A DNA stretch of 64,000 nt from Planctomycetota bacterium (GTDB lineage: Bacteria > Planctomycetota > Phycisphaerae > Phycisphaerales > Phycisphaeraceae): positions 3,100,001 to 3,164,000 of the forward strand of contig CP066225.1 in the NCBI GenBank assembly GCA_016350165.1. Reading direction: 5' to 3'. Shown piece by piece: positions 1 through 64,000 of the stretch. The notes under the pieces are model-generated. The model searched no databases and was not told where the DNA came from. It was given only the letters and a program-made list of their open reading frames with translations. A program made the translations under genes and the position numbers. Positions within the stretch are counted from its first letter, which is position 1, and each line of letters opens with the position of its first letter.

Positions 1-407
1 TTTCCCCACGCCCCGTGCTGACTTTCAATCTCACCTCTTCTGGAAATGCCCACCATCATAACACGTACACATCTCATCGATGCGTTACACATGCTTCACA
101 CATTTACCCAATGTCTCACGAACGCAGTTACGACTGCTAAATTGATGTGCTACAAAAAGTCCACAAAGGTGATTGCTACGTTGTGCGATACATGCTGCTC
201 TGATTGATTTAAGGTGTGCAACAATTTCTTTAATTCATTCATCTAAACAATATCGAATCAGCTATGACTTGCAAGAGGTATCTACCTCACTTGTCTCATT
301 TTTAACGCGAAACGAAACGCTCCGCTTTACATGACCTTACATTCCCACCCATTATCTAAACGACTGTTATATCTTCTTTACCCACCTTCTCATTTCTCAA
401 GCCTACT
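1..407. other. Non-coding left edge
   Basis: No reading frame with a recognisable protein, no tRNA-like cloverleaf and no strong terminator hairpin was seen here. The region lies downstream of the minus-strand DUF1569-like gene, so it probably holds the 3' end of that transcript and unknown sequence beyond. Confidence 0.5.
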
Positions 408-878
408 TTACCCCGTCACCACCGCATGCGATAAATGCAACTCCATGTGTCTGCAGTGAAACTTATTCACTTCTTCGTCACTTAATTCACCAAATACAGG
501 ATGCACTTTGTACTCATTCGCTTCCCCCAATAGCTTCGCTGACTCTTTCAACTTCACCAGCCCTTCCTCCGCACTCAAACCTTCTGGCTTAAGATCCGCC
601 AACTTCGGATTCACCGGAATTCCGCTCGGCAGCCCTTTATTCAAAAACGCATTCTTACGAAGTTTCGCACCCATCATGATCAATTTCGGCGCCAACCGTT
701 TCGGCCCATCCACCGACATCTGCATCGCTTTCTCCAAATGCGAAAAATTCTCAGCAAGCGTCCACTTCCCACCCATCTTCACTTTCCCCGCTTTCTCCCA
801 TTCAACCAACTTCTCAGCATACGCAATCCCCTCATCAACCGTCTCGAACCGCAAATCCATTCTGTCTTTTCGTTTCAT
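408..878 (-). CDS. DUF1569-like (DinB-fold) small protein
   Basis: A 156-residue soluble protein. The segment GGKWTLAENFSHLEKAM near residues 37-53, with Trp-Thr-x-x-x-Asn-x-x-His, resembles the first helix of the DUF1569/DinB-like four-helix fold, and the C-terminal FHCRHMELHLSH supplies further histidines of the kind that can line its metal site. It is the last gene of a minus-strand run, starting 29 bp after the kinase-like gene ends, so the two are probably cotranscribed. Biochemical role is unknown; some DinB-like proteins are thiol- or metal-dependent transferases. The family call rests on motif memory only. Confidence 0.55.
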   Translation of the reverse strand: MKRKDRMDLRFETVDEGIAYAEKLVEWEKAGKVKMGGKWTLAENFSHLEKAMQMSVDGPKRLAPKLIMMGAKLRKNAFLNKGLPSGIPVNPKLADLKPEGLSAEEGLVKLKESAKLLGEANEYKVHPVFGELSDEEVNKFHCRHMELHLSHAVVTG

Positions 879-907
879 AACACAGACTACCTTTTATTCG
901 CTGAACG

Positions 908-2257
908 TTAAGCCGCCCTCGACGACTTACTCCGATTCAACCGCTGCTCGATCCGTTTAATTCCACGCAGAATATCTCGCGCCGTCTTGAACTCAGCCTT
1001 CTCCGGATGCTTCGGCCTCAGTATCGCTGCCGTCAACGCACTCAACGCCTTCGCCTCATCACTCTCTTCATCAAACTGGATCAGGTGCCCAAACTCAGGA
1101 TTCCCATAAGGCTTATTAATCTGCACTGCCAAATAATACGAATCCACCGCCTTATCGACCTTCTGATGTGCAGCCGTCATTTCTTCATTCGTCACATGTC
1201 CCGAATCAATCATTCGGCCCAGCATTCTTTGAATCTGACTCGTTCGCATCATCTCCCCAAACAAGCTCGTCAGCATTCGATTGTCAGCAATCTGCTCCCC
1301 AATACGCACCGCTGATCCAAAATCGACAAACCCAACCCCATCATCCGTCACCACAATATTGTCCAGCCGCAAATCCAAATGAATCACTTCTGCATGTTCA
1401 TGCAGTGCGCACAGCAAATCCGCCGCCTGTGTCGAAAACTCAATCTGCGACATCCGCTGCGTCCCTGTTCGCATCCAATTCATATGCAGTTTCGTTACAA
1501 ACCCCCGCTCATCTTTCTCCACCCCCAGCAACTTCGGCACACGATCCCGATACCCCTCAGGCAATTTCTCTTCCAAAATCTTCAAAAACGCAGCTTCACG
1601 CGTTAAAAACGTCGGGAATACATGATCCACAAACTTCTTCGCACGGTTCGACAAGTCCTCAGCCGACGCATTCGGGAACCGGTTCTTCAACCTGTAAATA
1701 ATGTTCTCATAGCTCGGCACATACTTCGTCACCACATACCCATTTTCTATCCCCGCAGCTCGCGTCAAATTCACGCAATACGTAAACCGATCCGTAATCT
1801 CGCCCGGCTGAATCAGCTCAACTTTCCTCGCTGCAAACCAGTACCCCTTCTTTTTCAATCCACCACCAATCGGAGCTGGCATCTTCTCCAGCACAAACCC
1901 ATTCCGCCCCTCATACATCTCTGCCAACCTCACCACCTTCTGCTGATCCTTCCCCACATACCCAAACAGGCCGCCCCATCTCAATTTCTTAAACACCGCA
2001 TCAGGACTCGACGGATCACCACCCTTCGCAAGCAGGCAATCGTAAGTCCATTCCTTTGGCATCTCGTCACCCATCCGCCCATACGCGCGTTCACGAGGCT
2101 CAATCCCCAGCATTGCCCCATGCAATAACCGGATCAACGCATGACCCTCAGGATTAATCGCAGCTCGTTCTTTTCGACCACCAAAAAGTACCCCAGCAAT
2201 CCATTGCCAGAATCCTTCTTTTTCACCCTTCATCCCTACGCGGTCACTTACTCTCAT
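908..2257 (-). CDS. Protein-kinase-fold protein (lipopolysaccharide/Ser-Thr kinase-like)
   Basis: A 449-residue protein with a kinase catalytic loop HLDLRLDNIVV near residue 295 (catalytic Asp in HLD, Asn in the same loop) and a metal-binding DFG (VDFGSAV) about 15 residues on. The N-terminal lobe lacks an obvious glycine-rich loop, and the spacing resembles the small WaaP/RIO/ABC1-like kinases more than a classical Hanks kinase. No membrane segment or sensor domain is visible. It lies downstream of murC (177 bp gap) and directly upstream of the DUF1569-like gene, so it may act on an envelope component; that is inference from context. The exact substrate cannot be told from the sequence. Confidence 0.6.
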   Translation of the reverse strand: MRVSDRVGMKGEKEGFWQWIAGVLFGGRKERAAINPEGHALIRLLHGAMLGIEPRERAYGRMGDEMPKEWTYDCLLAKGGDPSSPDAVFKKLRWGGLFGYVGKDQQKVVRLAEMYEGRNGFVLEKMPAPIGGGLKKKGYWFAARKVELIQPGEITDRFTYCVNLTRAAGIENGYVVTKYVPSYENIIYRLKNRFPNASAEDLSNRAKKFVDHVFPTFLTREAAFLKILEEKLPEGYRDRVPKLLGVEKDERGFVTKLHMNWMRTGTQRMSQIEFSTQAADLLCALHEHAEVIHLDLRLDNIVVTDDGVGFVDFGSAVRIGEQIADNRMLTSLFGEMMRTSQIQRMLGRMIDSGHVTNEEMTAAHQKVDKAVDSYYLAVQINKPYGNPEFGHLIQFDEESDEAKALSALTAAILRPKHPEKAEFKTARDILRGIKRIEQRLNRSKSSRAA

Positions 2258-2434
2258 GACTCACACAATCCTTTACTAATCCATCACAGCAGAACGCTTC
2301 AAAAAATATCATCTTAGAACCGAAATGACCCAATCCCCCACCTACCCGTACCACCCAATCTGCAAATCCATATCCAGCCCCCATTTACACCATCTTCGTA
2401 TCTCTACCTATTTTAACCCATTTCCCCATCAACA

Positions 2435-3919
2435 TCACGCATCCATATACCAGCGTGCCACCTTCCACACATCACCCGCCCCCATCGTCACCAGCAAATC
2501 GCCCGGCCTTCCAATCAGCTCCAACTGCTCAACAATCGCACCAAACGGATATAAGTGCATCGCCTGTACACCTTTCTGACGCAAACGGTCCACCAGATCC
2601 GCACTCGTCACCGCATGACGCTCCGCTTCACTATCCCTCACAAAGTAAATGTGAGGCACGATCACGATATCCGCCTCCCCAAAACTCGTCGCAAACTGCT
2701 CCATCAAAAAACGTGTCCGCGAATGCTGGTGTGGCTGGAACACACAAATCAATCGCTTCGGATCATAGTGATGCTTCAACGCACGCAGCGTCGCATCCAC
2801 CTCCGTCGGGTGATGACCATAATCATCTAATACAAAGACATGATTCTCATCCCCATCTTTCGTATTAAACAACCCGTCATTTTTCAACACCTTCTTCCCA
2901 ATCACCTGCATGCGGCGATCCAACCCCGTAAACGAAGCCAACGCCTCAGTGATCTGTTCCCAACTCGCACCCAAACGGTGTGCCGTGATCCCCGCCGCCG
3001 CCGCGTTGTACGCCATGTGCATTCCCGGCAGCGCCGCTTTCCATTCGCATACCTTCTCACCACGCTTATCCAAGTAAACCACGCCTTTATTCAACCGCAC
3101 CTGCCAATCAGCCTCAGCCGAATACCCAAGCGTCTCAACTTCACAATCCAGCCCACCCGCAATCTCCAACCGGCAACCCATCTCATGATTAATCAGCAGC
3201 GACCCCTTCGGCGATACCTTCTCAGCAAACACCTTAAACGCTTCGACAATCTCATCCAGATTTTCATACACATCCAGATGGTCCGCCTCGACATTCAAAA
3301 TCACGCCATGCTTCGGATGAAAATTATGGAAGCTGCGATCAAACTCGCACGCTTCTGCTAACAAGAAATCCTTCCCAACTTCATCACACCCAACGCGGTA
3401 CCCCCCACCAATCTGTTCACAGTTCGCACCAACAATAAACGACGGATCAAGCTCCGCACTAATCAGCACATGAGCCAGCATCGACGTCGTTGAACTTTTA
3501 CCATGTGTCCCCGCAATCGCCACCCCCTGACGACCAATCATCAGCTCGCCCAGCAACTTCGCGTACTTCACGATCTCCACGCCCCGCCGTTTCGCCTCAA
3601 CCACCTCAGGATGATCTTCCTTAATCGCAGCACTAATCACCAACTCATCCAACTCCGCAGGCACGCTCTCAACCGTCTGCTCAAGCACCACCTCAATCCC
3701 CTCAGCCCTTAACCCCTTCACCACCACACTCTCATTCAAATCCGATCCGCTGCATTCAGCCCCAAACTGCTTGCACATCCTTGCCAACCCTGACATCCCA
3801 CAACCGCCAATCCCCACAAAATGCAGCCTTTTCCCCTCAATCGCTACCTTCGCAGCAACACCCTCATTGGCCGATCCCTCAGCCGCCAACTCACGATCCT
3901 TTTTCACTTCATAATCCAT
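2435..3919 (-). CDS. murC: UDP-N-acetylmuramate--L-alanine ligase
   Basis: MurC, the cytoplasmic ATP-dependent ligase that adds L-Ala to UDP-MurNAc, the first amino acid of the peptidoglycan stem peptide. The 494-residue protein has the N-terminal Rossmann motif HFVGIGGCGMSGLARM (about residues 33-48), the central Mur ligase P-loop GTHGKSSTTSM, and the C-terminal-domain signatures DDYGHHPTEV and QPHQHSRT. Length is typical (E. coli MurC is 491). A roughly 30-residue N-terminal extension precedes the first motif, so a later start is possible. It follows the HEAT-repeat gene by 36 bp on the same strand. No other dcw-cluster gene is adjacent, so it sits outside the usual mur/fts cluster. Confidence 0.95.
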   Translation of the reverse strand: MDYEVKKDRELAAEGSANEGVAAKVAIEGKRLHFVGIGGCGMSGLARMCKQFGAECSGSDLNESVVVKGLRAEGIEVVLEQTVESVPAELDELVISAAIKEDHPEVVEAKRRGVEIVKYAKLLGELMIGRQGVAIAGTHGKSSTTSMLAHVLISAELDPSFIVGANCEQIGGGYRVGCDEVGKDFLLAEACEFDRSFHNFHPKHGVILNVEADHLDVYENLDEIVEAFKVFAEKVSPKGSLLINHEMGCRLEIAGGLDCEVETLGYSAEADWQVRLNKGVVYLDKRGEKVCEWKAALPGMHMAYNAAAAGITAHRLGASWEQITEALASFTGLDRRMQVIGKKVLKNDGLFNTKDGDENHVFVLDDYGHHPTEVDATLRALKHHYDPKRLICVFQPHQHSRTRFLMEQFATSFGEADIVIVPHIYFVRDSEAERHAVTSADLVDRLRQKGVQAMHLYPFGAIVEQLELIGRPGDLLVTMGAGDVWKVARWYMDA

Positions 3920-3955
3920 ACCACGATTGTAACCGCAACATGCCTGATTCGCAGC

Positions 3956-6397
3956 CTAATACCAGAAATCATGATCCTCACGAGGCCGCATGATCGCCAT
4001 CATAAAATATCGATCCGCATAACACCTGAACTGATGCAGTGTCGATGTATTCAACACACCCATCTTGTCTCGTGTCTGTTTATTCTTCCCCTCGTTAGGC
4101 ATCGCAAAATTCATACCCCGCACCAGCACTCGCCACTTCGTCTCAAGCTTCGGCGTCAGCATCGCATTCATCAGCAGAAAGTTATTACGAAGCACCCCAT
4201 AAGGCTCATCCATATCAAACTCAAGACTTGCCTGTGCCGAAAACTCTCTTATCTCAAGCAAGTCCGTAATACTGCTATTCAGCATCATCGCAACTTCAAA
4301 ATCATTCATCATCTTTACAGCACGTACCAACTTGATATCCAACGCAGGGTCAGCAAAAAATGCTAATTTCAAAATCGTTGTCCAGAACTCAGCATGTTCT
4401 TCCTCATCCATGTCATAACGTGCTGCCGTCATCAGCATCGTCTTGACCACCAACCGTCGTTTATGATTCGACATGAACATATGATGCTTCTGCTGCTTGG
4501 TCATTTCGAAATCTTCAACATGTGCGCCATTGGCATCGACTTGGAAAATTAACTGTGCCAATGCTTTATTCAACTCGTGTGATCCCTCCGCATCACCCAG
4601 CATCGCAAGCGATTGCGCAATAAACGCAAGCTCTAACACACTGTAAGACCGTACCGCTTCTTCACGCAGTATCTTGATTCCCTGCGGATTCTGACTCAAT
4701 CCCAACGCAAGCGCTGACGCAACCTTAATCTGTTCCGATTCCTGATCATCAATAAAGATGTTCTCAAAATTTCGCAACGCTTTTCTCACCTGAGCACTAT
4801 CATTCATCCCGCGCCGACGCGTCTCAGTATTCATCTTTCGACGCATATACAACCCCAAACCAATCGCTGCACAACCTCTGCCCGGATCTTCCTTCATCGT
4901 ATCCAGATCACCAGCCATGAATTGGTAATCCATGTCCAGTATCGAATTCAATGTATCCATAAAATTCTCGGAACCCGTCACCCCAAGCATGATCAAGCCA
5001 AATCGTTGTTCCGGCCCTTGCTCCATTCTCTGCTTGGCAGCCAACTTATCACTACGGTAATATCGCACACGATCTTCAAACTCACTACCGTTCCACATTT
5101 CCAACGAATAACTACCATAATGAGTCAGCCAATTCAGATCGCTCATCACAAAATTTTCTTTCGAGATCACATCCTTCGCATATGGCGACCGTTTATTTGT
5201 TCTACTCCGCCAAGGAGATTTCTTGATTTTGTTGTTGAAGTCAAAAACCTCTTTGTAAACACTGATTCTCTGATGATATGTCTCCTCAACTGTCTCCGCA
5301 TTTCTGTTACTGCGCCCCTCATCATTTGCATACTTCATCAGCGATAAGATGCATGCAATTTCCAAACCCGATGCCGCCGCACCATATGATTTACCCGCCA
5401 CCCCCGGATTCATATCACTCAAACCACGCAGCTTCTTTACCGCTGGTACAATTTTCTTGCCAGTCTTACGATTCTCCATCGTTGCCAGCAATATGTTCTC
5501 CATCTCATTATCCTGATTTTCACCAAGACACATGATCGCTTGATTTGCAACATATGGATGTACCGCATTCGTTAACACAGCACGCATAATCTTCTGCGTT
5601 AATGCCGGCTTATGAACTCGCAATACAAACAATAAACTCTCTAATGCATCATTAGCTCGCTGCTTTCTTCGGTCCAGCTCTTCAGCCTTTTCATAAAGAA
5701 ACCTGATCTCTTCATCCGATAGTTCTTTCTTTAACGCTAGCGCTAAAATCTGAACCGCTTCAATATCTCGCTGTTCCTTCGTTAGGCTAATATCTCTCAA
5801 CTCGTCGCGTGGCCGTTCTTCCATCGCTTCAACATCAACCGTAAACGTCGTCACCACCGACTCATCAATCATCCCAAGCGCGATCCACGCATGTTTTCTC
5901 GCAACCAGATCAGACGCTTTCAGCATCTTAATCAGATCAACCTTCATCTCCTTTAAACCCAACTCACCGATCACAAGAATCGCATGACGCTTCATCTCCA
6001 GGTCAGGCGTCCTCATAATCGCACGCATCTCATTAATGTACTCTTTACGAACAGCCTTCACCTCAGGCGACTCATAGTTGATCTTGTTCTGATCATCCGG
6101 GAAAAAATAATTTTCATGCATCTCCCACCAGTGCAACCACGAAAAATTATTCAGCATCCAAGCCTGACTCGTTCGCAGCCGCGCTTCTTCCTTCCGCTTA
6201 CGTCCCTCAAGATTTGACCGTAACCCCAGCCGTAACCGGTTATGAATTGCTTTTGAATTGATCACAGTACCATTTTCATACTGCACGCCTGCTTCCACGC
6301 GATCAACCAATAACACAACCACAAGCGAGCATAACATCATCACAAACAACATCAGCCGCATCTTGATATGCCTTCTCGTGCTTTTCGCTTCACTCAT
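3956..6397 (-). CDS. HEAT-repeat protein with N-terminal membrane anchor
   Basis: An 813-residue protein. A basic N-terminus is followed by one hydrophobic segment (about residues 13-31, rich in Met/Leu/Val), so the bulk is probably periplasmic and either anchored or exported. HEAT-like helical repeats are visible around residues 130-180 (for example AILVIGELGLKEMKVDLIK and ARKHAWIALGMIDES) and recur near residues 555-640 (ASALALGLSQNPQGIKIL). These are usually protein-binding scaffolds. A purine-rich GAGGG lies about 7 nt before the ATG. It heads the run HEAT-murC-kinase-DUF1569. I do not recognise a named family; a role in envelope organisation would be inference only. Confidence 0.7.
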   Translation of the reverse strand: MSEAKSTRRHIKMRLMLFVMMLCSLVVVLLVDRVEAGVQYENGTVINSKAIHNRLRLGLRSNLEGRKRKEEARLRTSQAWMLNNFSWLHWWEMHENYFFPDDQNKINYESPEVKAVRKEYINEMRAIMRTPDLEMKRHAILVIGELGLKEMKVDLIKMLKASDLVARKHAWIALGMIDESVVTTFTVDVEAMEERPRDELRDISLTKEQRDIEAVQILALALKKELSDEEIRFLYEKAEELDRRKQRANDALESLLFVLRVHKPALTQKIMRAVLTNAVHPYVANQAIMCLGENQDNEMENILLATMENRKTGKKIVPAVKKLRGLSDMNPGVAGKSYGAAASGLEIACILSLMKYANDEGRSNRNAETVEETYHQRISVYKEVFDFNNKIKKSPWRSRTNKRSPYAKDVISKENFVMSDLNWLTHYGSYSLEMWNGSEFEDRVRYYRSDKLAAKQRMEQGPEQRFGLIMLGVTGSENFMDTLNSILDMDYQFMAGDLDTMKEDPGRGCAAIGLGLYMRRKMNTETRRRGMNDSAQVRKALRNFENIFIDDQESEQIKVASALALGLSQNPQGIKILREEAVRSYSVLELAFIAQSLAMLGDAEGSHELNKALAQLIFQVDANGAHVEDFEMTKQQKHHMFMSNHKRRLVVKTMLMTAARYDMDEEEHAEFWTTILKLAFFADPALDIKLVRAVKMMNDFEVAMMLNSSITDLLEIREFSAQASLEFDMDEPYGVLRNNFLLMNAMLTPKLETKWRVLVRGMNFAMPNEGKNKQTRDKMGVLNTSTLHQFRCYADRYFMMAIMRPREDHDFWY

Positions 6398-6759
6398 TGT
6401 TATACCCTCGTCAGCTCACTTGGATGCTTGTTAACCATCTCTAGCGCATCGCTCCCCTGTAGCCCCGCTTATTAAATAAGACGTATTCATAATACTTATG
6501 TTTCAAATTTTTAGCCCCTGGCCAACGTGATATCCCAAACCCCATACTTGCCGCCTGATGGCACGCAACCCACGACCTATTGTGTTTAACCCCATCCTTC
6601 TCAAGACCACACAACCAACTTCTCAACACAATAATCATTCCAAAACCCAACATTTACCCCAAGCAAATCACATGAAATTCACCTTTTAGTTAAACACTGA
6701 ATTTACACAAATTCTTCAACATCCAACACATCCGCGCACCAAACGCTACCATAATAACC
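6398..6759. other. Intergenic, divergent promoter region
   Basis: This gap separates the minus-strand HEAT gene from the plus-strand GH57 gene and should contain promoters for both. A 70-codon minus-strand reading frame (6441-6653) exists, but it matches no family I know and has no clear ribosome binding site. I do not call it a gene. Confidence 0.4.
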
Positions 6760-8469
6760 ATGAGCGATAACTTAGGAAGCTTCTGCCTCGTCCTGCATGG
6801 CCACCTACCATACGTTCTCCGACACGGCACTTGGCCGCACGGTGAAGATTGGCTATATGAAGCTGCTGCAGAAACATATCTCCCGATCCTCGCAATGATC
6901 GATGAGTGTGTTTACTTTAATGCTGTCCCAAAAATCACAATGGGACTTACACCCGTCTTACTGGAACAGCTCGCGCATCCCGTCTTTAAAGAAGGTTTTA
7001 TACACTACCTTAAAGACCGCATTGAACGCGCTAAACAAGATCAAATCGAATTCAAAGAGATCGACAACGGCCACATGCTCTACCTCGCCGAGCGATGGGA
7101 AAAGTGGTACTCAGAACGTCTCGAACAATTCGAAAAAATCAATCACGATATCCCAAAAGCATTCGCCGATCGTAAAGCAAAAAACTACTGCGAAATACTT
7201 ACCTCTAACGCGACACACGCATACATGCCTCTTCTTTACGAAGATTCATCTATCCGTGCACAGGTTAGAGCCGGCGTCGCTTCTTCCGAACGCATCCTCG
7301 GCTTCAAACCAACAGGCATGTGGCTACCCGAATGTGCATATCGTCCTGCAGGCGACTGGTCCCCACCTATCGGCTGGGGTTGGAAAGGTGCCCGAACAGG
7401 CATCGAGCACATCGTCGCTGATGAAGGCATCGATCACTTCTTCGTTGAGTCACACCTCATCGAAGAATCTCGATCCGAACAAGTCTTCAATGACGAAAAA
7501 TGGTGGAAGGTCGATTGGGATGAAGCGCGGAAATATCCAGATCGTGGCTGGCGATCGGTCAATGAACCGCATGGCGTGAACTCCGATGGCAACGGCCTCG
7601 CTCGCGTTTACGCAATGGGTCGTGATCAGGAAGTCTGTGAAAAGGTCTGGTCAGGCGACATCGGCTACCCCGCTGACGGAGCCTACCTCGAATTCCATAA
7701 AGCATGGTCACCCAAGCGTGGTCTTCGCTACTGGAAAATCACTGGACCCAAAACAGACCTCGGCGATAAGCACCTTTACATCCCCGACAACATCGACTCC
7801 AAACTCCATGAGCACGCAACCCACTTTGTGGAGCAGATCAAATCCCGACTCCGCAAATACCGTGATGAAGTCGGTAGAACTGGCATCGTCGTCACCTCAT
7901 TCGACGCTGAGCTTTTCGGCCACTGGTGGTTCGAAGGCCCGCAGTTCCTGAAAAATGTCATGCTCACCCTCAATTCTGATCCTGAGGTAAACCTTTGTAC
8001 CACAGAGGAATACCTTGATACGCACTTCGTCGATAAGGTCGTCGCATTGCCGGAAGGCTCATGGGGCGAGGAAGGCGATCACCGCGTCTGGACCAACGAT
8101 CAGGTCAATTGGATGTGGGATATTGAGTACCGATGCGAGACTGTATTCGGGAAAATGACCTCAGAATTGGATTGGGAGAAGGATGATAAGGTCCGCGAAC
8201 TGCTCGAAAAAGCAGGTCGTGAACTGTTATTGCTTCAGGCTTCGGATTGGCCGTTTGTCATAAGACGTGGTCAGGCAGTGGATTACGGCATTAAACGCTT
8301 TATGCAGCATGTGTCACGATTCGAGGTTCTGACCAGTTTGGCGGAGAAGGTCGCTGAGCACAGCGATTATCTCGGGAAACTGAACGAGGTAGAACAGTTC
8401 GAGATCAAAGATGCCGATATTCATGATGTGATCTTCCCAAATATTGATCTGAACTGGTGGCGGAGCTAA
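6760..8469 (+). CDS. GH57 family 1,4-alpha-glucan branching enzyme
   Basis: A 569-residue glycoside hydrolase family 57 protein of the branching-enzyme (DUF1957) type, which transfers alpha-1,4 chains to alpha-1,6 positions during glycogen synthesis in the cytoplasm. Seen: the N-terminal GH57 motif LHGHLPYV (residues 12-19), the region-3 motif MWLPECAYRP with the expected nucleophile Glu191, and SFDAELFGHWWFEGP with the expected acid/base Asp382. A helical C-terminal domain follows. Length fits bacterial GH57 branching enzymes. It is the first gene of a plus-strand pair, with the RdgB-type gene 105 bp downstream. No other glycogen gene is in the window. Confidence 0.9.
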   Translation: MSDNLGSFCLVLHGHLPYVLRHGTWPHGEDWLYEAAAETYLPILAMIDECVYFNAVPKITMGLTPVLLEQLAHPVFKEGFIHYLKDRIERAKQDQIEFKEIDNGHMLYLAERWEKWYSERLEQFEKINHDIPKAFADRKAKNYCEILTSNATHAYMPLLYEDSSIRAQVRAGVASSERILGFKPTGMWLPECAYRPAGDWSPPIGWGWKGARTGIEHIVADEGIDHFFVESHLIEESRSEQVFNDEKWWKVDWDEARKYPDRGWRSVNEPHGVNSDGNGLARVYAMGRDQEVCEKVWSGDIGYPADGAYLEFHKAWSPKRGLRYWKITGPKTDLGDKHLYIPDNIDSKLHEHATHFVEQIKSRLRKYRDEVGRTGIVVTSFDAELFGHWWFEGPQFLKNVMLTLNSDPEVNLCTTEEYLDTHFVDKVVALPEGSWGEEGDHRVWTNDQVNWMWDIEYRCETVFGKMTSELDWEKDDKVRELLEKAGRELLLLQASDWPFVIRRGQAVDYGIKRFMQHVSRFEVLTSLAEKVAEHSDYLGKLNEVEQFEIKDADIHDVIFPNIDLNWWRS

Positions 8470-8574
8470 CCGCTGACAGGAATAATCAGTGGGTGATAGA
8501 TTACCGAGGATAGAATTACTAAGTACGTAACATTGTGTTGTTAAGTGGTTTACGGTTTTACTGGGCGATGAGTT

Positions 8575-9243
8575 ATGAAGATTTTGTTAGCCACATCCAA
8601 TCCGCATAAGCTCGAGGAGATCCAAGACATCATGGCTGATGCCGAGGTGGAACTGGTCACTCTTGCTGATATTGGTCTGGATGTACCCGAACCGGTGGAG
8701 GACAAGGACACCTTTGAGGGCAATAGCGCTCTGAAGGCCAAGTACTACGCGAATTTATCAGGCATGATGTGTATCGCGGACGACTCGGGTTTGGAAGTCG
8801 ATGCTCTAGATGGCGAGCCAGGCGTAAAATCTGCTCGTTACTCGGGTAAAGAAGGTCCTCGAAAGATCGTGGATAATGCGAATAACAGGGTGTTAATGCA
8901 GAAAATGAAAGGGATTGCGCCGAGTAAGCGTGATGCTCGTTTTGTTTGTGCAATGAGTTTATGTAGCCCTGATAAGGATGAAACGTTGGTTCAGGTGCGT
9001 GGCACGATTGAAGGCCGCATATTGACCAATGATGAATGTGAAGATGAAATTCATCCAGAGAAGGGCAAAGGCAAGAATGGCTTTGGGTATGACCCATTAT
9101 TCTTCGTCAGCGGTTTGAGCATGACCACAGCGGAACTGACTGCAGATGAAAAGAACCGCGTCAGTCATCGCGGCGCAGCAGCTCGCGAGATGGCAAGACA
9201 GTTAGTCTTGATTCGCAAGACGCAGATGGGTGAGAAAAAATAA
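8575..9243 (+). CDS. rdgB: RdgB/HAM1 family non-canonical purine NTP pyrophosphatase
   Basis: A 222-residue inosine/xanthosine triphosphate pyrophosphatase, which hydrolyses dITP, ITP and XTP to the monophosphate and PPi to keep deaminated purines out of nucleic acids. Motifs in order: LLATSNPHKLEEI (residues 4-16, substrate loop SNPHK), ADDSGLEVDALDGEPGVKSARYSG (about 63-86, catalytic acidic residues), GFGYDPLFF (about 163-171), and SHRGAAAREM near the C-terminus. Length is slightly above E. coli RdgB (197). It is followed by a clean intrinsic terminator 50 bp downstream, so it ends the GH57-rdgB unit. Confidence 0.94.
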   Translation: MKILLATSNPHKLEEIQDIMADAEVELVTLADIGLDVPEPVEDKDTFEGNSALKAKYYANLSGMMCIADDSGLEVDALDGEPGVKSARYSGKEGPRKIVDNANNRVLMQKMKGIAPSKRDARFVCAMSLCSPDKDETLVQVRGTIEGRILTNDECEDEIHPEKGKGKNGFGYDPLFFVSGLSMTTAELTADEKNRVSHRGAAAREMARQLVLIRKTQMGEKK

Positions 9244-9293
9244 ACCCCCGGAAGTTATTACTTCGGCTACCAAAATTAAATTAAAAAAATCAA

Positions 9294-9320
9294 AGACGCG
9301 TTGATGACGCGTCTTTTTTT
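9294..9320 (+). terminator. Intrinsic terminator after rdgB
   Basis: A 7-bp perfect stem, AGACGCG (9294-9300) with CGCGTCT (9308-9314), loop of 7 nt, followed by a run of seven T to 9320. Confidence 0.85.
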
Positions 9321-9870
9321 GTGCGCGATATGTGTCAGGAAGTCGATTTTTTTTCGCTTGATGCTGTTTGGCAATTATTAATTTCGTGCGCGGATTTTTG
9401 TTGATGATAAATCGAAAACATGCGCAGTCTAATTAACGATTAGGCTTCTGTTCAGTGCGCTGAATCACACGAATGGTTTGATGGGTAAACAAAAATGCCG
9501 GATTATTTGTTAGCAAATAAGGACAGATTGCATAGTTATTAAGCAGAGAATCAGTGATTGGACGCGCTTTCGTGCGCACGTTTTGTTTGGTCTGTGTGCA
9601 TGTTAATTTTCTATTCGATGATTAGATGGTTTGTAAATGTTTATTTGGTTTGCAGTTGTGTAAATGTGGTGGTTTGTGGCTGGAAATGAGGGAATTTAGA
9701 AAAGTGCTGAAAATGGCTAGAAATGGGCAGAAATAGCGAGGAAATGGTTGGTTTTGGTTGGAAATGGCTAAAAAATAAAGGTTTTTTAGAGGAAGGTTCG
9801 TTTTCGTGCGCGCGGGGGAGTTAAGTTTGAAATAAGGAATTGGTGTAACCTGTATGTGGTCGGTTTGGCT
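9321..9870. repeat. Intergenic repeat region A (GTGCGCG sites and AAATGGC array)
   Basis: Non-coding. It has scattered copies of TTCGTGCGCG-like sites (around 9321, 9383, 9571 and 9804) and, at about 9679-9772, a degenerate array of the word GAAATGGCT in which units recur every 10-15 bp. The same combination in the same order occurs at 33050-33415. No convincing protein is encoded on either strand. Confidence 0.6.
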
Positions 9871-9970
9871 GTTGAGGTTTTGAACAAGGATTGGGATGTT
9901 TTTTGGGGAGGAGGTTTGTGGGGTGGGTGCGGCGAGCGTTACCTTGTGAGTCAGCGACCGAAGTTGAGAT

Positions 9971-10290
9971 GTGCTACTCAAACGTATCGATGGTTTTGAA
10001 GACGGTTAATAAAAGAGTGAGTTGTTTCACTGCAACGTATCGATGGTTGAGATCTGGGTGGTTCATGGTGTGGTGGAGAGTGGTGAGCATGGTGAGTGTG
10101 GCTCACCGGCTATTGGGGAATTGTTTCACTAAAGCGTATCGATGGGTGGGGAGAAATTCGATGAGTTGTTTCATTTTAGCGTATCGCTGGTTAGGGAGTG
10201 GTTGGCTTGTGGATGTGTGGTTATTGTCTAATAGATGGTTAGGTAGCGGTTGATTTTTGATCGTGAGTTTTGAGTCTAATCGAAGGTTAG
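9971..10290 (+). repeat. Degenerate tandem repeat with period about 48 bp
   Basis: A core resembling CGTATCGATGGTT recurs with its TGG/AGG at 9991, 10044, 10143, 10188, 10236 and 10284, giving spacings of 53, 99 (about two units), 45, 48 and 48 bp. Three copies are preceded by TTGTTTCAC/T. Because most spacings are multiples of three, a plus-strand frame translates several copies as a YRWLGSG-like peptide, but no start site, family match or codon signature supports a gene. Unit divergence and lack of constant spacers argue against CRISPR. Confidence 0.6.
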
Positions 10291-10655
10291 TCTTTGAAGT
10301 TGAGAGCTTTGAATTGGATTTGTTGGGTTTGTTTGTTGATGGTGATGTCGATTTGGCCGTGGGTGGAGATGCTGTAGTGATAGATGATTTGGTTGGGTTC
10401 TTCGGTTGTTGAGAGGAGGTAGAAAATCGTATCGTCTTGAATGGCGATATCTGGGTCGGTGGGTGGGAGTTTGTTTTCTTTGTGCATGTATTGCTGGAGT
10501 TCTGTGGTTAGGCGGCAGGCGGTTTGGATGTTGAGGGAGTGATGTGCTTTGGTGATTTGGTTGTGTAGTGCTTGTGCGAAATTGATGAATAGGGATAGGA
10601 GTAGGGTGAGAGTGAGGAAGAGGATGGCTTTGTTTTTGGTGAAGAGGTTTTTCAT
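10287..10655 (-). CDS. Small membrane-anchored protein of unknown function
   Basis: A 122-residue protein with a short basic N-terminus and one hydrophobic helix (about residues 9-28), followed by a polar domain with no known motif, so probably a signal-anchored periplasmic protein. Its ATG overlaps the TGA of the upstream zinc-ribbon gene (ATGA overlap at 10652-10655), which points to translational coupling. A fragment of the same 5' end, MKNLFTKNK, is repeated at 11668-11694, showing that this gene was once duplicated with its neighbour. Function unknown. Confidence 0.6.
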   Translation of the reverse strand: MKNLFTKNKAILFLTLTLLLSLFINFAQALHNQITKAHHSLNIQTACRLTTELQQYMHKENKLPPTDPDIAIQDDTIFYLLSTTEEPNQIIYHYSISTHGQIDITINKQTQQIQFKALNFKD

Positions 10656-11568
10656 GATGTTGAACTTGTGGGGTAGCTTGGGTTGTCGATGAGTTTGGTT
10701 AGCCCGGATTGGAGGGAGAGGAGGTTGAAGGGGATGAGCAGGATGAAGATGGCGAATGTGATGAAGACAGTGGGGATTGAGATGAGCATGTTGAGTATGT
10801 TAAAAATGCGTGAGATGTTGAGGTTTGGAAGGTTGTGCCTTGGATGAAGAAGGTGTTGATGAGGTTGAAGGTTGCGATGTAGGTCCAGCCGATGGTTAGG
10901 ATGCTCAGGGCGAAGGTGTTGCCTGAGGCGAGGATGTGGTGATTTGAATGGAAGGGTTTGAAGTTGAGCTGTTCGATGCATGCATAGAGCGCGTAGTGTG
11001 CGAGGAAGAAGGCGGTGGTGGTGGGGATGTAGAGGATTGTTTTACTGATGAAGATGACGTTTGTGTAGGTTTGTTGGGAGAAATCACCGAACGAGCTGAG
11101 GACGAGGAAGATGTAGAAAATGAATTGGAAGAAGAGGAGGGAGAGTGATGAGATTCTGAGGAGAGAAATAGCTTTCGGGACGGTGAAGAGCATTTTGTTG
11201 CGGGTGAGTTTGAACATGTTTGAGGTGTAGTTTGCGAAGATGAGCCAAATGACGAGGGAGGCGACGAGATTTAGGTTGGCTGCGTTTTCTGGGAGGATGA
11301 AGTTGTTGGTGATGAGAAGTGAGATGGCGAGGATGATGATGTAGATGGGGGTGAGTAGAAATTGGAGGTTGGCTTGTCGAAGGGTGCGTAGTTGTTTGGG
11401 GGCAGCGTAGCGGAGGAATTGTTGTTGGAGTGAGTGGTTGACGGGGTGGCCGCATTCGGGGCAGGGTTGTGAGGGTAGGAGGGTGCGGAGGTTGTAGTTA
11501 CATGAGGCGCAGTGAAAATCAATGTCGATGGGTTTATCGAATTGTGATTCGGTGGGTGCGATGATCAT
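10652..11568 (-). CDS. Zinc-ribbon multi-pass membrane protein, frameshifted (paralog 5)
   Basis: Fifth member of a tandem family. The N-terminus carries the zinc ribbon CASCNYNLRTL...CPECGHP (about residues 20-43) and several hydrophobic helices follow. The first frame reads to about 10807 and then continues as a non-hydrophobic Ser/Pro run ending at 10699. The expected last helix (IFNILNMLISIPTVF...LTKLID, like the ends of the sibling genes) lies in the -1 frame, which ends at 10652 with a TGA overlapping the next ATG. The switch falls at a run of five A at 10802-10806 (five T on the coding strand, context GCA TTT TTA AC). One missing base, a sequencing error or -1 slippage would each explain it. 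Function unknown. Confidence 0.65.
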
Positions 11569-11577
11569 GAGGTTAAT

Positions 11578-11694
11578 GTATCAGATTGTGAAACTTGTTT
11601 TATGAGTTCGGAAATTTTGAGGTGGAATTGGATGAGGTTGAGTGGGATGAGGAGGAGGAAGGATGCCTTTGTTTTTGGTGAAGAGGTTTTTCAT
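11578..11694 (-). pseudogene. Chimeric remnant: start of the small anchored gene fused to a zinc-ribbon paralog tail
   Basis: Ten bases after paralog 4 ends, the minus strand begins ATG with codons for MKNLFTKNK, nearly identical at DNA level to the start of the 10287-10655 gene. After about ten codons the sequence changes, and in another frame it encodes FLLLLIPLNLIQFHLKISEL, which matches the final helix and tail of the zinc-ribbon family. It looks like a deletion joining a lost copy of the small gene to the end of a lost paralog. Confidence 0.6.
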
Positions 11695-11703
11695 GATGCA
11701 GTT

Positions 11704-12663
11704 TTAGTTTGATTGTTGGATGATTTGGTTGATGTTGCGGCGGAGGGAGTGGGTGGGGATGAGGGTGAAGGTCAGGACGATGATGGTGAGGATGCTGATT
11801 GTGAAGCTGCTGTAGTTGTTGGTGAAGTTGAAGAGAATTGTTATGTAGTTGGGGATGAGGACGATGCGGTTATTAACTGCAGGAGAGCCATAAGTGTGGA
11901 AGTAGTACTGGCTGAAGGCGAGGCAGGCGAGTTGTAAGAGGTAGATGGTGAGTGTGAAACATGCGAAGAATATGAGGGGTTTTGTGTGTGAGTTTTTCTT
12001 ATGGGTGAAGGCGTATTTGGCGCAATGCCAAAGGTAGAGGAAGAGTGTGAGGTAGAGTGCGGAGGCGTAGGATGCGATACGGGTGCAGTAGATGAGGCCG
12101 TTGGTTGAGGCATATCTTGTTTTGAGAGGGGTGAGATAGATGATGAGGAGTGGGATGGCGATGAAGATCCATGTTTTGAGGAAAAAGCGTGAGCGGTTGG
12201 CGGGTCTTGTATTGATGAGGTTGTAGAAGATGACGAGGAGGTAGATGAGGGGGAGTGTGGAGAAGAATTGGGCTGCTTTGTGGGGTGGGAATAGTAGATT
12301 GATGGCTGAGTAGCCGAAGATTTCGTGGAGGGCGTTGTAGATGACATCAAGATGGCGGGTGAAGTAGTAGTTGTGGAGTTGCCAATTGAGGAAAGCGTGG
12401 GCGATCTGGAGGATGAGGACGATGATGATTGTGATGGTGATTTTGAGGAGTATGCGGCTGATGGTTTTGAGTTTGGGTGTGGGGGTGAGGTTGAGAGGTG
12501 GGATGGGTTTTTGGTTGAGTTGATCGATTGTTTGATAGATTGGATGGCCACATTCGGGGCAAGGTTGAGAGGGAGTGAGGGTGCGGAGGTTGTAGGTGCA
12601 TGAGACGCAGTGAAGGTCTATGTCTAATGGCTGATTAGATTGGGTATCGATGAGTTTGGGCAT
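11704..12663 (-). CDS. Zinc-ribbon multi-pass membrane protein (paralog 4)
   Basis: A 319-residue protein with an N-terminal zinc ribbon CVSCTYNLRTL...CPECGHP (residues about 19-42), a basic linker, then about six hydrophobic helices and a short basic C-terminus (FTLIPTHSLRRNINQIIQQ). The zinc ribbon likely faces the cytoplasm. The next gene upstream ends only 3 bp away, so the array is one operon. I recognise the Cys-x-x-Cys-x-Tyr-Asn-Leu-Arg-Thr-Leu style as common in planctomycete proteins, but not a named function. Confidence 0.75.
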   Translation of the reverse strand: MPKLIDTQSNQPLDIDLHCVSCTYNLRTLTPSQPCPECGHPIYQTIDQLNQKPIPPLNLTPTPKLKTISRILLKITITIIIVLILQIAHAFLNWQLHNYYFTRHLDVIYNALHEIFGYSAINLLFPPHKAAQFFSTLPLIYLLVIFYNLINTRPANRSRFFLKTWIFIAIPLLIIYLTPLKTRYASTNGLIYCTRIASYASALYLTLFLYLWHCAKYAFTHKKNSHTKPLIFFACFTLTIYLLQLACLAFSQYYFHTYGSPAVNNRIVLIPNYITILFNFTNNYSSFTISILTIIVLTFTLIPTHSLRRNINQIIQQSN

Positions 12664-12666
12664 GGG

Positions 12667-13596
12667 TTATGTTGTGGTGGTGTTTTGTGGGTGATGGTTA
12701 ATGAGTTTACTGAGGATGCGGCGGAAATAGAAGAGGGTGATGGGAGTGAGAATGAAGAGGATGAAGAGGAGGGTGTAGCCGATGACGGACGAGTAGTTCA
12801 TAAGGTCGTCTAGAGGTTTGAAGAAGCGATCAAAGGCATCGAGTTGGAGTTCATAGACGATAATGGTTCGAGCGTGGGTAAAGGTTAAGAGGAGGGCGAA
12901 GAAGATGGTGACGAGCAGGTATGTGTAGGTGGAGATTTTGGTGAGGAGTTTGTGTTTGTCGGGCATTGAGCCGAGGGAGAGGGCGGCGAGAAATGAGAAG
13001 AGGATGATGAGGCTGACGCCGAAGCTGAGGATGAGTGGTGGGGTGATGAGTGCGGAGAGATGAGTGGTTTGTGTGAGTGATAATTGCTGATATTCGTAGA
13101 TTTTGAGATCGATTAATGATTCGATGGTGACTTGTGCGAGAACTGTGAGGAAGAAGATGAGGTTTGCGACGCGGAGGGTTTTGATGGCTCGGGGTTTGAT
13201 GTATTTGAGATGAGGGAGGTTTGTTAGGCGGAAGAAGTTGAAGATGATGAAGGCGATGATGGGGACGATGGTGATGTTGATGAAGAGATCTTGATAGGCT
13301 GAGTTGGTGAGGAGGTTGAAGTAGCTGAGTTCGAGGACGATGAGCAAGGGTAGGAAGCAGTAGATGGGAGCGAGCAGGAGATGGGTGATTGAGCGGCGGA
13401 GGGTTTTGAGTTGAGTGAGTGGTGCGAGGCAGAGGTAGGGTTCCTGTAGGGTGCTGATGACGGGGTGTTCGCACTCAGGGCAGAGGTGCTTTGTGGTAAG
13501 AGTGCGGAGATTGTAATCACATTTAATGCAGTTAACATCAATATCTAATGGTTGATTAGACGTTAGATCGATGTAGCTGGTTTGGGTTATGTTCAT
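12667..13596 (-). CDS. Zinc-ribbon multi-pass membrane protein (paralog 3)
   Basis: A 309-residue sibling of its neighbours: zinc ribbon CIKCDYNLRTL...CPECEHP (about residues 23-46), then the shared linker YLCLAPLTQLKTLRR, then about six hydrophobic segments ending LFYFRRILSKLINHH. The linker YLCxAxxxxLKTLR/KSLR is common to paralogs 1, 2 and 3, making them closer to each other than to 4 and 5. It starts 7 bp after paralog 2 ends. Function unknown; the conserved domain order suggests a membrane regulator or transport-accessory role, which is speculation. Confidence 0.75.
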   Translation of the reverse strand: MNITQTSYIDLTSNQPLDIDVNCIKCDYNLRTLTTKHLCPECEHPVISTLQEPYLCLAPLTQLKTLRRSITHLLLAPIYCFLPLLIVLELSYFNLLTNSAYQDLFINITIVPIIAFIIFNFFRLTNLPHLKYIKPRAIKTLRVANLIFFLTVLAQVTIESLIDLKIYEYQQLSLTQTTHLSALITPPLILSFGVSLIILFSFLAALSLGSMPDKHKLLTKISTYTYLLVTIFFALLLTFTHARTIIVYELQLDAFDRFFKPLDDLMNYSSVIGYTLLFILFILTPITLFYFRRILSKLINHHPQNTTTT

Positions 13597-13603
13597 GGTG
13601 TGA

Positions 13604-14500
13604 TTAGCTGGTTTGGTTGTGTGAGTTAATAAGTTTGGTGATGTTACGACGGAAGAGGAAGGTGTAGAGGAGAGCGGAGCCTATGAGGGTGATGTCGATG
13701 AAGTAGAAGGTGTAGTGTGAGTATTGTCGAATAAAGGTGAGGAGTCTGTGGGGGTTGAATGTGGTGAGGTATCCACTGTTGTATTTATAGACATAGAGGC
13801 TGTAGAAGAGTTTTGCGATGAAGTGGATTGGAATGAAGATTGCGACGCAGAGTGTAAGGGCGAGAGCGAGGTAGCGTATAGGTGTGATGTGCTTAGAGGA
13901 TTTGTAGCCTAGGGAGAAAGTTGTGAGGAAGAGAAAGAAGAGGATGTATGTGAGGTAGATGGAGGTGTATTGGATGAAGCCATGGATTGTGGCGAGGTAG
14001 ATGTAGAAGGGTTCGTGAGGGTGTGAGAAGAAGGATATTTGTAATCCAGTCATGATGATGGAGGTGATGGCGGTGATGTGAAGCGTGAGTACTAGTTTGG
14101 GTTTGATTGGGCGGTATGGGTGTTTTTTAGAGGCATAAATGACGAAGAGGACGAGGTAGCTTTGAAGGGGGATGTAGGCGTAGAGGAAGGTCGTGATCCA
14201 TGGCATCATTGTTTGGATGTTTTGGGGACTGATGTTTATGAAGAAGATGCCTTGCGCGGTTTCGAGGCTGAAGATGAGGAGAGGTGCAATTAGGATGTTG
14301 AGCAAAAAGAAGCGGAGGGATTTGAGGTAGGGTAGAGGCGCGAAGCAGAGGTAGGGTTGCTTGAGTGTGTCTTGGATGGGGTGATCACACTCAGGGCAAG
14401 ATTGCGTGGAGGTGAGAGTGCGCAAGTTGTAATTGCAGTTAATGCAATGGAGGTTATGGGTGATGGGGGAGTCGATGTTTTGTGTGACTGTTTGTGGCAT
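13604..14500 (-). CDS. Zinc-ribbon multi-pass membrane protein (paralog 2)
   Basis: A 298-residue protein with zinc ribbon CINCNYNLRTL...CPECDHP (about residues 19-42), the linker YLCFAPLPYLKSLRF, and about six hydrophobic helices with the end LFRRNITKLINSHN. It has the same architecture as the adjacent genes, and it starts 15 bp after paralog 1 ends. The coding strand is strongly pyrimidine-rich (the plus strand is G-rich), as in the whole array, which produces many spurious open frames on other frames. Function unknown. Confidence 0.75.
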   Translation of the reverse strand: MPQTVTQNIDSPITHNLHCINCNYNLRTLTSTQSCPECDHPIQDTLKQPYLCFAPLPYLKSLRFFLLNILIAPLLIFSLETAQGIFFINISPQNIQTMMPWITTFLYAYIPLQSYLVLFVIYASKKHPYRPIKPKLVLTLHITAITSIIMTGLQISFFSHPHEPFYIYLATIHGFIQYTSIYLTYILFFLFLTTFSLGYKSSKHITPIRYLALALTLCVAIFIPIHFIAKLFYSLYVYKYNSGYLTTFNPHRLLTFIRQYSHYTFYFIDITLIGSALLYTFLFRRNITKLINSHNQTS

Positions 14501-14515
14501 CGTGGTGAGCTTGGG

Positions 14516-15478
14516 TTAGTTGTTGATGTTGGTGGTTTGATTTTTGATGAGTTTTTTGAGGTGAAGGCGGAAACGGAAGATATAGACGAGGGCGATGGTG
14601 AGGATGATGACGTTGAAGGTGTTGAAGAAAGGGGCTGAGTAGTGAAGTATACCTGAAAGGATGTTGATGAATTGGGGTGGTGTAGAGATGCGACCGGTGC
14701 TGAAGTATGGGTAAAGAATGAAGTGTTGAAAGAGGTCATTAAAGAGGTTAATGGCAAATGGAAGCAGGAAGAGGTATGCGAGGAGGCGGAGTGGTTTGGC
14801 GTGTGGTGAGGGGGTGTGGCCGAAGATGAAATGTGAGCAGAAACGGAAGAGTACGAAGTAAGTGATGTAGAAGGCTGAGAGGAACCAGAGTGTTTGGAAG
14901 GTGCGTAAGAGTGTGCTGGTCTCCATGAGGTGTTGTTCTTGGAAGACGATGTGGAAGAGTGCGATGATAATGGAGAGGATGATGACGAGGTATGGCCAGG
15001 CGATGAGAAAGGGGCGTTTGGGGCGTGCGGAGTTTTTCTTGGTGAGGAGGATGACGAAGGCGATGAAGTAGCATGAGATGAAGAGGGAGGTAAAGTAAGC
15101 GAAAGCGGCGGTGGTTCCGAGGAATTGGTCGAAGTTTGGGCGGAAGCCTGTGTAGGTCGTGATGATGTCGAGGACTTCGAATGAGAAGATGTTATCGATG
15201 CCGACGTGGTTGACGATGCAGATGAGGGCTTGGATGGTGTGGCAGAGGAGGAGGAGTGTGGTGGCGAAGAGGATGTTTGAGTAGGCGAAGTGGAGTGTTT
15301 TGAGGTAAGGGGTTGATGCGAAGCAGAGGTAGGTGCTATTGAGGGTTATGGAGATGGGGTGGCCACATTCTGGGCAGAGTTGTGAGGGGGTGAGGGTGCG
15401 AAGGTTGTAGTTGCAGTTGATGCAGACAAGGTCTTGGGTGATGGGAGCGTCTGGGGCGATATCGGTTGTGGTATTCAT
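14516..15478 (-). CDS. Zinc-ribbon multi-pass membrane protein (paralog 1, first of array)
   Basis: A 320-residue protein with zinc ribbon CINCNYNLRTL...CPECGHP (about residues 19-42), the linker YLCFASTPYLKTLHF, and about six hydrophobic helices, ending RFRLHLKKLIKNQ. It is the first gene of the five-paralog array and lies 87 bp after the DUF6268-like gene on the same strand, so the array may share its promoter or have its own in that gap. Function unknown. Confidence 0.75.
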   Translation of the reverse strand: MNTTTDIAPDAPITQDLVCINCNYNLRTLTPSQLCPECGHPISITLNSTYLCFASTPYLKTLHFAYSNILFATTLLLLCHTIQALICIVNHVGIDNIFSFEVLDIITTYTGFRPNFDQFLGTTAAFAYFTSLFISCYFIAFVILLTKKNSARPKRPFLIAWPYLVIILSIIIALFHIVFQEQHLMETSTLLRTFQTLWFLSAFYITYFVLFRFCSHFIFGHTPSPHAKPLRLLAYLFLLPFAINLFNDLFQHFILYPYFSTGRISTPPQFINILSGILHYSAPFFNTFNVIILTIALVYIFRFRLHLKKLIKNQTTNINN

Positions 15479-15565
15479 GGTTTTGCTTTGGCGTGTGGGG
15501 ATAGCGTTGCGTTGTTATAAATTAGACGCAGTTGAGGGGTGATTGTTGCAGTGAAATGAAGAGAA

Positions 15566-16537
15566 TTAGAAGTCGGCGTGCAGGTTGAGGAAGACGGCGA
15601 CGTTGTCGTCGGGGCGAACGACAGTGTTAAGGTTGCGGAAGTCGAAGCCGGTGGCGAATTGTTGGCCGAAGGCGAAGCCTGCTCCTGCTTCGAATTGGAT
15701 TTTTTTTGTGATGTTCCAAGCGAAGCCGCCGCCTGCGATGTTGTACATGTAGAAGAGGCGAGTTCTGCCTTGGTTGTTTTGGAAGAAGCCTTCGGTGGAG
15801 TTGTCGAAGTTGAGGAAGAGTTCGAAATTTTTGGTTGGGAAGTAGGAGGCGCGTACGTCGGCGCCGATGACTTGTCCGCCGAGCATGATGCCTGCGCCGC
15901 CTTTGATTTGGAATTGTTCGTTTGGTTTCCAGTTGAGTTGGTTGTAGAAGCCGAGGACGTATTGGAATTGTGGTGAGACGAAGTGGTAGTACTGAATGAA
16001 GGGTAGAGGGACGTCTGGGAAGATGTCACGGTTGCCGTCGAATGAAACGCCGACGGAGACTTGTTGTGTGGGTGAGAGGTGATAGTTGAGCATGAGGGTG
16101 CCCATGCCGTAGTAGGATTGGAGGTTTGAGAAGTGGCCGTCGTTTGCGGTACCGATGCCTGCGGTGAGTGCGAGGTCCCAGTTGGTGAAGATTTCGCCGA
16201 ATTCATAGGAGAGGCCGAGGTTGTAGTTGTAGAGTGCATCGGGGATGACGTTGGAAGGTGAGTCGATGAGGAGGGTGTGCAGTTCGTAGCCTAGATGGAT
16301 TTGGGGGAGGTTGAGTTTGTCGAGCTTGCCGCGTGCATCGGACCAGAGATAGAAGATGTCGATGGCTTGGTCGGAGTCGGTGTTGTTGCCGAAGATTGAG
16401 AAGGCGCCGTTGCGGGATTGAACTTCGGTGTCTTCGGGGAATGGGATGAGATAAAGTTGTGGGCCTGTTTGAGCGTGAAGTGTGGAGATGGAGAAGAGTG
16501 AGAGTAAGAGAAAGGTTGAAAGGAATCGAAGTTGCAT
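15566..16537 (-). CDS. DUF6268-like outer-membrane beta-barrel protein
   Basis: A 323-residue protein with a Sec signal peptide (basic start, hydrophobic stretch, AQ-T cleavage site near residue 23: STLHAQTG). The mature part is rich in alternating aromatic and polar strands (for example VSVGVSFDGNRDIFPDVPL, IQFEAGAGFAFGQQF) and ends in an aromatic C-terminal residue (LHADF), the usual signature of an outer-membrane beta-barrel. I assign it to the DUF6268 type from overall resemblance only. It lies upstream of the zinc-ribbon array on the same strand. Substrate or partner unknown. Confidence 0.65.
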   Translation of the reverse strand: MQLRFLSTFLLLSLFSISTLHAQTGPQLYLIPFPEDTEVQSRNGAFSIFGNNTDSDQAIDIFYLWSDARGKLDKLNLPQIHLGYELHTLLIDSPSNVIPDALYNYNLGLSYEFGEIFTNWDLALTAGIGTANDGHFSNLQSYYGMGTLMLNYHLSPTQQVSVGVSFDGNRDIFPDVPLPFIQYYHFVSPQFQYVLGFYNQLNWKPNEQFQIKGGAGIMLGGQVIGADVRASYFPTKNFELFLNFDNSTEGFFQNNQGRTRLFYMYNIAGGGFAWNITKKIQFEAGAGFAFGQQFATGFDFRNLNTVVRPDDNVAVFLNLHADF

Positions 16538-16832
16538 CGGATGTATCCGTCATGGATGGGGGATGAGGATGAATCACGATTGAGGAGGCAGGCGAGTGGT
16601 GAGGTCATTGGGGATTGAGTTATTGGTATATATCGTGCTGTGTAGGGTGATGTGTTTAAAAGAGACAAAAAGTACTGTTTATATAGGGGGAGCGGAGATA
16701 TGATGGAGAATGAGTACTTATTTGGTTGAGTAAAGTTGTGATTGCGGCCTGTGTGATTTGTTTTTATTGAGACGTGATTCAGTTCTGATTTTCATTTGAT
16801 TTTGTGATTAATAGCAGGTGAGGTTGTATGCG

Positions 16833-17489
16833 ATGCGTGAAGGTGAAGAAGAGCAAGGCATGATTGGCTTGGCGAGTGAGGAGAGTGATGGGTGTGCGCT
16901 GATTAGTGATGGCGGCGGTGATGGAGGTGGGGCCGCGATGGGTGAAGGGGATGGTGATGGAGATGGAGATGATGGGCGTGAGCGTAAAATGTGGTTGGAG
17001 GTTATGGAGCAACGATTTTATGGTGGTGGGCGAGGGGAAGGGGCAGGTGGGATATTGCTATATGTTTGTGAGGTGTATGTGGAGGGGATTGATGTAAGTG
17101 TCGGGAGGGTGAGTTTGCGAATGGTGAAGGGGAGAGGCGAGCGTGGGAAGCGAGTAAGTGAGGAGATGGGAGATGTTGAATGTGGTGGTGTGATGAATGA
17201 TTTACTAAGGTTTGGTGGCCATTTGGGGTATCGAATATGGGAACCTTATAGAGGAAAAGGGTTTGGTACGCGTGCGGTTAGAATGGGTGTTCGAGTACTG
17301 TCTAACTATGGATTAGATGAGGTTTTGATTGTGACGGGGATAGATAATGATTCGTCTAAGCGTGTGATAGATAAGGTTGGGGGTGAATTTGTAGAGGTGG
17401 TAAAACTGGTGGGATGCAAGGGATTGGGGGATGAAGAAGGGAAGGTTGATGAGGATGATGAGATGGGGTTGTGGCGAGTGAAGTGCTAA
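16833..17489 (+). CDS. GNAT family N-acetyltransferase (COG3981-like)
   Basis: A 218-residue protein, chosen to start at ATG 16833 because GAGG lies 9 nt before it (a GTG at 16818 would add five residues). The C-terminal half has the GNAT acetyl-CoA signature: GGHLGYRIWEPYRGKGFGTRA (motif A, with the R-G-K-G-F-G pyrophosphate loop), followed by DEVLIVTGIDNDSSKRVIDKVGG (motif B, Asn and Ser/Lys typical of this subgroup). The N-terminal 50 residues are unusually Gly/Asp/Glu-rich (GEGDGDGDGDDG), from a G-rich plus strand. Acceptor substrate unknown. It converges on the nitroreductase gene with a shared terminator. Confidence 0.75.
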   Translation: MREGEEEQGMIGLASEESDGCALISDGGGDGGGAAMGEGDGDGDGDDGRERKMWLEVMEQRFYGGGRGEGAGGILLYVCEVYVEGIDVSVGRVSLRMVKGRGERGKRVSEEMGDVECGGVMNDLLRFGGHLGYRIWEPYRGKGFGTRAVRMGVRVLSNYGLDEVLIVTGIDNDSSKRVIDKVGGEFVEVVKLVGCKGLGDEEGKVDEDDEMGLWRVKC

Positions 17490-17510
17490 AAAAGAGATAT
17501 ATTAAAAGTA

Positions 17511-17548
17511 ACAGCACCTGCGTTTATGAAAAGCGCAGGTGCTGTTTT
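17511..17548. terminator. Bidirectional terminator between convergent genes
   Basis: A perfect 12-bp stem, ACAGCACCTGCG (17511-17522) with CGCAGGTGCTGT (17534-17545), 11-nt loop, T run to 17548 on the plus strand. The upstream A-rich stretch gives a T-rich tail when read on the minus strand, so it can serve both the GNAT and nitroreductase genes. Confidence 0.85.
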
Positions 17549-17569
17549 ATGGTTGTAATTCTATTGATA

Positions 17570-18172
17570 TTAAAAAGTGTTTGAAAGGATGACTTCCTTT
17601 TGGGGAAGTTGTCCGGGACGAGGCCAGGCAGGTTCAGCCTTCTTGCCGATAGTGATCATCATACCGATGGTGTGATCCTCAGGCAGTTTTATGAGCTCTG
17701 AAACTTGTTTCGGATCGAAACCGATCATTGGGCAGGTGTCGTAGCCGAGCGCTTTAGCTGTAAGCATGACGGTTTGCGCGATGATGCCGGTGGAACGCAT
17801 GGCTTCATCACGTTGGAGTTCCGGCTTGCCTGAATAGAAAGAAGGGATCATGGGAACGATCATTTCACGAGCTGGCTCGGGCGCATCTTTCCAATAACGT
17901 TCAGGGTGCTTCTTCCATGCTTTCAGATCAGCACAGAGAATCAGGAGCATGGAAGCGTTAGTAACTTGAGCTTGATCCCATGCAGCTTCACGTATTTTGG
18001 TACGAAGCTTTTTGTCCTTGACGTCGATGATGCGCCAATTTTGAATGTTAAAAGAAGTTGGTGAAAGTAGTGCGTGCTCAAAGAGCTTTTTGCGATCTTC
18101 ATCGGGCATGACGTGATTGGCGTCATAGTGTTTGACGGATCGTCGTTCTGTGATTGCTTGTAATGTATCCAT
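17570..18172 (-). CDS. Nitroreductase family FMN oxidoreductase
   Basis: A 200-residue nitroreductase-fold flavoprotein, probably NAD(P)H-dependent. Seen: the N-terminal ITERRSVKHYD (the RRSVK/R phosphate-binding motif of FMN), SPTSFNIQNWR (SxxxxQxWR active-site helix) near residue 40, and the C-terminal segment LGYDTCPMIGFDPKQVSELI, followed by GMMITIGKKA. I chose the ATG at 18172 because GAGGA sits 8 nt before it; an ATG five codons earlier exists. Physiological substrate unknown. Ordinary length for the family. Confidence 0.88.
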   Translation of the reverse strand: MDTLQAITERRSVKHYDANHVMPDEDRKKLFEHALLSPTSFNIQNWRIIDVKDKKLRTKIREAAWDQAQVTNASMLLILCADLKAWKKHPERYWKDAPEPAREMIVPMIPSFYSGKPELQRDEAMRSTGIIAQTVMLTAKALGYDTCPMIGFDPKQVSELIKLPEDHTIGMMITIGKKAEPAWPRPGQLPQKEVILSNTF

Positions 18173-18240
18173 GTTGTTGGTCCTCATTTATCGTGCAGGT
18201 ACAACCATAGAGATCTGGAAAGTATTTCGCTTAAGTTTAG

Positions 18241-18272
18241 AAAAAAATAAAACCCCAGAATAGCTGGGGTTT
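18241..18272 (-). terminator. Intrinsic terminator after PEP-CTERM gene
   Basis: A 9-bp stem, AAACCCCAG (18250-18258) with CTGGGGTTT (18264-18272), loop of five. On the minus strand it is followed by TTTTATTTTTTT. Confidence 0.8.
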
Positions 18273-18311
18273 GTGTTAGTTGTATGCTAAATGTGAGGGT
18301 TATTGCAACAA

Positions 18312-18968
18312 TCAGACATGCTTTCTGCTTCGGGTTAGCAATGCCAATGAGCCGAGTGTGATAAGTGAGAGTGATGCTGGTTCAGGTATGTCGTTGATCG
18401 TTGCGCACCAGTCGTAGTCCGAGTTATAACGGAGGACAATGCCCATTCTTGTGTCAGATGGTTGTGAGAAATAGGTTGAGTCATCGTAGATAAAAAGATT
18501 GGCTGCGTATTTGGTGATGTTGCCTTCGTTATCATGTTCGAGTTGAAGAATGTCGAAAGCTCCGGAGGTCATTGAGTAGCCACCCTTATCTGATGTGTGG
18601 AACATGAGATTGCGAATGGATGAATCGTAGCTCGAGCCTGAGGTAACTTCGAAGTGGCCGACGTCGTAAGTTTCATCAGGTGTGAGTTGAACGGATGCTT
18701 CGAAAATGAAGTCGTTGTAAAGATGAACGCGGTATGTGATGCGGTTGATTGAGTTAATGGTTGGTTGCCATTCGTATACCATGTATGAGTTGTCGAAGCT
18801 TGGCGAGTAGTTGAAGGTGCCGTCACGATCTTGTCCTTCGGTGAATCTTTGTGTGCCGTATTCGTAGTACATCAGGCCTGTGTATGCATCCGCGATATAT
18901 GATGCGTGCGTGATGCTTGTTAGAAGTGGCGCAGCGATAGCTGCAACAATAGTTTGAAATTTGGTCAT
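18312..18968 (-). CDS. PEP-CTERM sorting domain protein (copy B)
   Basis: A 218-residue exported protein. The start is set at ATG 18968, where AGGAG sits 7 nt upstream. There is an N-terminal signal peptide (about residues 1-22, ending near THASY), a beta-rich domain, and the C-terminal IPEPASLSLITLGSLALLTRSRK: the PEP motif, a hydrophobic helix and a basic tail, the substrate signal for an exosortase. It is a paralog of the gene at 19464-20123; shared blocks include YTGxxYYE, DVGHFE / EIGHYE, and FDILQLEHDNEGNITKYAAN / FDILEIEFDNSGDVTKLAAN. Probably surface-located; ligand or role unknown. Confidence 0.85.
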   Translation of the reverse strand: MTKFQTIVAAIAAPLLTSITHASYIADAYTGLMYYEYGTQRFTEGQDRDGTFNYSPSFDNSYMVYEWQPTINSINRITYRVHLYNDFIFEASVQLTPDETYDVGHFEVTSGSSYDSSIRNLMFHTSDKGGYSMTSGAFDILQLEHDNEGNITKYAANLFIYDDSTYFSQPSDTRMGIVLRYNSDYDWCATINDIPEPASLSLITLGSLALLTRSRKHV

Positions 18969-19463
18969 GTCTTTCTCCTCGATAGACCTGTGTGACAACT
19001 ATCACACGTTATTGAAATGTACTTCATAAATAATTGATACGTAAAAAATATTAACAAAAAATTGCGAATGAAAACAAGTGATGCATTGTGTTGTAGCAGC
19101 CATTCACTTTGTATGACTTGTGTGAATTAAGCTTGTTTATGAAGGCAAATATCAGGTAGATTGTCTTATTGATTCAGGAAAAACGGAGAGCAATTCGGTG
19201 TGGTCTGTAGATGTAAAGTAAGAGTATGAGCGTATCGTTCCTTATGAATGTGTAATTTGACTGTGATATGCTCAGATGCGTATTGAGATGAAAATAATTT
19301 TAAAAATTTGTATTTAATATGAATAAATAGATGTTATTAACATAAATCATATATCTATCCGCCACGCATGTAGGCATGTTACGCTATGAAACAAGGAATA
19401 AATGTTTACATGCATGTTAGAAACGAATTTTAAATAGTTATTATTTTTATAGATAAATGAATA
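18969..19463. other. AT-rich intergenic between the two PEP-CTERM paralogs
   Basis: No gene or strong hairpin was seen. The part next to 18968 should hold the promoter and AGGAG ribosome binding site of the downstream PEP-CTERM gene. The DNA is markedly A/T-rich around 19290-19460. Confidence 0.45.
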
Positions 19464-20123
19464 TCATGATTTGCGTCGAGGACGTTTTAATAACATTGGA
19501 CATGCTAATGTTATAAGTGAAAGGGTGGCTGGTTCGGGGACTGAATCGAGAGGTTCGTTGTAATCGAGTTTAGCGTCGTAGTTGTATGATGAGTTGTAGC
19601 GAATTGTAACAGTCATTTGATTGTCGACGTCAGTTCGTGAGTTGTTGATGTATGCATTTGCTGCGAGTTTTGTTACATCACCTGAATTGTCAAATTCAAT
19701 TTCAAGAATATCAAAGTAACCGTCTGTTCTGGAGTATGTACTGTTGTTGCCAATGACATGAGCGATTGTACCTGTCTTATTCCACATTGAGCCATCAGTG
19801 TATTCGTAGTGGCCTATCTCGAAGCTTTCTGATTGTGGAACCTGAATCCATGTTTGCCAACGCTGGGTGTTTGATTTGTAGGCAAGAAACTCGAGACGAT
19901 TAGCTGGTGTAATCGAAGTAGAGTTCGTTATGCTAAAAGTATAAGAAGGATTGGCTTGTGAAGTGATTTCGCCTTCATGGCTTGATAGTTTTCGTGTGAT
20001 GAATGGATACACGCCGGTTTCATGGTAATGAATGCCGGTGTAAACTATGGCTGTGTGAGCGGTTGTGATTGTGATTAATGAAAATGCAATGATGCACAGA
20101 CGCTGGATCAACTGGCGGTACAT
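19464..20123 (-). CDS. PEP-CTERM sorting domain protein (copy A)
   Basis: A 219-residue exported protein, start set at ATG 20123 because GGAG lies 5 nt upstream. It has a signal peptide (about residues 1-23, ITITTAHTA), a beta-rich domain, and the C-terminal VPEPATLSLITLACPMLLKRPRRK (PEP motif, hydrophobic helix, basic tail). It is similar along its length to the gene at 18312-18968 (see that entry for shared blocks). Together they look like a recent duplication of one surface-protein gene. Function unknown. Confidence 0.85.
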   Translation of the reverse strand: MYRQLIQRLCIIAFSLITITTAHTAIVYTGIHYHETGVYPFITRKLSSHEGEITSQANPSYTFSITNSTSITPANRLEFLAYKSNTQRWQTWIQVPQSESFEIGHYEYTDGSMWNKTGTIAHVIGNNSTYSRTDGYFDILEIEFDNSGDVTKLAANAYINNSRTDVDNQMTVTIRYNSSYNYDAKLDYNEPLDSVPEPATLSLITLACPMLLKRPRRKS

Positions 20124-20418
20124 ATAAACTCCTCTGAATGATGCCTCAATCATGAATAGCTTCAAATATATACGCGATGTATCGAAGAATATTTGCGTCT
20201 TAAAATGTCAAAAAGAAATTATCGGGGTTAAACTTTGACGTTTGGGAGGTTTTGTGGTGGAGAAGTGATTGGTTTAGGTGAATCATATACATCTGACCAA
20301 TATCGATGTTGAGGATGTATTTGGTGAATTGATTGTAATGCTGAGCGATGTGAGTGCGTTAGTGGGAATACTAGAATTGTCTATTCTAGTTAATGTTTGC
20401 TTGTGTAGATCAAAAATT

Positions 20419-20571
20419 TTACTGGGTCTTTAGATTGCAGTATATCTTTTCATTAGCATGGATTGGGGTGATTGATATCCAGAGGCTGGCATAGAAGGTG
20501 TTGTTGGAATCGTTAGCAGTTATGTCGTCTGGCTCTAAAAACTGGTTGGCAATTAGTAATTCGGAAAGCAT
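20419..20571 (-). pseudogene. Truncated fragment of the EHN-family membrane paralogs
   Basis: A 50-codon minus-strand frame directly downstream of the 20573-21178 gene. Its residues FLEPDDI...SLWISITPI line up with IVKEDDI...GVWVPITPK of that gene. The N-terminal helix, the C-terminal EHN motif and the second helix are missing. It is most simply a decayed fifth copy of the tandem family. The rest of 20124-20418 shows nothing recognisable. Confidence 0.45.
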
Positions 20572-20572
20572 G

Positions 20573-21178
20573 CTAATTTTTAAAATATTGGTAGAGTCCC
20601 ATGAGGCCGATGGGGGTGATAATGAGGCCTGCCAGTAGTAATAAAACAACTTTTAAATAGCCGGGTGGTTTTTTGTTGTGTTCAATGATCAGAATATTGT
20701 CGAAGTCAGCGTCTGGGAATATTGAGCTAAATGCATCACTATTAATCTTATCGCCTACGGGAATATTATCGACGACTAAGCCTGTAAATTCTTTTGTTCT
20801 TGAAAACGCATTGATTTGTTCGGGATCATACAGATATCGCGAATAGAGAATGACTTTACATTCGGGTCTTTTTTTTACACTTTTTGATGTACGTTTTGGT
20901 GTGATCGGAACCCAAACACCACGATTCATAGTTGATCGTTCGATATCATCTTCTTTTACGATCATTGCGTTGAGCAGTGGTGTGTAATTGGTTACGGTCA
21001 TGAATAAATTGTCGCCATAACCTTCTGTGATTAGTTGTTGCGCGGTGATGGTTTGCGGTTCATTCTTACTTGAACTGAGTTGTGTGAATGCAGTGTAGCT
21101 ACTGATGAGTAGTAGTATGCCACCCAGAGTTCCGCCGAATCCGATTGCACGATTTGCACGATTTTCAAAAAAGCTCAT
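20573..21178 (-). CDS. EHN-family two-segment membrane protein (copy 4)
   Basis: A 201-residue protein of a family repeated four times here and not recognised by me. Layout: an N-terminal membrane helix (about residues 12-33), then PQTITAQQLITEGYGDNLFMTVTNY (about residues 41-65), a WVPITP motif near residue 93, GLVVDN (about 133-138), then IIEHNKKPPGYLK before a second membrane helix at the C-terminus. The domain between helices is about 130 residues, and its side of the membrane cannot be fixed. It starts 9 bp after copy 3 ends. Confidence 0.65.
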   Translation of the reverse strand: MSFFENRANRAIGFGGTLGGILLLISSYTAFTQLSSSKNEPQTITAQQLITEGYGDNLFMTVTNYTPLLNAMIVKEDDIERSTMNRGVWVPITPKRTSKSVKKRPECKVILYSRYLYDPEQINAFSRTKEFTGLVVDNIPVGDKINSDAFSSIFPDADFDNILIIEHNKKPPGYLKVVLLLLAGLIITPIGLMGLYQYFKN

Positions 21179-21187
21179 ATGATTAAA

Positions 21188-21805
21188 CTATAAATGAAGT
21201 ATTGTTTTAATGAATGTGTATCCAATGCCGATACCAGTCAGGATACAAAGAAGTCCACCTAGAAGATATATCGCGACTTTAAAATATCCTGGCGGCGTAC
21301 GGTTGTGCTCAATGATATAAATATCGTTTATATCACTCTGAGGATAGTAGTATAAAATTGCATCTTGTAATTCTGTATCGAGAGCACGAGCTTGGTTGAT
21401 AACTAAGCCTGTAAAAGTGGGGTTCTTTTTAAATTTTCTGATATGTACATCATGCTCGAAGGCACGTGTCATCATCAGAATATTTAATGTGTCATTATGT
21501 TTAGCACCTTTCGGTGTGATCGGTACCCAGCTTTCACGAAGACTTTGTCCTGCTTGAGGTTCTACTTCTGTGAGAATCATGTCTGTGTTAGCTTTGTAAT
21601 CAGTGAGCGTGATGTAAGCATTATCACTGTAACCGTTGTCGATGAGTTCTTGTGCGGAGATTGTTTGAGGTGTACTGTTACCTGTATTTACCAAGAGAAA
21701 TGATTGGTATGCAAGGTAAAGTAAGAATAAGCCACCGAATATGCCGCCGATCGCGATTAACGGCATCTTAAAAATGAATTTCTTCTCTGATCTTGAATAA
21801 TCCAT
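21188..21805 (-). CDS. EHN-family two-segment membrane protein (copy 3)
   Basis: A 205-residue member of the tandem family: N-terminal helix (about residues 15-35), PQTISAQELIDNGYSDNAY, then ITLTDYK, a central SWVPITPKG motif, GLVINQ, and IIEHNRTPPGYFK before the last helix. The PQTIxAxxLIxxGY block and the EHNxxPxG block are the best-conserved parts and would define the family in a profile search. Close spacing to copies 2 and 4 indicates one transcript. Function unknown. Confidence 0.65.
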   Translation of the reverse strand: MDYSRSEKKFIFKMPLIAIGGIFGGLFLLYLAYQSFLLVNTGNSTPQTISAQELIDNGYSDNAYITLTDYKANTDMILTEVEPQAGQSLRESWVPITPKGAKHNDTLNILMMTRAFEHDVHIRKFKKNPTFTGLVINQARALDTELQDAILYYYPQSDINDIYIIEHNRTPPGYFKVAIYLLGGLLCILTGIGIGYTFIKTILHL

Positions 21806-21892
21806 AGCTCGTTTAGTATAACTCGTAATTGTGTCGTAGAAATTTTACAGAAACTATCAATCGCAAAATTCAAACTGAAGTGGCGTTTATTA

Positions 21893-22555
21893 TTATCGTT
21901 TTTTAAAACTAACAAAAGCCATGCCAAGACCCACCAAAGTTAAGGCACCACCGCCACCGAGATAACCTGCGATCATGCCAATACCTGAAGGTTTGCGATT
22001 GTGTTCAAGAATCAGAACCTTTGAAAGGTCGGTATCTCTCAGATCACGTTTAAGGTGTTTAAGTTCATCGCTGCCAAGGGAATCAACATCATTCACGATC
22101 AATCCAGAAACTGATTCAGCGTATGCCATGTTACGGAACTGGTTGTCGGTATGAATACTCTTTGAAAGCAAAACAATATCAACATTTGTCGGTGCTTTGA
22201 CCGCTTTGATTTTTTCCTCATCATTGCCAGCATCATGTAAAGCAATGTTGTAGGGGTGGTTAATTGGTACAAGGGGAGCCCATATGCGAGTGTAGTGATC
22301 TTTATTGTCTTCTTTGTATTCGAATAGGGAAGATTCGCCGATTACTACAAAATCAGTCAATGTGATATGTGCATTTTCGCCGTATCCATTATTGATTAGA
22401 TCTTCAGCTGTTATTGTTTGTGGTTTTGTATTAGCGACTGACGCTAAACGTACTTCTTTAACGCCAAAGAAACAGAGTACAACCCCAATAATGATTGCAG
22501 CGAGTGTTATTCTAAACATTGCATTTTGCCCTTGTAGAATATATTGAAAATTCAA
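21893..22555 (-). CDS. EHN-family two-segment membrane protein (copy 2)
   Basis: A 220-residue member: N-terminal helix (about residues 14-32), PQTITAEDLINNGYGENAH with ITLTDF after it, an IWAPLVPI motif in place of WVPITP, GLIVND, and LILEHNRKPSGIG followed by a glycine-rich C-terminal helix and a basic tail. It is separated from copy 1 by 52 bp. Function unknown. Confidence 0.65.
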   Translation of the reverse strand: MNFQYILQGQNAMFRITLAAIIIGVVLCFFGVKEVRLASVANTKPQTITAEDLINNGYGENAHITLTDFVVIGESSLFEYKEDNKDHYTRIWAPLVPINHPYNIALHDAGNDEEKIKAVKAPTNVDIVLLSKSIHTDNQFRNMAYAESVSGLIVNDVDSLGSDELKHLKRDLRDTDLSKVLILEHNRKPSGIGMIAGYLGGGGALTLVGLGMAFVSFKKR

Positions 22556-22607
22556 GAAAAGTCATGATAGCTAAATAAGGTGTATTTTGAAAGCTTCCTT
22601 CGTCCTG

Positions 22608-23300
22608 TTATGTATTAAGCGATTGTTCCTGATGATTGCATAATTCATTTTGTTTACACAGCTTCATATACAGGATGTAACTAATGATTAATAGTGAGAT
22701 ACCAATTGAATATAAAACAGCGAAATACCATATTGATTTTGGTTTTCGATTATGTTCAATAATAATGACATGATCTGTATTAATGCTCATACGAACCTGA
22801 CTAAATTTGCTTGCCATATCTTTATGCATTATTTGAATACTGTTAATCACTGTGCCGCGTATTGTTTGTGTATTAGATAATTCAACTAAATCAGAGTATG
22901 AGCGGACTGAGTTAGTTTTGAGTATTAGGTTGGTACTTGTGTGGTACTCAAAATCATTGGGGACGATGGGGATGTAAATTGTATTGAATGGTTGTGTGTC
23001 TTTGTTGGCCATCTCGAAATTTGTATCGACACCACTTGTTTTACTGATTCTTGTTGTTTCTTTGATTGCTAAATGAATCTGTAGTTTATAATCAATTAGT
23101 TTGATGTAAGCATTCTTGATTGCGTGCTTACTGACAATTTCGGCCGGCTGGATGATTTGAGGTGTGGGATCACTTAAAGAAAATAGCTTGTATTCTTTGT
23201 AGCCGTTGATGCAGATATATACACCGATTGCAGCCAGAATGAGGACCGTTCCCTTCTTGCTGAAAATGAAGTTACTTATATCTTCCTTGGTATTGCCCAT
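22608..23300 (-). CDS. EHN-family two-segment membrane protein (copy 1, most diverged)
   Basis: A 230-residue member and first gene of the array. It keeps the N-terminal helix (about residues 17-33), PQIIQPAEIV in place of PQTITAxxLI, a YIPIVP motif, GTVINS, and VIIIEHNRKPKSIWYF before the C-terminal helix, then a 15-residue polar tail. It is the most diverged copy. It lies 129 bp downstream of leuC on the same strand but past leuC's terminator, so a separate promoter is likely. Function unknown. Confidence 0.6.
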   Translation of the reverse strand: MGNTKEDISNFIFSKKGTVLILAAIGVYICINGYKEYKLFSLSDPTPQIIQPAEIVSKHAIKNAYIKLIDYKLQIHLAIKETTRISKTSGVDTNFEMANKDTQPFNTIYIPIVPNDFEYHTSTNLILKTNSVRSYSDLVELSNTQTIRGTVINSIQIMHKDMASKFSQVRMSINTDHVIIIEHNRKPKSIWYFAVLYSIGISLLIISYILYMKLCKQNELCNHQEQSLNT

Positions 23301-23371
23301 CAGCCGATCCTATTTGTTAAGTTTAGGAGATGATTATCATAAACAATGAGATTTGCAGTTCAAGGTAAAAT

Positions 23372-23402
23372 AAAAAAGCCCAGACTTTTTAGTCTGGGCT
23401 TT
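23372..23402 (-). terminator. Intrinsic terminator after leuC
   Basis: A perfect 12-bp stem, AAAGCCCAGACT (23375-23386) with AGTCTGGGCTTT (23391-23402), 4-nt loop. Read on the minus strand it is followed by a T-rich tail. Confidence 0.88.
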
Positions 23403-23429
23403 AAAGTGTTTTATTTAACTAATCGTTGA

Positions 23430-24845
23430 TTAGCAGATGCCAGCAGTACCAGTCTTGATTGGTTTGCTGATGTACTCGCGTGGGTCTGTCACAAAACCAG
23501 TCAATGCAGATGCTGCTGCAGTCAGTGGTGATGCGAGGTACACGCCAGCTTCCTTGTGACCCATGCGGCCTGGGAAGTTGCGGTTCGTTGTTGAGATGCA
23601 GTTCAGCGGCTCATTCAAACGACCGAATGTGTCTTGTGGTCCGCCGAGACATGCAGCACATGAAGCAGCGCCCATGTTACAACCTGCATCAACGAGTGTA
23701 TCGTAGATGTTCTTTTCACCTTCTTTTACAGGTTCACCATCAAGGCCGAGCTTGAGCATGTCAGAGTGAACTTCAGTTGAACCAGGAACAACGAAAGTTG
23801 GAATCTTGACTTGCTTACCAGCAAGAATGTTTGCAGCCATGATCATGTCCGTGATCTTGCCGCCAGTACATGAACCGATGTATGCGCGATCAAGTTTTTG
23901 ATCAGCAAGTTCGCGAGCAGTTTTCGTATTGTCTGGTGAGTGAGGTGCAGCTACCAATGGCTCGAAATCTTCAAGATCCCAAGTGTGAACACAATCGTAT
24001 TCAGCACCTTCGTCTTCAGTGTAAACAGTCCACTCAGGACGGTTCGAGCGTGCACGAACGTATTGCAATGTCTTTTCGTCAACATCACAGATACCGTTTT
24101 TGCCACCTGCTTCGATCGCCATGTTGGTCAGCGTCATACGGTCTTCGAGTGAGAGTGATTCGATACCTGAGCCGGTGAAGTACATGGCTTTGTATGTCGC
24201 ACCGGAGAAACCAACTTTACCGATGACCGCGAGGATCAAATCTTTCGCTGTCAGGTAAGAAGGGATCGTGCCGTTGAAGACGAACTTCATGGTTGGCGGA
24301 ACCTTGAGCCAAGTCTTGCCTGTACCCATGGTAAACGCAGCATCAGTGTTACCGACGCCAGTTGCAAACTGACCAAACGCGCCAGCTGTACAAGTGTGTG
24401 AGTCAGTGCCGAGCAGAATCTCACCTGGACGACAGTGGCCTTCTTCAGGAAGAGCCTTGTGGCAAACACCTTTGTAGTTTGTGTTGTTTGGATCACGATA
24501 TGGCGATGGGAAACCAGAACCTTCTTCGGTGTTCACGAAATCAGGATCGTAGTAGTACTTGATGCCTTGCTCAGCAACGAAGTCGCGGAGAGTCTGGATA
24601 TTACGGTGACACTTATCATCAGCAGTGAAGATGTAGTGGTCAGGAATGATTGGAATACGAGTCTTATCCCAAACCTTCGCGCCAGCACCGAACTGCTCTT
24701 TGAAGATGCCGATCGTGCCGGGGCCGCAGACGTCGTGCGTCATGAGAACGTCAACGTCAACCCAGACGTTGTCACCAGGTTTCACTTCATCCTTGCCAGC
24801 ATGAGCGGCCAAGATTTTTTCCGTCATGGTCATTGGGCGAGCCAT
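23430..24845 (-). CDS. leuC: 3-isopropylmalate dehydratase large subunit (aconitase family)
   Basis: A 471-residue aconitase-family protein, the large subunit that isomerises 2- to 3-isopropylmalate in leucine synthesis using a [4Fe-4S] cluster. Seen: LGTDSHTCTAGAFGQFATGVGNTD (substrate/cofactor region), cluster ligands Cys326 in GSCTGG and Cys396/Cys399 in SCAACLGGP, and the C-terminal NRNFPGRMGHKEAGVYLASP. Length is close to E. coli LeuC (466). The small subunit gene leuD is not adjacent. A homoaconitase or methylcitrate-type paralog cannot be excluded by eye. A GGAAGGA lies about 9 nt before the ATG. Confidence 0.85.
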   Translation of the reverse strand: MARPMTMTEKILAAHAGKDEVKPGDNVWVDVDVLMTHDVCGPGTIGIFKEQFGAGAKVWDKTRIPIIPDHYIFTADDKCHRNIQTLRDFVAEQGIKYYYDPDFVNTEEGSGFPSPYRDPNNTNYKGVCHKALPEEGHCRPGEILLGTDSHTCTAGAFGQFATGVGNTDAAFTMGTGKTWLKVPPTMKFVFNGTIPSYLTAKDLILAVIGKVGFSGATYKAMYFTGSGIESLSLEDRMTLTNMAIEAGGKNGICDVDEKTLQYVRARSNRPEWTVYTEDEGAEYDCVHTWDLEDFEPLVAAPHSPDNTKTARELADQKLDRAYIGSCTGGKITDMIMAANILAGKQVKIPTFVVPGSTEVHSDMLKLGLDGEPVKEGEKNIYDTLVDAGCNMGAASCAACLGGPQDTFGRLNEPLNCISTTNRNFPGRMGHKEAGVYLASPLTAAASALTGFVTDPREYISKPIKTGTAGIC

Positions 24846-25145
24846 GTGATAGATCCTTCCTCTTGGGTGCAGCTTCGGAAGACTTAGCTACACGTAAATA
24901 TCTGTTTAATAATAGCTTACGCTTTGACGAAATGGGGTCTGAGGGGCTGCATATCCGGTTTGGATGCAACGGTAGCGCACGCTTTAGCGATGTATTCTAG
25001 CTCAGAAGCGGGGAGGGGGCTAGGCGAGGGGCCAGCGTGAATTTTATCTATATATAGAGGGGTGTCATTTTATTGGCATTGTGGGGTGAAATATGAATAA
25101 TGTAAGTAATAGCTTACTTTTGATCGTAAAGAAAGGGAACTCGGG
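24846..25145. other. Divergent promoter region leuC / small membrane gene
   Basis: This gap separates leuC (-) from the 25146 gene (+). I looked for a leucine-rich leader peptide plus terminator in front of leuC, by analogy with the ileS region, and did not see one. Confidence 0.4.
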
Positions 25146-25658
25146 ATGATTCAGAGGGCAATGAGTACATCGAAGCAACTTATAAGTAGTGGTGAACATG
25201 CGACGTTAAGCATTGGGTGGTATTTGACCAAATGTGTATGGACGTTGATGATGCTTGCTGTACCGGTGACACCTGTTGCCTTGTTGATGTTTTTTTTGGA
25301 AGGGATGGGTAGCTTTGGAGGAAGTAGCGGGGGCGGCGGTGGATTAGGTGCGGCAGAGACATTATGGCTGTTTGGTATTGTTGTTGCTGTTATTGTGTTT
25401 AGCGTATTGTATAAGCTGCATTACAAAAGGACGCATGAGCGACTGCGATCAATTAATCAAGGTAGAACTGTAGCCTGTTGGTTGTCTCTTGGTGTGACAT
25501 GGATTGTGTGGTGTATCTGTATTGGCATTACGGTGTTGGCAGAAGATATGTGGTTACTTAAGGGTACACTCGGGTTTATGTGTTTAATTGTGTTTCCTTT
25601 TAATATGGGTACCGTTGATCGTGCGATTGAGACACGTGTTGAGAATGGTGATGATTGA
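25146..25658 (+). CDS. Small four-helix membrane protein of unknown function
   Basis: A 170-residue protein with about four hydrophobic helices (roughly residues 30-55, 75-95, 108-130 and 135-152), a glycine/serine-rich loop (GSFGGSSGGGGGLG) after the first, and an acidic C-terminus. No family motif recognised. It is single, with AT-rich flanks. The start ATG has only a weak upstream purine stretch (CTCGGG), and a second ATG seven codons in (at 25161) is possible. Confidence 0.55.
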   Translation: MIQRAMSTSKQLISSGEHATLSIGWYLTKCVWTLMMLAVPVTPVALLMFFLEGMGSFGGSSGGGGGLGAAETLWLFGIVVAVIVFSVLYKLHYKRTHERLRSINQGRTVACWLSLGVTWIVWCICIGITVLAEDMWLLKGTLGFMCLIVFPFNMGTVDRAIETRVENGDD

Positions 25659-25975
25659 AATTTGGTAAGCAATTCTCTTTGGTAAATGGAAATGCCCTGT
25701 AGTGGAGTGTTTTATAGTTAGGCTGAACGTGGAAATCTTACTTCCGTCTATGCGTCAATTAGGCGCATGTTTAATGCATCTGATAAGAAAAAATGATTAG
25801 GTAGGCAATGTCGGTTAAGTCACCCTTATCGGCGGTCGATGTAAAAGTAGGTAATTTAGGGTGAGGGTAATCGTTAGCGCATCTGCGCAGTGTTGTTTTG
25901 AGGGAGAGGGATTGTCTACCGGGATGAATTTGAGCGTCTGATCTCTAACAGACCGAAGAAAGAGTGAGCAGGCAA
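25659..25975. other. Intergenic before the HTH-receiver gene
   Basis: No gene seen. A short inverted repeat GCGCATCTGCGC (25877-25888) lies about 90 bp before the start of the HTH-receiver gene and could be a protein-binding site. TGCGTCAATTAGGCGCA near 25750 is another weak hairpin. Confidence 0.35.
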
Positions 25976-26590
25976 ATGAGTGTCAACGAAACACCGATCG
26001 AACTGAGCAGCAAACAGGTTTTCACAACTGGTGAAGCCGCTGAAGTTTGTAAAGTTTCACAACAAACAATCATCCGTTGCTTCGATAGCGGCCGCCTTAA
26101 TGGTTTCCGCGTTCCTGGCAGTCGTTTTCGTCGTATTCCTCGTGAGGAACTGATCAAGTTCATGCAGGACAACGGCATCCCACTGGAATCGCTCGGTGAA
26201 AAAGGTTCTAACAAAAAGCGTAAGCTTCTCGTTGTCGATGATGATGAGCAAATTGTTGAACTGTTCGTTGATGTTCTTAGTCGCAATGAACACTACGAAG
26301 TAAAAACAGCTAACACCGGCTACGACGCAGGCATCATGACAGAGCAATTCAAACCTGATCTCATGATCCTCGACTACATGCTCCCCGACATCAACGGCAA
26401 CAAGGTCTGCGAAACTGTTCGCAAAAATCCAGACCTCGTTAATATGAAAATCATCATCGTTTCAGGTGTCGTCAATCAAGACGAAGTTCACCAGTTACTC
26501 CAAAGCGGTGCTGATGAATTCATTAAGAAGCCATTTAATATTGAAAATCTCCAGGAACGTATTGAAACGCTCTTGGCTGTAGCAGCCTAA
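25976..26590 (+). CDS. Helix-turn-helix (MerR/excisionase-like) plus response-regulator receiver
   Basis: A 204-residue protein from ATG 25976 (an upstream GTG at 25964 is in frame). The N-terminal part, VFTTGEAAEVCKVSQQTIIRCFDSGRL with RVPGSRFRRIPREEL after it, is an excisionase/MerR-type helix-turn-helix. The C-terminal part is a receiver: LLVVDDDEQIVE (acidic pocket), LMILDYMLPDINGN with the phosphoacceptor Asp, IIIVSG, and FIKKPFN (conserved Lys). The receiver-after-HTH order is inverted from classical OmpR-type regulators. It is followed by a histidine kinase and a pseudo-receiver protein on the same strand, so all three probably form one signalling unit. Confidence 0.88.
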   Translation: MSVNETPIELSSKQVFTTGEAAEVCKVSQQTIIRCFDSGRLNGFRVPGSRFRRIPREELIKFMQDNGIPLESLGEKGSNKKRKLLVVDDDEQIVELFVDVLSRNEHYEVKTANTGYDAGIMTEQFKPDLMILDYMLPDINGNKVCETVRKNPDLVNMKIIIVSGVVNQDEVHQLLQSGADEFIKKPFNIENLQERIETLLAVAA

Positions 26591-26802
26591 TCGAATATTA
26601 GACATGGTGGAGGACAAGGCAGATTTGCATTGTGAGAAAGATATGCGATGCAATTACTAAATATGAGGAGTCGGAGCTGCTCATTTTCTGTCTTGAAAGA
26701 TACCATCGGGGGAGGATGATGTAGGAGCACAGATGGATAACCTTCGCTGCAAAGCGGAGAAGGACGGTGAGGCCGCGTAATGTTTAAGCATCGCGGCTTT
26801 TT
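26591..26802 (+). ncRNA. Candidate structured RNA or 3' UTR ending in a terminator
   Basis: Non-coding, between the HTH-receiver gene and the HDOD-kinase gene. It has an 8-bp hairpin (TTGCATTG 26625-26632 with CGATGCAA 26646-26653, one G-U), a second hairpin with a GCAA tetraloop (CCTTCGCT 26741-26748, AGCG 26753-26756 and AAGG 26760-26763 after a 3-nt bulge), then the terminator at 26772-26802. It does not match the riboswitch, 6S, SRP or RNase P consensus sequences I could recall. It may simply be the regulator's 3' UTR. Confidence 0.3.
26772..26802 (+). terminator. Intrinsic terminator after HTH-receiver gene
   Basis: A stem of GCCGCG (26772-26777) with CGCGGC (26792-26797), extended by ATG/CAT across a small bulge, followed by T26798-26801. 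It lies about 190 bp before the HDOD-kinase start. Confidence 0.7.
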
Positions 26803-26994
26803 CATTTAACCCTTCATTCGTAGTAAAAAACATTAATTAGTACACCGTGAATAATCATTTCATCTGCAGCATCTATACCATGTTGCCGATGAATACTATG
26901 TGGGAGGTGTATGCGCATTTAATGCGTGAAAACATCGTCTATTTGAAAGATAGATAGATGACTATAAGGGATCGAGGAAACGAGGAGTGAGCTG
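26803..26994. promoter_or_regulatory. Probable promoter region of the HDOD-kinase gene
   Basis: AT-rich region between the terminator at 26802 and the ATG at 26995. A purine-rich GAGGAGTGAGCTG lies just before the start and is the likely ribosome binding site. No specific -10/-35 pair is claimed. Confidence 0.35.
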
Positions 26995-29382
26995 ATGGCA
27001 GCACAAGAAATTAGTAGACCAAAACGCATTGAACTGATTCTCAGGCAGATTGATTCACTTCCAACACTGCCCGTCATTGCTACACGCTTGCTCACATTGA
27101 CCGCTTCAGACGAAACTCATGCGCGTGAAGTCATTGAACTCGTTCAAGCGGACCCCGCACTGACCGCCAAAGTTCTCTCACTTTGTCGTGCCGCTGATAA
27201 AGGTCTTCGTGAAGATATCCTCACCGTTGATCGCGCGGTCGTCTTACTCGGCTTCAACACAATCCGAAATGCTGTTCTATCGATAAAAGTTATGGAGTTC
27301 TTTCAGTCTAATAGCAGCACCGACAAAAAGCCTGCAAAACCAGCTAAAAATGAACTCAACAATATTGCGGTACATGATGATAGTGATGTCACATCAATTC
27401 TCAGCCGTGAAGAAGTTGATAAAGAAATCACACAAGAACCAGTTGAAGAAACAACATCTGATCAAGAGGAAGAAGGCTTCGATCACACCGGCTTCTGGAT
27501 TCACAGTCTTGCTGTCGGCGTACTTGCCGAGTTAATCGCAAAAAACGTCGCCGATGAACGTAATCTAAGCGCTGATGAGGCATTCGTCTGTGGTCTTCTT
27601 CATGATGTTGGTAAACTTTCGCTCGATCATGTTCTTCCAAAGAGCTATGCGCGTGTCGTCGAACTTGTCGAGATGAATCATGGGAACATCGCTTCCTACG
27701 AACGTCGTATTGTTGGCATTGATCATCACACTGCCGGCAAACGTATGGCAGAGCAGTGGGGGCTTCCTCACAGACTCCAGGATTGCATTTGGCTTCACGG
27801 TTCACCTTACGAAACACTACCCGAACTCCCACATCGCCGTATGGTCGGTCTCGTCAGTCTAGCTGACCTCCTTGTTCGTCAGCAACATCTCGGCTACTCA
27901 GGCAACTACAGCTTCAAACAACAAACTACCGTGCTTGCTGGTAAACTCAATATAAAGCAGCACCACATTGGTAAAGCTATTAATCAGCTTCACGAGCAGC
28001 TTGAACTCCGTGGTAGAGCCCTTGGCATCAACGATAAACCATCTCGTGAACTTCTTCTGCAATCAATTCAGCAGGCTAATCAAGAGTTAGGACGTGTAAA
28101 TTATGCCCTTGAAACAAAGGGTAAAGTCTCTCAGCAACAAACACAAATCCTCGAAGCTATCTCACGCTTTCACAACCGTGCTATGCCAGGACAAGGCGTA
28201 CAGGATGTCGTTGATAGCGTCGTTATGAATGCAAAAGAACTTCTCGGAGCTGGTTTCTATTCAGTTGTTAGCCCTGTACGTCACGATATTAGTGGAAGCC
28301 AAAGCTGGATGGTCAGTCGCTACACTGTTGAAGGTCAGCCAGTCGATGCTCAGTGCGTTGATGTACCTTATGGCGCACCTGACTTACGTGAGCTTGATCT
28401 TTCCGAACCCGTCGGCATGAGTATGATGGGTGTGTTACCTTGGATTCAAGATTTCCTCGTCGGCGCAGAAGATCTGCGTCGTGTGCGTCTCATTCCACTT
28501 CGTTGTGGCTGGGGAACCGTCGGCGTTCTATTGCATGATCGATCTACGCTTCCAAAGTGGGGACTCATAGAAACGCTCGTTGGTACTTGGGGTAGCGCTA
28601 TTGCTGCTGCTGAGCAGCATGATGGCGCTCGTCGTCTTGGCGAAGAACTTGCCGAGTCTAATAGTGCATTAGCCGAAGCTCAGGATAAACTACTTCAGCA
28701 AGAATCGATGGCACGTTTAGGTGAAATGGCCGCCGGTGCCGCTCATGAAATGAACAACCCTCTTGCTGTCATTAGTGGTCGCAGTCAACTACTCGCCATG
28801 ACTTTAGCAAGTGGAACTAAAGAGCAAAAGGCTGCGCAGCGCATCTATATGGAGTCGCATCGCCTTAGCGATCTCATAACTGCGCTGCATCTTTTCGCCG
28901 ATCCGCCAGAGCCAGAATATGTAGAAGCGGATTTGTCACTTTTACTCAATAGTACTGTTAAGAAAGTAAAAACACACTACGGCAAGTGGCAGCAGGACAC
29001 ACCAATCTACCTCAAGATGAGGGAAGATATTCCTCGTCTTCGCTTAGACGTTGAACAAATTCAAGGTGCAGTTTCGGAGCTTCTTCACAACGCTGTGCAG
29101 GCCAAACCTCACGAAGGCGTTGAAATTAAAGTCGAACTCGCCAACGATCAACACGCTGTTCTCGTCAAAGTTAAAGACGATGGAGAAGGCATGGATGATC
29201 GGACCCTTTCTCATGCGAAAGATCCATTCTTCAGCGCCAAAGCTGCAGGCCGCCGTGTAGGTATGGGACTCACCCGAGCTCAGCAGTATATTGAGGGTCA
29301 TAACGGTTGTTTGGAATTGGCAAGCGAGTTGGGTACAGGAACTATCGCAACAATCAGGTTACCACTGGATTCAGCCGCATAG
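26995..29382 (+). CDS. HDOD domain - histidine kinase hybrid sensor
   Basis: A 795-residue cytoplasmic signalling protein with no membrane segment. Residues about 10-300 form an HDOD domain (LPTLPVIATRLL, VQADPALTAKVLSL, then FVCGLLHDVGKLSLD near residue 200), interrupted by an acidic insert at about 105-160. A GAF-like region follows (about residues 370-560). The kinase core starts at MARLGEMAAGAAHEMNNPLA with phosphoacceptor His584. The ATPase domain has N699 in ELLHNAVQAKP, then VKDDGEGMDD and GRRVGMGLTRAQQYI. HDOD domains usually couple to output or c-di-GMP signalling. The receiver genes on either side are natural partners. Confidence 0.88.
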   Translation: MAAQEISRPKRIELILRQIDSLPTLPVIATRLLTLTASDETHAREVIELVQADPALTAKVLSLCRAADKGLREDILTVDRAVVLLGFNTIRNAVLSIKVMEFFQSNSSTDKKPAKPAKNELNNIAVHDDSDVTSILSREEVDKEITQEPVEETTSDQEEEGFDHTGFWIHSLAVGVLAELIAKNVADERNLSADEAFVCGLLHDVGKLSLDHVLPKSYARVVELVEMNHGNIASYERRIVGIDHHTAGKRMAEQWGLPHRLQDCIWLHGSPYETLPELPHRRMVGLVSLADLLVRQQHLGYSGNYSFKQQTTVLAGKLNIKQHHIGKAINQLHEQLELRGRALGINDKPSRELLLQSIQQANQELGRVNYALETKGKVSQQQTQILEAISRFHNRAMPGQGVQDVVDSVVMNAKELLGAGFYSVVSPVRHDISGSQSWMVSRYTVEGQPVDAQCVDVPYGAPDLRELDLSEPVGMSMMGVLPWIQDFLVGAEDLRRVRLIPLRCGWGTVGVLLHDRSTLPKWGLIETLVGTWGSAIAAAEQHDGARRLGEELAESNSALAEAQDKLLQQESMARLGEMAAGAAHEMNNPLAVISGRSQLLAMTLASGTKEQKAAQRIYMESHRLSDLITALHLFADPPEPEYVEADLSLLLNSTVKKVKTHYGKWQQDTPIYLKMREDIPRLRLDVEQIQGAVSELLHNAVQAKPHEGVEIKVELANDQHAVLVKVKDDGEGMDDRTLSHAKDPFFSAKAAGRRVGMGLTRAQQYIEGHNGCLELASELGTGTIATIRLPLDSAA

Positions 29383-29502
29383 CTTGACGATGCTTCTTGC
29401 GGAGGGTCTGCTGAGGTGAATGCTTTATCTGTAAAGCACCACAGTATTGGCCGAAGTTTCATTCATCGTGAACAAATCTTGAGGCTCGTTCACAACGAAT
29501 GA

Positions 29503-30741
29503 TTGGTAAATACTAAATCAGATAATTCATCAGTACAGCAGATTGCAACGGATTGGATTCAGGAGAAAGTTGTGACTCATCAGGCAAAGACGGCTAAGGC
29601 TCGCGGTACAAAAATACGTAGTGAGAAAAAGGTTGTTAACCTACTTCTGGTTGACCCCGACCATTCACTCGTTCAAGCGATCAGCCAATTTGAAGATCAG
29701 CGCATTGCAGTCAAGACTAAGCATGTCTCTTCACTAACAGAAGCAAGACAATTAGTGCTCTGTGGCCAGTACGATCTGGCAATCGTAGAACTCAATCTGC
29801 CAGATGGTTCAGGCATTGATTTCATCGAAGAGCTAAATCGTGATAAGCATGCAATACAATCTGCACTGGTCGCAAAAGACCCAACTGTAGATCAAGTCAT
29901 CACCAGCATGCGAATCGGCATCACCGATATTCTCAAACGTCCGCTCGACGATAAAGATATCAATCGATGTATGCAGGCAATGCTCGCAAAACAATCAAAA
30001 CATCAAGATCATACTGGGCGTGTTGAGCGTTTACGCCGATTGTGCAAGAAATTGAATCAGGCAAGACAAGACGTATCACAGCAAGTCGATGTACTTTGCA
30101 ATGATCTTGTCATGGCCTATCAAGAACTCGCCTGCCAAATGCAGCAAGTCGTTCAGACTAGCGAGTACAGCGCAATCATTCGTGACGAACTCGATCTCGA
30201 AGTACTCCTTCGTACCACACTCGAGCATGTCATCGAAAAAGTTGGTCCAACCAACGCCGCTATCTTCCTGCCAAGTGCAGTCGATGAATACAGTCTCGGC
30301 GGATACGTCAACTACGACTGTACCGCCGATAGCGCAGACATGCTTCTGCAGCATCTCGCTGACGTTGTCGCTCCCAAAGTCGCGACACGTGAAGATCTCT
30401 TGCACATCACTGATAACGATACACTGAACTACTGGATCGGTGATGATGCCGCCTATCTTGCGGATAGTCACGTCGTTGCAGTTCCATGTCGTGATGAGCA
30501 CGGCGAAACACTCGCTGTCTTTATCCTCTTCCGCGATTGCAACGAACCATTCGAAGATGCAAGTGTCGAAGCATCCAATGCCATTGGCCCGCTACTCGCC
30601 GAAGCGCTTGCAAGAGTTATCCGTGTTCATCATCGTTCAGCTCCTGAAGGCGAAGACTGGGGCGGCGAAAATGATGACTACGAAGATTGGGACATTGATC
30701 TCGGCTTCAGCGATGACCGCGATTTCGATGATGAAGAATAA
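29503..30741 (+). CDS. Pseudo-receiver (Glu at phosphosite) - GAF domain protein
   Basis: A 412-residue protein. Residues about 45-160 form a receiver fold: VNLLLVDPDHSL, LAIVELNLPDGSGIDF, ILKRPLDDKD. The phosphoacceptor position, Asp in the family, is Glu96 here, and the usual Thr/Ser after strand 4 is not evident (SALVAKDP), so it is likely not phosphorylated and may mimic the active state. A coiled-coil linker (about 165-215) and a GAF-like domain (about 225-385) follow, then an acidic tail. The start is a TTG at 29503; no better in-frame ATG precedes the domain. Likely cotranscribed with the HDOD kinase 120 bp upstream. Confidence 0.75.
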   Translation: MVNTKSDNSSVQQIATDWIQEKVVTHQAKTAKARGTKIRSEKKVVNLLLVDPDHSLVQAISQFEDQRIAVKTKHVSSLTEARQLVLCGQYDLAIVELNLPDGSGIDFIEELNRDKHAIQSALVAKDPTVDQVITSMRIGITDILKRPLDDKDINRCMQAMLAKQSKHQDHTGRVERLRRLCKKLNQARQDVSQQVDVLCNDLVMAYQELACQMQQVVQTSEYSAIIRDELDLEVLLRTTLEHVIEKVGPTNAAIFLPSAVDEYSLGGYVNYDCTADSADMLLQHLADVVAPKVATREDLLHITDNDTLNYWIGDDAAYLADSHVVAVPCRDEHGETLAVFILFRDCNEPFEDASVEASNAIGPLLAEALARVIRVHHRSAPEGEDWGGENDDYEDWDIDLGFSDDRDFDDEE

Positions 30742-30780
30742 AAGAACAACAGATTAAATCTGACAAGATTCAAGCCATGG

Positions 30781-30807
30781 AAGCCGATTTCTAAACGATC
30801 GGCTTTT
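30781..30807 (+). terminator. Intrinsic terminator after pseudo-receiver gene
   Basis: An 8-bp stem, AAGCCGAT (30781-30788) with ATCGGCTT (30798-30805), 9-nt loop, then TTTT. It ends the HDOD-kinase unit. Confidence 0.8.
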
Positions 30808-31010
30808 CTCATGCGCCAACAATCAATAACACATAACCACATCACTAAATCATCTACTCACATTCTTTCCACCTAGGGACATTGTTTATTGTGAACACTA
30901 CCTACGATCATTAGCATTTTGTTAGTAGTATTTTCGATACCTCATTCATATCTATATTTGCTTCTTACGTATATAGATAGTTTCGAATCATCGATTAGAG
31001 GGGTCACGGG

Positions 31011-31946
31011 ATGAATCATGTCAATTTGTTTCGCGCCTGTATTGCCGAGTGTATCGGCACATTCATCTTGGTTTTCTTTGGCATCGGTGCAGTGCATGCA
31101 GCTGTTCTCACTGAAGCTCAATCAGGACTCTGGCAAGTTGCTGTCGTTTGGGGGATCGCAATTGCAATTGCGATCTATGCTGTTGGTGCAATTTCGGGCG
31201 CGCACATCAATCCCGCAATCACGATCGCATTCACGATATTTAAAAAGTTTCCAATCAAACGCGTACCTGTGTATATCGCATCACAACTGATCGGCGCCTT
31301 TGCAGGTGCGCTGGTTCTATATGCTTTGTTTAAGAACTTCATAAAAAACTTTGAAGCGAACAACAGCATCATGCGAGGCGGTACAGGCAGTGAACTTTCA
31401 GCCATGATTTATGGCGAGTACTTTCCAAACCCCGCAATCGCGAAGGCATTGAACTGGTCAAGCGGAATCATCAGTCATGAACAAGCGATGTTGGCTGAGG
31501 GAATTGGGACTGCGTTTTTAGCGTTTTTTGTGTTTGCTTTGACTGATCGGCGCAATGGAGGAGGCCCCGGGAATAGATTGCAGCCGGTCCTAATTGGATT
31601 GAGTGTGTCGATCATTATTTCGATCGTCGCGCCGCTCACGCAGGCAGGTTTGAATCCCGCACGTGATTTTGGCCCTCGCTTTTTCGCGTGGTTAATGGGA
31701 TGGGGCAGCATCGCAATACCCGGGCCGCGTAACGGTTTCTTTACCGTCTACATCCTTGCACCAATCCTCGGCGCTTTGTGCGGGGGTGGCTTATATAAAT
31801 TTGTACTTAGTAAAGCATTAACCCAAGAAAGTGATGTCGGATTAGTTAACGAATTAGAAGACGAACTTGTCGTTGCAGAGACAATTGGAGCATCCAGTGA
31901 ACGAAGCAAAAATGATCATGGTCGGTGGATTCCTCGGGGCGGGTAA
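31011..31946 (+). CDS. Aquaglyceroporin (MIP family)
   Basis: A 311-residue inner-membrane channel with six hydrophobic helices and both half-helix motifs: GAHINPAITIAF (first NPA, about residue 68) and GLNPARDFGPR (second NPA). The Asp after NPAR is the mark of GlpF-type glycerol facilitators rather than water-only aquaporins, and the long extracellular loop before NPA-2 also fits. A 40-residue polar C-terminal tail overlaps the start of the next gene by 50 bp. No glycerol kinase gene is nearby. The gene starts 19 nt after CGATTAG, with AGGGG about 9 nt upstream of the ATG. Confidence 0.9.
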   Translation: MNHVNLFRACIAECIGTFILVFFGIGAVHAAVLTEAQSGLWQVAVVWGIAIAIAIYAVGAISGAHINPAITIAFTIFKKFPIKRVPVYIASQLIGAFAGALVLYALFKNFIKNFEANNSIMRGGTGSELSAMIYGEYFPNPAIAKALNWSSGIISHEQAMLAEGIGTAFLAFFVFALTDRRNGGGPGNRLQPVLIGLSVSIIISIVAPLTQAGLNPARDFGPRFFAWLMGWGSIAIPGPRNGFFTVYILAPILGALCGGGLYKFVLSKALTQESDVGLVNELEDELVVAETIGASSERSKNDHGRWIPRGG

Positions 31947-33015
31947 GACGACATTACTTTGGCGGGTCGCGAAATTACTCGCTGGGCAGGGGAAGCACGT
32001 CGGACTGATTACCAATGATCAAGCGCCCGATCTTGTTGATACGGGGTTGCTGCTAAGGCAGGGGGTACCAGTGCAGGAAGTGGCGGGTAGTTGTTTTTGC
32101 TGCAACTTTGAAGGGCTGATTGGTGCTGCGGATCGACTTCGTGAAGGGAGTAAAGCGGATTATCTGATTGCGGAGCCGGTGGGAAGCTGTGCTGATTTGT
32201 CAGCGACATTGCTGCAGCCGATTAAAGATAAGTATCGTTCAGATATGACATTAGCGCCGCTGAGTGTGTTGATTGATCCGTTTCGATTAAGAGAAGTGCT
32301 TTCGGGTAAGCCGAGTATGAATGGTTTGCATGAGAGTGCTGCGTACATCGTGCGTAAGCAGATGGAGGAAGCGGATGTGATCGTGCTGAATAAACGTGAT
32401 CTGCTCAGCGAGATGGATGAAAAGGTGATGTACGGGTTGATTGAGGCGTACTATCCAGATGTGCAAGTTTTTAGTATTTCAGCACTTACCGGCGAGGGAG
32501 TGGATGAGTGGCTTGAGATGGTTATGAATGCTGATGAATCGGGCTTGCGCGTTGTGGATGTCGATTACGATCGATATGCAGAGGGTGAGGCTGTGTTGGG
32601 TTGGTTGAATGCTGCGATCTCACTGAGCGGCGATCGAGGCGTGGTGGATTGGCAGGGTTTTACTGGAGAATTGATGGAGGGGTTGCGCGAAGCGTTTGCG
32701 AGAAATGATTCGGAAGTCGGGCATGTGAAAGTACTTATCGGGAATCAGAATCAGGAGATCGTGGCAAATCTAACGCGGACGGGGGGTGAGGTGACGATGC
32801 GGGGGAAAGCGACGGGTGATGCTGCGGAGATGATTTTGAATGCGCGAGTGGAGATGCGGCCGAGCGAGTTGGAGGAGATTGTAAGGGATGTATTGGAAGA
32901 GGTTTGCCTTGAACGTCGGGTGGATGTGGAGATTGGCCAATTGCAGAGTTTGAGTCCGGGTAGGCCGGAGCCGACGCATCGGTATGACTCGGTGATTGAT
33001 ACAGCGGCTAAATAG
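31897..33015 (+). CDS. COG0523 (CobW/P47K family) G3E GTPase, putative metallochaperone
   Basis: A 372-residue GTPase of the G3E family that delivers or regulates metals (Zn, Co or others). Start at GTG 31897, with GGAG about 7 nt upstream; ATG 31912 is the alternative. Motifs: GGFLGAGKTTLLWR (Walker A), the CxCC metal motif in GSCFCCNFEGLIGA, a Walker B-like region near ADYLIAEPVG, and VLNKRDLL (NKxD guanine specificity). The C-terminal domain is typical in size but lacks an obvious His-rich tail. It overlaps the aquaglyceroporin gene by 50 bp in another frame, which suggests translational coupling. Metal identity unknown. Confidence 0.85.
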   Translation: MNEAKMIMVGGFLGAGKTTLLWRVAKLLAGQGKHVGLITNDQAPDLVDTGLLLRQGVPVQEVAGSCFCCNFEGLIGAADRLREGSKADYLIAEPVGSCADLSATLLQPIKDKYRSDMTLAPLSVLIDPFRLREVLSGKPSMNGLHESAAYIVRKQMEEADVIVLNKRDLLSEMDEKVMYGLIEAYYPDVQVFSISALTGEGVDEWLEMVMNADESGLRVVDVDYDRYAEGEAVLGWLNAAISLSGDRGVVDWQGFTGELMEGLREAFARNDSEVGHVKVLIGNQNQEIVANLTRTGGEVTMRGKATGDAAEMILNARVEMRPSELEEIVRDVLEEVCLERRVDVEIGQLQSLSPGRPEPTHRYDSVIDTAAK

Positions 33016-33049
33016 ATGCATGTGAAGGGTTTTGGTTAAATCGTGTGCG

Positions 33050-33415
33050 GAGTGGGTGTGGATCAAGTTATTTATTTGTGCGCGCATTTAGGTTGATGTG
33101 CTGCTGCTTTCGTGTGCGCGTTTATGCTAACCGTTGATTAGGCGGCGCATGTTTGGATTGGCTTGTGAACAGAATTTGAAAATGATTAAAGCGCGCACAA
33201 AAGCGACGTTCGTGCGCGCATATGGTGGTAAGTTGTTGTGGTTGAGGAAGTAAGTTCAAAAGTTATAGATGGGGAGAAAATGGCTAGGAATGGCTGAGAA
33301 TGGGTTAAAACGGCTTGAGAATGGCGCGTTTTGGCTATGAAAATGAGTTATACAGTGGTTATGCACAACGAAATTTGCGCGCGGGTGCCGATTTCAAGTT
33401 TTTTTCGTGCGCACA
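33050..33415. repeat. Intergenic repeat region B (GTGCGCG sites and AAATGGC array)
   Basis: GTGCGCG-like sites in both orientations at about 33078, 33111, 33191, 33211, 33376 and 33405, and a degenerate array of AAATGGCT-like words at 33272-33340 (AAAATGGCTAGGAATGGCTG and related). The same combination occurs in region A at 9321-9870, including CGTGCGC sites on both sides of the ATGGC array and a GATTAGGC word. Confidence 0.6.
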
Positions 33416-33567
33416 AAAGCGGTGTGAGGGGGTGTGGCAGGCCCTGATCTTGAAAAATTGGTTTGTTTGGCATTTAGAGGAAGCTAATGTTGACGTGATA
33501 AATTGATTTTATTAAACTAATAGAAATTGAGAATCAATCTCAATAATAATTTTAAAATATCACTTCA

Positions 33568-33655
33568 GGAAGCTCGGAAGCTCGGAAGCTCGGAAGCTCG
33601 GAAGCTCGGAAGCTCGGAAGCTCGGAAGCTCGGAAGCTCGGAAGCTCGGAAGCTC
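33568..33655. repeat. Simple tandem repeat, 11 x GGAAGCTC
   Basis: Eleven perfect head-to-tail copies of the 8-bp unit GGAAGCTC, followed by a partial GGA. It lies in non-coding DNA. The unit length is not a multiple of three, so copy-number change would shift any frame through it. Perfect identity suggests recent expansion by slippage. Confidence 0.95.
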
Positions 33656-34005
33656 GGATGACTGAAGTTGGATGAAGTGATTATTGAAATTGGCGAATAA
33701 AAATTAGAGCAGGTACTGACTTTCCTTCCACTCCCTTTATGTCAGTGCTGCTGAAATGGAATGCGTCTTGCTGTGGCTGTGATTAGGAACATGGTTTTGG
33801 TAGATGCATTGAACTGAAACGTTTTTGCAACGATGACGTTGCAGCGTTTGATTAGGTGAGAATAGCTACTTTTCTATTAATCTAATCAAGTGTTAGGCGT
33901 ATTGGTTTTTGTTTTGGCAGCGTTGGCGAAATGGTCGGACCTGCGGATTGGCCTTGTGTTGGCTGATCATGTCTACATAACCTCGTTTCTGGAAGGAGAA
34001 ACGAC

Positions 34006-34719
34006 ATGTTCTTTTTTGGTAAAGCTGCAAGTGTCTTTGCAGGTGCGGCTGTGCTGGCGGTAGCTGGTGTGGCGTCGGCGACTCCGGTAAATTTTGTGAA
34101 TCCTGACGGGTGGTCGGTAGGCGATATTGGATCGACTTATCAGGCTTGGGATGTGTTTACATCAACGTTGGGTAATGTGCCTGATGTTGGGTATGACAAT
34201 GGTGGTAGTTCGGTTGTGCCGAGTGGTGTGGGGGTGAGTGGGCCTTATGTTGCGAGCTCGGGGAATTTTTATGGTCTGTTTGGTGATTTTGGAGTAACGG
34301 CTGATGTTGTTAATGCTACTGATTCAAGTGGTAGTGGGACGCATATTGTGGTGCAGTTGGCGTCGACGATGACGGCGGATGATGTTCAAGTGTTGGATGA
34401 TCAGGGTGGTGTTATTGCGGGGGTTAGTGAATTGCGTGCGGATAGTTTAGGGCAGGTGTTTTTGTATAACATGACGCCTCCGGGGAGTACGACGCCTGTA
34501 CCGATTTACAGCTATGAAGAAATTTATGAATTCTATGTTCCGAACTATACGGGGGATTTTCAGATCGTCGCATCGTATGGTGCTCACAGTAGTTTTGATG
34601 GGTTGCGCATCGACAGCTATCTATCGGATAGCGCGATGGCGGTGACGGCGATTCCTGAGCCTGCGGCCTTCTCGCTGATATTGTTGGGGTCAATGATGCT
34701 ATTGAAGCGTAAGAAGTAA
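34006..34719 (+). CDS. PEP-CTERM sorting domain protein
   Basis: A 237-residue exported protein with AAGGAG 8 nt before the ATG. Signal peptide at about residues 1-25 (AGVASATPV cleavage), a Gly/Ser/Asp/Val-rich beta domain, then the C-terminal IPEPAAFSLILLGSMMLLKRKK: PEP motif, hydrophobic helix, basic tail. Not closely similar to the two PEP-CTERM proteins at 18-20 kb apart from the sorting signal. It is followed by a terminator and a prepilin-like gene. No exosortase gene is in the window. Function unknown. Confidence 0.88.
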   Translation: MFFFGKAASVFAGAAVLAVAGVASATPVNFVNPDGWSVGDIGSTYQAWDVFTSTLGNVPDVGYDNGGSSVVPSGVGVSGPYVASSGNFYGLFGDFGVTADVVNATDSSGSGTHIVVQLASTMTADDVQVLDDQGGVIAGVSELRADSLGQVFLYNMTPPGSTTPVPIYSYEEIYEFYVPNYTGDFQIVASYGAHSSFDGLRIDSYLSDSAMAVTAIPEPAAFSLILLGSMMLLKRKK

Positions 34720-34730
34720 ATTAAGGGAGT

Positions 34731-34767
34731 GGAAGGGGCGGCTGCGTATGTGGCCGCCTCTCCTTTT
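34731..34767 (+). terminator. Intrinsic terminator after PEP-CTERM gene
   Basis: A stem of GGCGGC (34737-34742) with GCCGCC (34753-34758), extended by G-U, G-C and A-T pairs and, past a bulged A, two G-C pairs, then TTTT at 34764-34767. It lies inside a possible upstream extension of the prepilin gene and argues against that extension. Confidence 0.7.
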
Positions 34768-34791
34768 AAACGCTTTGGATGGGTTATCGTC

Positions 34792-35652
34792 ATGAAAAAG
34801 CGAAGCGACGCATTTACCTTGATTGAGTTATTAGTTGTAATCAGCATTATATCATTGTTGATAGGACTTATTCTGCCTGCGTTGGGTAAAGCGCGTTTGC
34901 AAGCGATGTCAATACGCAATCGTAGCAATTTGCGTCAGGTGATGATTGCGTGGGAGATGTATTCGAATGAATACGACGGTGAGCTGTTGTATGGGTATAC
35001 GCCTCCGACGTTGGGTGGAAAGACTTTTGAGTTGCGTATGGATGGCCATGTATTGAGTTATCCGGTGACAGCGAGGTATGCATGGCGGTTGTCGCCTTAC
35101 TTTGGTGATATTTGGGAGGTGATGTATGACCACACGACGTTGCCTGATGTGCCGAGGGCTAGTGATAGTGGGAGTGATGCGTTTATGAAGGCGTATGCGA
35201 TTAGTGTGACGACGGGGTTTGCGCCGAATTCGGTTTTTGTGGGCGGGCATCATTCAGTGGCATTTTATAGGGGTTTTATGACATCGGGTGTGACGTATGA
35301 GTTGAATGTTGGTGAGCATGTTTTGTTTAAGCAGTCGGAGGTTAGGCGGCCATCGGGATTGATTGGTTTTACGGAGGTGCAGCAAGTGATCAATGGAGAT
35401 GTTGTGGAGGAGAATGGTTTCTATTGGTCGACGCCTCCGGTTGCGAATGGTCGGAAGTGGGAGGTGCGCGGTGGTGAAATAGTTGTGTCTAATCAAGGGA
35501 TAGGGATGGGTTTACCAAAGGGGCGTTATGGAGATGTGACAAGTTGTGGTTTTTTAGATGGGCATGTTGAGGGCTTGAGGGCGGAGGAGTTAGATGATAT
35601 GCGTTTGTGGTATCAAGGAGCGGATAGTGTGGGTGATGATTTTATAGATTGA
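34792..35652 (+). CDS. Prepilin-type N-terminal domain protein (type II pseudopilin-like)
   Basis: A 286-residue protein. The N-terminus has the prepilin peptidase signature: short basic leader, then AFTLIELLVVISIISLL (Phe+1 and Glu+5 in FTLIE) and a long hydrophobic helix. A large beta-rich domain follows, and near the end is SCGFLDGHVEGL, like the H-X9-DG / DGHV tail of planctomycete pseudopilin-like proteins. Start set at ATG 34792 because the longer frame would run through a terminator hairpin. Such proteins are numerous in planctomycetes and often lie next to PEP-CTERM genes; the role is uncertain. Confidence 0.82.
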   Translation: MKKRSDAFTLIELLVVISIISLLIGLILPALGKARLQAMSIRNRSNLRQVMIAWEMYSNEYDGELLYGYTPPTLGGKTFELRMDGHVLSYPVTARYAWRLSPYFGDIWEVMYDHTTLPDVPRASDSGSDAFMKAYAISVTTGFAPNSVFVGGHHSVAFYRGFMTSGVTYELNVGEHVLFKQSEVRRPSGLIGFTEVQQVINGDVVEENGFYWSTPPVANGRKWEVRGGEIVVSNQGIGMGLPKGRYGDVTSCGFLDGHVEGLRAEELDDMRLWYQGADSVGDDFID

Positions 35653-35697
35653 GTTGTTTGATTCACGAATAGAAATGGACATAAAAATAAGGAGAAA

Positions 35698-36378
35698 ATG
35701 ATGTCCAAGATAAGTTTACGTAGCCGTGTTGTGATGTTGATTCCGATGATTGTGATTTTACTTGCAGTGATGTTGTCGGCGGGGATTCCGCTGGTAGTGG
35801 CGCAGGCGAGTGGTGTTCATAAAGGAGAAGAGGGTCATGAGCGGGGGATGATGAAACGTGAGACGGCGATTGTGTTGATTGGTCATGGTGTGCCGCCGAG
35901 TGATTTTCCGAGGAATGAATTGAGGGCAGCGATCAAGGCGCTTAATGAGATGTCGGGTCATTCGCATGGTGAAGGAGATGGTGATGATGGTCATGATCAT
36001 GAAGGAATTGAATTGGCGGAGAAGTTGATTAACTGGCCGTTGACGAGAGAGAACAATCCGTATTATTTTGGCGTTAAGGCGATCGCAGATTCATTGCGTT
36101 CACAGTCGGATTTGCCTGTATTTATAGGGTTAAATGAATTTTGCGGGCCTACAACGGATCAAGCGATTGAGACAGCGATCAAGCAAGGTTATACGAACTT
36201 GATTGTTACGACGGTCATGATGACGCCTGGTGGTGGTCATTCGGAGAAGGATATTTTGAGTTCGATGAAACGTGCACAGGAGAATTATGAACACGTTGAG
36301 ATGACGTATGCGTGGCCGTTCCCGGTGGAGCGTATTGCGGGTGTGTTGCATCAGCAGGTAATGGATGTAATTAAATGA
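35698..36378 (+). CDS. Exported CbiX/sirohydrochlorin-chelatase-like protein with His-rich loop
   Basis: A 226-residue protein. Residues about 10-35 are a hydrophobic signal or anchor segment. The body resembles CbiX/SirB chelatases: AIVLIGHGVPPSDF (GHG metal-site motif) near residue 59, then a His/Asp/Gly-rich insert HSHGEGDGDDGHDHEG (about 92-107), GLNEFCGPTTDQAI, and VTTVMMTPGGGHSEKDI (second metal-site His). Cytoplasmic homologs insert Co or Fe into sirohydrochlorin; an exported, His-rich version may instead handle metal or heme in the periplasm (inference). ATG at 35698 or at 35701 are both possible, with AAGGAG upstream. Confidence 0.7.
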   Translation: MMSKISLRSRVVMLIPMIVILLAVMLSAGIPLVVAQASGVHKGEEGHERGMMKRETAIVLIGHGVPPSDFPRNELRAAIKALNEMSGHSHGEGDGDDGHDHEGIELAEKLINWPLTRENNPYYFGVKAIADSLRSQSDLPVFIGLNEFCGPTTDQAIETAIKQGYTNLIVTTVMMTPGGGHSEKDILSSMKRAQENYEHVEMTYAWPFPVERIAGVLHQQVMDVIK

Positions 36379-36410
36379 ATTTATGAACGTTAGTCGATGA
36401 ACAATGAAGC

Positions 36411-36441
36411 GCAGTGAGCGATAAGCTCGCTGCATTTTTTT
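36411..36441 (+). terminator. Intrinsic terminator after CbiX-like gene
   Basis: A 9-bp stem, GCAGTGAGC (36411-36419) with GCTCGCTGC (36425-36433), one G-U pair, 5-nt loop, then seven T. Confidence 0.8.
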
Positions 36442-36451
36442 ATGAAAGTGG

Positions 36452-36871
36452 TTATTGGTTTTCTTTTTGAATTCGTAAGTTGTAGCGTTCGGTGGCGATT
36501 TCGACGACTTCTTCCCATGGGTCATTTATGAGCGCTTTGAGGATTTCGATTGGGCAGTTTTTGTTATAAGCAACTCTGAGTCGAATCGTTTCGTCTTCAT
36601 CTTTTGAGAATAACAGCAAGGCTTCATGTGGGAGCCTATTTTTCATGGCGATAAAGTAGCGGATGCGACTGTCAGTATGTCGGGCGAGGTACATGAGGAT
36701 TTTGTCGGGCAGTTTTTTGTTTAAAGCAACGGCTTCGGTGAGTTCGGGATCGGTTTTGAGTACTTCGTACCAAAATTCAGCAGATTTTTCGACCCACTTG
36801 TATTGGACGTTATCGTAGTTTGTAAGATCGATGAAATCTTGTACGGTTTTGACTTGGTTGGCTGATTGCAT
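36452..36871 (-). CDS. Leucine-rich-variant / HEAT-like small protein
   Basis: A 139-residue soluble protein made of short helical repeats of about 24-26 residues: LPDKILMYLARHTDSRIRYFIA, LPHEALLLFSKDEDETIRLRVA, CPIEILKALINDPWEEVVEIA. The pattern (Pro at the start, LxxLAxDxDxxVRxxVA) is that of the LRV or short HEAT repeat and usually mediates protein binding. It begins 2 bp after the preceding minus-strand gene ends, so the two are coupled. Function unknown. Confidence 0.65.
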   Translation of the reverse strand: MQSANQVKTVQDFIDLTNYDNVQYKWVEKSAEFWYEVLKTDPELTEAVALNKKLPDKILMYLARHTDSRIRYFIAMKNRLPHEALLLFSKDEDETIRLRVAYNKNCPIEILKALINDPWEEVVEIATERYNLRIQKENQ

Positions 36872-36873
36872 GT

Positions 36874-37359
36874 TTAGGGATTTACTTGTGTGAGGTTGAA
36901 AATGTTGAGGGCTGATGCTTCGCAGTAGATTTGAATTCTTGGATAATGATTTTCGGGGCCATCAAGTTCATGGAATTCGAATTGAATCGCGTCTTGATAG
37001 CCTTGATTGTTGGTTAACAGCCACGCCCATAAGATTGTTTTGCCGTGAAGATTTGCGATGCAGTTTTCAATTTCAGGCGTTGTTATTAGCTTGAGTTTAG
37101 GGTCGGGGGCGATGGGTTGTTTTATTTTGATGCAGCCGTAGGTTAGTGTGTCGTATCTAGTTTCGGCAAAAAACTGTAGCGTTATGTGCTCGAAGATAAG
37201 ATCAATTCGATTGATGAATGGTGGGCCTTCTGAGTCCTCTGAGTCCTCTGGATCATCAGGGTCATCAAAATCAAATGGAATATCATACATGTGACATGCT
37301 TTGAATGGACCGGTATCAAGATCCCATACGTTGGTTTCGATGTAAGAAAATGAATCCAT
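36874..37359 (-). CDS. Conserved-looking small protein of unknown function
   Basis: A 161-residue soluble protein, start set at ATG 37359. A longer frame upstream reads through the 37561-37584 terminator in a Pro/Arg/Ser-rich non-protein-like stretch. It contains a very acidic segment (DFDDPDDPEDSEDSEG, about residues 29-44), then IDLIFEHITLQFFAETRYDTL and NLHGKTILWAWLLTNNQGYQDAIQFEF. The latter pattern recalls small immunity-like or DUF6334-like proteins, but I am not sure of that. Paired with the LRV-like gene 2 bp downstream. Confidence 0.55.
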   Translation of the reverse strand: MDSFSYIETNVWDLDTGPFKACHMYDIPFDFDDPDDPEDSEDSEGPPFINRIDLIFEHITLQFFAETRYDTLTYGCIKIKQPIAPDPKLKLITTPEIENCIANLHGKTILWAWLLTNNQGYQDAIQFEFHELDGPENHYPRIQIYCEASALNIFNLTQVNP

Positions 37360-37560
37360 AAGTTTATCGCTTTCGTTATTGTGGGATGTATGATAGTGCG
37401 TGAGTTTGAAGCGGTATGGGATTGAGACGCGGATGTTGAAGTCGCGGCGTGTGGGGTATGTGTTGTATGAGGATGAGGACCAGGTTTGCGCGATGCCGTT
37501 TCGGGGGGTGAAGAAGGTTTGAGGTTGTGGGGGAGTTAGGTGTGCAGATGGGGAATAAGA

Positions 37561-37584
37561 AAACCCACGCGGGGGCGTGGGTTT
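37561..37584 (-). terminator. Intrinsic terminator after ABC-2 permease gene
   Basis: A 10-bp perfect stem, AAACCCACGC (37561-37570) with GCGTGGGTTT (37575-37584), 4-nt loop. Read on the minus strand it is followed by TTTTCTTATT. Confidence 0.75.
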
Positions 37585-37637
37585 GTTGTTTTTTAGTTGT
37601 GGTTGGAAGTAATCACTTCCGGAGGATTCCGGGGGGA

Positions 37638-38726
37638 TTAGCCGACTTCGCGTTTTTGGAAGAGGGCGATTGCGACGGCGAGGATGGCTGCGATGAGGAG
37701 CAGTGCGTAGAAGGCGGCGGTTGAGAATGCGCCGACAGTGAATGGGTGCTCCTGGATGAGTGCGTCGGCTGGCCAAAGTAGTTGAATGTTTGGCGCGACG
37801 GCGTAAATGCCTTTGGCTGCGGCATATATAAGTTTAGAGTATAGCGGGTCTTGTGACGCAAAGATGGTGGAGAACGACTCGAAAAGTCCGACGTGAGTGG
37901 GGATTTCGAGACGAGCGTTTGTCCATTGGTTGAGTGAGTTTGAGATGAGGCCGAAGGCGAAGAATGCGATGGAGATGAGGATGGTCATGACTTGGCCGAG
38001 TCGTGTTGAGACTGCGATAGCGATGGCGGTGATGATCATGACGGCGAAAGCGATGAGTGAAACGCCTGTGATGAGCTGAATCATGGGTGTGCCTGTGTGG
38101 AAGCCTTGTTTGGCGCCGTGCATGAGTGATTCAATTGGTGACTGGATGACCCATTTTTTGCCAATGACGAGGATGAGTAGGAAAGCGATGGTTTCGGCGA
38201 TTGCGAGTGACCATGTGAGTGTTGAGGTGAATACCCAACGGAAGTTGTAATTTGTGAAAGAGGCGAATGCGAGAGCGATGAGAGCGCCGCCGAGTCCGAA
38301 GATGATGACGGGCCAGTCGATGCGGTGTGAGGCGGTTTGCATGACGCCGTGTCGTGCGGTGAGAAGGAAGACGAGTGAGAGCACGTAGTATGCGAGGAGG
38401 ATTGCGCCAGCGACACCTAGGAATTTACCGATGACGAAGGTGGGTCTAGAGATAGGTTTTGAGACGACTGTAAGTACAGTTTTTTTCTCGATTTCTGATG
38501 ATAGCACGCCCGTAGCGGTGAAAGCAGCGGCGAGTAATGAGACGAGGGCGATGGTTGAAAGGCCCATGTCGATCATCATTTTGGTGTCCGATTCCATAGT
38601 ATTGGCGGCGAGCTGAAGGTTCAGCCAAAGGCCTAGTATGCCAATGAGAATGAGGACAGCAAAAATGGGCTGTCTGATGGATTCGGTGAAAGTATTGCGT
38701 GTAATGGTGAGAAGTTGGCCAAACAT
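37638..38726 (-). CDS. ABC-2 type transporter permease
   Basis: A 362-residue inner-membrane protein with about six to seven hydrophobic helices. The N-terminal ITRNTFTESIRQPIFAVLIL, then SSEIEKKTVLTVVSKPISR before IGKFLG (about residues 75-103), is the classic ABC-2 permease layout (TESxRxPxF and ExExKTxxxxLxxPxxR). It has no adjacent ATPase on its own strand. The divergent SPFH-ABC operon 0.4 kb away encodes an ATPase (44064-45275) that could serve it as well as the 45350 permease. Substrate unknown. Confidence 0.8.
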   Translation of the reverse strand: MFGQLLTITRNTFTESIRQPIFAVLILIGILGLWLNLQLAANTMESDTKMMIDMGLSTIALVSLLAAAFTATGVLSSEIEKKTVLTVVSKPISRPTFVIGKFLGVAGAILLAYYVLSLVFLLTARHGVMQTASHRIDWPVIIFGLGGALIALAFASFTNYNFRWVFTSTLTWSLAIAETIAFLLILVIGKKWVIQSPIESLMHGAKQGFHTGTPMIQLITGVSLIAFAVMIITAIAIAVSTRLGQVMTILISIAFFAFGLISNSLNQWTNARLEIPTHVGLFESFSTIFASQDPLYSKLIYAAAKGIYAVAPNIQLLWPADALIQEHPFTVGAFSTAAFYALLLIAAILAVAIALFQKREVG

Positions 38727-39140
38727 ATTGATGCGCTCGACTTATGGACAGAAATCGGGATAATGGCGGACTCAAAGTGTCACATGAGAATGTGAGAGCG
38801 GCGGAAAGCCGCATGTAAGTTGTACCATGATACGAATTTCGCGGCGATTAAGTTTGAAAGAGTGTGTTTTTTTTGAAAAAACTGTGATCCAAAGTGAGCC
38901 GCGAGGAGTATTAGTAGAGAACCGCTGGGGATAGGGGCGTGAAAAGGCGGTTTCATGTAAATACGCAAGGATGTGTCAGGAGAGGCCGGAAGACGCTGTT
39001 GAAGGATGAATGAGTCATTTATCTGAGGCGTGCCCTTCGGGGATTGAGGCGGGTAAGGATAGGCCGACACATAGTCGCGAAAGACGATAAAGATAGCTTA
39101 TTCAAAGCGTTATAGCTTTACGTAGAGGATTTGAATACGG
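38727..39140. promoter_or_regulatory. Divergent promoter region: ABC-2 permease / SPFH operon
   Basis: A 414-bp gap between divergently transcribed genes that must contain both promoters. A short hairpin GCGGCGGAAAGCCGC lies near 38801 without a T run. No coding frame on either strand looks real. Confidence 0.45.
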
Positions 39141-41303
39141 ATGAGCAACGATCAACAGACTTATAAGCGTGCAGCCAATGCGGCACTGTTTGGTATGGTC
39201 GCCCAGATACTGCTTTCGATGGTTTTAGTGATCATCGGGCTGGTGTACGATTCGCTCGCGATTGATGCGACGATTTGGTACATGATTGGTGGCGTACCGA
39301 TTTGGTTTGTGCTTTGGACATTATTTAATGCTCATAAGCAGGAACGTGTCGAAGCATTGGAAGCTGAGCAGTTGGCGGAGGCGGACGCCGAGGCAGCTGC
39401 TTTGTTTAATGAAGCTGGCCAACAGCTACATGTGGCGCGTAAGCGACTTGAAGGTATCTATAAGTATTGGCTAAACGGCGTGAGTGTATTCATGTCGTTG
39501 TATTTGCTGACAATGGGTACCTTGTGGTTCTACAAGGCCTATAGCCTGATTGGAACGGTAGAAGCGACAGGCGAGACAGATTGGAAGAGATTGCTGTTCG
39601 CATCGATTAGTGATAATGCGAAGCCGTTGGTTCTGTTGTTCTTGCTGATTGGTATTGCATTCCTAGGGTTCATCGCGTCACGTTATGTGGCTGGGATGAC
39701 GAAGGTGAAGGAATGGCAGCCGCTGCGAGGTGGTGCATCTTATATGATCGGTAACGTGGCAGTGATTCTGCTGCTGTTGTTTGCGGGTACGTTGCCGGTA
39801 CTCATGACTAATGGTGATTATAAATGGGGTTTTGTGGGTCTATCTTTGGCCGTGCCGGTGATTATGTTGCTGCTTGGCTCAGAGATAATTTTGTCATTCG
39901 TGTTTGGTATGTACCGCCCGCGTAAAGCAGGTGAGGTGGTTCGTCCTTCGTTTGACTCACGTATTCTGGGTTGGCTGACACGTCCAGAGTCGATCAGCAA
40001 GATTGTTGGTGAGACACTGAACTATCAGTTTGGTTTTGAGATTTCACGCAGTTGGTTTATGGAGCTGCTGAATAAGTCTTTGCCAAAGCTGATTGTTGTT
40101 GGCGTGGTTTTGTTGATGGGTTTGAGCTGCTTGACGATTGTTGAGCCGCAGCAGCAGGCAGTGATTCTGCGTAACGGCGATATTACTGGCTACGTTGGTT
40201 CAGGTTTCCACTTCAAGTATCCATGGCCTGTGGGTTCTGCTGAGAAATATGACGTTGACCGTATCAAGCGTATTGCAGTTGGTTCATCTGAAGGTGAAGG
40301 GCAACCTGATCCGTTTGATCCGATTCGTTTGGTTATGAATAACGAAATACGTCAGAAGTTAGATCTATATAGATACGATCATACGCCTGACGTTTTGTGG
40401 ACGAATGCTCACTCACGTGGTGCAGAGAACTATATGGTGATCGCACCGACATCTGAAACTGGTCATGGTGATGGTGAAGTGGTTGGCACATCAGTTGCTG
40501 GTGAACTGGTTGGCATCGATATGATTGTCGACTTCCGTATTAAAGATCTTGAGAAGTATGTGACCACGTTTGAGTATCCAGAGCGCATGCTGCGAAATGT
40601 CGCGGTTGAGCGTTTGAGCGATTACATCGCTGACAAGAATATCGACAAGCTTGTGGGTGAAGGTCGTGCGTATGGTGCGGCTGAGCTTAAGAAATTGATT
40701 CAGCATGATGTCGATAACGTTGTTGTCAATGACAAGATTGGTTTGGGTCTTGAGATTGTGTTTGTTGGTTTTAGTTCGATTCATCCGCCACAGGGTGGTG
40801 ATGTTGCGAAGGCATTCCACGAACAGAACGGTGCGATGCAGGATAAGCAGATTGCGATCCAGAATGCGGAGAAGGACGCGATTCAATCATTGTCGATGGT
40901 TGCTGGTACACAGGGTAAGGCTTTGAATATTAGTAAGGCGATTGAAACGCTTGATTCACTGAAGACAGAAGATGAAGCGGACATCGCTCAGCAGTGGGCG
41001 AAGATCGAATCATTGATGGATAGTGCGGGCGGCCAAGCGGCACAGTTGTTGCAAGGTGCAAGAGCGTACCGTTGGGAGCGTGCATTGCAGGAACAAGCAC
41101 AGTCTCGCAGCTTTGAAGCGCAGCTTGCTGCGTACAGGAATGCACCTGATTACTACAAGCAGCGAATGTACTGGAACATGCTTGCAGAGAGCTTGAAGGA
41201 TCGTAAGAAGATTGTCATTGAGAGTGACAATATTGAAGAGACGATCATTCGTATGGATCTGAAGGATGCGTCATCATTTACGAACTTGATGTCGACTGAA
41301 TAA
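39141..41303 (+). CDS. SPFH/Band 7 (HflK-like) protein with multi-helix N-terminal domain
   Basis: A 720-residue membrane protein. The first 310 residues hold five or six hydrophobic helices and an Ala/Glu-rich coiled coil (about residues 72-105), which is not normal for HflK. Near residue 325 a last helix (LMGLSCLTIVEPQQQAVILRNG) leads into the SPFH domain: VEPQQQAVILRNGDITG, FHFKYPWPVGSAEKYDV, FRIKDLEKYVTTFEYPERMLRNVAVERL. A C-terminal coiled coil follows (about 575-680). First gene of the six-gene operon, with GAGG about 12 nt before the ATG. SPFH proteins form ring- or cage-like membrane scaffolds. Its role with the ABC transporter downstream is inference. Confidence 0.8.
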   Translation: MSNDQQTYKRAANAALFGMVAQILLSMVLVIIGLVYDSLAIDATIWYMIGGVPIWFVLWTLFNAHKQERVEALEAEQLAEADAEAAALFNEAGQQLHVARKRLEGIYKYWLNGVSVFMSLYLLTMGTLWFYKAYSLIGTVEATGETDWKRLLFASISDNAKPLVLLFLLIGIAFLGFIASRYVAGMTKVKEWQPLRGGASYMIGNVAVILLLLFAGTLPVLMTNGDYKWGFVGLSLAVPVIMLLLGSEIILSFVFGMYRPRKAGEVVRPSFDSRILGWLTRPESISKIVGETLNYQFGFEISRSWFMELLNKSLPKLIVVGVVLLMGLSCLTIVEPQQQAVILRNGDITGYVGSGFHFKYPWPVGSAEKYDVDRIKRIAVGSSEGEGQPDPFDPIRLVMNNEIRQKLDLYRYDHTPDVLWTNAHSRGAENYMVIAPTSETGHGDGEVVGTSVAGELVGIDMIVDFRIKDLEKYVTTFEYPERMLRNVAVERLSDYIADKNIDKLVGEGRAYGAAELKKLIQHDVDNVVVNDKIGLGLEIVFVGFSSIHPPQGGDVAKAFHEQNGAMQDKQIAIQNAEKDAIQSLSMVAGTQGKALNISKAIETLDSLKTEDEADIAQQWAKIESLMDSAGGQAAQLLQGARAYRWERALQEQAQSRSFEAQLAAYRNAPDYYKQRMYWNMLAESLKDRKKIVIESDNIEETIIRMDLKDASSFTNLMSTE

Positions 41304-41405
41304 ATAAAAAAGGGGAGGGGGGAACAGGTTTCGAGAATATTTGGCTTAAGACAAAAAGCTAAAGACAGAGATAAAAGGAATTCGTTTTAAGGAACGAGTG
41401 AATCC

Positions 41406-42365
41406 ATGAAGAATAAATTAACATTCGGCGTTGCCATTACAGTTGCATTAGTGTTGTTGGCATACATGGTGTGCTTCACCGTACGTTACGATGAAGTATC
41501 GGTGGTAACTGTATTCAATCAGGCACAGTCACCTACATATAACAGTGAAGGTGACATAGTTGATCCAGGGTCTGTTAAGAATGAGCCAGGCTTGTACTTC
41601 CGTTTGCCTTGGCCGATTTCGAACGTGCAAACGTACTCGAAGAAGATCCAGTTGATCGAAGACGTGAAACAGGAAGTGAAGACGAGTGACGGTCATGCTG
41701 TGATCTTGCAGATGTACCTTGCATGGGAGATTGAAGATCCATATGCATTCTTCCGATCGGTTAATGATGTGACGAAGGCATCGGATCGTTTGAAGTCAAT
41801 GATGTCATCCTTCACAGGTATCATTTCAACTTACAGCTTTGATCAGCTTGTGAACCTTGATAGGGATGAGATCAAGTTAACTGAGATTGAAAACAAGTGT
41901 GCGAGCGATTTGCGTGCACAGTTGGCAAGCATTGATCCAGCTTACGGTATCAAAGTCGATAAGGTTGGGATTCGTCGCTTGGTGTTGCCAGAAGAGATTT
42001 CCGCGAAGGTGTTCGAACGTATGCGTACAACACGTGAACGTTTGGCACAGACAGCGAGAGCAGAAGGTAATGCGACGGCTGAAACTATTCGTAAAGAAGC
42101 TGAGTCTGTGCAGAAGCAGATCTTGGCATTTGCTGAGCGTCGCGCATCAGCGATTCGTGACGAAGGTGACCGTGAAGCAGCGAACTACTACAACGAGTTT
42201 GCGAAAGATCCAGAGTTTGCGATCTTCCTGAGAAAGGTTCAGGCTCTGAAGGAAATGTTGCCTAAGAACACCCAGTTCATTCTGCCAGCGAAAGAGATTG
42301 GTTTGGATGAGTTGTTGGAAGATGGGGTGACGACACCGAGCAAGCCATTAGTTGCGAATGACTAA
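41406..42365 (+). CDS. SPFH/Band 7 protein, HflC-like
   Basis: A 319-residue protein with one N-terminal helix (about residues 5-25) and an SPFH domain: VRYDEVSVVTVFNQ, GLYFRLPWPISNVQTYSKKIQL, LAWEIEDPYAFFRSV, then GIRRLVLPEEISAKVFERMRTTRERLAQTARAEGNA, the HflC-type transition into a long coiled coil, and a C-terminal DPEFAIFLRKVQALKEML. HflC normally partners HflK to enclose FtsH; no ftsH gene is here. The E. coli protein has 334 residues. It sits between two HflK-like genes. Confidence 0.85.
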   Translation: MKNKLTFGVAITVALVLLAYMVCFTVRYDEVSVVTVFNQAQSPTYNSEGDIVDPGSVKNEPGLYFRLPWPISNVQTYSKKIQLIEDVKQEVKTSDGHAVILQMYLAWEIEDPYAFFRSVNDVTKASDRLKSMMSSFTGIISTYSFDQLVNLDRDEIKLTEIENKCASDLRAQLASIDPAYGIKVDKVGIRRLVLPEEISAKVFERMRTTRERLAQTARAEGNATAETIRKEAESVQKQILAFAERRASAIRDEGDREAANYYNEFAKDPEFAIFLRKVQALKEMLPKNTQFILPAKEIGLDELLEDGVTTPSKPLVAND

Positions 42366-42438
42366 TTGCTAGAAGAATGTGTGACGCGTTACGGTAACGA
42401 ATCAATATCAACCTCATAGAAGCTAAGTACTGCGAACC

Positions 42439-43854
42439 ATGAGTGAAGAAAAGATAAACAATTCAGAAGAGATTGAGCAGCAGACAGATGCAGCAGTTAC
42501 GGCGGCTGTAGCTGATAAGGATTGCTCAGATGATAGTTGTGGTTGCGGCCACGACCATGACCATGGTCACCATCATCATGATGAAGTGATGCGTGAAGTC
42601 GATCCGGCAGAGAAGTCATTGTCAGATGCGTTGTCGGTTTCGTTTGGCATCCTAAAGTTTGTGATGGTTATTTTGGTTGTGGCTTACTTCATCACGGGCT
42701 TGTTCCGCGTTGATCCACAGGATAAAGCTGTGCGATTGGTGTTTGGGAAGATCATTGGTGAAGGAGATAATCGCGTATTGGAACAGGGTTGGTACTTCAA
42801 TGCTCCGTTCCCGTTTGGTCAGCACATTTCTGTGCCGACGGACCCACAGAAGGTCGTGATGAATTCAGACTTCTGGTATGCGATGAAGATCAGTGACGTT
42901 GGGAAGAAGCCGTCACAATTGGCGAGACCATTAAAGCCTGAGATTGATGGTTCACTGATTACGGGTGATGCAAATCTAGTGCATGGCCGCTTTGAGGTTT
43001 CTTATAAGGTTAAGGATTTCGTGAAATTCATTCGGTCGATCGGCGTTGTTGAAACAATGACGTTGAATGACTCGAAGATGGCGAGAGCTGATGAGATCGT
43101 TAAGCAGGCAGTGGCGACAGGTGTTGTCCATGCGGTAGCTGAGGTTGAAGCAGATTCTTACATTGTTGGACGCACGAATCGTGAAGCTGCGAAGCGTTAT
43201 GCTCAGAAGATTCTGGATGATTTGAATTCAGGTATTGAGATTGAGACGGTAGACAATACGCAGTTCCAGATGCCTAACAGTGTTTATAATGCATGGGAAG
43301 CTGTATCGAATGCTGAGAACGAACGCGGTAAGTTGATCGAAGTTGCGAAACAAGATCGCGCGAAGATTCTTGGTGAGACAGCAGGTGAAGCGCATGCTCC
43401 GTTGTATCGTCTAGTGAGAGAGTATCAGTTGGCGTTGACTGCGAAGGATGCTGTGAAAATTAATGATTTTGAGAATCAGATTGATGTGGCACTTCGTACG
43501 TTGCGTGTGAAAGATACTGAAGATGTGACTTACAATATCGGTGGTCAGGCAGCGGCAGTGATTAAGCAGGCTGAGTCATATAAAACTCAGGTTGTTGAAC
43601 AGATCAAAGGCGAAGCAGCGAAGTTCAATACACTTTATCTGAAGTATGTTGAGAATCCTGTGATCTTTAAGACTCGTTTGCGTCAGGAAGCTTTGGAGTC
43701 GATCTTCAAGAGTCCTGATGTTGAGACAGTGTTTGCACCTCCGGGTCAGTTGTATCTAGAGACGAATCGTGATCCTGAAGTGACACGTCGTCGTGAAGAG
43801 GCGAAGCTACGAGCGTTGGAACAGCGCGTATCGGAGCAGGGCCAAGCAAATTAG
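42439..43854 (+). CDS. SPFH/Band 7 protein, HflK-like, with Cys/His-rich N-terminus
   Basis: A 471-residue protein. The cytoplasmic N-terminus has a metal-binding-like stretch CSDDSCGCGHDHDHGHHHHD (residues 29-48), then one helix (about 73-93), the SPFH domain (FRVDPQDKAVRLVFGKIIGEG, GWYFNAPFPFGQHISVPTDPQ, GRFEVSYKVKDFVKFIRSIG), and a C-terminal helix. The His/Cys tract is not typical of HflK. It forms with the 41406 protein a likely HflK/HflC-type pair; the 39141 protein is a second HflK-like partner. Function inferred from family only. Confidence 0.82.
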   Translation: MSEEKINNSEEIEQQTDAAVTAAVADKDCSDDSCGCGHDHDHGHHHHDEVMREVDPAEKSLSDALSVSFGILKFVMVILVVAYFITGLFRVDPQDKAVRLVFGKIIGEGDNRVLEQGWYFNAPFPFGQHISVPTDPQKVVMNSDFWYAMKISDVGKKPSQLARPLKPEIDGSLITGDANLVHGRFEVSYKVKDFVKFIRSIGVVETMTLNDSKMARADEIVKQAVATGVVHAVAEVEADSYIVGRTNREAAKRYAQKILDDLNSGIEIETVDNTQFQMPNSVYNAWEAVSNAENERGKLIEVAKQDRAKILGETAGEAHAPLYRLVREYQLALTAKDAVKINDFENQIDVALRTLRVKDTEDVTYNIGGQAAAVIKQAESYKTQVVEQIKGEAAKFNTLYLKYVENPVIFKTRLRQEALESIFKSPDVETVFAPPGQLYLETNRDPEVTRRREEAKLRALEQRVSEQGQAN

Positions 43855-44063
43855 AAATATTTAGCACTAGGCTGTCTTAAGTGGCAGCCTGTGTATTTGA
43901 GGCGGGTGGTGAGAAAAAGGGTGTGGGATGAGACGGTCGTGAAGATTGTTCCTGAGGAATGATTGGAATGGCTGAGGCATGAAGTTATGCCAACTAACTG
44001 ATAGATAGAAGTCGGGCCGAGTAAGGCCTGTTAACCACTAAGTATGAAGCTCGTGAGAAGCGT

Positions 44064-45275
44064 ATGACGCAGACAATGACACAATCGGCAGCATCAAGTT
44101 CTGTTAGCACGGAATCTGTTGTTAAATGCGTAAAGTTGTCCAAGGTCTTTAAAGATTTTTGGTTGCGAAATCGCGTGAAGGCAGTGGATCAGATTGATCT
44201 TGATATTCGTCGTGGTGAAGTATTTGGATTACTTGGGCCGAATGGTTCTGGTAAGTCGACGACGATTAAGATGATTCTTGGTTTGCTTCATTCGACATCT
44301 GGACACATTGCTGTGTTCGGCAATATGCCTAAGGATGTGGAGACGAAGAAGCGAATTGGCTATCTGCCTGAGGAATCGTATTTGTATCGTTTCCTGAATG
44401 CTCGCGAGACGCTTGATTACTATGGACGTTTGTTCCATCAGAGTCGTGCGCAGCGTAAGCAGCGTATCGATATGCTTCTGGAAATGGTGGGTCTTGACCG
44501 TGTGGCACATCGTCCAGTTGGTGAATACTCAAAAGGTATGCAACGTCGTATCGGTTTGGCGCAGGCGTTGATCAATGACCCAGAGTTGTTGATTCTTGAC
44601 GAGCCAACGACGGGTCTTGACCCGATTGGTACGAAGCAGATTAAAGATCTGATTCAACAGCTGTCAGAGAAGGGTAAAACGATTTTGCTCTGTTCTCACT
44701 TGCTGACAGATGTGCAGGACGTGTGTGATCGTGTTGCGATTATGTACGGTGGTAAGGTTCGCCAAAGTGGTACGGTTGATGAGCTTCTTATTAAGGAAGA
44801 AACAACGACGCTGAAAGTTGACCACCTTGATCCTGCGATTATTGAAGAGATTGAACAGGTGCTGGCACGTCATAACAAGTGCATTGATGCAGTTGAACAT
44901 CCGACGCAGCGTCTGGAAGATCTGTTCCTAGATATCGTGCATAAGGCTCAGAAAGATGGTGTTGCGACGCATGGCGCATCAGCAGGTGGCGATATTGCAT
45001 CGTTCTTGACTGCTGAAGATACAGCGGCGCATATGCCAGAGCAGACAACAGAGGCAGTGCTTGAAGACCTGATGAGCGACAATAAGGTCGAGCAGGTTGA
45101 AGAGAACGTGGAAACAGTTGAAGAAGTGAAAACGACTGAGACTGATGAAACGATTGCATCGCTGATGGAAGAAACACCAGCAGTGGAGCCTGAGGCAGCG
45201 AAGAAGCCCGAGGCTGCGGCACCTTCAGAGAAGAAGAGTGACGGCGACCAGTCTGTGATTGATGATCTGCTGTAA
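44064..45275 (+). CDS. ABC transporter ATP-binding protein with acidic C-terminal extension
   Basis: A 403-residue protein. Residues about 20-240 are a complete ABC ATPase: FGLLGPNGSGKSTTIKMILG (Walker A), YSKGMQRRIGLAQALINDP (signature), LLILDEPTTGLDP (Walker B), and ILLCSHLL (H-loop). The domain belongs to the CcmA/ABC-2 export type. The last 110 residues are acidic and low-complexity (EQVEENVETVEEVKTTETDE) and not part of the normal fold. It precedes the ABC-2 permease gene by 74 bp and is its likely partner. Substrate unknown. Confidence 0.88.
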   Translation: MTQTMTQSAASSSVSTESVVKCVKLSKVFKDFWLRNRVKAVDQIDLDIRRGEVFGLLGPNGSGKSTTIKMILGLLHSTSGHIAVFGNMPKDVETKKRIGYLPEESYLYRFLNARETLDYYGRLFHQSRAQRKQRIDMLLEMVGLDRVAHRPVGEYSKGMQRRIGLAQALINDPELLILDEPTTGLDPIGTKQIKDLIQQLSEKGKTILLCSHLLTDVQDVCDRVAIMYGGKVRQSGTVDELLIKEETTTLKVDHLDPAIIEEIEQVLARHNKCIDAVEHPTQRLEDLFLDIVHKAQKDGVATHGASAGGDIASFLTAEDTAAHMPEQTTEAVLEDLMSDNKVEQVEENVETVEEVKTTETDETIASLMEETPAVEPEAAKKPEAAAPSEKKSDGDQSVIDDLL

Positions 45276-45349
45276 AGCGTGATCGAAGATTGTGAATTAA
45301 AACATTCGCCTAACGGGCGATTAGATAGTCAAGACAGCGAGTAATCAAA

Positions 45350-47224
45350 TTGGCTGATATGCTCACGAATAAGAATAGTGACGGTAAGTCGGACTGGATC
45401 AAGTGGCTGATCGTGTTTGTATGCACGATGGCTGGCACATCGGGTTTGGCGTACCTGTTAAGTTTGCAAGATATTCGCGTTGGAGCGGCTGGCGTATCAA
45501 TCGCTGGTGGCATTTTCGCTGTTTACTGGCTTGTTAAAGGTCTGGTGAAATGGCGTCACATCGGTTGGGTTAAGAATGTGTCAGTGGTTGCGATTGCATC
45601 ACTGCTTGCGTGTAGTGCGTTCATTTTTAATCTGATGGATTTGGAGAATGCTGGCAAGGTTGTGTTTGGCGTTTACGCGATGGGTGTTTCGATGTATGTC
45701 GGCATCCAGTTGGTGCGTTGGCTATTATCAGCAGGTCATCCGGTTATTGCGATTGCAAGAACGTTGGTTGATGAAGCGATACGAATGAAGGTGCCATTGA
45801 TTTTTATCGTGGTGCTTGTTTTGTTGGTGCCGATTTTACCTTTCGTAATTGATACGAAGGATTTGCTGAAGTACCGCATCTCGACGTTTATTACAGCATC
45901 GATGTTTGTAACATCAGTTTCGTTGTCGTTGATGACGCTGTTCTTGGCAGTGCAGACGATAACGAGTGAGATTCAGCATCGTCAGATTTATTTATCTTTG
46001 ACGAAATCTGTAAGTCGCGTGCAGTACTTGTTGGGCAAGTGGCTTGGCATCGTGATGCTGAATGCTGTTTTGATTGTGGTGTGTGGTATTGCGATTTATT
46101 CATTCACGATGTTTTTGAGCAAGCAAGACGCGAGAGATTTGGCAGACCGTGCTGCTGTGGATCAGCAAATTTTGGTAGCACGTCAGGCAACGCATCCGAA
46201 GCCGTTGGATAAGATGGAGCTTGCGTCGTTATTTAAACAGCGTATTCAGAAGCTCCGATTGCAAGATCCGGATGTATATGGTCAGCCGGGCAGCGATATT
46301 ATGGATATGCCTGAAGAGGTGATGGCACGTGTGCAGCAAGAGATTGTTGAACAGTGGTTCTCGCTGAGTTCGCGTGAAGAACAGACTTATTTGTTTACAG
46401 GTTTGTTGCCTGCGAAGGAATATGGTCAGACGTTGCAGATGCGTTTGTATCCGAAGGCATTGGGTTCAACGCCTGATCGAATGGTGACTTTGCAGATTAA
46501 GATTGCAGGTCTTCCATATCAATTCGACAATATTGATTTGAAGTATCAGATGAACGGTGTGAAGCTGGCTGAAGATACGTATCACGTGTTGGATGTTTCG
46601 CCTGACATGATCGATGATCTTGGGCAGATGGAAGTGACAATTAAGAACCCAGTACTTCGTACTGGCGAGCAGCCAACGATCAATTTTAAGAAGGGTGACG
46701 GGCTGGAAATCTACTATCGTGTCGGTTCGTTTGAGAGCAATCTGGCGAAGTCGATGGTGATGGTTTGGTTGCGATTGGTATTCTTGGCAATGCTTGGTTT
46801 GGCGATGGGTTCATTCCTTGGATTCCCAACAGCCTGTTTGGGTGCACTGCTGATCTACTTTGCAGCATCAGGTAGTGAGTTCCTGTTCGAGTCGCTGGAC
46901 AATTATGCAGCGTTCCCGAAGGGAGAAATGAGTTGGGGTGCGTGGGTGATGTCACTGATCAATATTATGATTGCGAAGTTCCAATCAGATAAGCCAGAGG
47001 ATGGCGTGAAGATTTTGATTCGTTTGGTTGGTTCAACATTCATGAATCTGATTCCACGATTTGGATATTACAGCCCGACGGTTCAGTTGAGTGAAGGGCA
47101 TGTGATACGTGGTAAGGAAGTTGGTGATGCGGCACTTTGGCTCGGGGTTGTTTGGACATTTGTTGTGGGCTTCATTGCGTATCTGATATTCAGAGGACGT
47201 GAATTGGCTCGCGTGACGGTTTGA
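45350..47224 (+). CDS. ABC-2 type transporter permease, long form
   Basis: A 624-residue protein, TTG start at 45350 (GAG 8 nt upstream) or ATG 45359. There are four helices in the first 135 residues, then a classic ABC-2 block DEAIRMKVPLIFIVVLVLLV and ITSEIQHRQIYLSLTKSVSRVQYLLGKWLG (about 195-225), a large soluble domain (about 260-460, no recognised fold) and several C-terminal helices. The long extracytoplasmic domain resembles the export permeases of gliding or exopolysaccharide-type ABC systems only in size. Follows the ATPase gene; partner of it. Confidence 0.82.
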   Translation: MADMLTNKNSDGKSDWIKWLIVFVCTMAGTSGLAYLLSLQDIRVGAAGVSIAGGIFAVYWLVKGLVKWRHIGWVKNVSVVAIASLLACSAFIFNLMDLENAGKVVFGVYAMGVSMYVGIQLVRWLLSAGHPVIAIARTLVDEAIRMKVPLIFIVVLVLLVPILPFVIDTKDLLKYRISTFITASMFVTSVSLSLMTLFLAVQTITSEIQHRQIYLSLTKSVSRVQYLLGKWLGIVMLNAVLIVVCGIAIYSFTMFLSKQDARDLADRAAVDQQILVARQATHPKPLDKMELASLFKQRIQKLRLQDPDVYGQPGSDIMDMPEEVMARVQQEIVEQWFSLSSREEQTYLFTGLLPAKEYGQTLQMRLYPKALGSTPDRMVTLQIKIAGLPYQFDNIDLKYQMNGVKLAEDTYHVLDVSPDMIDDLGQMEVTIKNPVLRTGEQPTINFKKGDGLEIYYRVGSFESNLAKSMVMVWLRLVFLAMLGLAMGSFLGFPTACLGALLIYFAASGSEFLFESLDNYAAFPKGEMSWGAWVMSLINIMIAKFQSDKPEDGVKILIRLVGSTFMNLIPRFGYYSPTVQLSEGHVIRGKEVGDAALWLGVVWTFVVGFIAYLIFRGRELARVTV

Positions 47225-47355
47225 TAGAGGAGGGGGTGGATTTCTCGGTTTTGATTTAACGATCAAGGTCGGGTTTCGGCACTGTGAATGCGGTGCATGA
47301 CAATGTTTGAGAGATATGATCGGCGACGATTAGGTTGCTGTTTCAGGATATGCAA

Positions 47356-49509
47356 ATGGATAAAGATCGCTTAGTACAAATCATTGCAGTGCTTTTTGCT
47401 GTGAGCGCATTGTTTGGTGCGACGATGCTCGTGCCTACGATCAATAAGCAGCGTCGCGACCTTGAGTTGAGTTTCGACTTACAGCGAGGTGACGATTTGC
47501 CGCCGAAGTATGCTTTGGCATCAGCAATGCTTGGATCATTCCGAGGTTTGGCTGTTGATGCGCTTTGGTATCGCATTGAGGATTTGAAGAACAAAGAGAA
47601 GTTCCACGAAGCGAATACACTTGCGACTTGGATTACGGTGTTGCAGCCGCGCTTCCCACAGGTTTGGGCGTTTCAAGCTTGGAATCTTGCGTATAACGTT
47701 TCGGTGAAGACGAATACGCCTTCGGAGAGATATGACTGGGTATCGAAAGGTGTCCGTTTACTTCGTGAAGAAGGTATTCCAAAGAACCGTCAGTCAGTGC
47801 GTTTGTATCGTGAACTTTCATGGATCTTCTTCCATAAGATGGGTAAGTATGCTGACGACATGCACTGGTACTACAAGCGTAAGCTTGCGGAAGAGTGGAA
47901 TGAATTGTTGGGTGCACCGATGGAAGGTGCAACGACACAACAAGTGTTGGATCAGTTCCGTCCGGTAGCAGAAGCGATGGACCGTTACTTTGTGTTGCCA
48001 CGTCTAACGCGCGTTGCTCGTAACGAGTTAGATCGTGTGATGGAAGCAGTGCCTGAGTTTAAGGCAGATTTGGAGCCGGTACGTGACCTGACGTCAGTGC
48101 GTGTGACAGACACGATTGCAGCGTTGGAAGAGCAATATACGAAGACAATGCCTGATGAGGTTGCTGAGTTAGCGAAGCTTAAAGAGTTGATCGCAGAGCA
48201 GGGCAACCGTGATAAGTTGAATAAGCTTGCGTTGCTTTATAAAGATCATCCTGAAACACAGGCAATTTTCGAGAAGCTGTATGCTGCTGGTGAGCAGTTG
48301 GATGAATCAACGTTGCGTAAGTTTGGGCGTATGTTTGTTGCGTTCCGTTACAACGATGCGACACGTTTGGTTGAAGATGTGAATAAAAACTCGTCCGATG
48401 AAGGTCTGAAAGCTATCGTCAACATGATGTACAAGTATGACGAGGCGACCGGTATTGGTTTGCGATATACACTTGCGTATCTTCGTGCAAAAGTACTTTG
48501 GGAAAATTACAAGATGGACCCAGGTGTGATGTACGAGTTGATGGAAATTTTTGGTCCGTTGGACTGGCGTCACCCGGCAGCTCATGGTGTTTACTGGGCG
48601 TTCCTGGGTGTGCGTGTTGCGGGTGAATTGAAAGATACATCACGCATCGATATTTTGAATACAGACCGTGGTATTAAGCATGGTTTGCAGGAATTGATGT
48701 ATCTTGGTCGTGTTTCGTATGACCCATTCCTTGCACGTATCGACTTGTTACCTGACCCACGTTTCATCCCTAAATACGAATTGTCGTTGGATCATTCGTT
48801 GAAGCGTATGTATGGCGCAGACTTCCAGACTAAGGAAGGCGTGATTAAAGAATTCCAGAATGGTCACGAGAACTTCTTGGTTAAGGCTGTTGTGTATACG
48901 TCGTTGTATGGCGATGAGAAACAGGCTGCTAAGTACTATGCGAAGATCAAGCGTTTGTATGGTGATAAACCACATAATGCACGTTCAGGTCGCTTTAACA
49001 TGCCGTTGGAAGATTTTGTTGCGACAGAATTGAAGCAAGACATGGATATGCAGTCACAGGTTATTCAGTTCATGGATGCGATGATTGGTCGTGCAATGAC
49101 GCAAGGCCTTGCGAATGGTGATACACGCATTTTTGCTAAATTCATGAAGATTACGAAGAGTTCCTTTGAAGAGTACTCACGTGAGAAACTTACTGACCCG
49201 AAAGCGGAGCAGGCACGTCAGAAGCTTGGTACGTTTGAACAGTACTTCAGTAATAACTATGCGAAGTACATGCGTTCACCAGGCCTAGATGTGTTGCTGA
49301 AGGCGAAAATTTACGCGAATACACCAACGGTTTGGCAAGAGTTTGCTTATCCGAAGTTCAAGTTGGCATTGTCGAAGCAGTGTGCCGCTCAAGGGTTCCC
49401 GTTTGATCGCGTGTTCCCAATGCCTGAAGAGTTGAGAAAGAAAGAGCTTGCTGCACCTAGTGATAAGGAAGGCGAGATCAAGACTCAGAAATCGATCGAA
49501 CAGAACTAA
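47356..49509 (+). CDS. Large anchored helical-repeat (TPR-like) protein of the SPFH-ABC operon
   Basis: A 717-residue protein; start at ATG 47356 because AGGA lies 8 nt upstream (a TTG at 47335 would add seven residues). One N-terminal helix (about residues 5-25) is followed by mostly helical sequence, with TPR-like units such as PQVWAFQAWNLAYNVSV and DALWYRIEDLKNKEKFHEANTLATWI. Repeats are degenerate, so TPR/SEL1-like is a structural guess. It is the last gene of the operon before a strong terminator. I know homologs only as conserved planctomycete proteins of unknown function. Confidence 0.7.
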   Translation: MDKDRLVQIIAVLFAVSALFGATMLVPTINKQRRDLELSFDLQRGDDLPPKYALASAMLGSFRGLAVDALWYRIEDLKNKEKFHEANTLATWITVLQPRFPQVWAFQAWNLAYNVSVKTNTPSERYDWVSKGVRLLREEGIPKNRQSVRLYRELSWIFFHKMGKYADDMHWYYKRKLAEEWNELLGAPMEGATTQQVLDQFRPVAEAMDRYFVLPRLTRVARNELDRVMEAVPEFKADLEPVRDLTSVRVTDTIAALEEQYTKTMPDEVAELAKLKELIAEQGNRDKLNKLALLYKDHPETQAIFEKLYAAGEQLDESTLRKFGRMFVAFRYNDATRLVEDVNKNSSDEGLKAIVNMMYKYDEATGIGLRYTLAYLRAKVLWENYKMDPGVMYELMEIFGPLDWRHPAAHGVYWAFLGVRVAGELKDTSRIDILNTDRGIKHGLQELMYLGRVSYDPFLARIDLLPDPRFIPKYELSLDHSLKRMYGADFQTKEGVIKEFQNGHENFLVKAVVYTSLYGDEKQAAKYYAKIKRLYGDKPHNARSGRFNMPLEDFVATELKQDMDMQSQVIQFMDAMIGRAMTQGLANGDTRIFAKFMKITKSSFEEYSREKLTDPKAEQARQKLGTFEQYFSNNYAKYMRSPGLDVLLKAKIYANTPTVWQEFAYPKFKLALSKQCAAQGFPFDRVFPMPEELRKKELAAPSDKEGEIKTQKSIEQN

Positions 49510-49583
49510 TTGTTCGAAAGACATAGAACGAAGCCCGGGTTGGCTGCTACCAACCCACACGGTGGAAAGTTGAGTGTTGTGCT

Positions 49584-49614
49584 AACCCTGTCTGAATTTC
49601 AGACAGGGTTTTTT
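49584..49614 (+). terminator. Intrinsic terminator ending the SPFH-ABC operon
   Basis: A perfect 12-bp stem, AACCCTGTCTGA (49584-49595) with TCAGACAGGGTT (49599-49610), 3-nt loop, T run 49609-49614. Confidence 0.88.
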
Positions 49615-49662
49615 AATGCGCACTGAAAAGGCGATTCATTTACAGATAAGTAGATGTGGATG

Positions 49663-50556
49663 CTACTCGATTTCTTCAGGACGAATGACGACGGTCATTT
49701 CGTGATAGGTATCTGGCTTGATGTGAACGTGATTGCTGGCAACGTTTGAAGCTTCGATACAGAGCATGTGTTGCCACTCATTGTCGTTAAAATCTTCCAT
49801 GCGTTTGGCTTTTTCAATCCATGGGTTCCAGACAACGGTCGATTTTGAATGATGCTTATCAATGCAGATTCGTCGATCCATTTTTGGGTCGATGATTTCG
49901 ACGGTGCCTGCGGTGTTTAGGTATACGCGATCGATTTCTTTATCGATGTTGATTGGATCAGGAGAGCCTTCGGTTGGGCGGGCATCGTTCATTTTGTCGA
50001 GGTAGCGATCGTATTCGAGGCCTTTGATTGTGATATTGCGGATGTCGCTTACTTTGAAATATGAGTGCAACGCTTCTTCATATGTGAGTATTTCGTTGGC
50101 TTTGTTGTTGACCTTAAGGGTCATAGTGAGGTGTTCGCTGAATGCAACGAAGAATTGAAGCTCGAAGTTTTCAATTGTGTTTTTGAATTCGAGTACGAGT
50201 TTTGATTTGTGATAGTCGGCTCGAATGAGTTGCCAGTTGGTGATGCGTGCGTAGCCGTGCATGGGGAGTGTATCGTTTTGAGCGTTTGGCCCGAACCATG
50301 GGAAGACGATAGGGATGCCGCCGCGGATGGCTTTACCTTCTTCGTAGTTTGATTCTTTACTGACAAAAAGGATTTCTTCTTTCTCTTTGGGTTTGAAGCT
50401 GGTTATGTGTGCACCGTGGAGATAGACTTCGCCTTCGGATAAATCGTGATTGATGATGGCACGTGTGAGCCCACCTTCGCCGATTTCGAACCGAAGGATA
50501 CCCTCTTTACCAAAATATTCGTTGAGCGTTTCGATCGATTGGTTCGCATTGTTCAT
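49663..50556 (-). CDS. D-hexose-6-phosphate mutarotase (aldose-1-epimerase family)
   Basis: A 297-residue YeaD-type glucose-6-phosphate 1-epimerase, interconverting the anomers of hexose-6-phosphate. Start at ATG 50556; an extended frame upstream overlaps the end of moaA and lacks homology-like sequence. Seen: HGAHITSFKP, the substrate loop RGGIPIVFPWFGP, HGYARITNWQL (catalytic His) and ALHSYFKVSDI (His in the sugar site), and a Glu in CIEASNV near the C-terminus (likely catalytic base). A beta-sandwich galactose-mutarotase fold is expected. Follows moaA on the same strand by 82 bp; no functional link is clear. Confidence 0.88.
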   Translation of the reverse strand: MNNANQSIETLNEYFGKEGILRFEIGEGGLTRAIINHDLSEGEVYLHGAHITSFKPKEKEEILFVSKESNYEEGKAIRGGIPIVFPWFGPNAQNDTLPMHGYARITNWQLIRADYHKSKLVLEFKNTIENFELQFFVAFSEHLTMTLKVNNKANEILTYEEALHSYFKVSDIRNITIKGLEYDRYLDKMNDARPTEGSPDPINIDKEIDRVYLNTAGTVEIIDPKMDRRICIDKHHSKSTVVWNPWIEKAKRMEDFNDNEWQHMLCIEASNVASNHVHIKPDTYHEMTVVIRPEEIE

Positions 50557-50638
50557 GGTTGTCTGTCCGTCTTTGAATCGTTTAGTAGCTTGAGGGTATT
50601 TTGAGGTTGGTTTATGAGAAGAATCTGAGAGGGTTAGG

Positions 50639-51688
50639 TTACCCGCCAAGTTGGCTCATCGCTCTATTGCCCATTTTGGCATGTGTGTCGGGTTTGAGTC
50701 CAACGCAATTTTCCATTGCCTGAATGATATGCTTGTAAGTGTTTGGTTTGTTGAGGTGTTTGAGGATATTGATTTCGCCACCGTCGAATAGACATGCACG
50801 TAGATCACCTGTAGCTGTGAGTCGAAGGCGGTTACATGTTTCGCAAAATGGTCGGCTCATCGCTGAGATGAAACCGAGTCTGCCAATCGCACCGGGGATC
50901 TGATAAACGTGTGCGGGGCCAACACCGACTTCGAGGTTGCGGTCAATTTTGAGGAGTGAACCCCAGTGTGCTTCAATTTCATCAATGATATTTTGGTTGG
51001 TGAGTGTGTAGTGGTTGGCACTTTGTAGGCCGCGCTGTGTGAGTTGGGAGTTGCCGAGGGGCATGTATTCGATGAAACGGATGGTCCACGGTTTGCTGAA
51101 GGTGAGGCCTGCGAGTTTGCCAATTTCATCGTCGTTGACGCCTGCCATGACAACTACGTTGATTTTGATGTTAGTGAACCCAGCTTTTTCGGCTGCATTG
51201 ATGCCGTGAATGACGTCGGCGAGTTGAAAACGTCCTTTCCAACCGACGATTTCTTCGAATCGCTTTGGATTGAGGGTGTCGAGTGAGATTGTGAGTCGAT
51301 CGAGGCCTGCGTCATGTAGTGGTTGAGCGAGATTTTGTAGAAGTACGCCGTTAGTGGTCAGAGAGATGTCTTTTGGTGCTAATTTTTTGAGTTTACGCAC
51401 AATTTCTACGACATCGTTACGAACGAGGGGTTCGCCGCCTGTAATTTTGAAATGATCAATTCCAACGGAACGCGCTGCTGCGGCAACGGACTGAATATCG
51501 GAAGCGGACATGATGTCTTTTGTGGGCATGAATTGGAGGCCACCTGAGGGCATGCAATAAATACAACGGAAATTACAGCGGTCAGTGACAGAAATTCGCA
51601 GAAGACGCACGGAATTGAGGCTTCTGGGGCCACTGGCGTAGTTTGGGCGGGTAGGAGACGTGTCGAGTATGGGTAAGGCGAATTTCAT
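50639..51688 (-). CDS. moaA: GTP 3',8-cyclase
   Basis: A 349-residue radical-SAM enzyme that with MoaC converts GTP to cyclic pyranopterin monophosphate in molybdenum cofactor synthesis. Seen: VTDRCNFRCIYCMP (CxxxCxxC, [4Fe-4S] and SAM), FKITGGEPLVRND (GGEP motif), and the second cluster CETCNRLRLTATGDLRACLF (three Cys). The protein ends in Gly-Gly, which in MoaA is needed for catalysis. Length is close to E. coli MoaA (329). No other mo-cofactor genes are in the window. The mutarotase gene lies immediately downstream. Confidence 0.95.
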   Translation of the reverse strand: MKFALPILDTSPTRPNYASGPRSLNSVRLLRISVTDRCNFRCIYCMPSGGLQFMPTKDIMSASDIQSVAAAARSVGIDHFKITGGEPLVRNDVVEIVRKLKKLAPKDISLTTNGVLLQNLAQPLHDAGLDRLTISLDTLNPKRFEEIVGWKGRFQLADVIHGINAAEKAGFTNIKINVVVMAGVNDDEIGKLAGLTFSKPWTIRFIEYMPLGNSQLTQRGLQSANHYTLTNQNIIDEIEAHWGSLLKIDRNLEVGVGPAHVYQIPGAIGRLGFISAMSRPFCETCNRLRLTATGDLRACLFDGGEINILKHLNKPNTYKHIIQAMENCVGLKPDTHAKMGNRAMSQLGG

Positions 51689-51983
51689 TGCAAGCGATTG
51701 TAAATCTCTATCAAAAGACAGTCATTACAGGACTTTTGACTATAGAAGGAATTTGTCAGAGTTAGGCCAGTTGCGGAATAAGAGATTATGAGGTTTAGCT
51801 GAAAGTCATATAGCAGATAAATGGGTACTAAATAGGTTACGTGTGGACGTGGAGTATTTGTAGGAAAAAGCTGTGAAAATCTGGGTAAATTGAGGTCCTT
51901 ATATATCTTCGCTTAATACCTTCGAAATTCTTCATAAAGGATTTGTCAATCTGCCACTTACTTGCGATCATGATATCTCAATT
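51689..51983. promoter_or_regulatory. Divergent promoter region moaA / zinc-ribbon gene
   Basis: A 295-bp gap between divergent genes. I looked for a Moco-riboswitch-like long hairpin and saw none. No gene. Confidence 0.4.
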
Positions 51984-53198
51984 ATGTATGAATTAACTTG
52001 CCCATCATGTAAGCTGATAACGGAGAGCACGTTTATACGAGCCGGGGCCATTGTGCGCTGTCCTCAGTGCAATCACCGATATCGGATAGAACCACACGAT
52101 TTTCGACGTCGCTTGAAGTCTGAGCGTCCTGATGAGGAAGCAGAACGGGCGATGGATGACACGCAGCCACTGCGATTTGATCCAAGTGGCTCGGTTGTCG
52201 GTTTGTCTGGATTGTCGGACAAGATGCGTGGTGAATATGGCGCGGATGATATGGCGTTGGATGATACGCAGCAGATGAATATTGCGATCGCATCTCTGGC
52301 ACCGGAGACGGAGGCAGGGCCAAAATCGCAAGTTCGTGTTGGTGATGTGCCAAGTGAATTTCAGATGAGCAAGCGTCCAGCTGGGTCATCTAAATACCGT
52401 GCGCTATATATTGCATTGGCATTGATGACGGCGTTTGTTGCTGCGATTGGGATTCTGATCATTACTGTGACGCATGATGCCTCGCAGGAAGCTGATTATG
52501 AGCAGGAAGTCGGCGACGTGAAGATGATGCACAATGAGGTGGTTGTGCCGGCAGAAATTTTGCCGATTGAGATTACGCCACAGGACTGGAAACTGATTGC
52601 GAAGCCACACAAGATTCCATCGAGTGCATCAAGATCAGGTGTGCGAATCACAAATACAAAAAAAACGCAGGATTCACAAGGCCACTGGTGGTATAGTGCG
52701 ACGCTGATGACGAAGCAGTATGATGTAATTGGTGCTGCGACCGTGCATTTGTCTTTAGTGAACTGGGACTCAACAGAGATTGCTGCAGTGCAGTTTCCTG
52801 TGTCGATGATCTCAGCTCGATCACCGTTGAGTATTCATGTGCCGTTGGCGGTACTAGGTGACGAGATTGAAGATCTGCGTGTTGCGGAGTGGGTTGAAGT
52901 TGATCAGAAGTATGATCATGGTTCTTATTTGAGGCAGAATCAGGTCATTTTGACGCCGATGGGTGAGGGGCGTGAAACACAACTGCGAATCATTGCGTAT
53001 AACCAGTCAGATAAATCACTGCGTTATGCTTTGTTCAAGATAACAGCGATCGGTGAAGATAATGAGCCAATTGCATCATGGTTGGTGAGATGGCCTTATG
53101 ATATTGGACCGAATCAGCCGGCGAAGTTTATTGCGGTGACGCCGATTGAGAGTGGGGTAAAAGTAAAATCATGGAATGTCGTTGCGACGGTTGAGTAA
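51984..53198 (+). CDS. MJ0042-type zinc-ribbon, single-pass membrane protein
   Basis: A 404-residue protein. The N-terminus is a zinc ribbon (CPSCKLITESTFIRAGAIVRC then PQC, about residues 5-28; two CxxC pairs) of the MJ0042 style. A charged linker follows (about 40-130), then one membrane helix (about residues 138-163: ALYIALALMTAFVAAIGILI), and a 240-residue beta-rich extracytoplasmic domain. It could sense or transport in the envelope, with the zinc ribbon inside the cell. Distinct from the multi-pass paralogs at 10.7-15.5 kb. The next gene starts 81 bp downstream on the same strand. Confidence 0.7.
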   Translation: MYELTCPSCKLITESTFIRAGAIVRCPQCNHRYRIEPHDFRRRLKSERPDEEAERAMDDTQPLRFDPSGSVVGLSGLSDKMRGEYGADDMALDDTQQMNIAIASLAPETEAGPKSQVRVGDVPSEFQMSKRPAGSSKYRALYIALALMTAFVAAIGILIITVTHDASQEADYEQEVGDVKMMHNEVVVPAEILPIEITPQDWKLIAKPHKIPSSASRSGVRITNTKKTQDSQGHWWYSATLMTKQYDVIGAATVHLSLVNWDSTEIAAVQFPVSMISARSPLSIHVPLAVLGDEIEDLRVAEWVEVDQKYDHGSYLRQNQVILTPMGEGRETQLRIIAYNQSDKSLRYALFKITAIGEDNEPIASWLVRWPYDIGPNQPAKFIAVTPIESGVKVKSWNVVATVE

Positions 53199-53279
53199 TT
53201 AACTGTTTAGATGTTCCGAGCAAAATGCCTGTCGCACATGTGAATCGATGTGTGAACAATCAAGGGACGACCCCGCCGA

Positions 53280-54527
53280 ATGCTGTTTTTCCCAGTAAAA
53301 ACTGACCGACCGCAAAAGCGTAAGCCATGGGTGAACTATACGCTAATTGTGCTGAATATTGTGATCTTTCTTGGGACGTGGAATACGATCCTCGAATCAC
53401 AGCAAAACCAATCAGATCCAACTTGGCGAAGCAAGGCACTTGCTGTTGCGCAACAAGAGGGGGTAACGTATGAGGATGTGGTTGCGCAAGTATATCCAGT
53501 AACAGAATATTTTTTATCGCCTGATCATTTGAAGCTTTACCAGTTCTTTTCGTATCAGTTCTTGCATGCAGGGCTTATGCACTTATTTGGAAATATGATC
53601 TTTCTGTATGTATTTGGTAATCATGTTGAAGATCGTCTTGGGCATCTAGGCTATCTGTTCTTTTATTTGGCAGCGGGTATCGTCGCAGGGCTAGGGCAAG
53701 CGGCGTTTAGTAACAGCCCATGTTTGGGTGCTTCGGGTGCGATTGCTGGTGTGACAGGTGCATACTTAGCGCTGTTCCCATTATCTAATATTACGATTTT
53801 CTATTGGATCATCTTCGTCGTCGATTATTTTGAAGTTACAGGAATTGTGCTGATTCTGTTTCGAGTTGCACAGGATTTTCTGTTCAATTTATTCGGCTCG
53901 GACAATGTGGCGTACACGGCCCACTTGTCAGGTTATGTGTTTGGGTTCGGATTGTGTATGGCATTATTGTTGATTCGCTTGTTCCCACGTGAGCCTTATG
54001 ATTTGCTTGCGTTAATCGAACGGCGTCGGCGTCGTTCTCAGTTTAGTCGCATGGTGGCAAGCGGCGGGTCGCCATGGGAAGGTGATCGTGGGCGTAATGC
54101 GGGGGCAGGCAATGAGGATGTGCCACATACTTTCACACCTGAGCAGCAGCAAGTGGTGGATATGCGAGCGCAAATTGCAGCATCAATATCGAATCAAGAT
54201 ATGCATCATGCGGCACGTATGTATGAGCAACTGCTCGTCTTGTCTGCAGATCAGGTCTTGTCGATGCAGCATCAATTGGACGTCTCAAATCAATTAATGA
54301 CAGATGGTCGATATGATTCGGCTGCACAAGCATATGAACTATTTTTAAAGACATATCAATCTTACCCGCAGAAAAATCATGTGAAGTTGATTCTTGGTTT
54401 GATTTATGGACGTTATTTATCACAGCCGCGACGCGCGGAAGTATTGCTGAATGAAGCAAGCGGTTTTCTTTCGGGGAGTGAAAAAGAGCTTGCAGAATCA
54501 GTACTAAGAGAAATTTCAACTAAATAA
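53280..54527 (+). CDS. Rhomboid family intramembrane serine protease with C-terminal helical-repeat domain
   Basis: A 415-residue membrane protein. The rhomboid core has about six helices with HAGLMHLFGNMIFLYVFG (HxxxN region), the nucleophile GASGAI (Ser152) and AHLSGYVFG (His215), the Ser-His dyad. Rhomboids cleave single-pass membrane helices. The C-terminal 150 residues (about 265-415) are soluble and hold TPR-like units (ARMYEQLLVLSADQVLSMQ, AAQAYELFLKTYQSYPQK), an unusual addition. ATG at 53280 is preceded by CCGCCGA, a weak ribosome site. Substrates unknown. Confidence 0.88.
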   Translation: MLFFPVKTDRPQKRKPWVNYTLIVLNIVIFLGTWNTILESQQNQSDPTWRSKALAVAQQEGVTYEDVVAQVYPVTEYFLSPDHLKLYQFFSYQFLHAGLMHLFGNMIFLYVFGNHVEDRLGHLGYLFFYLAAGIVAGLGQAAFSNSPCLGASGAIAGVTGAYLALFPLSNITIFYWIIFVVDYFEVTGIVLILFRVAQDFLFNLFGSDNVAYTAHLSGYVFGFGLCMALLLIRLFPREPYDLLALIERRRRRSQFSRMVASGGSPWEGDRGRNAGAGNEDVPHTFTPEQQQVVDMRAQIAASISNQDMHHAARMYEQLLVLSADQVLSMQHQLDVSNQLMTDGRYDSAAQAYELFLKTYQSYPQKNHVKLILGLIYGRYLSQPRRAEVLLNEASGFLSGSEKELAESVLREISTK

Positions 54528-54960
54528 TTAGCAAGAGCCAGTGTGTGCCATATTCAATCACATGATTAGAGTGTAATTTGGTGGTCTAATTATGTAATAG
54601 TTGAAGTGTAAACTAGGTAAGTTAGTCTGTTCGAATCATGTATTAGGGATAATTCTATTTATTGTTGATGGTCTAATCAGATGATTAGTCGTTTCAAGTA
54701 TAATTTATTTAACGTAATAAATAGGATTTGGCACGAAAGATAGTGTGGATTTTGTGTTGCCTGTAGATGAATGGACTTGTCACGGGAATCTTATTTGGTG
54801 TATAAATTGTATATCTAATTGTTAGATATAGTAGACTCTTGTGCGCAGCTTAGTAAAATAGCTGACGCAGCATGCAACTGCCCCTCGTGATTCCGGTTTT
54901 CAAGACCTTCCTATACAGGACATATTCACAAGTAACGAGGGCTAATTCTGGAGAAAAACC
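54528..54960. other. AT-rich intergenic with CTAATC/GATTAG inverted repeats
   Basis: No gene. It contains inverted repeats built from CTAATC/GATTAG: at 54673-54688 (CTAATCAGATGATTAG), and near 54564 and 54583 as half-sites, and the promoter/operator region at 54777-54829 listed separately. A GGAG lies 9 nt before the ATG of the winged-helix gene. Confidence 0.5.
54777..54829 (+). promoter_or_regulatory. Probable sigma-70 promoter with operator-like palindrome
   Basis: TTGTCA (54777-54782), 18-bp spacer, TATAAA (54801-54806), followed at once by the perfect inverted repeat ATATCTAA-ttg-TTAGATAT (54811-54829). A dimeric regulator bound there would block transcription start, and the winged-helix protein encoded downstream is the obvious candidate (inference). 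Confidence 0.5.
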
Positions 54961-55257
54961 ATGCCTAGCGACAAACACTCACACGGTATTACCTTCCATC
55001 AGGCTTTGATTCTTGCTGTGATTGAAAAATACCAGCCACTGACTTCTTCTGAAATTGCTCAGTATTACCAGAAGCACGTCAAAATTGAAGTTGCTTACAA
55101 CTACCAATACATCGTAACACGCCGTCTTGCTGATCGTGGTTTGATCCGTGCTAAGAAGACAAAAAAGGACCCCGTCTTTAAGTGGGAAATTACAGCACAA
55201 GGTAAGAAGCTTCTGAAAGAAATGCGTCGCCTTTCCGGTATCCTCGCAAAGGTCTGA
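54961..55257 (+). CDS. Small winged-helix DNA-binding protein
   Basis: A 98-residue protein of the winged-helix type: TFHQALILAVIEKYQPLTSSEIAQYYQKH (helices 1-2), NYQYIVTRRLADRGLIRAKKTK (recognition helix and wing), then KWEITAQGKKLLKEM, as in PadR-like and MarR-like small regulators. No ligand domain is present. Preceded by a clear promoter plus palindrome and followed by a strong terminator, so a single-gene transcript. Autoregulation is likely but not proved. Codon use is more regular than in the flanking DNA, suggesting high expression. Confidence 0.78.
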   Translation: MPSDKHSHGITFHQALILAVIEKYQPLTSSEIAQYYQKHVKIEVAYNYQYIVTRRLADRGLIRAKKTKKDPVFKWEITAQGKKLLKEMRRLSGILAKV

Positions 55258-55280
55258 TCGCATAATACGAATAATCTAAG

Positions 55281-55309
55281 CGCAGCATCGAATGGTGCTG
55301 CGTTTTTTT
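55281..55309 (+). terminator. Intrinsic terminator after the winged-helix gene
   Basis: A stem of CGCAGCA (55281-55287) with TGCTGCG (55296-55302), 8-nt loop, then seven T. Confidence 0.82.
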
Positions 55310-55690
55310 GTGGCTACATCAGACATGTGTGATCAATCTAATCGAAGCAAAGATTAGATAATTCACTCTCTCTAATCTCTGTATTTTGGGGATTACTGTG
55401 GGAATAGTGAGTTGTGGCTGAGTTTAAGATGGGAAAAGCATATCCCGAATTATTTGATAATGATTCGGGATGTAAGGTGTGCGCGGGGCGTACTCATAGA
55501 AATATTACAAACGGTGAGTCGCATATGTCGTGGTCAATTAGGATGACAGAGGGGTCTAAAAGAACATAACTTAATAGTTTGCAGATATTTGTGGTTTTCT
55601 GATTTCAACGCAGGGGAGGGAAGTGCCCCATGTGTTCATCACAGGTCAATTTTGTCGGAAGAGCGGCTAGCGACTACAATATTCGCACAA
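55310..55690. other. Intergenic upstream of the PPi-PFK leader
   Basis: No gene seen. It contains TCTAATC (55337-55343) and GATTAGA (55352-55358) as an inverted repeat, and a GTGCGCGGGG site near 55480 that recalls the repeat regions A and B. It presumably holds the promoter of the PFK leader. Confidence 0.4.
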
Positions 55691-55693
55691 ATT

Positions 55694-55776
55694 GCCGGAT
55701 TACCACGAGCCTCTGGATGTTGCCGTGGCTTGTGCCGGAGCTGGCCCCCGCCAGTAACGATGCAGCGTCAAGCTGC
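55694..55776 (+). ncRNA. Structured 5' leader of the PPi-PFK gene (candidate cis-regulatory RNA)
   Basis: Three consecutive hairpins: an outer CCGG (55695-55698)/CCGG (55735-55738) enclosing CCACG (55703-55707)/CGTGG (55724-55728); CTGGC (55741-55745)/GCCAG (55750-55754); GCAGC (55762-55766)/GCTGC (55772-55776). The last ends 39 bp before the ATG. An in-frame extension of the PFK through this region is possible but has no PFK-like residues. No known riboswitch consensus was recognised. Confidence 0.35.
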
Positions 55777-55815
55777 GTGAAATCAAAACCCCAACTTAAA
55801 CTCGGAGTACCTCCC

Positions 55816-57036
55816 ATGAGTGAGTTACTGAAAGGTAATGCGGTCATCGGTCAGTCCGGCGGCCCAACCGCAGTCATCAATCAATCTCTCGTCGGTGTTG
55901 TTGAAGGTCTTAAAGGCCATCCCGGCGTTGAAAAAATCTACGGCGCTCACCATGCTGTTGCTGGTATCGTTAAAGGTGACTTCATTGAACTTCAAGATTG
56001 TGCAGAAGACTTTCTGAACAAGATTGCAAACAGCCCATCATCGGCTCTCGGTTCATCACGCGACAAGCCAGATGCTGCATACTGTAAGCGCATCTTCGAA
56101 GCATTTGAAAAGCATAACGTACGTTACTTCTTTTATGCTGGTGGTAATGATTCATCAGATACTTGTCGCATCGTTAACGAGTTGGCAAAAGAAGAAGGTT
56201 ACGAGCTTCGCTGCTTCCACGTGCCAAAGACTGTTGACAATGACCTCGTTCTGAATGACCACACTCCTGGTTTTGGTTCAGCTGCGAAGTTTGTTGCACA
56301 GGCTTTCATGGGTGACAACTTGGACAACCGTTCACTTCCAGGTATCAAGATCAACGTCATCATGGGTCGCCACGCAGGCTTCCTGACGGCAGCTTCGATC
56401 CTCGGTCGTCGCGAAAACACTGATGATGGTCCACATTTGGTATATGTTCCTGAAGCACCATTCGATGAAGGCAAGTTTATTGACGACGTTGAAAAGGTGT
56501 ACAAGAAGTTTGGTCGTTGCTTGATTGCAGTCTCCGAAGGTATCTCCGATAAGGACGGTACAGCAATTGCTGCGAAACTTCAGGAAAATGTTGAAACAGA
56601 CGCACATGGTAACGTGCAGCTTTCAGGTTCAGGCGCACTCGGTGACCTGCTTTCAGATCTGATCAAAGATAAGCTTGGTGCACGCACTGGCGAGAAGCTT
56701 CGTGTTCGTGCTGATACTTTCGGTTACCTGCAGCGTTCATTCGTTGGCTGTGTATCTGAAGTTGACCAGGCAGAAGCTCGTGAAGCTGGTCGTAAAGCTG
56801 CTGAGCTCGCTCTCTCAGGTGACGTTGATGGTTCAATTGCTATCCAACGCGTATCTGACGAGCCATACAAGGTTGAGTTCAATCGTATCGAGCTTTCTGA
56901 TGTTGCTGCGAAGACTCAGCACCTCGACACCAAATACATTGTCGATGGCTGCAACATCTGTGATTCCTTCAAGAAGTACCTCGCTCCAATCGTTGGTCCA
57001 CTTCCTGAGATCGCAACTTTCACATTCGACAAATAA
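55816..57036 (+). CDS. pfp: Diphosphate-dependent fructose-6-phosphate 1-phosphotransferase (PFK family)
   Basis: A 406-residue PFK, start at ATG 55816 with GGAG upstream. It phosphorylates fructose-6-phosphate, here probably with PPi rather than ATP: IGQSGGPTAVINQSL (N-terminal loop), YAGGNDSSDT (the GGND position; ATP-PFKs have GGDG), VPKTVDNDL (PKTxDND catalytic Asp), and NVIMGRHAGFLTA (MGR substrate contact). Glycolytic enzyme reversible in this form. Preceded by a structured leader and followed by a terminator. The PPi assignment rests on motif comparison. Confidence 0.9.
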   Translation: MSELLKGNAVIGQSGGPTAVINQSLVGVVEGLKGHPGVEKIYGAHHAVAGIVKGDFIELQDCAEDFLNKIANSPSSALGSSRDKPDAAYCKRIFEAFEKHNVRYFFYAGGNDSSDTCRIVNELAKEEGYELRCFHVPKTVDNDLVLNDHTPGFGSAAKFVAQAFMGDNLDNRSLPGIKINVIMGRHAGFLTAASILGRRENTDDGPHLVYVPEAPFDEGKFIDDVEKVYKKFGRCLIAVSEGISDKDGTAIAAKLQENVETDAHGNVQLSGSGALGDLLSDLIKDKLGARTGEKLRVRADTFGYLQRSFVGCVSEVDQAEAREAGRKAAELALSGDVDGSIAIQRVSDEPYKVEFNRIELSDVAAKTQHLDTKYIVDGCNICDSFKKYLAPIVGPLPEIATFTFDK

Positions 57037-57063
57037 GTCGATTTAATGAGTGATAATCCAAGC

Positions 57064-57095
57064 AACCTCAGCTCAACGGCTGGGGTTGTTTTTTA
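57064..57095 (+). terminator. Intrinsic terminator after PPi-PFK
   Basis: A 10-bp stem, CAACCTCAGC (57064-57073) with GCTGGGGTTG (57080-57089), one G-U pair, 6-nt loop, then six T. Confidence 0.85.
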
Positions 57096-57229
57096 TATTC
57101 TCGTATACCCCTAACTGTTCATATGAGAGATGATGCTTAAGCTTGTTTTTGCCGATCACACTTTCAGCAGCTTCATAGTTGTATAAACTTATGCGGACTT
57201 AAAAATATACTGTTGGTGGTTGTTTTTCG

Positions 57230-59470
57230 TTGAAGCTTAGAGAACGTCTATTACTTCTCATGATGTTCATTGCTCTGCCCCCACTGATTTTCCTCAGTAT
57301 TGCAGATCACCTATTCTTGCGCGAGCTTGGTGATGAATTGTCTATTCGCACACACAACAATCTTGTGCGTGATGCTCAAATAGAACTACGGCAACTAGTC
57401 GATTCATATGCAAGAATTATGGAGCGTGAGTTGGGGTTGGTTTCTTTGCTGCTTTATATTCAAACTGAAGAAGCGCAGCAGCGATTGAACGCAAAAGAGA
57501 TAGACGGCGTTACAACGGCATCTCCATTAAGTGGGATTAAGTCTCAATCAATACCGCCAACACGTGATTTGAGTCAAGAAAAAGGCGAAGCTCAAAACTC
57601 ACGTCCTTACCTTGATTTTGAAAAGCAAAGCATTTTTATACCACCAGATGAAGATGGTAATGTTGAAATTAAAGATCAAATCGCACGTTTGTCTTCGATT
57701 GATCAAGTGCTGAAGCAGCTATATCGAACAGAAGGAAACATTGTCCTCTGGAATTACATTGCACTAACGTCAGGTTTGCATCTTAATTATCCGGGTAATG
57801 TAAATATTCCAGATCAATACGATCCAAGAAAGCGTGCCTGGTTTCAGCAGACTGTTCAAGAGTCGCAGAAAAATACATCAAATTTTAGTTCAAGTCCTAC
57901 AACAACAATTAAAGATGAAGTTCGTTGGTTCCCACTAATAATTGATTCATTGACAGGGCAAGTAACAATCACCGCAACATTGCCTATACGTGATTTAGAC
58001 GGCAAGATTATTGGTGTTTCTGGTATTGATTTGAATTTAACAGAAATACTTTCCTCTGGGCGATTGCCTGCACAATGGTCTAACTCGCGATTACTCTTAG
58101 TAGCGCTTGCGAACCCAGAAACAAATCAACCATTTCAAACACAAAACCAACAGAGTGATAATCAATTGCCTGTACCAGTAATTATTGCTGACACAGAGTT
58201 GCAAGGTGAGCAGCTTGACTGGAAATTGCAATTAAATGTTCATCCTTTAGCGATCGAATCCCCACGTATACAAAATCAATTCGTGCAAGATATGCTTAAT
58301 CAACAGTCGGGAATCATTAATGTGGTTGAAGATGGCAACCAAGCTGTGTGGGGCTATGCGTCAATTGGACCGCGTGCATCGTTGTTGGTCATTGTACCCT
58401 TTGATGAAATTGATGCCAGAGCATCTGTAATACGTGAAATAGCTCAAGAAAAAACGTGGCAGTTAATACGAATTTCAACAGTTGTCTTATTAGGTGTCAT
58501 TATTTTAGTTGTTGTTTTAGCATGGTCGCGATCGCGAACTGTGACAGAGCCAATTCTTAGAATGGCCAGAGCTGCAGAACAAATTGCTTCCGGCGATTTA
58601 AATACTCAAGTCAATCTTCATCATCGCTCGGATGAAATCGGACAACTTGCAAAGACTTTTAATTCAATGGTCCCTAAATTGCAGGATCATGTGCGGCTTT
58701 CAGAATCTATCGATCTTGCGATGCAGGTTCAGCAGTCACTATTACCTTCGAATCCGCCGATATTTCCACATCTCGACATTGCGGGACGTTCCGTTTACTG
58801 TGATGAAACAGGTGGCGATTACTATGATTTTTTAACCTTTGACGATACGGCAGTGCCTACACTTGGTATTGCTGTCGGTGATGTGGTAGGGCACGGTATT
58901 GCTGCGGCTTTATTGATGGCAACTACAAGAGCATTGCTACGAATCAGAACAAAACCAACTGACGATTTGAAATATGTTTTTAAAGATCTAAATCATCATC
59001 TTTGTGATTCACGTTTCACCGGTAAGTTTATGACAATGTATTACATGCAGATTTCGCAGACTGATCCAAATTCTGCAGATCAAGATATAAAGTATTTATC
59101 TGCAGGTCATGATCCTGTTATTGTTTTTGATGTTGAAAAACAAACTTTCTCTGAGTTAGTCGGAACAGATATACCACTTGGCGTGCTTCATGATTGGCCA
59201 TACAACGGTGCCAAAACTATTACATTGTCACCATGTAAATTATTAATATTTGGTACTGATGGGATTTGGGAAACTCGTAACAGCCATCGCGAATTTTATG
59301 GCAAGGATAGGCTTAAAAAAGTAGTACAGGAAAATGCATATCGCCCAGCATCGCATATTGCAGATGCGATATTACAAGATGTGTCCAAGTTCCAAGGCGA
59401 ATCGCTGCAGGAAGATGATATTACATTGGTGGTTGTGAAACTGAACGATTCGAAGCCGACAGATGTTTAG
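57230..59470 (+). CDS. Cache-HAMP-SpoIIE sensor phosphatase
   Basis: A 746-residue membrane protein, TTG start at 57230. There is an N-terminal helix (about residues 7-25), a large periplasmic sensor region (about 30-400; a Cache-like fold with LPIRDLDGKIIGVSGIDLNL near residue 265), a second helix (about 415-437), a HAMP domain (EPILRMARAAEQIASGDLNT), then a PP2C/SpoIIE phosphatase: QQSLLPSNPPIFPHLDIAGR, ETGGDYYDFL (metal Asp), VGDVVGHGIAAALLMATTR (metal Asp in GDVxGHG), IFGTDGIWETRN, and EDDITLVVVKL. Typically it dephosphorylates an anti-anti-sigma protein; no such gene is adjacent. Confidence 0.92.
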   Translation: MKLRERLLLLMMFIALPPLIFLSIADHLFLRELGDELSIRTHNNLVRDAQIELRQLVDSYARIMERELGLVSLLLYIQTEEAQQRLNAKEIDGVTTASPLSGIKSQSIPPTRDLSQEKGEAQNSRPYLDFEKQSIFIPPDEDGNVEIKDQIARLSSIDQVLKQLYRTEGNIVLWNYIALTSGLHLNYPGNVNIPDQYDPRKRAWFQQTVQESQKNTSNFSSSPTTTIKDEVRWFPLIIDSLTGQVTITATLPIRDLDGKIIGVSGIDLNLTEILSSGRLPAQWSNSRLLLVALANPETNQPFQTQNQQSDNQLPVPVIIADTELQGEQLDWKLQLNVHPLAIESPRIQNQFVQDMLNQQSGIINVVEDGNQAVWGYASIGPRASLLVIVPFDEIDARASVIREIAQEKTWQLIRISTVVLLGVIILVVVLAWSRSRTVTEPILRMARAAEQIASGDLNTQVNLHHRSDEIGQLAKTFNSMVPKLQDHVRLSESIDLAMQVQQSLLPSNPPIFPHLDIAGRSVYCDETGGDYYDFLTFDDTAVPTLGIAVGDVVGHGIAAALLMATTRALLRIRTKPTDDLKYVFKDLNHHLCDSRFTGKFMTMYYMQISQTDPNSADQDIKYLSAGHDPVIVFDVEKQTFSELVGTDIPLGVLHDWPYNGAKTITLSPCKLLIFGTDGIWETRNSHREFYGKDRLKKVVQENAYRPASHIADAILQDVSKFQGESLQEDDITLVVVKLNDSKPTDV

Positions 59471-59473
59471 CGA

Positions 59474-59905
59474 CTAAGCTACTTTACTTTCCGAAATAAT
59501 TGTGCGTGCTTCTTCGCTGCTTTCCGTATCCGTATCCGTATCCGTATCTTCTAGTTGACTTAGCCAATTGTTTTGAGGCCAAAATGTCTTATCTTTTATA
59601 CTGCCATATAGCTTGATTTCAAATTTACAAAGTTGAGCAGCGTGAAGCTTCATCATCGCTTTGTCAGTAATATTTTGGATTTCTTCATTAGCTAATTCAC
59701 TGTTGCTGCAAATGTACAATTTAGTATGTGGTAATCCTTCTATACCAGCACATACAGCTAAACCTACGATATCCTCATCATGTCGAATTAGTAAACTAAG
59801 CTTGTGCCGTACGTATTGTCGTTCAATCGTACAGCCATATTGGCCCGCAAAAGCGATTGCTTCATCAATTTCAGTTAAACGAATTTCAGAAATAGTAACA
59901 GGCAT
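59474..59905 (-). CDS. Small GNAT-like protein with an Asp-Thr repeat tail
   Basis: A 143-residue protein, start at ATG 59905 with GAGG 4 nt upstream. Secondary structure resembles a compact GNAT (IRLTEIDEAIAFAGQYG, LIRHDEDIVGLAVCAG, ELANEEIQNITDKAMMKLHAAQL), but the acetyl-CoA RxxGxG loop is absent, so a catalytic role is doubtful. The C-terminal tail encodes DTDTDTDTE from a four-copy hexamer (TCCGTA on the plus strand, 59523-59546). It converges with the SpoIIE phosphatase gene, leaving 3 bp between stops. Function unknown. Confidence 0.5.
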   Translation of the reverse strand: MPVTISEIRLTEIDEAIAFAGQYGCTIERQYVRHKLSLLIRHDEDIVGLAVCAGIEGLPHTKLYICSNSELANEEIQNITDKAMMKLHAAQLCKFEIKLYGSIKDKTFWPQNNWLSQLEDTDTDTDTESSEEARTIISESKVA

Positions 59906-60120
59906 AAAACCTCGATTCATCCCCTATGTCGATGAGAGTTTTCATATAATCTCACCAGCTATCTGCTTTGATATCGTCTACTGGATGTGTGTTTTTAATT
60001 TAGCATTGTTGATTCTGGTTTTTTCCTTTTCAATTCCAATCATAATCATCATAGATTCACAGTGAATACTATGGATGTGAAAAGATGCTTATTGTGACGA
60101 TTGTATTGATTATGCAAATT

Positions 60121-60148
60121 AAAAAAGCCTCGTAAAAAACGAGGCTTT
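60121..60148 (-). terminator. Intrinsic terminator after ileS
   Basis: A 10-bp stem, AAAGCCTCGT (60124-60133) with ACGAGGCTTT (60139-60148), 5-nt loop. On the minus strand it is followed by a T run. Confidence 0.85.
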
Positions 60149-60172
60149 GGTCGTTGAGATTATATTGAATAC

Positions 60173-63007
60173 TTAGACACCCACAGCCTGTGCGTCGCGG
60201 TCGCTGAGTAAACCGCCATCAGTTCGTTCAGTAACAGTACCGTCACGCTTCCAGCTACGCTCGCAACGTGGTTCTTCACGAAGATCATTGATTGAGACTG
60301 CTTCGCCGACTTCAAAGCGGCTTACGCCAATAAGATCAGCAATATCTGCAGCATCAAAAGCGTTTAGTGTGACACCTTCGATCGTGTTCCATGTGAGTCC
60401 AAGATCAAGTGGATTATCGATACCGACTTCTTGGCGGTAATCTTCAATTTTCTTCATGATCTCATCACGTACATTCATGATGTTAACCCAATCTTCGCTC
60501 GTTTGATTAGCGATGACACTGCAGCCCTTCATGGTTGGGAATTCTTTCACGTGAACGCATGTGTCACTCTTCTGGTCAACCTTGAGTAATGCACGCCAAG
60601 CTTCATCAGCAGTATGAGGCATGATTGGTGCAAGCAATCGGATCAGACCACTAACAATGCGATAGATTGCTGATTGACTACGACGACGTCTCACACTATC
60701 TGTTTTGTCACAATACAGACGGTCTTTAACTGCGAACAGATAGACACTGGACATCGTATCGTTGCAGAAGTTAAACAGATCGCGGCTTAGTGAGCGGTAT
60801 TGATAATTCTCATACTTCGATACAACACCCTTCGCCATATCAACATAGGCTTTCATCGCCCAAGCATCAATGCTGCGAGCATCAGCTTCAGTAAAATCGT
60901 AGTTGTCTGTCTTTGGATCAAAATCGCTCAGGTTAGAAAGTAGGAAGCGGATCGTATTGCGAACCTTACGATACTCTTCACCTGCCACTTTAAAGAATGA
61001 CTGATCAACTTTGATGTCATTGTCAGTATTCAGTGAGCAGATCCACCAGCGACATACATCCGCACCGAATTCTTTCATGAGATCTTGTACGTCAAGTGTG
61101 TTGCCTAGTGATTTACTCATCTTGTGGCCGTTTTTATCGACCATGAAGCCATGAGTGAGAACCGTTTTGAATGGGCTTGAGCCATGAATTGCAACGGATG
61201 GCAAGAGTGAGTGCTGGAACCAGCCGCGGTGCTGGTCTGAACCTTCTAGATACAAATCAGTGGTTTCTTTCAGATTATCATCCTTACGTGTTGACTGTTT
61301 CGTTTTCCAGCCTTCACGAATAACCGCATTCCAACTTGAGCCTGATTCGAACCAAACGTCAAAGGTGTCTTTACCTTTCTTGAGGCCATCGAGAGCGCCT
61401 TCAGCCTTTGCCCACTCTGGAGCTTCAGCATCAGCAGCAGGATCGTAGCTCTCTAATATTTGATTAGAATCCGCCACGAACCATGAATCGGAACCATGTT
61501 TTCCAAAGCATTCAGCAACAGCTTTAACGCTTGCCGTTGTCAGCAAAGGTTCGCCTGCTTCGTTATAAAACGCTGGAATTGGTAAACCCCATGAACGTTG
61601 ACGACTGATACACCAGTCCGGGCGTGACTCAAGCATGCCACGCATGCGGTTGCGACCCCATTCAGGGAGAAAATTGACATCGCCACCTTCACCAGTCACG
61701 ACTTCAGCGGCATGACGCAAACCTTTACTGTCGTTGTCGTAAGCTTTATCTACGCCAACAAACCACTGTTCAGTTGCACGGAAGATAACTGGTGACTTGC
61801 CACGCCAGTCGTGTGGGTAGCTGTGCTCGAATTTATGATCGTGGAACAAGCTGCCTTCGTTACGTAGGAATTCGACGACTTTGTCATTTGCATCCCAGAT
61901 GCTCATGCCAACAAGCCAATCAGGTGCAGTGTCATTATAAGTTCCATCAGGTTTAACAGGGCAGTAGATTTCAATGCCTTCACGCAAGCCAGTCTGATAG
62001 TCCTCAACGCCATGACCCGGTGCAGTGTGAACCATGCCGGTGCCGTCTTCGAGAGTAACGTACTCTGCATGAACAACAGGGCAAACTTTGTTCGTAAGTG
62101 GCTGCTTGTATTTTAGGCCGAGCAGCTCAGTGCCTTTGAATGTTTCGATTGGCTCGGCATCTTCAACACCACCAGCTGCGAGCACTTTCTTTGCTAGTTC
62201 AAGAGCGACGATGGCTGTACCGCCGTTTGGTAGTTTGAACTTACCGTACTCATAACGTTCATGAACAGCGACAGCCATATTTGCAGGTAATGTCCAAGGC
62301 GTCGTTGTCCAGATCATTAAATATTCGTTCTCTTTGCCTTCAATCTCAAAGTTTACGAATACCGATGTGTCTTCACGGTCATAGTACTCAAGCTCAGCGT
62401 CTGCGAGGGCAGTCTGGTTCTCCACCGACCAGTGGACCGGCTTCAGTGCACGGTAAACCAAGCCTTTCTCAACCAAACCTGCAAAGACATTGATTACACC
62501 CTGCTCATACTGCGGCAGCATGGTCAGATACGGATCATCATAATCAGCCATCGTCAATAGACGCTGCATCTGACCTTTTTGTAGCTTCACAAACTTCTCA
62601 GCATACGTCTTACACTTGCGGCGGATCTGGATCGGCTCAAGCTCTTTCGCTTTCTCTCCTAAATCCTGCATCACCTTGTGCTCGATTGGTAGGCCGTGGC
62701 AGTCCCAGCCTGGGGTATAAGGTGTGTCAAAGCCCATCATCGTGCGGCTTCTGACAACCAAATCCTTCAGCACTTTGTTGAGCATGTGGCCGAGGTGAAT
62801 ATTCCCATTGGCATACGGAGGACCATCATGAAAAACGAAGCCACCATTGGCATATTCTTTTTCACGAAGTTTGCCGTAGACATCCAACTTATCCCAACGC
62901 TTTTGCGATGCTGGCTCATTCTGTACCAGATTCGCCTTCATTGAGAATGCTGTTTTAGGCAAGTTTAGTGTTTTCTTATAGTTACGTTTCTCTGCCTGCT
63001 CACTCAT
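60173..63007 (-). CDS. ileS: Isoleucyl-tRNA synthetase
   Basis: A 944-residue class I synthetase that charges tRNA-Ile and edits Val. Seen: HDGPPYANGNIHLGHMLNKV with the HIGH-type HLGH (about residue 70), the editing-domain TTPWTLPANMAVAV, GWFQHSLLP, and the KMSKS loop GHKMSKSLGNT. AGGA lies 7 nt before the ATG. The C-terminal zinc site is degenerate: the family CxRCW...CxRC becomes CERSW...SDRD, leaving one of four Cys. Upstream on the same strand are an Ile-rich leader ORF and an attenuator-like terminator, so expression probably responds to Ile-tRNA charging. Confidence 0.95.
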   Translation of the reverse strand: MSEQAEKRNYKKTLNLPKTAFSMKANLVQNEPASQKRWDKLDVYGKLREKEYANGGFVFHDGPPYANGNIHLGHMLNKVLKDLVVRSRTMMGFDTPYTPGWDCHGLPIEHKVMQDLGEKAKELEPIQIRRKCKTYAEKFVKLQKGQMQRLLTMADYDDPYLTMLPQYEQGVINVFAGLVEKGLVYRALKPVHWSVENQTALADAELEYYDREDTSVFVNFEIEGKENEYLMIWTTTPWTLPANMAVAVHERYEYGKFKLPNGGTAIVALELAKKVLAAGGVEDAEPIETFKGTELLGLKYKQPLTNKVCPVVHAEYVTLEDGTGMVHTAPGHGVEDYQTGLREGIEIYCPVKPDGTYNDTAPDWLVGMSIWDANDKVVEFLRNEGSLFHDHKFEHSYPHDWRGKSPVIFRATEQWFVGVDKAYDNDSKGLRHAAEVVTGEGGDVNFLPEWGRNRMRGMLESRPDWCISRQRSWGLPIPAFYNEAGEPLLTTASVKAVAECFGKHGSDSWFVADSNQILESYDPAADAEAPEWAKAEGALDGLKKGKDTFDVWFESGSSWNAVIREGWKTKQSTRKDDNLKETTDLYLEGSDQHRGWFQHSLLPSVAIHGSSPFKTVLTHGFMVDKNGHKMSKSLGNTLDVQDLMKEFGADVCRWWICSLNTDNDIKVDQSFFKVAGEEYRKVRNTIRFLLSNLSDFDPKTDNYDFTEADARSIDAWAMKAYVDMAKGVVSKYENYQYRSLSRDLFNFCNDTMSSVYLFAVKDRLYCDKTDSVRRRRSQSAIYRIVSGLIRLLAPIMPHTADEAWRALLKVDQKSDTCVHVKEFPTMKGCSVIANQTSEDWVNIMNVRDEIMKKIEDYRQEVGIDNPLDLGLTWNTIEGVTLNAFDAADIADLIGVSRFEVGEAVSINDLREEPRCERSWKRDGTVTERTDGGLLSDRDAQAVGV

Positions 63008-63119
63008 AACCGATTCCTAATCATTTTATCTACGGGCATGGTTAGCCTCGCATGCTCATTCAAATCATATTCCCCAGACCCTTGATAGCCTTGATCGTGT
63101 CCCACAAACCATGGCTATT

Positions 63120-63145
63120 AAAAAACCCTGCTCTTAGGCAGGGGG
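63120..63145 (-). terminator. Attenuator terminator in the ileS leader
   Basis: On the minus strand CCCTGC (63143-63138), 6-nt loop, GCAGGG (63131-63126), then TTTTTT (63125-63120). It lies 113 nt before the ileS start and after the leader-peptide stop, so it interrupts ileS transcription rather than ending an upstream gene. Confidence 0.75.
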
Positions 63146-63178
63146 TGACTGTTCGTATTAACGATCGCCGGCCCTGCC
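63137..63178 (-). promoter_or_regulatory. Antiterminator pairing in the ileS leader
   Basis: GGCAGGG (63178-63172), two nt after the leader peptide's TGA, is perfectly complementary to CCCTGCC (63143-63137). The latter contains the 5' arm of the terminator. The two pairings exclude each other. A ribosome stopped at the TGA would cover GGCAGGG and favour the terminator; one stalled a few codons earlier, in the ATT ATT ATT run (63200-63192), would leave it free and favour antitermination. Confidence 0.7.
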
Positions 63179-63179
63179 A

Positions 63180-63263
63180 TCACGCAGCGCTAATAATAAT
63201 TTCAGCGATAATCGATATTTGTGTGTTCATGATTGAGCCAATCAGTATACCGATTTGCCTCAT
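63180..63263 (-). CDS. Ile-rich leader peptide upstream of ileS
   Basis: A 27-codon ORF from ATG 63263 to TGA 63182-63180. Ten of 27 residues are Ile, encoded by ATT five times, ATC three times and ATA twice, including three consecutive ATT near the end. A shorter form from the in-frame ATG at 63230 (16 codons, six Ile) is also possible. The ribosome site is weak (GAG next to the first ATG). The stop overlaps the start of the antiterminator arm. The function would be to sense charged tRNA-Ile by ribosome stalling; this is inferred from layout. Confidence 0.65.
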   Translation of the reverse strand: MRQIGILIGSIMNTQISIIAEIIISAA

Positions 63264-64000
63264 CTCGGCAAAATCAGCAGCCTACGCTCATGTCTACTAT
63301 CTCTATCGTCGTTTCATTCCAACACAGCCCCATTGCCAGTTAATTCTGCATTGAGGCGTTTGTTAGTGCCTCAAGATGATACCCTCAATCATTAATAAAT
63401 AGCAGATCAGCATTACGCTATTTAAAGGTTATGTACTTTAGTCTATATAGTTCCAGTTTGATCATTCAGGGTAAGTTTACGTGGCGAATCAATCTGCCAT
63501 GCAACGAGGTTTTTATTTTGTTTAGAGGTTTGCTATCCGCTTGGTTTGTTTGAAATTTTGATCAAAATCAGCGTATTCAATCTCACGAGAGTCTGAATCT
63601 CAACCCATTAGTGCGTAAAACTACGGTTTAGTTGGAGCTACTCCAATAGTTTCATCATAATTTCTATTGGTTAGGTTAACATTCTGTGCTTTCATATCTT
63701 TTTTTGAATATCTCTTTGCAGGAACAATAGATACAGCATTTCATATGTCATAAATCGCAAATTTTACGTGTGTTTTTATATCACCAATGAGGAAACGCTG
63801 AGAGGAATGGCTAAAAACCTCACTTTTATTGGACGAGAGTACAAAAAAATTAAGTACAACCACTTATAAATGTCGATAAAGACACGTAATTAAGTGGACC
63901 TCTATTTTCCGGGTTGAGTGTGGACGTATTTGTTCCAGTTCATTCGCCAATCGGCGGTTCGCCAAACATGTAAATCCCTGTTCTTTCGGTACTTATTAGG

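Follow-up and report, generated by a model that had tools for sequence, protein, structure and literature searches.

A tandem array of four paralogous genes in a planctomycete genome

The window, that is, the whole stretch of 64,000 nucleotides analyzed here (contig CP066225.1, positions 3,100,001 to 3,164,000), comes from a deep-sea planctomycete and carries on its minus strand, between positions 20573 and 23300, four consecutive open reading frames (ORFs) that are paralogues, as seen in the ORF list and BLASTP comparisons. The features of the locus, in window coordinates, are listed below (TM, membrane helix).

18174..23418, no strand assigned: block absent from the sister genome; spans the four genes and two tandem ORFs
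20573..21178, minus strand: copy 1, 201 aa, predicted TM, OB-like domain and TM; from the ORF and paralogy (z 13.7-39.3)
21188..21805, minus strand: copy 2, 205 aa; from the ORF, AlphaFold model 1, Foldseek and VIA matches
21293..21310, minus strand: EHNRTP motif of copy 2 (residues 166-171), where the last beta strand ends and the chain turns before TM2
21659..21670, minus strand: PQTI motif of copy 2 (residues 46-49), directly after TM1
21893..22555, minus strand: copy 3 ORF, 220 aa; from the ATG at 22519, 21893..22519, 208 aa
22608..23300, minus strand: copy 4, 230 aa; the most divergent copy and the first in the presumed operon; from the ORF and the tree
23375..23402, minus strand: terminator-like hairpin of 12 pairs after the leuC-like gene, parting that gene from the array

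The ATG at 22519 gives copy 3 a start that resembles those of its relatives. All four copies share the motifs P-Q-x-I, [WY]-x-P-x-x-P, G-x-[VI] and E-H-N-x-x-P as well as hydrophobic ends; outside this framework, they diverge strongly from one another. Pairwise identities range from 22 to 38% (BLASTP E-values from 2e-10 to 6e-39), and after removal of the helices, the core alignments of all 6 pairs score 13.7-39.3 SD above shuffled sequences (500 shuffles each). The tandem expansion of two-helix membrane proteins proposed in an earlier sequence-only reading is thus borne out. The interval given there, 20419-23300, includes the four genes, but its first 154 bases (20419-20572) lie outside the array; all they contain is a piece of a short ORF in another frame (20419-20649) that has no support as a gene. 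Copy 1 was recovered from its own genome with a profile E-value of 2e-85, being itself among the sequences behind the profile.

The best tree places copy 3 beside its nearest relatives, L006 and L007 from another genus (support 95/88), apart from a fast-evolving clade of copies 1, 2 and 4 (96/95); a topology uniting all four copies as a clade is not rejected by the test (p-AU 0.427).

Gene order and distribution of the family

In the sister genome from the same genus (G044), no member of the family was found, and comparison with the window by blastn and tblastn shows that leuC, which ends at 8942 of the respective locus (L103), and the nitroreductase gene, which starts at 9148, adjoin each other. 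Apart from the four genes, the missing block includes two tandem ORFs (18312-18998 and 19464-20165) whose ends are PEP-CTERM-like. In a genome of another genus (G025), the gene order is GH57-rdgB-family-leuC, and G026 shows the same order, GH57-rdgB-family, before its contig breaks off. No conserved partner gene was detected among the neighbors in 20 loci, with sharing confined to two genera (g320 and g299) and two isolated pairs, in a comparison by longest-ORF calling and blastp that is crude in G+C-rich genomes and missed the family gene itself in 8 of the 20 loci. When 10 chosen neighbors were scanned with Pfam, 8 matched mostly unrelated families and 2 matched none. The stretch contains 3 terminator-like sites (2.4 expected) and 8 promoter-like sites, which is no excess over the 12.1 expected; no Rfam family reaches its gathering score within the window.

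The family is present in at least 33 of the 384 genomes of the phylum, 28 of them with one match. These counts, and the numbers of copies, are minimum values, as at most 7 candidates per genome were scored in this survey and at most 8 in two other genome scans; the latter also include matches as weak as E-values of 0.004 and 0.008, which may be due to chance. Adjacent pairs of family genes are found also in G461, G574 and G708, whereas the two copies in G017 lie on separate contigs, and multiple copies are therefore not always tandem. The genome that encodes L007 is not single-copy. Beyond Planctomycetota, the search covered a single strict pattern scan of genome contigs, which matched 74 stretches, 2 of them encoding relatives, both from Phycisphaeraceae. 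Plasmid and phage records yielded no match to copy 3. A literature search on Surf1 with planctomycetes or with OB-fold, on DUF3185 and on lineage-specific planctomycete membrane proteins found no description of the family, judging by titles and the beginnings of abstracts.

For the analysis of conserved positions, we used 34 members drawn from 83 matched ORFs, mostly repeat fetches of the same genes (E-value of 1e-5, length of 150 or more, near-duplicates removed); the distinct sequences left out are the two pieces of the gene in G025, L012 and L015 (G034), L024, L044, L046, L047 and L052. Columns conserved in at least 90% of these relatives are two glycines and two prolines only, in the order G, P, P, G, and therefore catalysis by these proteins looks unlikely. 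In the E-H-N-x-x-P columns, 21 members carry E and 9 carry H, followed by an R in 24 members and a P in 26, which shows the motif to be local rather than family-wide and gives no support to the catalytic role suggested for it by the sequence-only reading. The polar columns peak at 25 of the 34 members (N63 and D70, copy 3 numbering), followed by R189 (24/34), N157 and E186 (21/34 each), none reaching 75%; such half-conserved positions could still serve in binding or catalysis.

Predicted fold and membrane topology

The AlphaFold models of copies 2 and 3, both built from the same six sequences (pLDDT 79.8 and pTM 0.63 for copy 2; 81.3 and 0.68 for copy 3), predict an OB-like beta domain framed by two membrane helices; in copy 2, TM1 spans residues 4-41, the beta core residues 47-167 and TM2 residues 174-203. 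The best full-length Foldseek match of both models is 8b6h_DW, a chain of Tetrahymena complex IV that is probably a SURF1-like subunit (E-values of 8.8e-4 and 8.2e-4), a modest match with TM-scores of 0.45 and 0.42 of the model and a Foldseek rmsd of about 8. For copy 3, the next matches are 8gym_H (E-value of 1.5e-3) and 7w5z_H (0.072); the latter is named 'SURF1-like protein', and the same sequence is present also in 8b6h and 8gym. In the VIA comparison, the Tetrahymena chains reach Z of 7.4-8.6 at an rmsd of 5.9-6.5, level with OB-fold entries and with unrelated helical entries (up to 8.0), and such values may reflect a common arrangement. The core superposes on chains of CST/Stn1-Ten1 and AsnRS with Z of 7.4-8.0 and rmsd of 2.8-3.1 over 88-90 residues, and for the predicted models, the OB-fold matches overall fall at Z of about 6-8 over 76-97 residues, mostly with an rmsd of about 3. 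The VIA matches include CcmE (1sr3, rmsd 5.9) and a putative nucleic-acid-binding lipoprotein. Predicted structures of cellular proteins lay outside the fold comparison, which would therefore miss families of this shape with no solved member; for the same reason, it is uninformative that GIDE and DUF3592 do not appear among the fold matches.

On average, the net charge amounts to +1.9 beyond TM2 and +0.6 ahead of TM1, compared to +0.3 and -0.3 on the domain side; at each end, 20 of the 34 members show this sign. Because this bias fits cytoplasmic ends, the central domain probably faces out of the cytoplasm. The two Tetrahymena Surf1-like subunits are described as having a lumen-exposed soluble domain and a hairpin of TM helices (PMC10060162).

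Sequence comparison with known families

Scans against Pfam, NCBIfam, PHROGs and PADLOC profiles returned weak or TM-only matches, and the sequence searches of the PDB nothing significant (best E-value of 0.085). No Pfam or NCBIfam model covers the four copies; of the checks proposed in the sequence-only reading, the profile search found no family with an assigned role, whereas structure comparison produced the match to a probable SURF1-like chain. The sole match above a curated cut-off is that of the relative L006 to DUF3185 (PF11381; 28.9 bits vs 25.3, residues 4-28). DUF3185 matched none of the 4 window copies at E-values up to 1 and 3 of the 34 members at E-values up to 0.05; weak or TM-only matches to this family appeared in other scans for 4 of 8 and 1 of 6 sequences.

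Membership in the SURF1 family was rejected at the sequence level: PF02104 matches neither the 4 copies nor the 34 members, and profile-profile comparison yields a probability of 2.6% against 9 alphaproteobacterial SURF1 proteins, a small and narrow set (Neff 3.1), compared to 98.8% for the positive control. The motifs read from these 9 proteins, WQxxR after TM1, RG[WF][VIL] and HLxY before TM2, are present in all 9 of them and in 3, 1 and 0 of the 34 family members, respectively. Likeness to GIDE (PF12483), which the earlier reading listed for structure comparison, is not supported, with no Pfam match and an hhalign probability of 0.3% against 12 planctomycete GIDE proteins (12/12 loci); the host genome itself has no GIDE match. 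DUF3592 (PF12158) was rejected as well, given no Pfam match and a probability of 9.7% over 72 columns (21/25 loci; positive control 98.8%), the highest figure among the three families compared.

Possible functions

Tentatively, and at somewhat less than even probability, we favor the view that these are non-catalytic extracytoplasmic scaffold or assembly-factor-like proteins, amplified in place. The helix hairpin would pack against an integral membrane partner and the OB-like barrel would grip the outer face of that partner, with the paralogues serving different partners or combining with one another. The gene between rdgB and leuC would have multiplied in place in this lineage, and the same gene would have been lost from, or never present in, the sister species.

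A less probable alternative is that the family consists of membrane-anchored OB-type binders of a small or polymeric ligand (glycan, peptide or heme), with the paralogues tuned to different ligands. The OB-like core, the CcmE and lipoprotein matches, the half-conserved polar columns and the strong divergence of the copies outside the framework all fit such a role; however, no polar column reaches 75%, and no transporter or enzyme is a common neighbor beyond the two genera and two isolated pairs.

It is rather unlikely that copies 1, 2 and 4 arose from copy 3 as dispensable duplicates that now drift with no separate function. Long branches (1.93 for the end branch of copy 4) and a lower G+C content (0.35-0.40 vs 0.46 for the window) would fit drift, but all four frames are open, and PQxI, the P-x-x-P center and EHN are kept despite at least 60% difference.

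We consider it improbable that these proteins are true, highly diverged SURF1 that help to assemble heme-copper oxidases in planctomycetes mostly otherwise devoid of SURF1. In its favor, the best fold matches are to Tetrahymena chains, at least one of which, 7w5z_H, is SURF1-like. PF02104 exceeds its cut-off in none of 41 near relatives and in 1 of 294 genomes of the phylum, with no match in the host genome, and the host genome has 3 COX1 matches. Against this stand the low profile probability and the rarity of the SURF1 motifs; 3 COX1 matches are found as well in the sister G044, which has no family member, and the COX1 matches of the host are located at 1.75, 2.82 and 4.67 Mb, away from the array at 3.12 Mb. 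In addition, the strain, presumably Poriferisphaera heterotrophicis ZRK32, is described as strictly anaerobic (PMC10945688). The evidence on a role in oxidase assembly is circumstantial and mostly against it. Finally, a self-protection array (immunity proteins against competitor toxins or a phage-defense module) would fit the diverged tandem paralogues, their absence from the collinear site in the sister and the patchy occurrence of the family but is very unlikely, considering that PADLOC yields a best E-value of 0.009 on 8 A2 members (three models, one member each), that a lone member lies beside housekeeping genes in G025 and G026, and that no toxin family is among the Pfam matches of the scanned part of the neighbors.

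Relationship to known systems

Many planctomycete lineages carry members of this family, yet no Pfam or NCBIfam model exists for it. The predicted fold, the conserved framework and relatives at the same chromosomal site make the family a target for functional work, and it is testable given that two species of one genus differ at a collinear site. This undescribed planctomycete membrane protein family, SURF1-shaped in prediction, is genuine, though the finding is a modest one, since the sequence is not of the SURF1 kind and the role proposed for the family is tentative. Should the likeness to SURF1 be due to common descent, scaffolds of the SURF1 type would predate oxidase assembly and extend beyond it; otherwise, the same membrane architecture would have arisen twice.

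Among the known systems compared, GIDE, or BAM, is a membrane-associated domain, and the DUF3185 match of L006 comes down to a 25-residue TM1. DUF3592, with 9 matches in the host genome, resembles the family in having two hydrophobic ends around a middle domain. The OB-fold domains of CST/Stn1-Ten1, AsnRS and CcmE superpose on the predicted OB-like core and are not known to be framed by two membrane helices; a shared fold, moreover, would show no function. In form, the family is closest to SURF1/SHY1 (PF02104) and the Tetrahymena Surf1-like subunits, which have two membrane helices and one extracytoplasmic domain; two helices around one beta domain are predicted in both models (TM-score 0.42-0.45, Z 7.4-8.6); the differences are that the SURF1 motifs are absent or rare here, that no link to oxidase genes was seen and that the TM-score is below 0.5. 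Two different Surf1-like subunits on one ciliate complex IV offer an analogy for co-assembly of paralogues, from which one might picture, as a rather unlikely variant, a SURF1-shaped class of subunits uncoupled from heme-copper oxidases, with tandem paralogues assembling together on one membrane complex.

The four-gene array

The four membrane-protein genes (copies 1 to 4) are encoded in tandem on the minus strand, downstream of a gene, here termed leuC-like, whose product belongs to the aconitase/3-isopropylmalate dehydratase large-subunit family.

Features of the array and its surroundings
10699-15478, minus: tandem run of five ORFs that resemble one another, each with a zinc-ribbon-like motif at the N-terminus (CxxCxYNLRTL...CPECxHP) and with extended hydrophobic segments
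18312-20165, minus: two tandem paralogous ORFs with PEP-CTERM-like C-termini (32% identical, E 3e-29)
20573-21178, minus: copy 1 (ORF reading)
21188-21805, minus: copy 2 (ORF reading)
21893-22555, minus: copy 3 (ORF reading; the ATG at 22519 resembles the start of relatives)
22608-23300, minus: copy 4 (ORF reading)
23375-23402: terminator-like hairpin of 12 pairs, between the array and the upstream leuC-like gene

With the copy 3 start taken as ATG 22519, the intergenic gaps are 9, 87 and 88 bases; position 20419, from which the sequence-only reading started the array, falls in a short ORF of another frame, outside the four genes. Because the hairpin separates the array from the leuC-like gene, the array is probably a transcription unit of its own; in a scan of the window, promoter-like sites showed no excess over chance. 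The proposed paralogy of the four genes is borne out: the proteins share 22-38% identity by BLASTP and, with the helices removed, every pair of copies scores 13.7 to 39.3 SD above 500 shuffles. Scans of the four copies against Pfam and NCBIfam gave no match better than E 0.048, in agreement with the earlier failure to recognize a family.

Distribution in planctomycetes

Profile searches at E up to 0.01 detected matches in 6 of the 51 genomes searched from the taxonomic family, at least 10 of 400 of the order and, with an 8-sequence profile, at least 26 of 392 of the phylum, where the weakest matches in the order and phylum may be due to chance; a 34-sequence profile at E up to 0.001 matched at least 33 of 384 phylum genomes. 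All these counts include the source genome, and the searched genome sets overlap. Among the matches listed, 28 of the 33 carriers have a single match, three (G461, G574 and G708) each carry an adjacent pair, and the source genome has four. Two overlapping partial matches in the remaining carrier (G635) look like one broken gene, and in the family-level search, G017 has two copies on different contigs. Weak matches in G034 (loci L012 and L015) lie within longer proteins bearing an N-terminal zinc ribbon; the reading frames, 466 and about 810 residues long, open with a zinc-ribbon-like motif plus a single membrane helix, the usual second helix being apparently missing.

Proposed history of the rdgB-leuC locus

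The source genome, presumably Poriferisphaera heterotrophicis ZRK32, is a single contig of 5,234,020 bases, and its same-genus sister, presumably P. corsica, is represented by a 4,291,168-base contig. In the sister, a nitroreductase gene lies about 200 bases past leuC; at the same site, ZRK32 has about 5.2 kb extra, which contains the four genes and the two ORFs with PEP-CTERM-like ends (one over the Pfam cut-off, the other below), all of them missing from the sister's site. In another genus of the same taxonomic family, one genome (G025) carries one member, broken in the assembly, between rdgB and a leuC of reversed orientation, and a second (G026) carries one member adjoining rdgB at a contig end; GH57 is the next gene in both loci. 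In a simple history, an old gene at the rdgB-leuC site would have multiplied in the ZRK32 line and been lost in P. corsica.

In the best tree, copy 3 groups with relatives from another genus (L006 and L007; 95/88) and copies 1, 2 and 4 form a separate clade (96/95), the four copies being united in 4% of bootstrap trees. A first duplication before the split of the genera would fit this topology, and a later one the alternative with all four copies in one clade, which the test does not reject (p-AU 0.427). Since the window contains five tandem zinc-ribbon-like ORFs versus a single similar one within the same interval of the sister (L103:11332-12348), tandem gene amplification appears to have a hot spot between rdgB and leuC. 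At window positions 10001-18000, where most genes are on the minus strand, the GC skew is extreme, with values per 2 kb of +0.51 to +0.66; further downstream, it is -0.08 to +0.42.

Conserved residues, predicted topology and fold

Across 34 members, the columns conserved in at least 90% are G26, P47, P96 and G153 (copy 3 numbering). The best polar columns are half- to three-quarter-conserved: N63 and D70 (25/34 each), R189 (24/34), T51 (22/34), and E36, N157 and E186 (21/34 each). This pattern is suggestive of a structural framework, an active site being less likely. The EHN-x-x-P motif, for which a shared structural or catalytic role had been suggested, is itself unevenly kept (E 21/34, H 9/34, R 24/34, P 26/34). 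The mean net charges favor cytoplasmic ends and a central domain that is probably extracytoplasmic, with the sign followed at each end by just 20 of 34 members.

AlphaFold models of copies 2 and 3 (models 1 and 2; pLDDT 79.8 and 81.3) were built with the same six sequences and are therefore not independent. In both, two long helices flank a beta core that has helices between its strands. Foldseek has one match below E 0.001 for each model, and in both cases it is the Tetrahymena complex IV chain 8b6h_DW (model 1: E 8.8e-4, model TM-score 0.45; model 2: E 8.2e-4, model TM-score 0.42), followed for model 2 by 8gym_H, 7w5z_H, 7w5z_D and 8gym_D (E 0.0015 to 0.37). Chain 7w5z_H is named 'SURF1-like protein' in the PDB sequence table, and an identical sequence is present in 8b6h and 8gym; judging by entry, length and rank, 8b6h_DW and 8gym_H would be this protein, and chains D and DP presumably a second Tetrahymena Surf1-like subunit. 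According to PMC10060162, the two Surf1-like subunits of Tetrahymena combine a soluble domain exposed to the lumen with a hairpin of TM helices. VIA-align gave 8.6 for 8b6h_DW and 8.5 for 8gym_D and 7w5z_D with model 1, and 7.9 for 8b6h_DP, 7.6 for 7w5z_D and 7.4 for 8gym_H with model 2. Given that these Tetrahymena rows have rmsd 5.9-6.5 versus about 3 for OB-fold chains (7.4-8.0, over 88-91 residues), and that unrelated helical chains also reach 8.0, the OB-like core appears to be the firmer part of the predicted match and the whole-chain SURF1-like similarity the suggestive part.

Proposed role and comparison with known families

We favor a scaffold or assembly-factor-like role on a membrane complex because the family combines the lack of a clear catalytic signature, a probably extracytoplasmic domain, a helix hairpin and a SURF1-like architecture. 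Gene-neighborhood comparison and a Pfam scan of chosen neighbors gave no clue to the partner complex.

A SURF1 identity would accord with the near absence of PF02104 from the phylum (over the cut-off in 0/41 and 1/294 genomes). On sequence, membership is rejected: hhalign comparison of the 34 members with 9 SURF1 proteins encoded on alphaproteobacterial plasmids gave a probability of 2.6%, compared to 98.8% for near versus far members of the family itself (positive control), and three motifs read from those 9 proteins are missing or rare in the family. DUF3592, another family with two hydrophobic ends and nine matches genome-wide in ZRK32, is rejected at 9.7%, and GIDE, suggested for comparison, at 0.3%.

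According to PMC10945688, ZRK32 is strictly anaerobic and P. corsica KS4 aerobic; three COX1-family matches over the cut-off occur in ZRK32 (G000:C1 1745252, 2816131 and 4671588). The sister likewise has three COX1 matches, and only ZRK32 of the two has family members, so that the family is not a genus-wide requirement for oxidase assembly.
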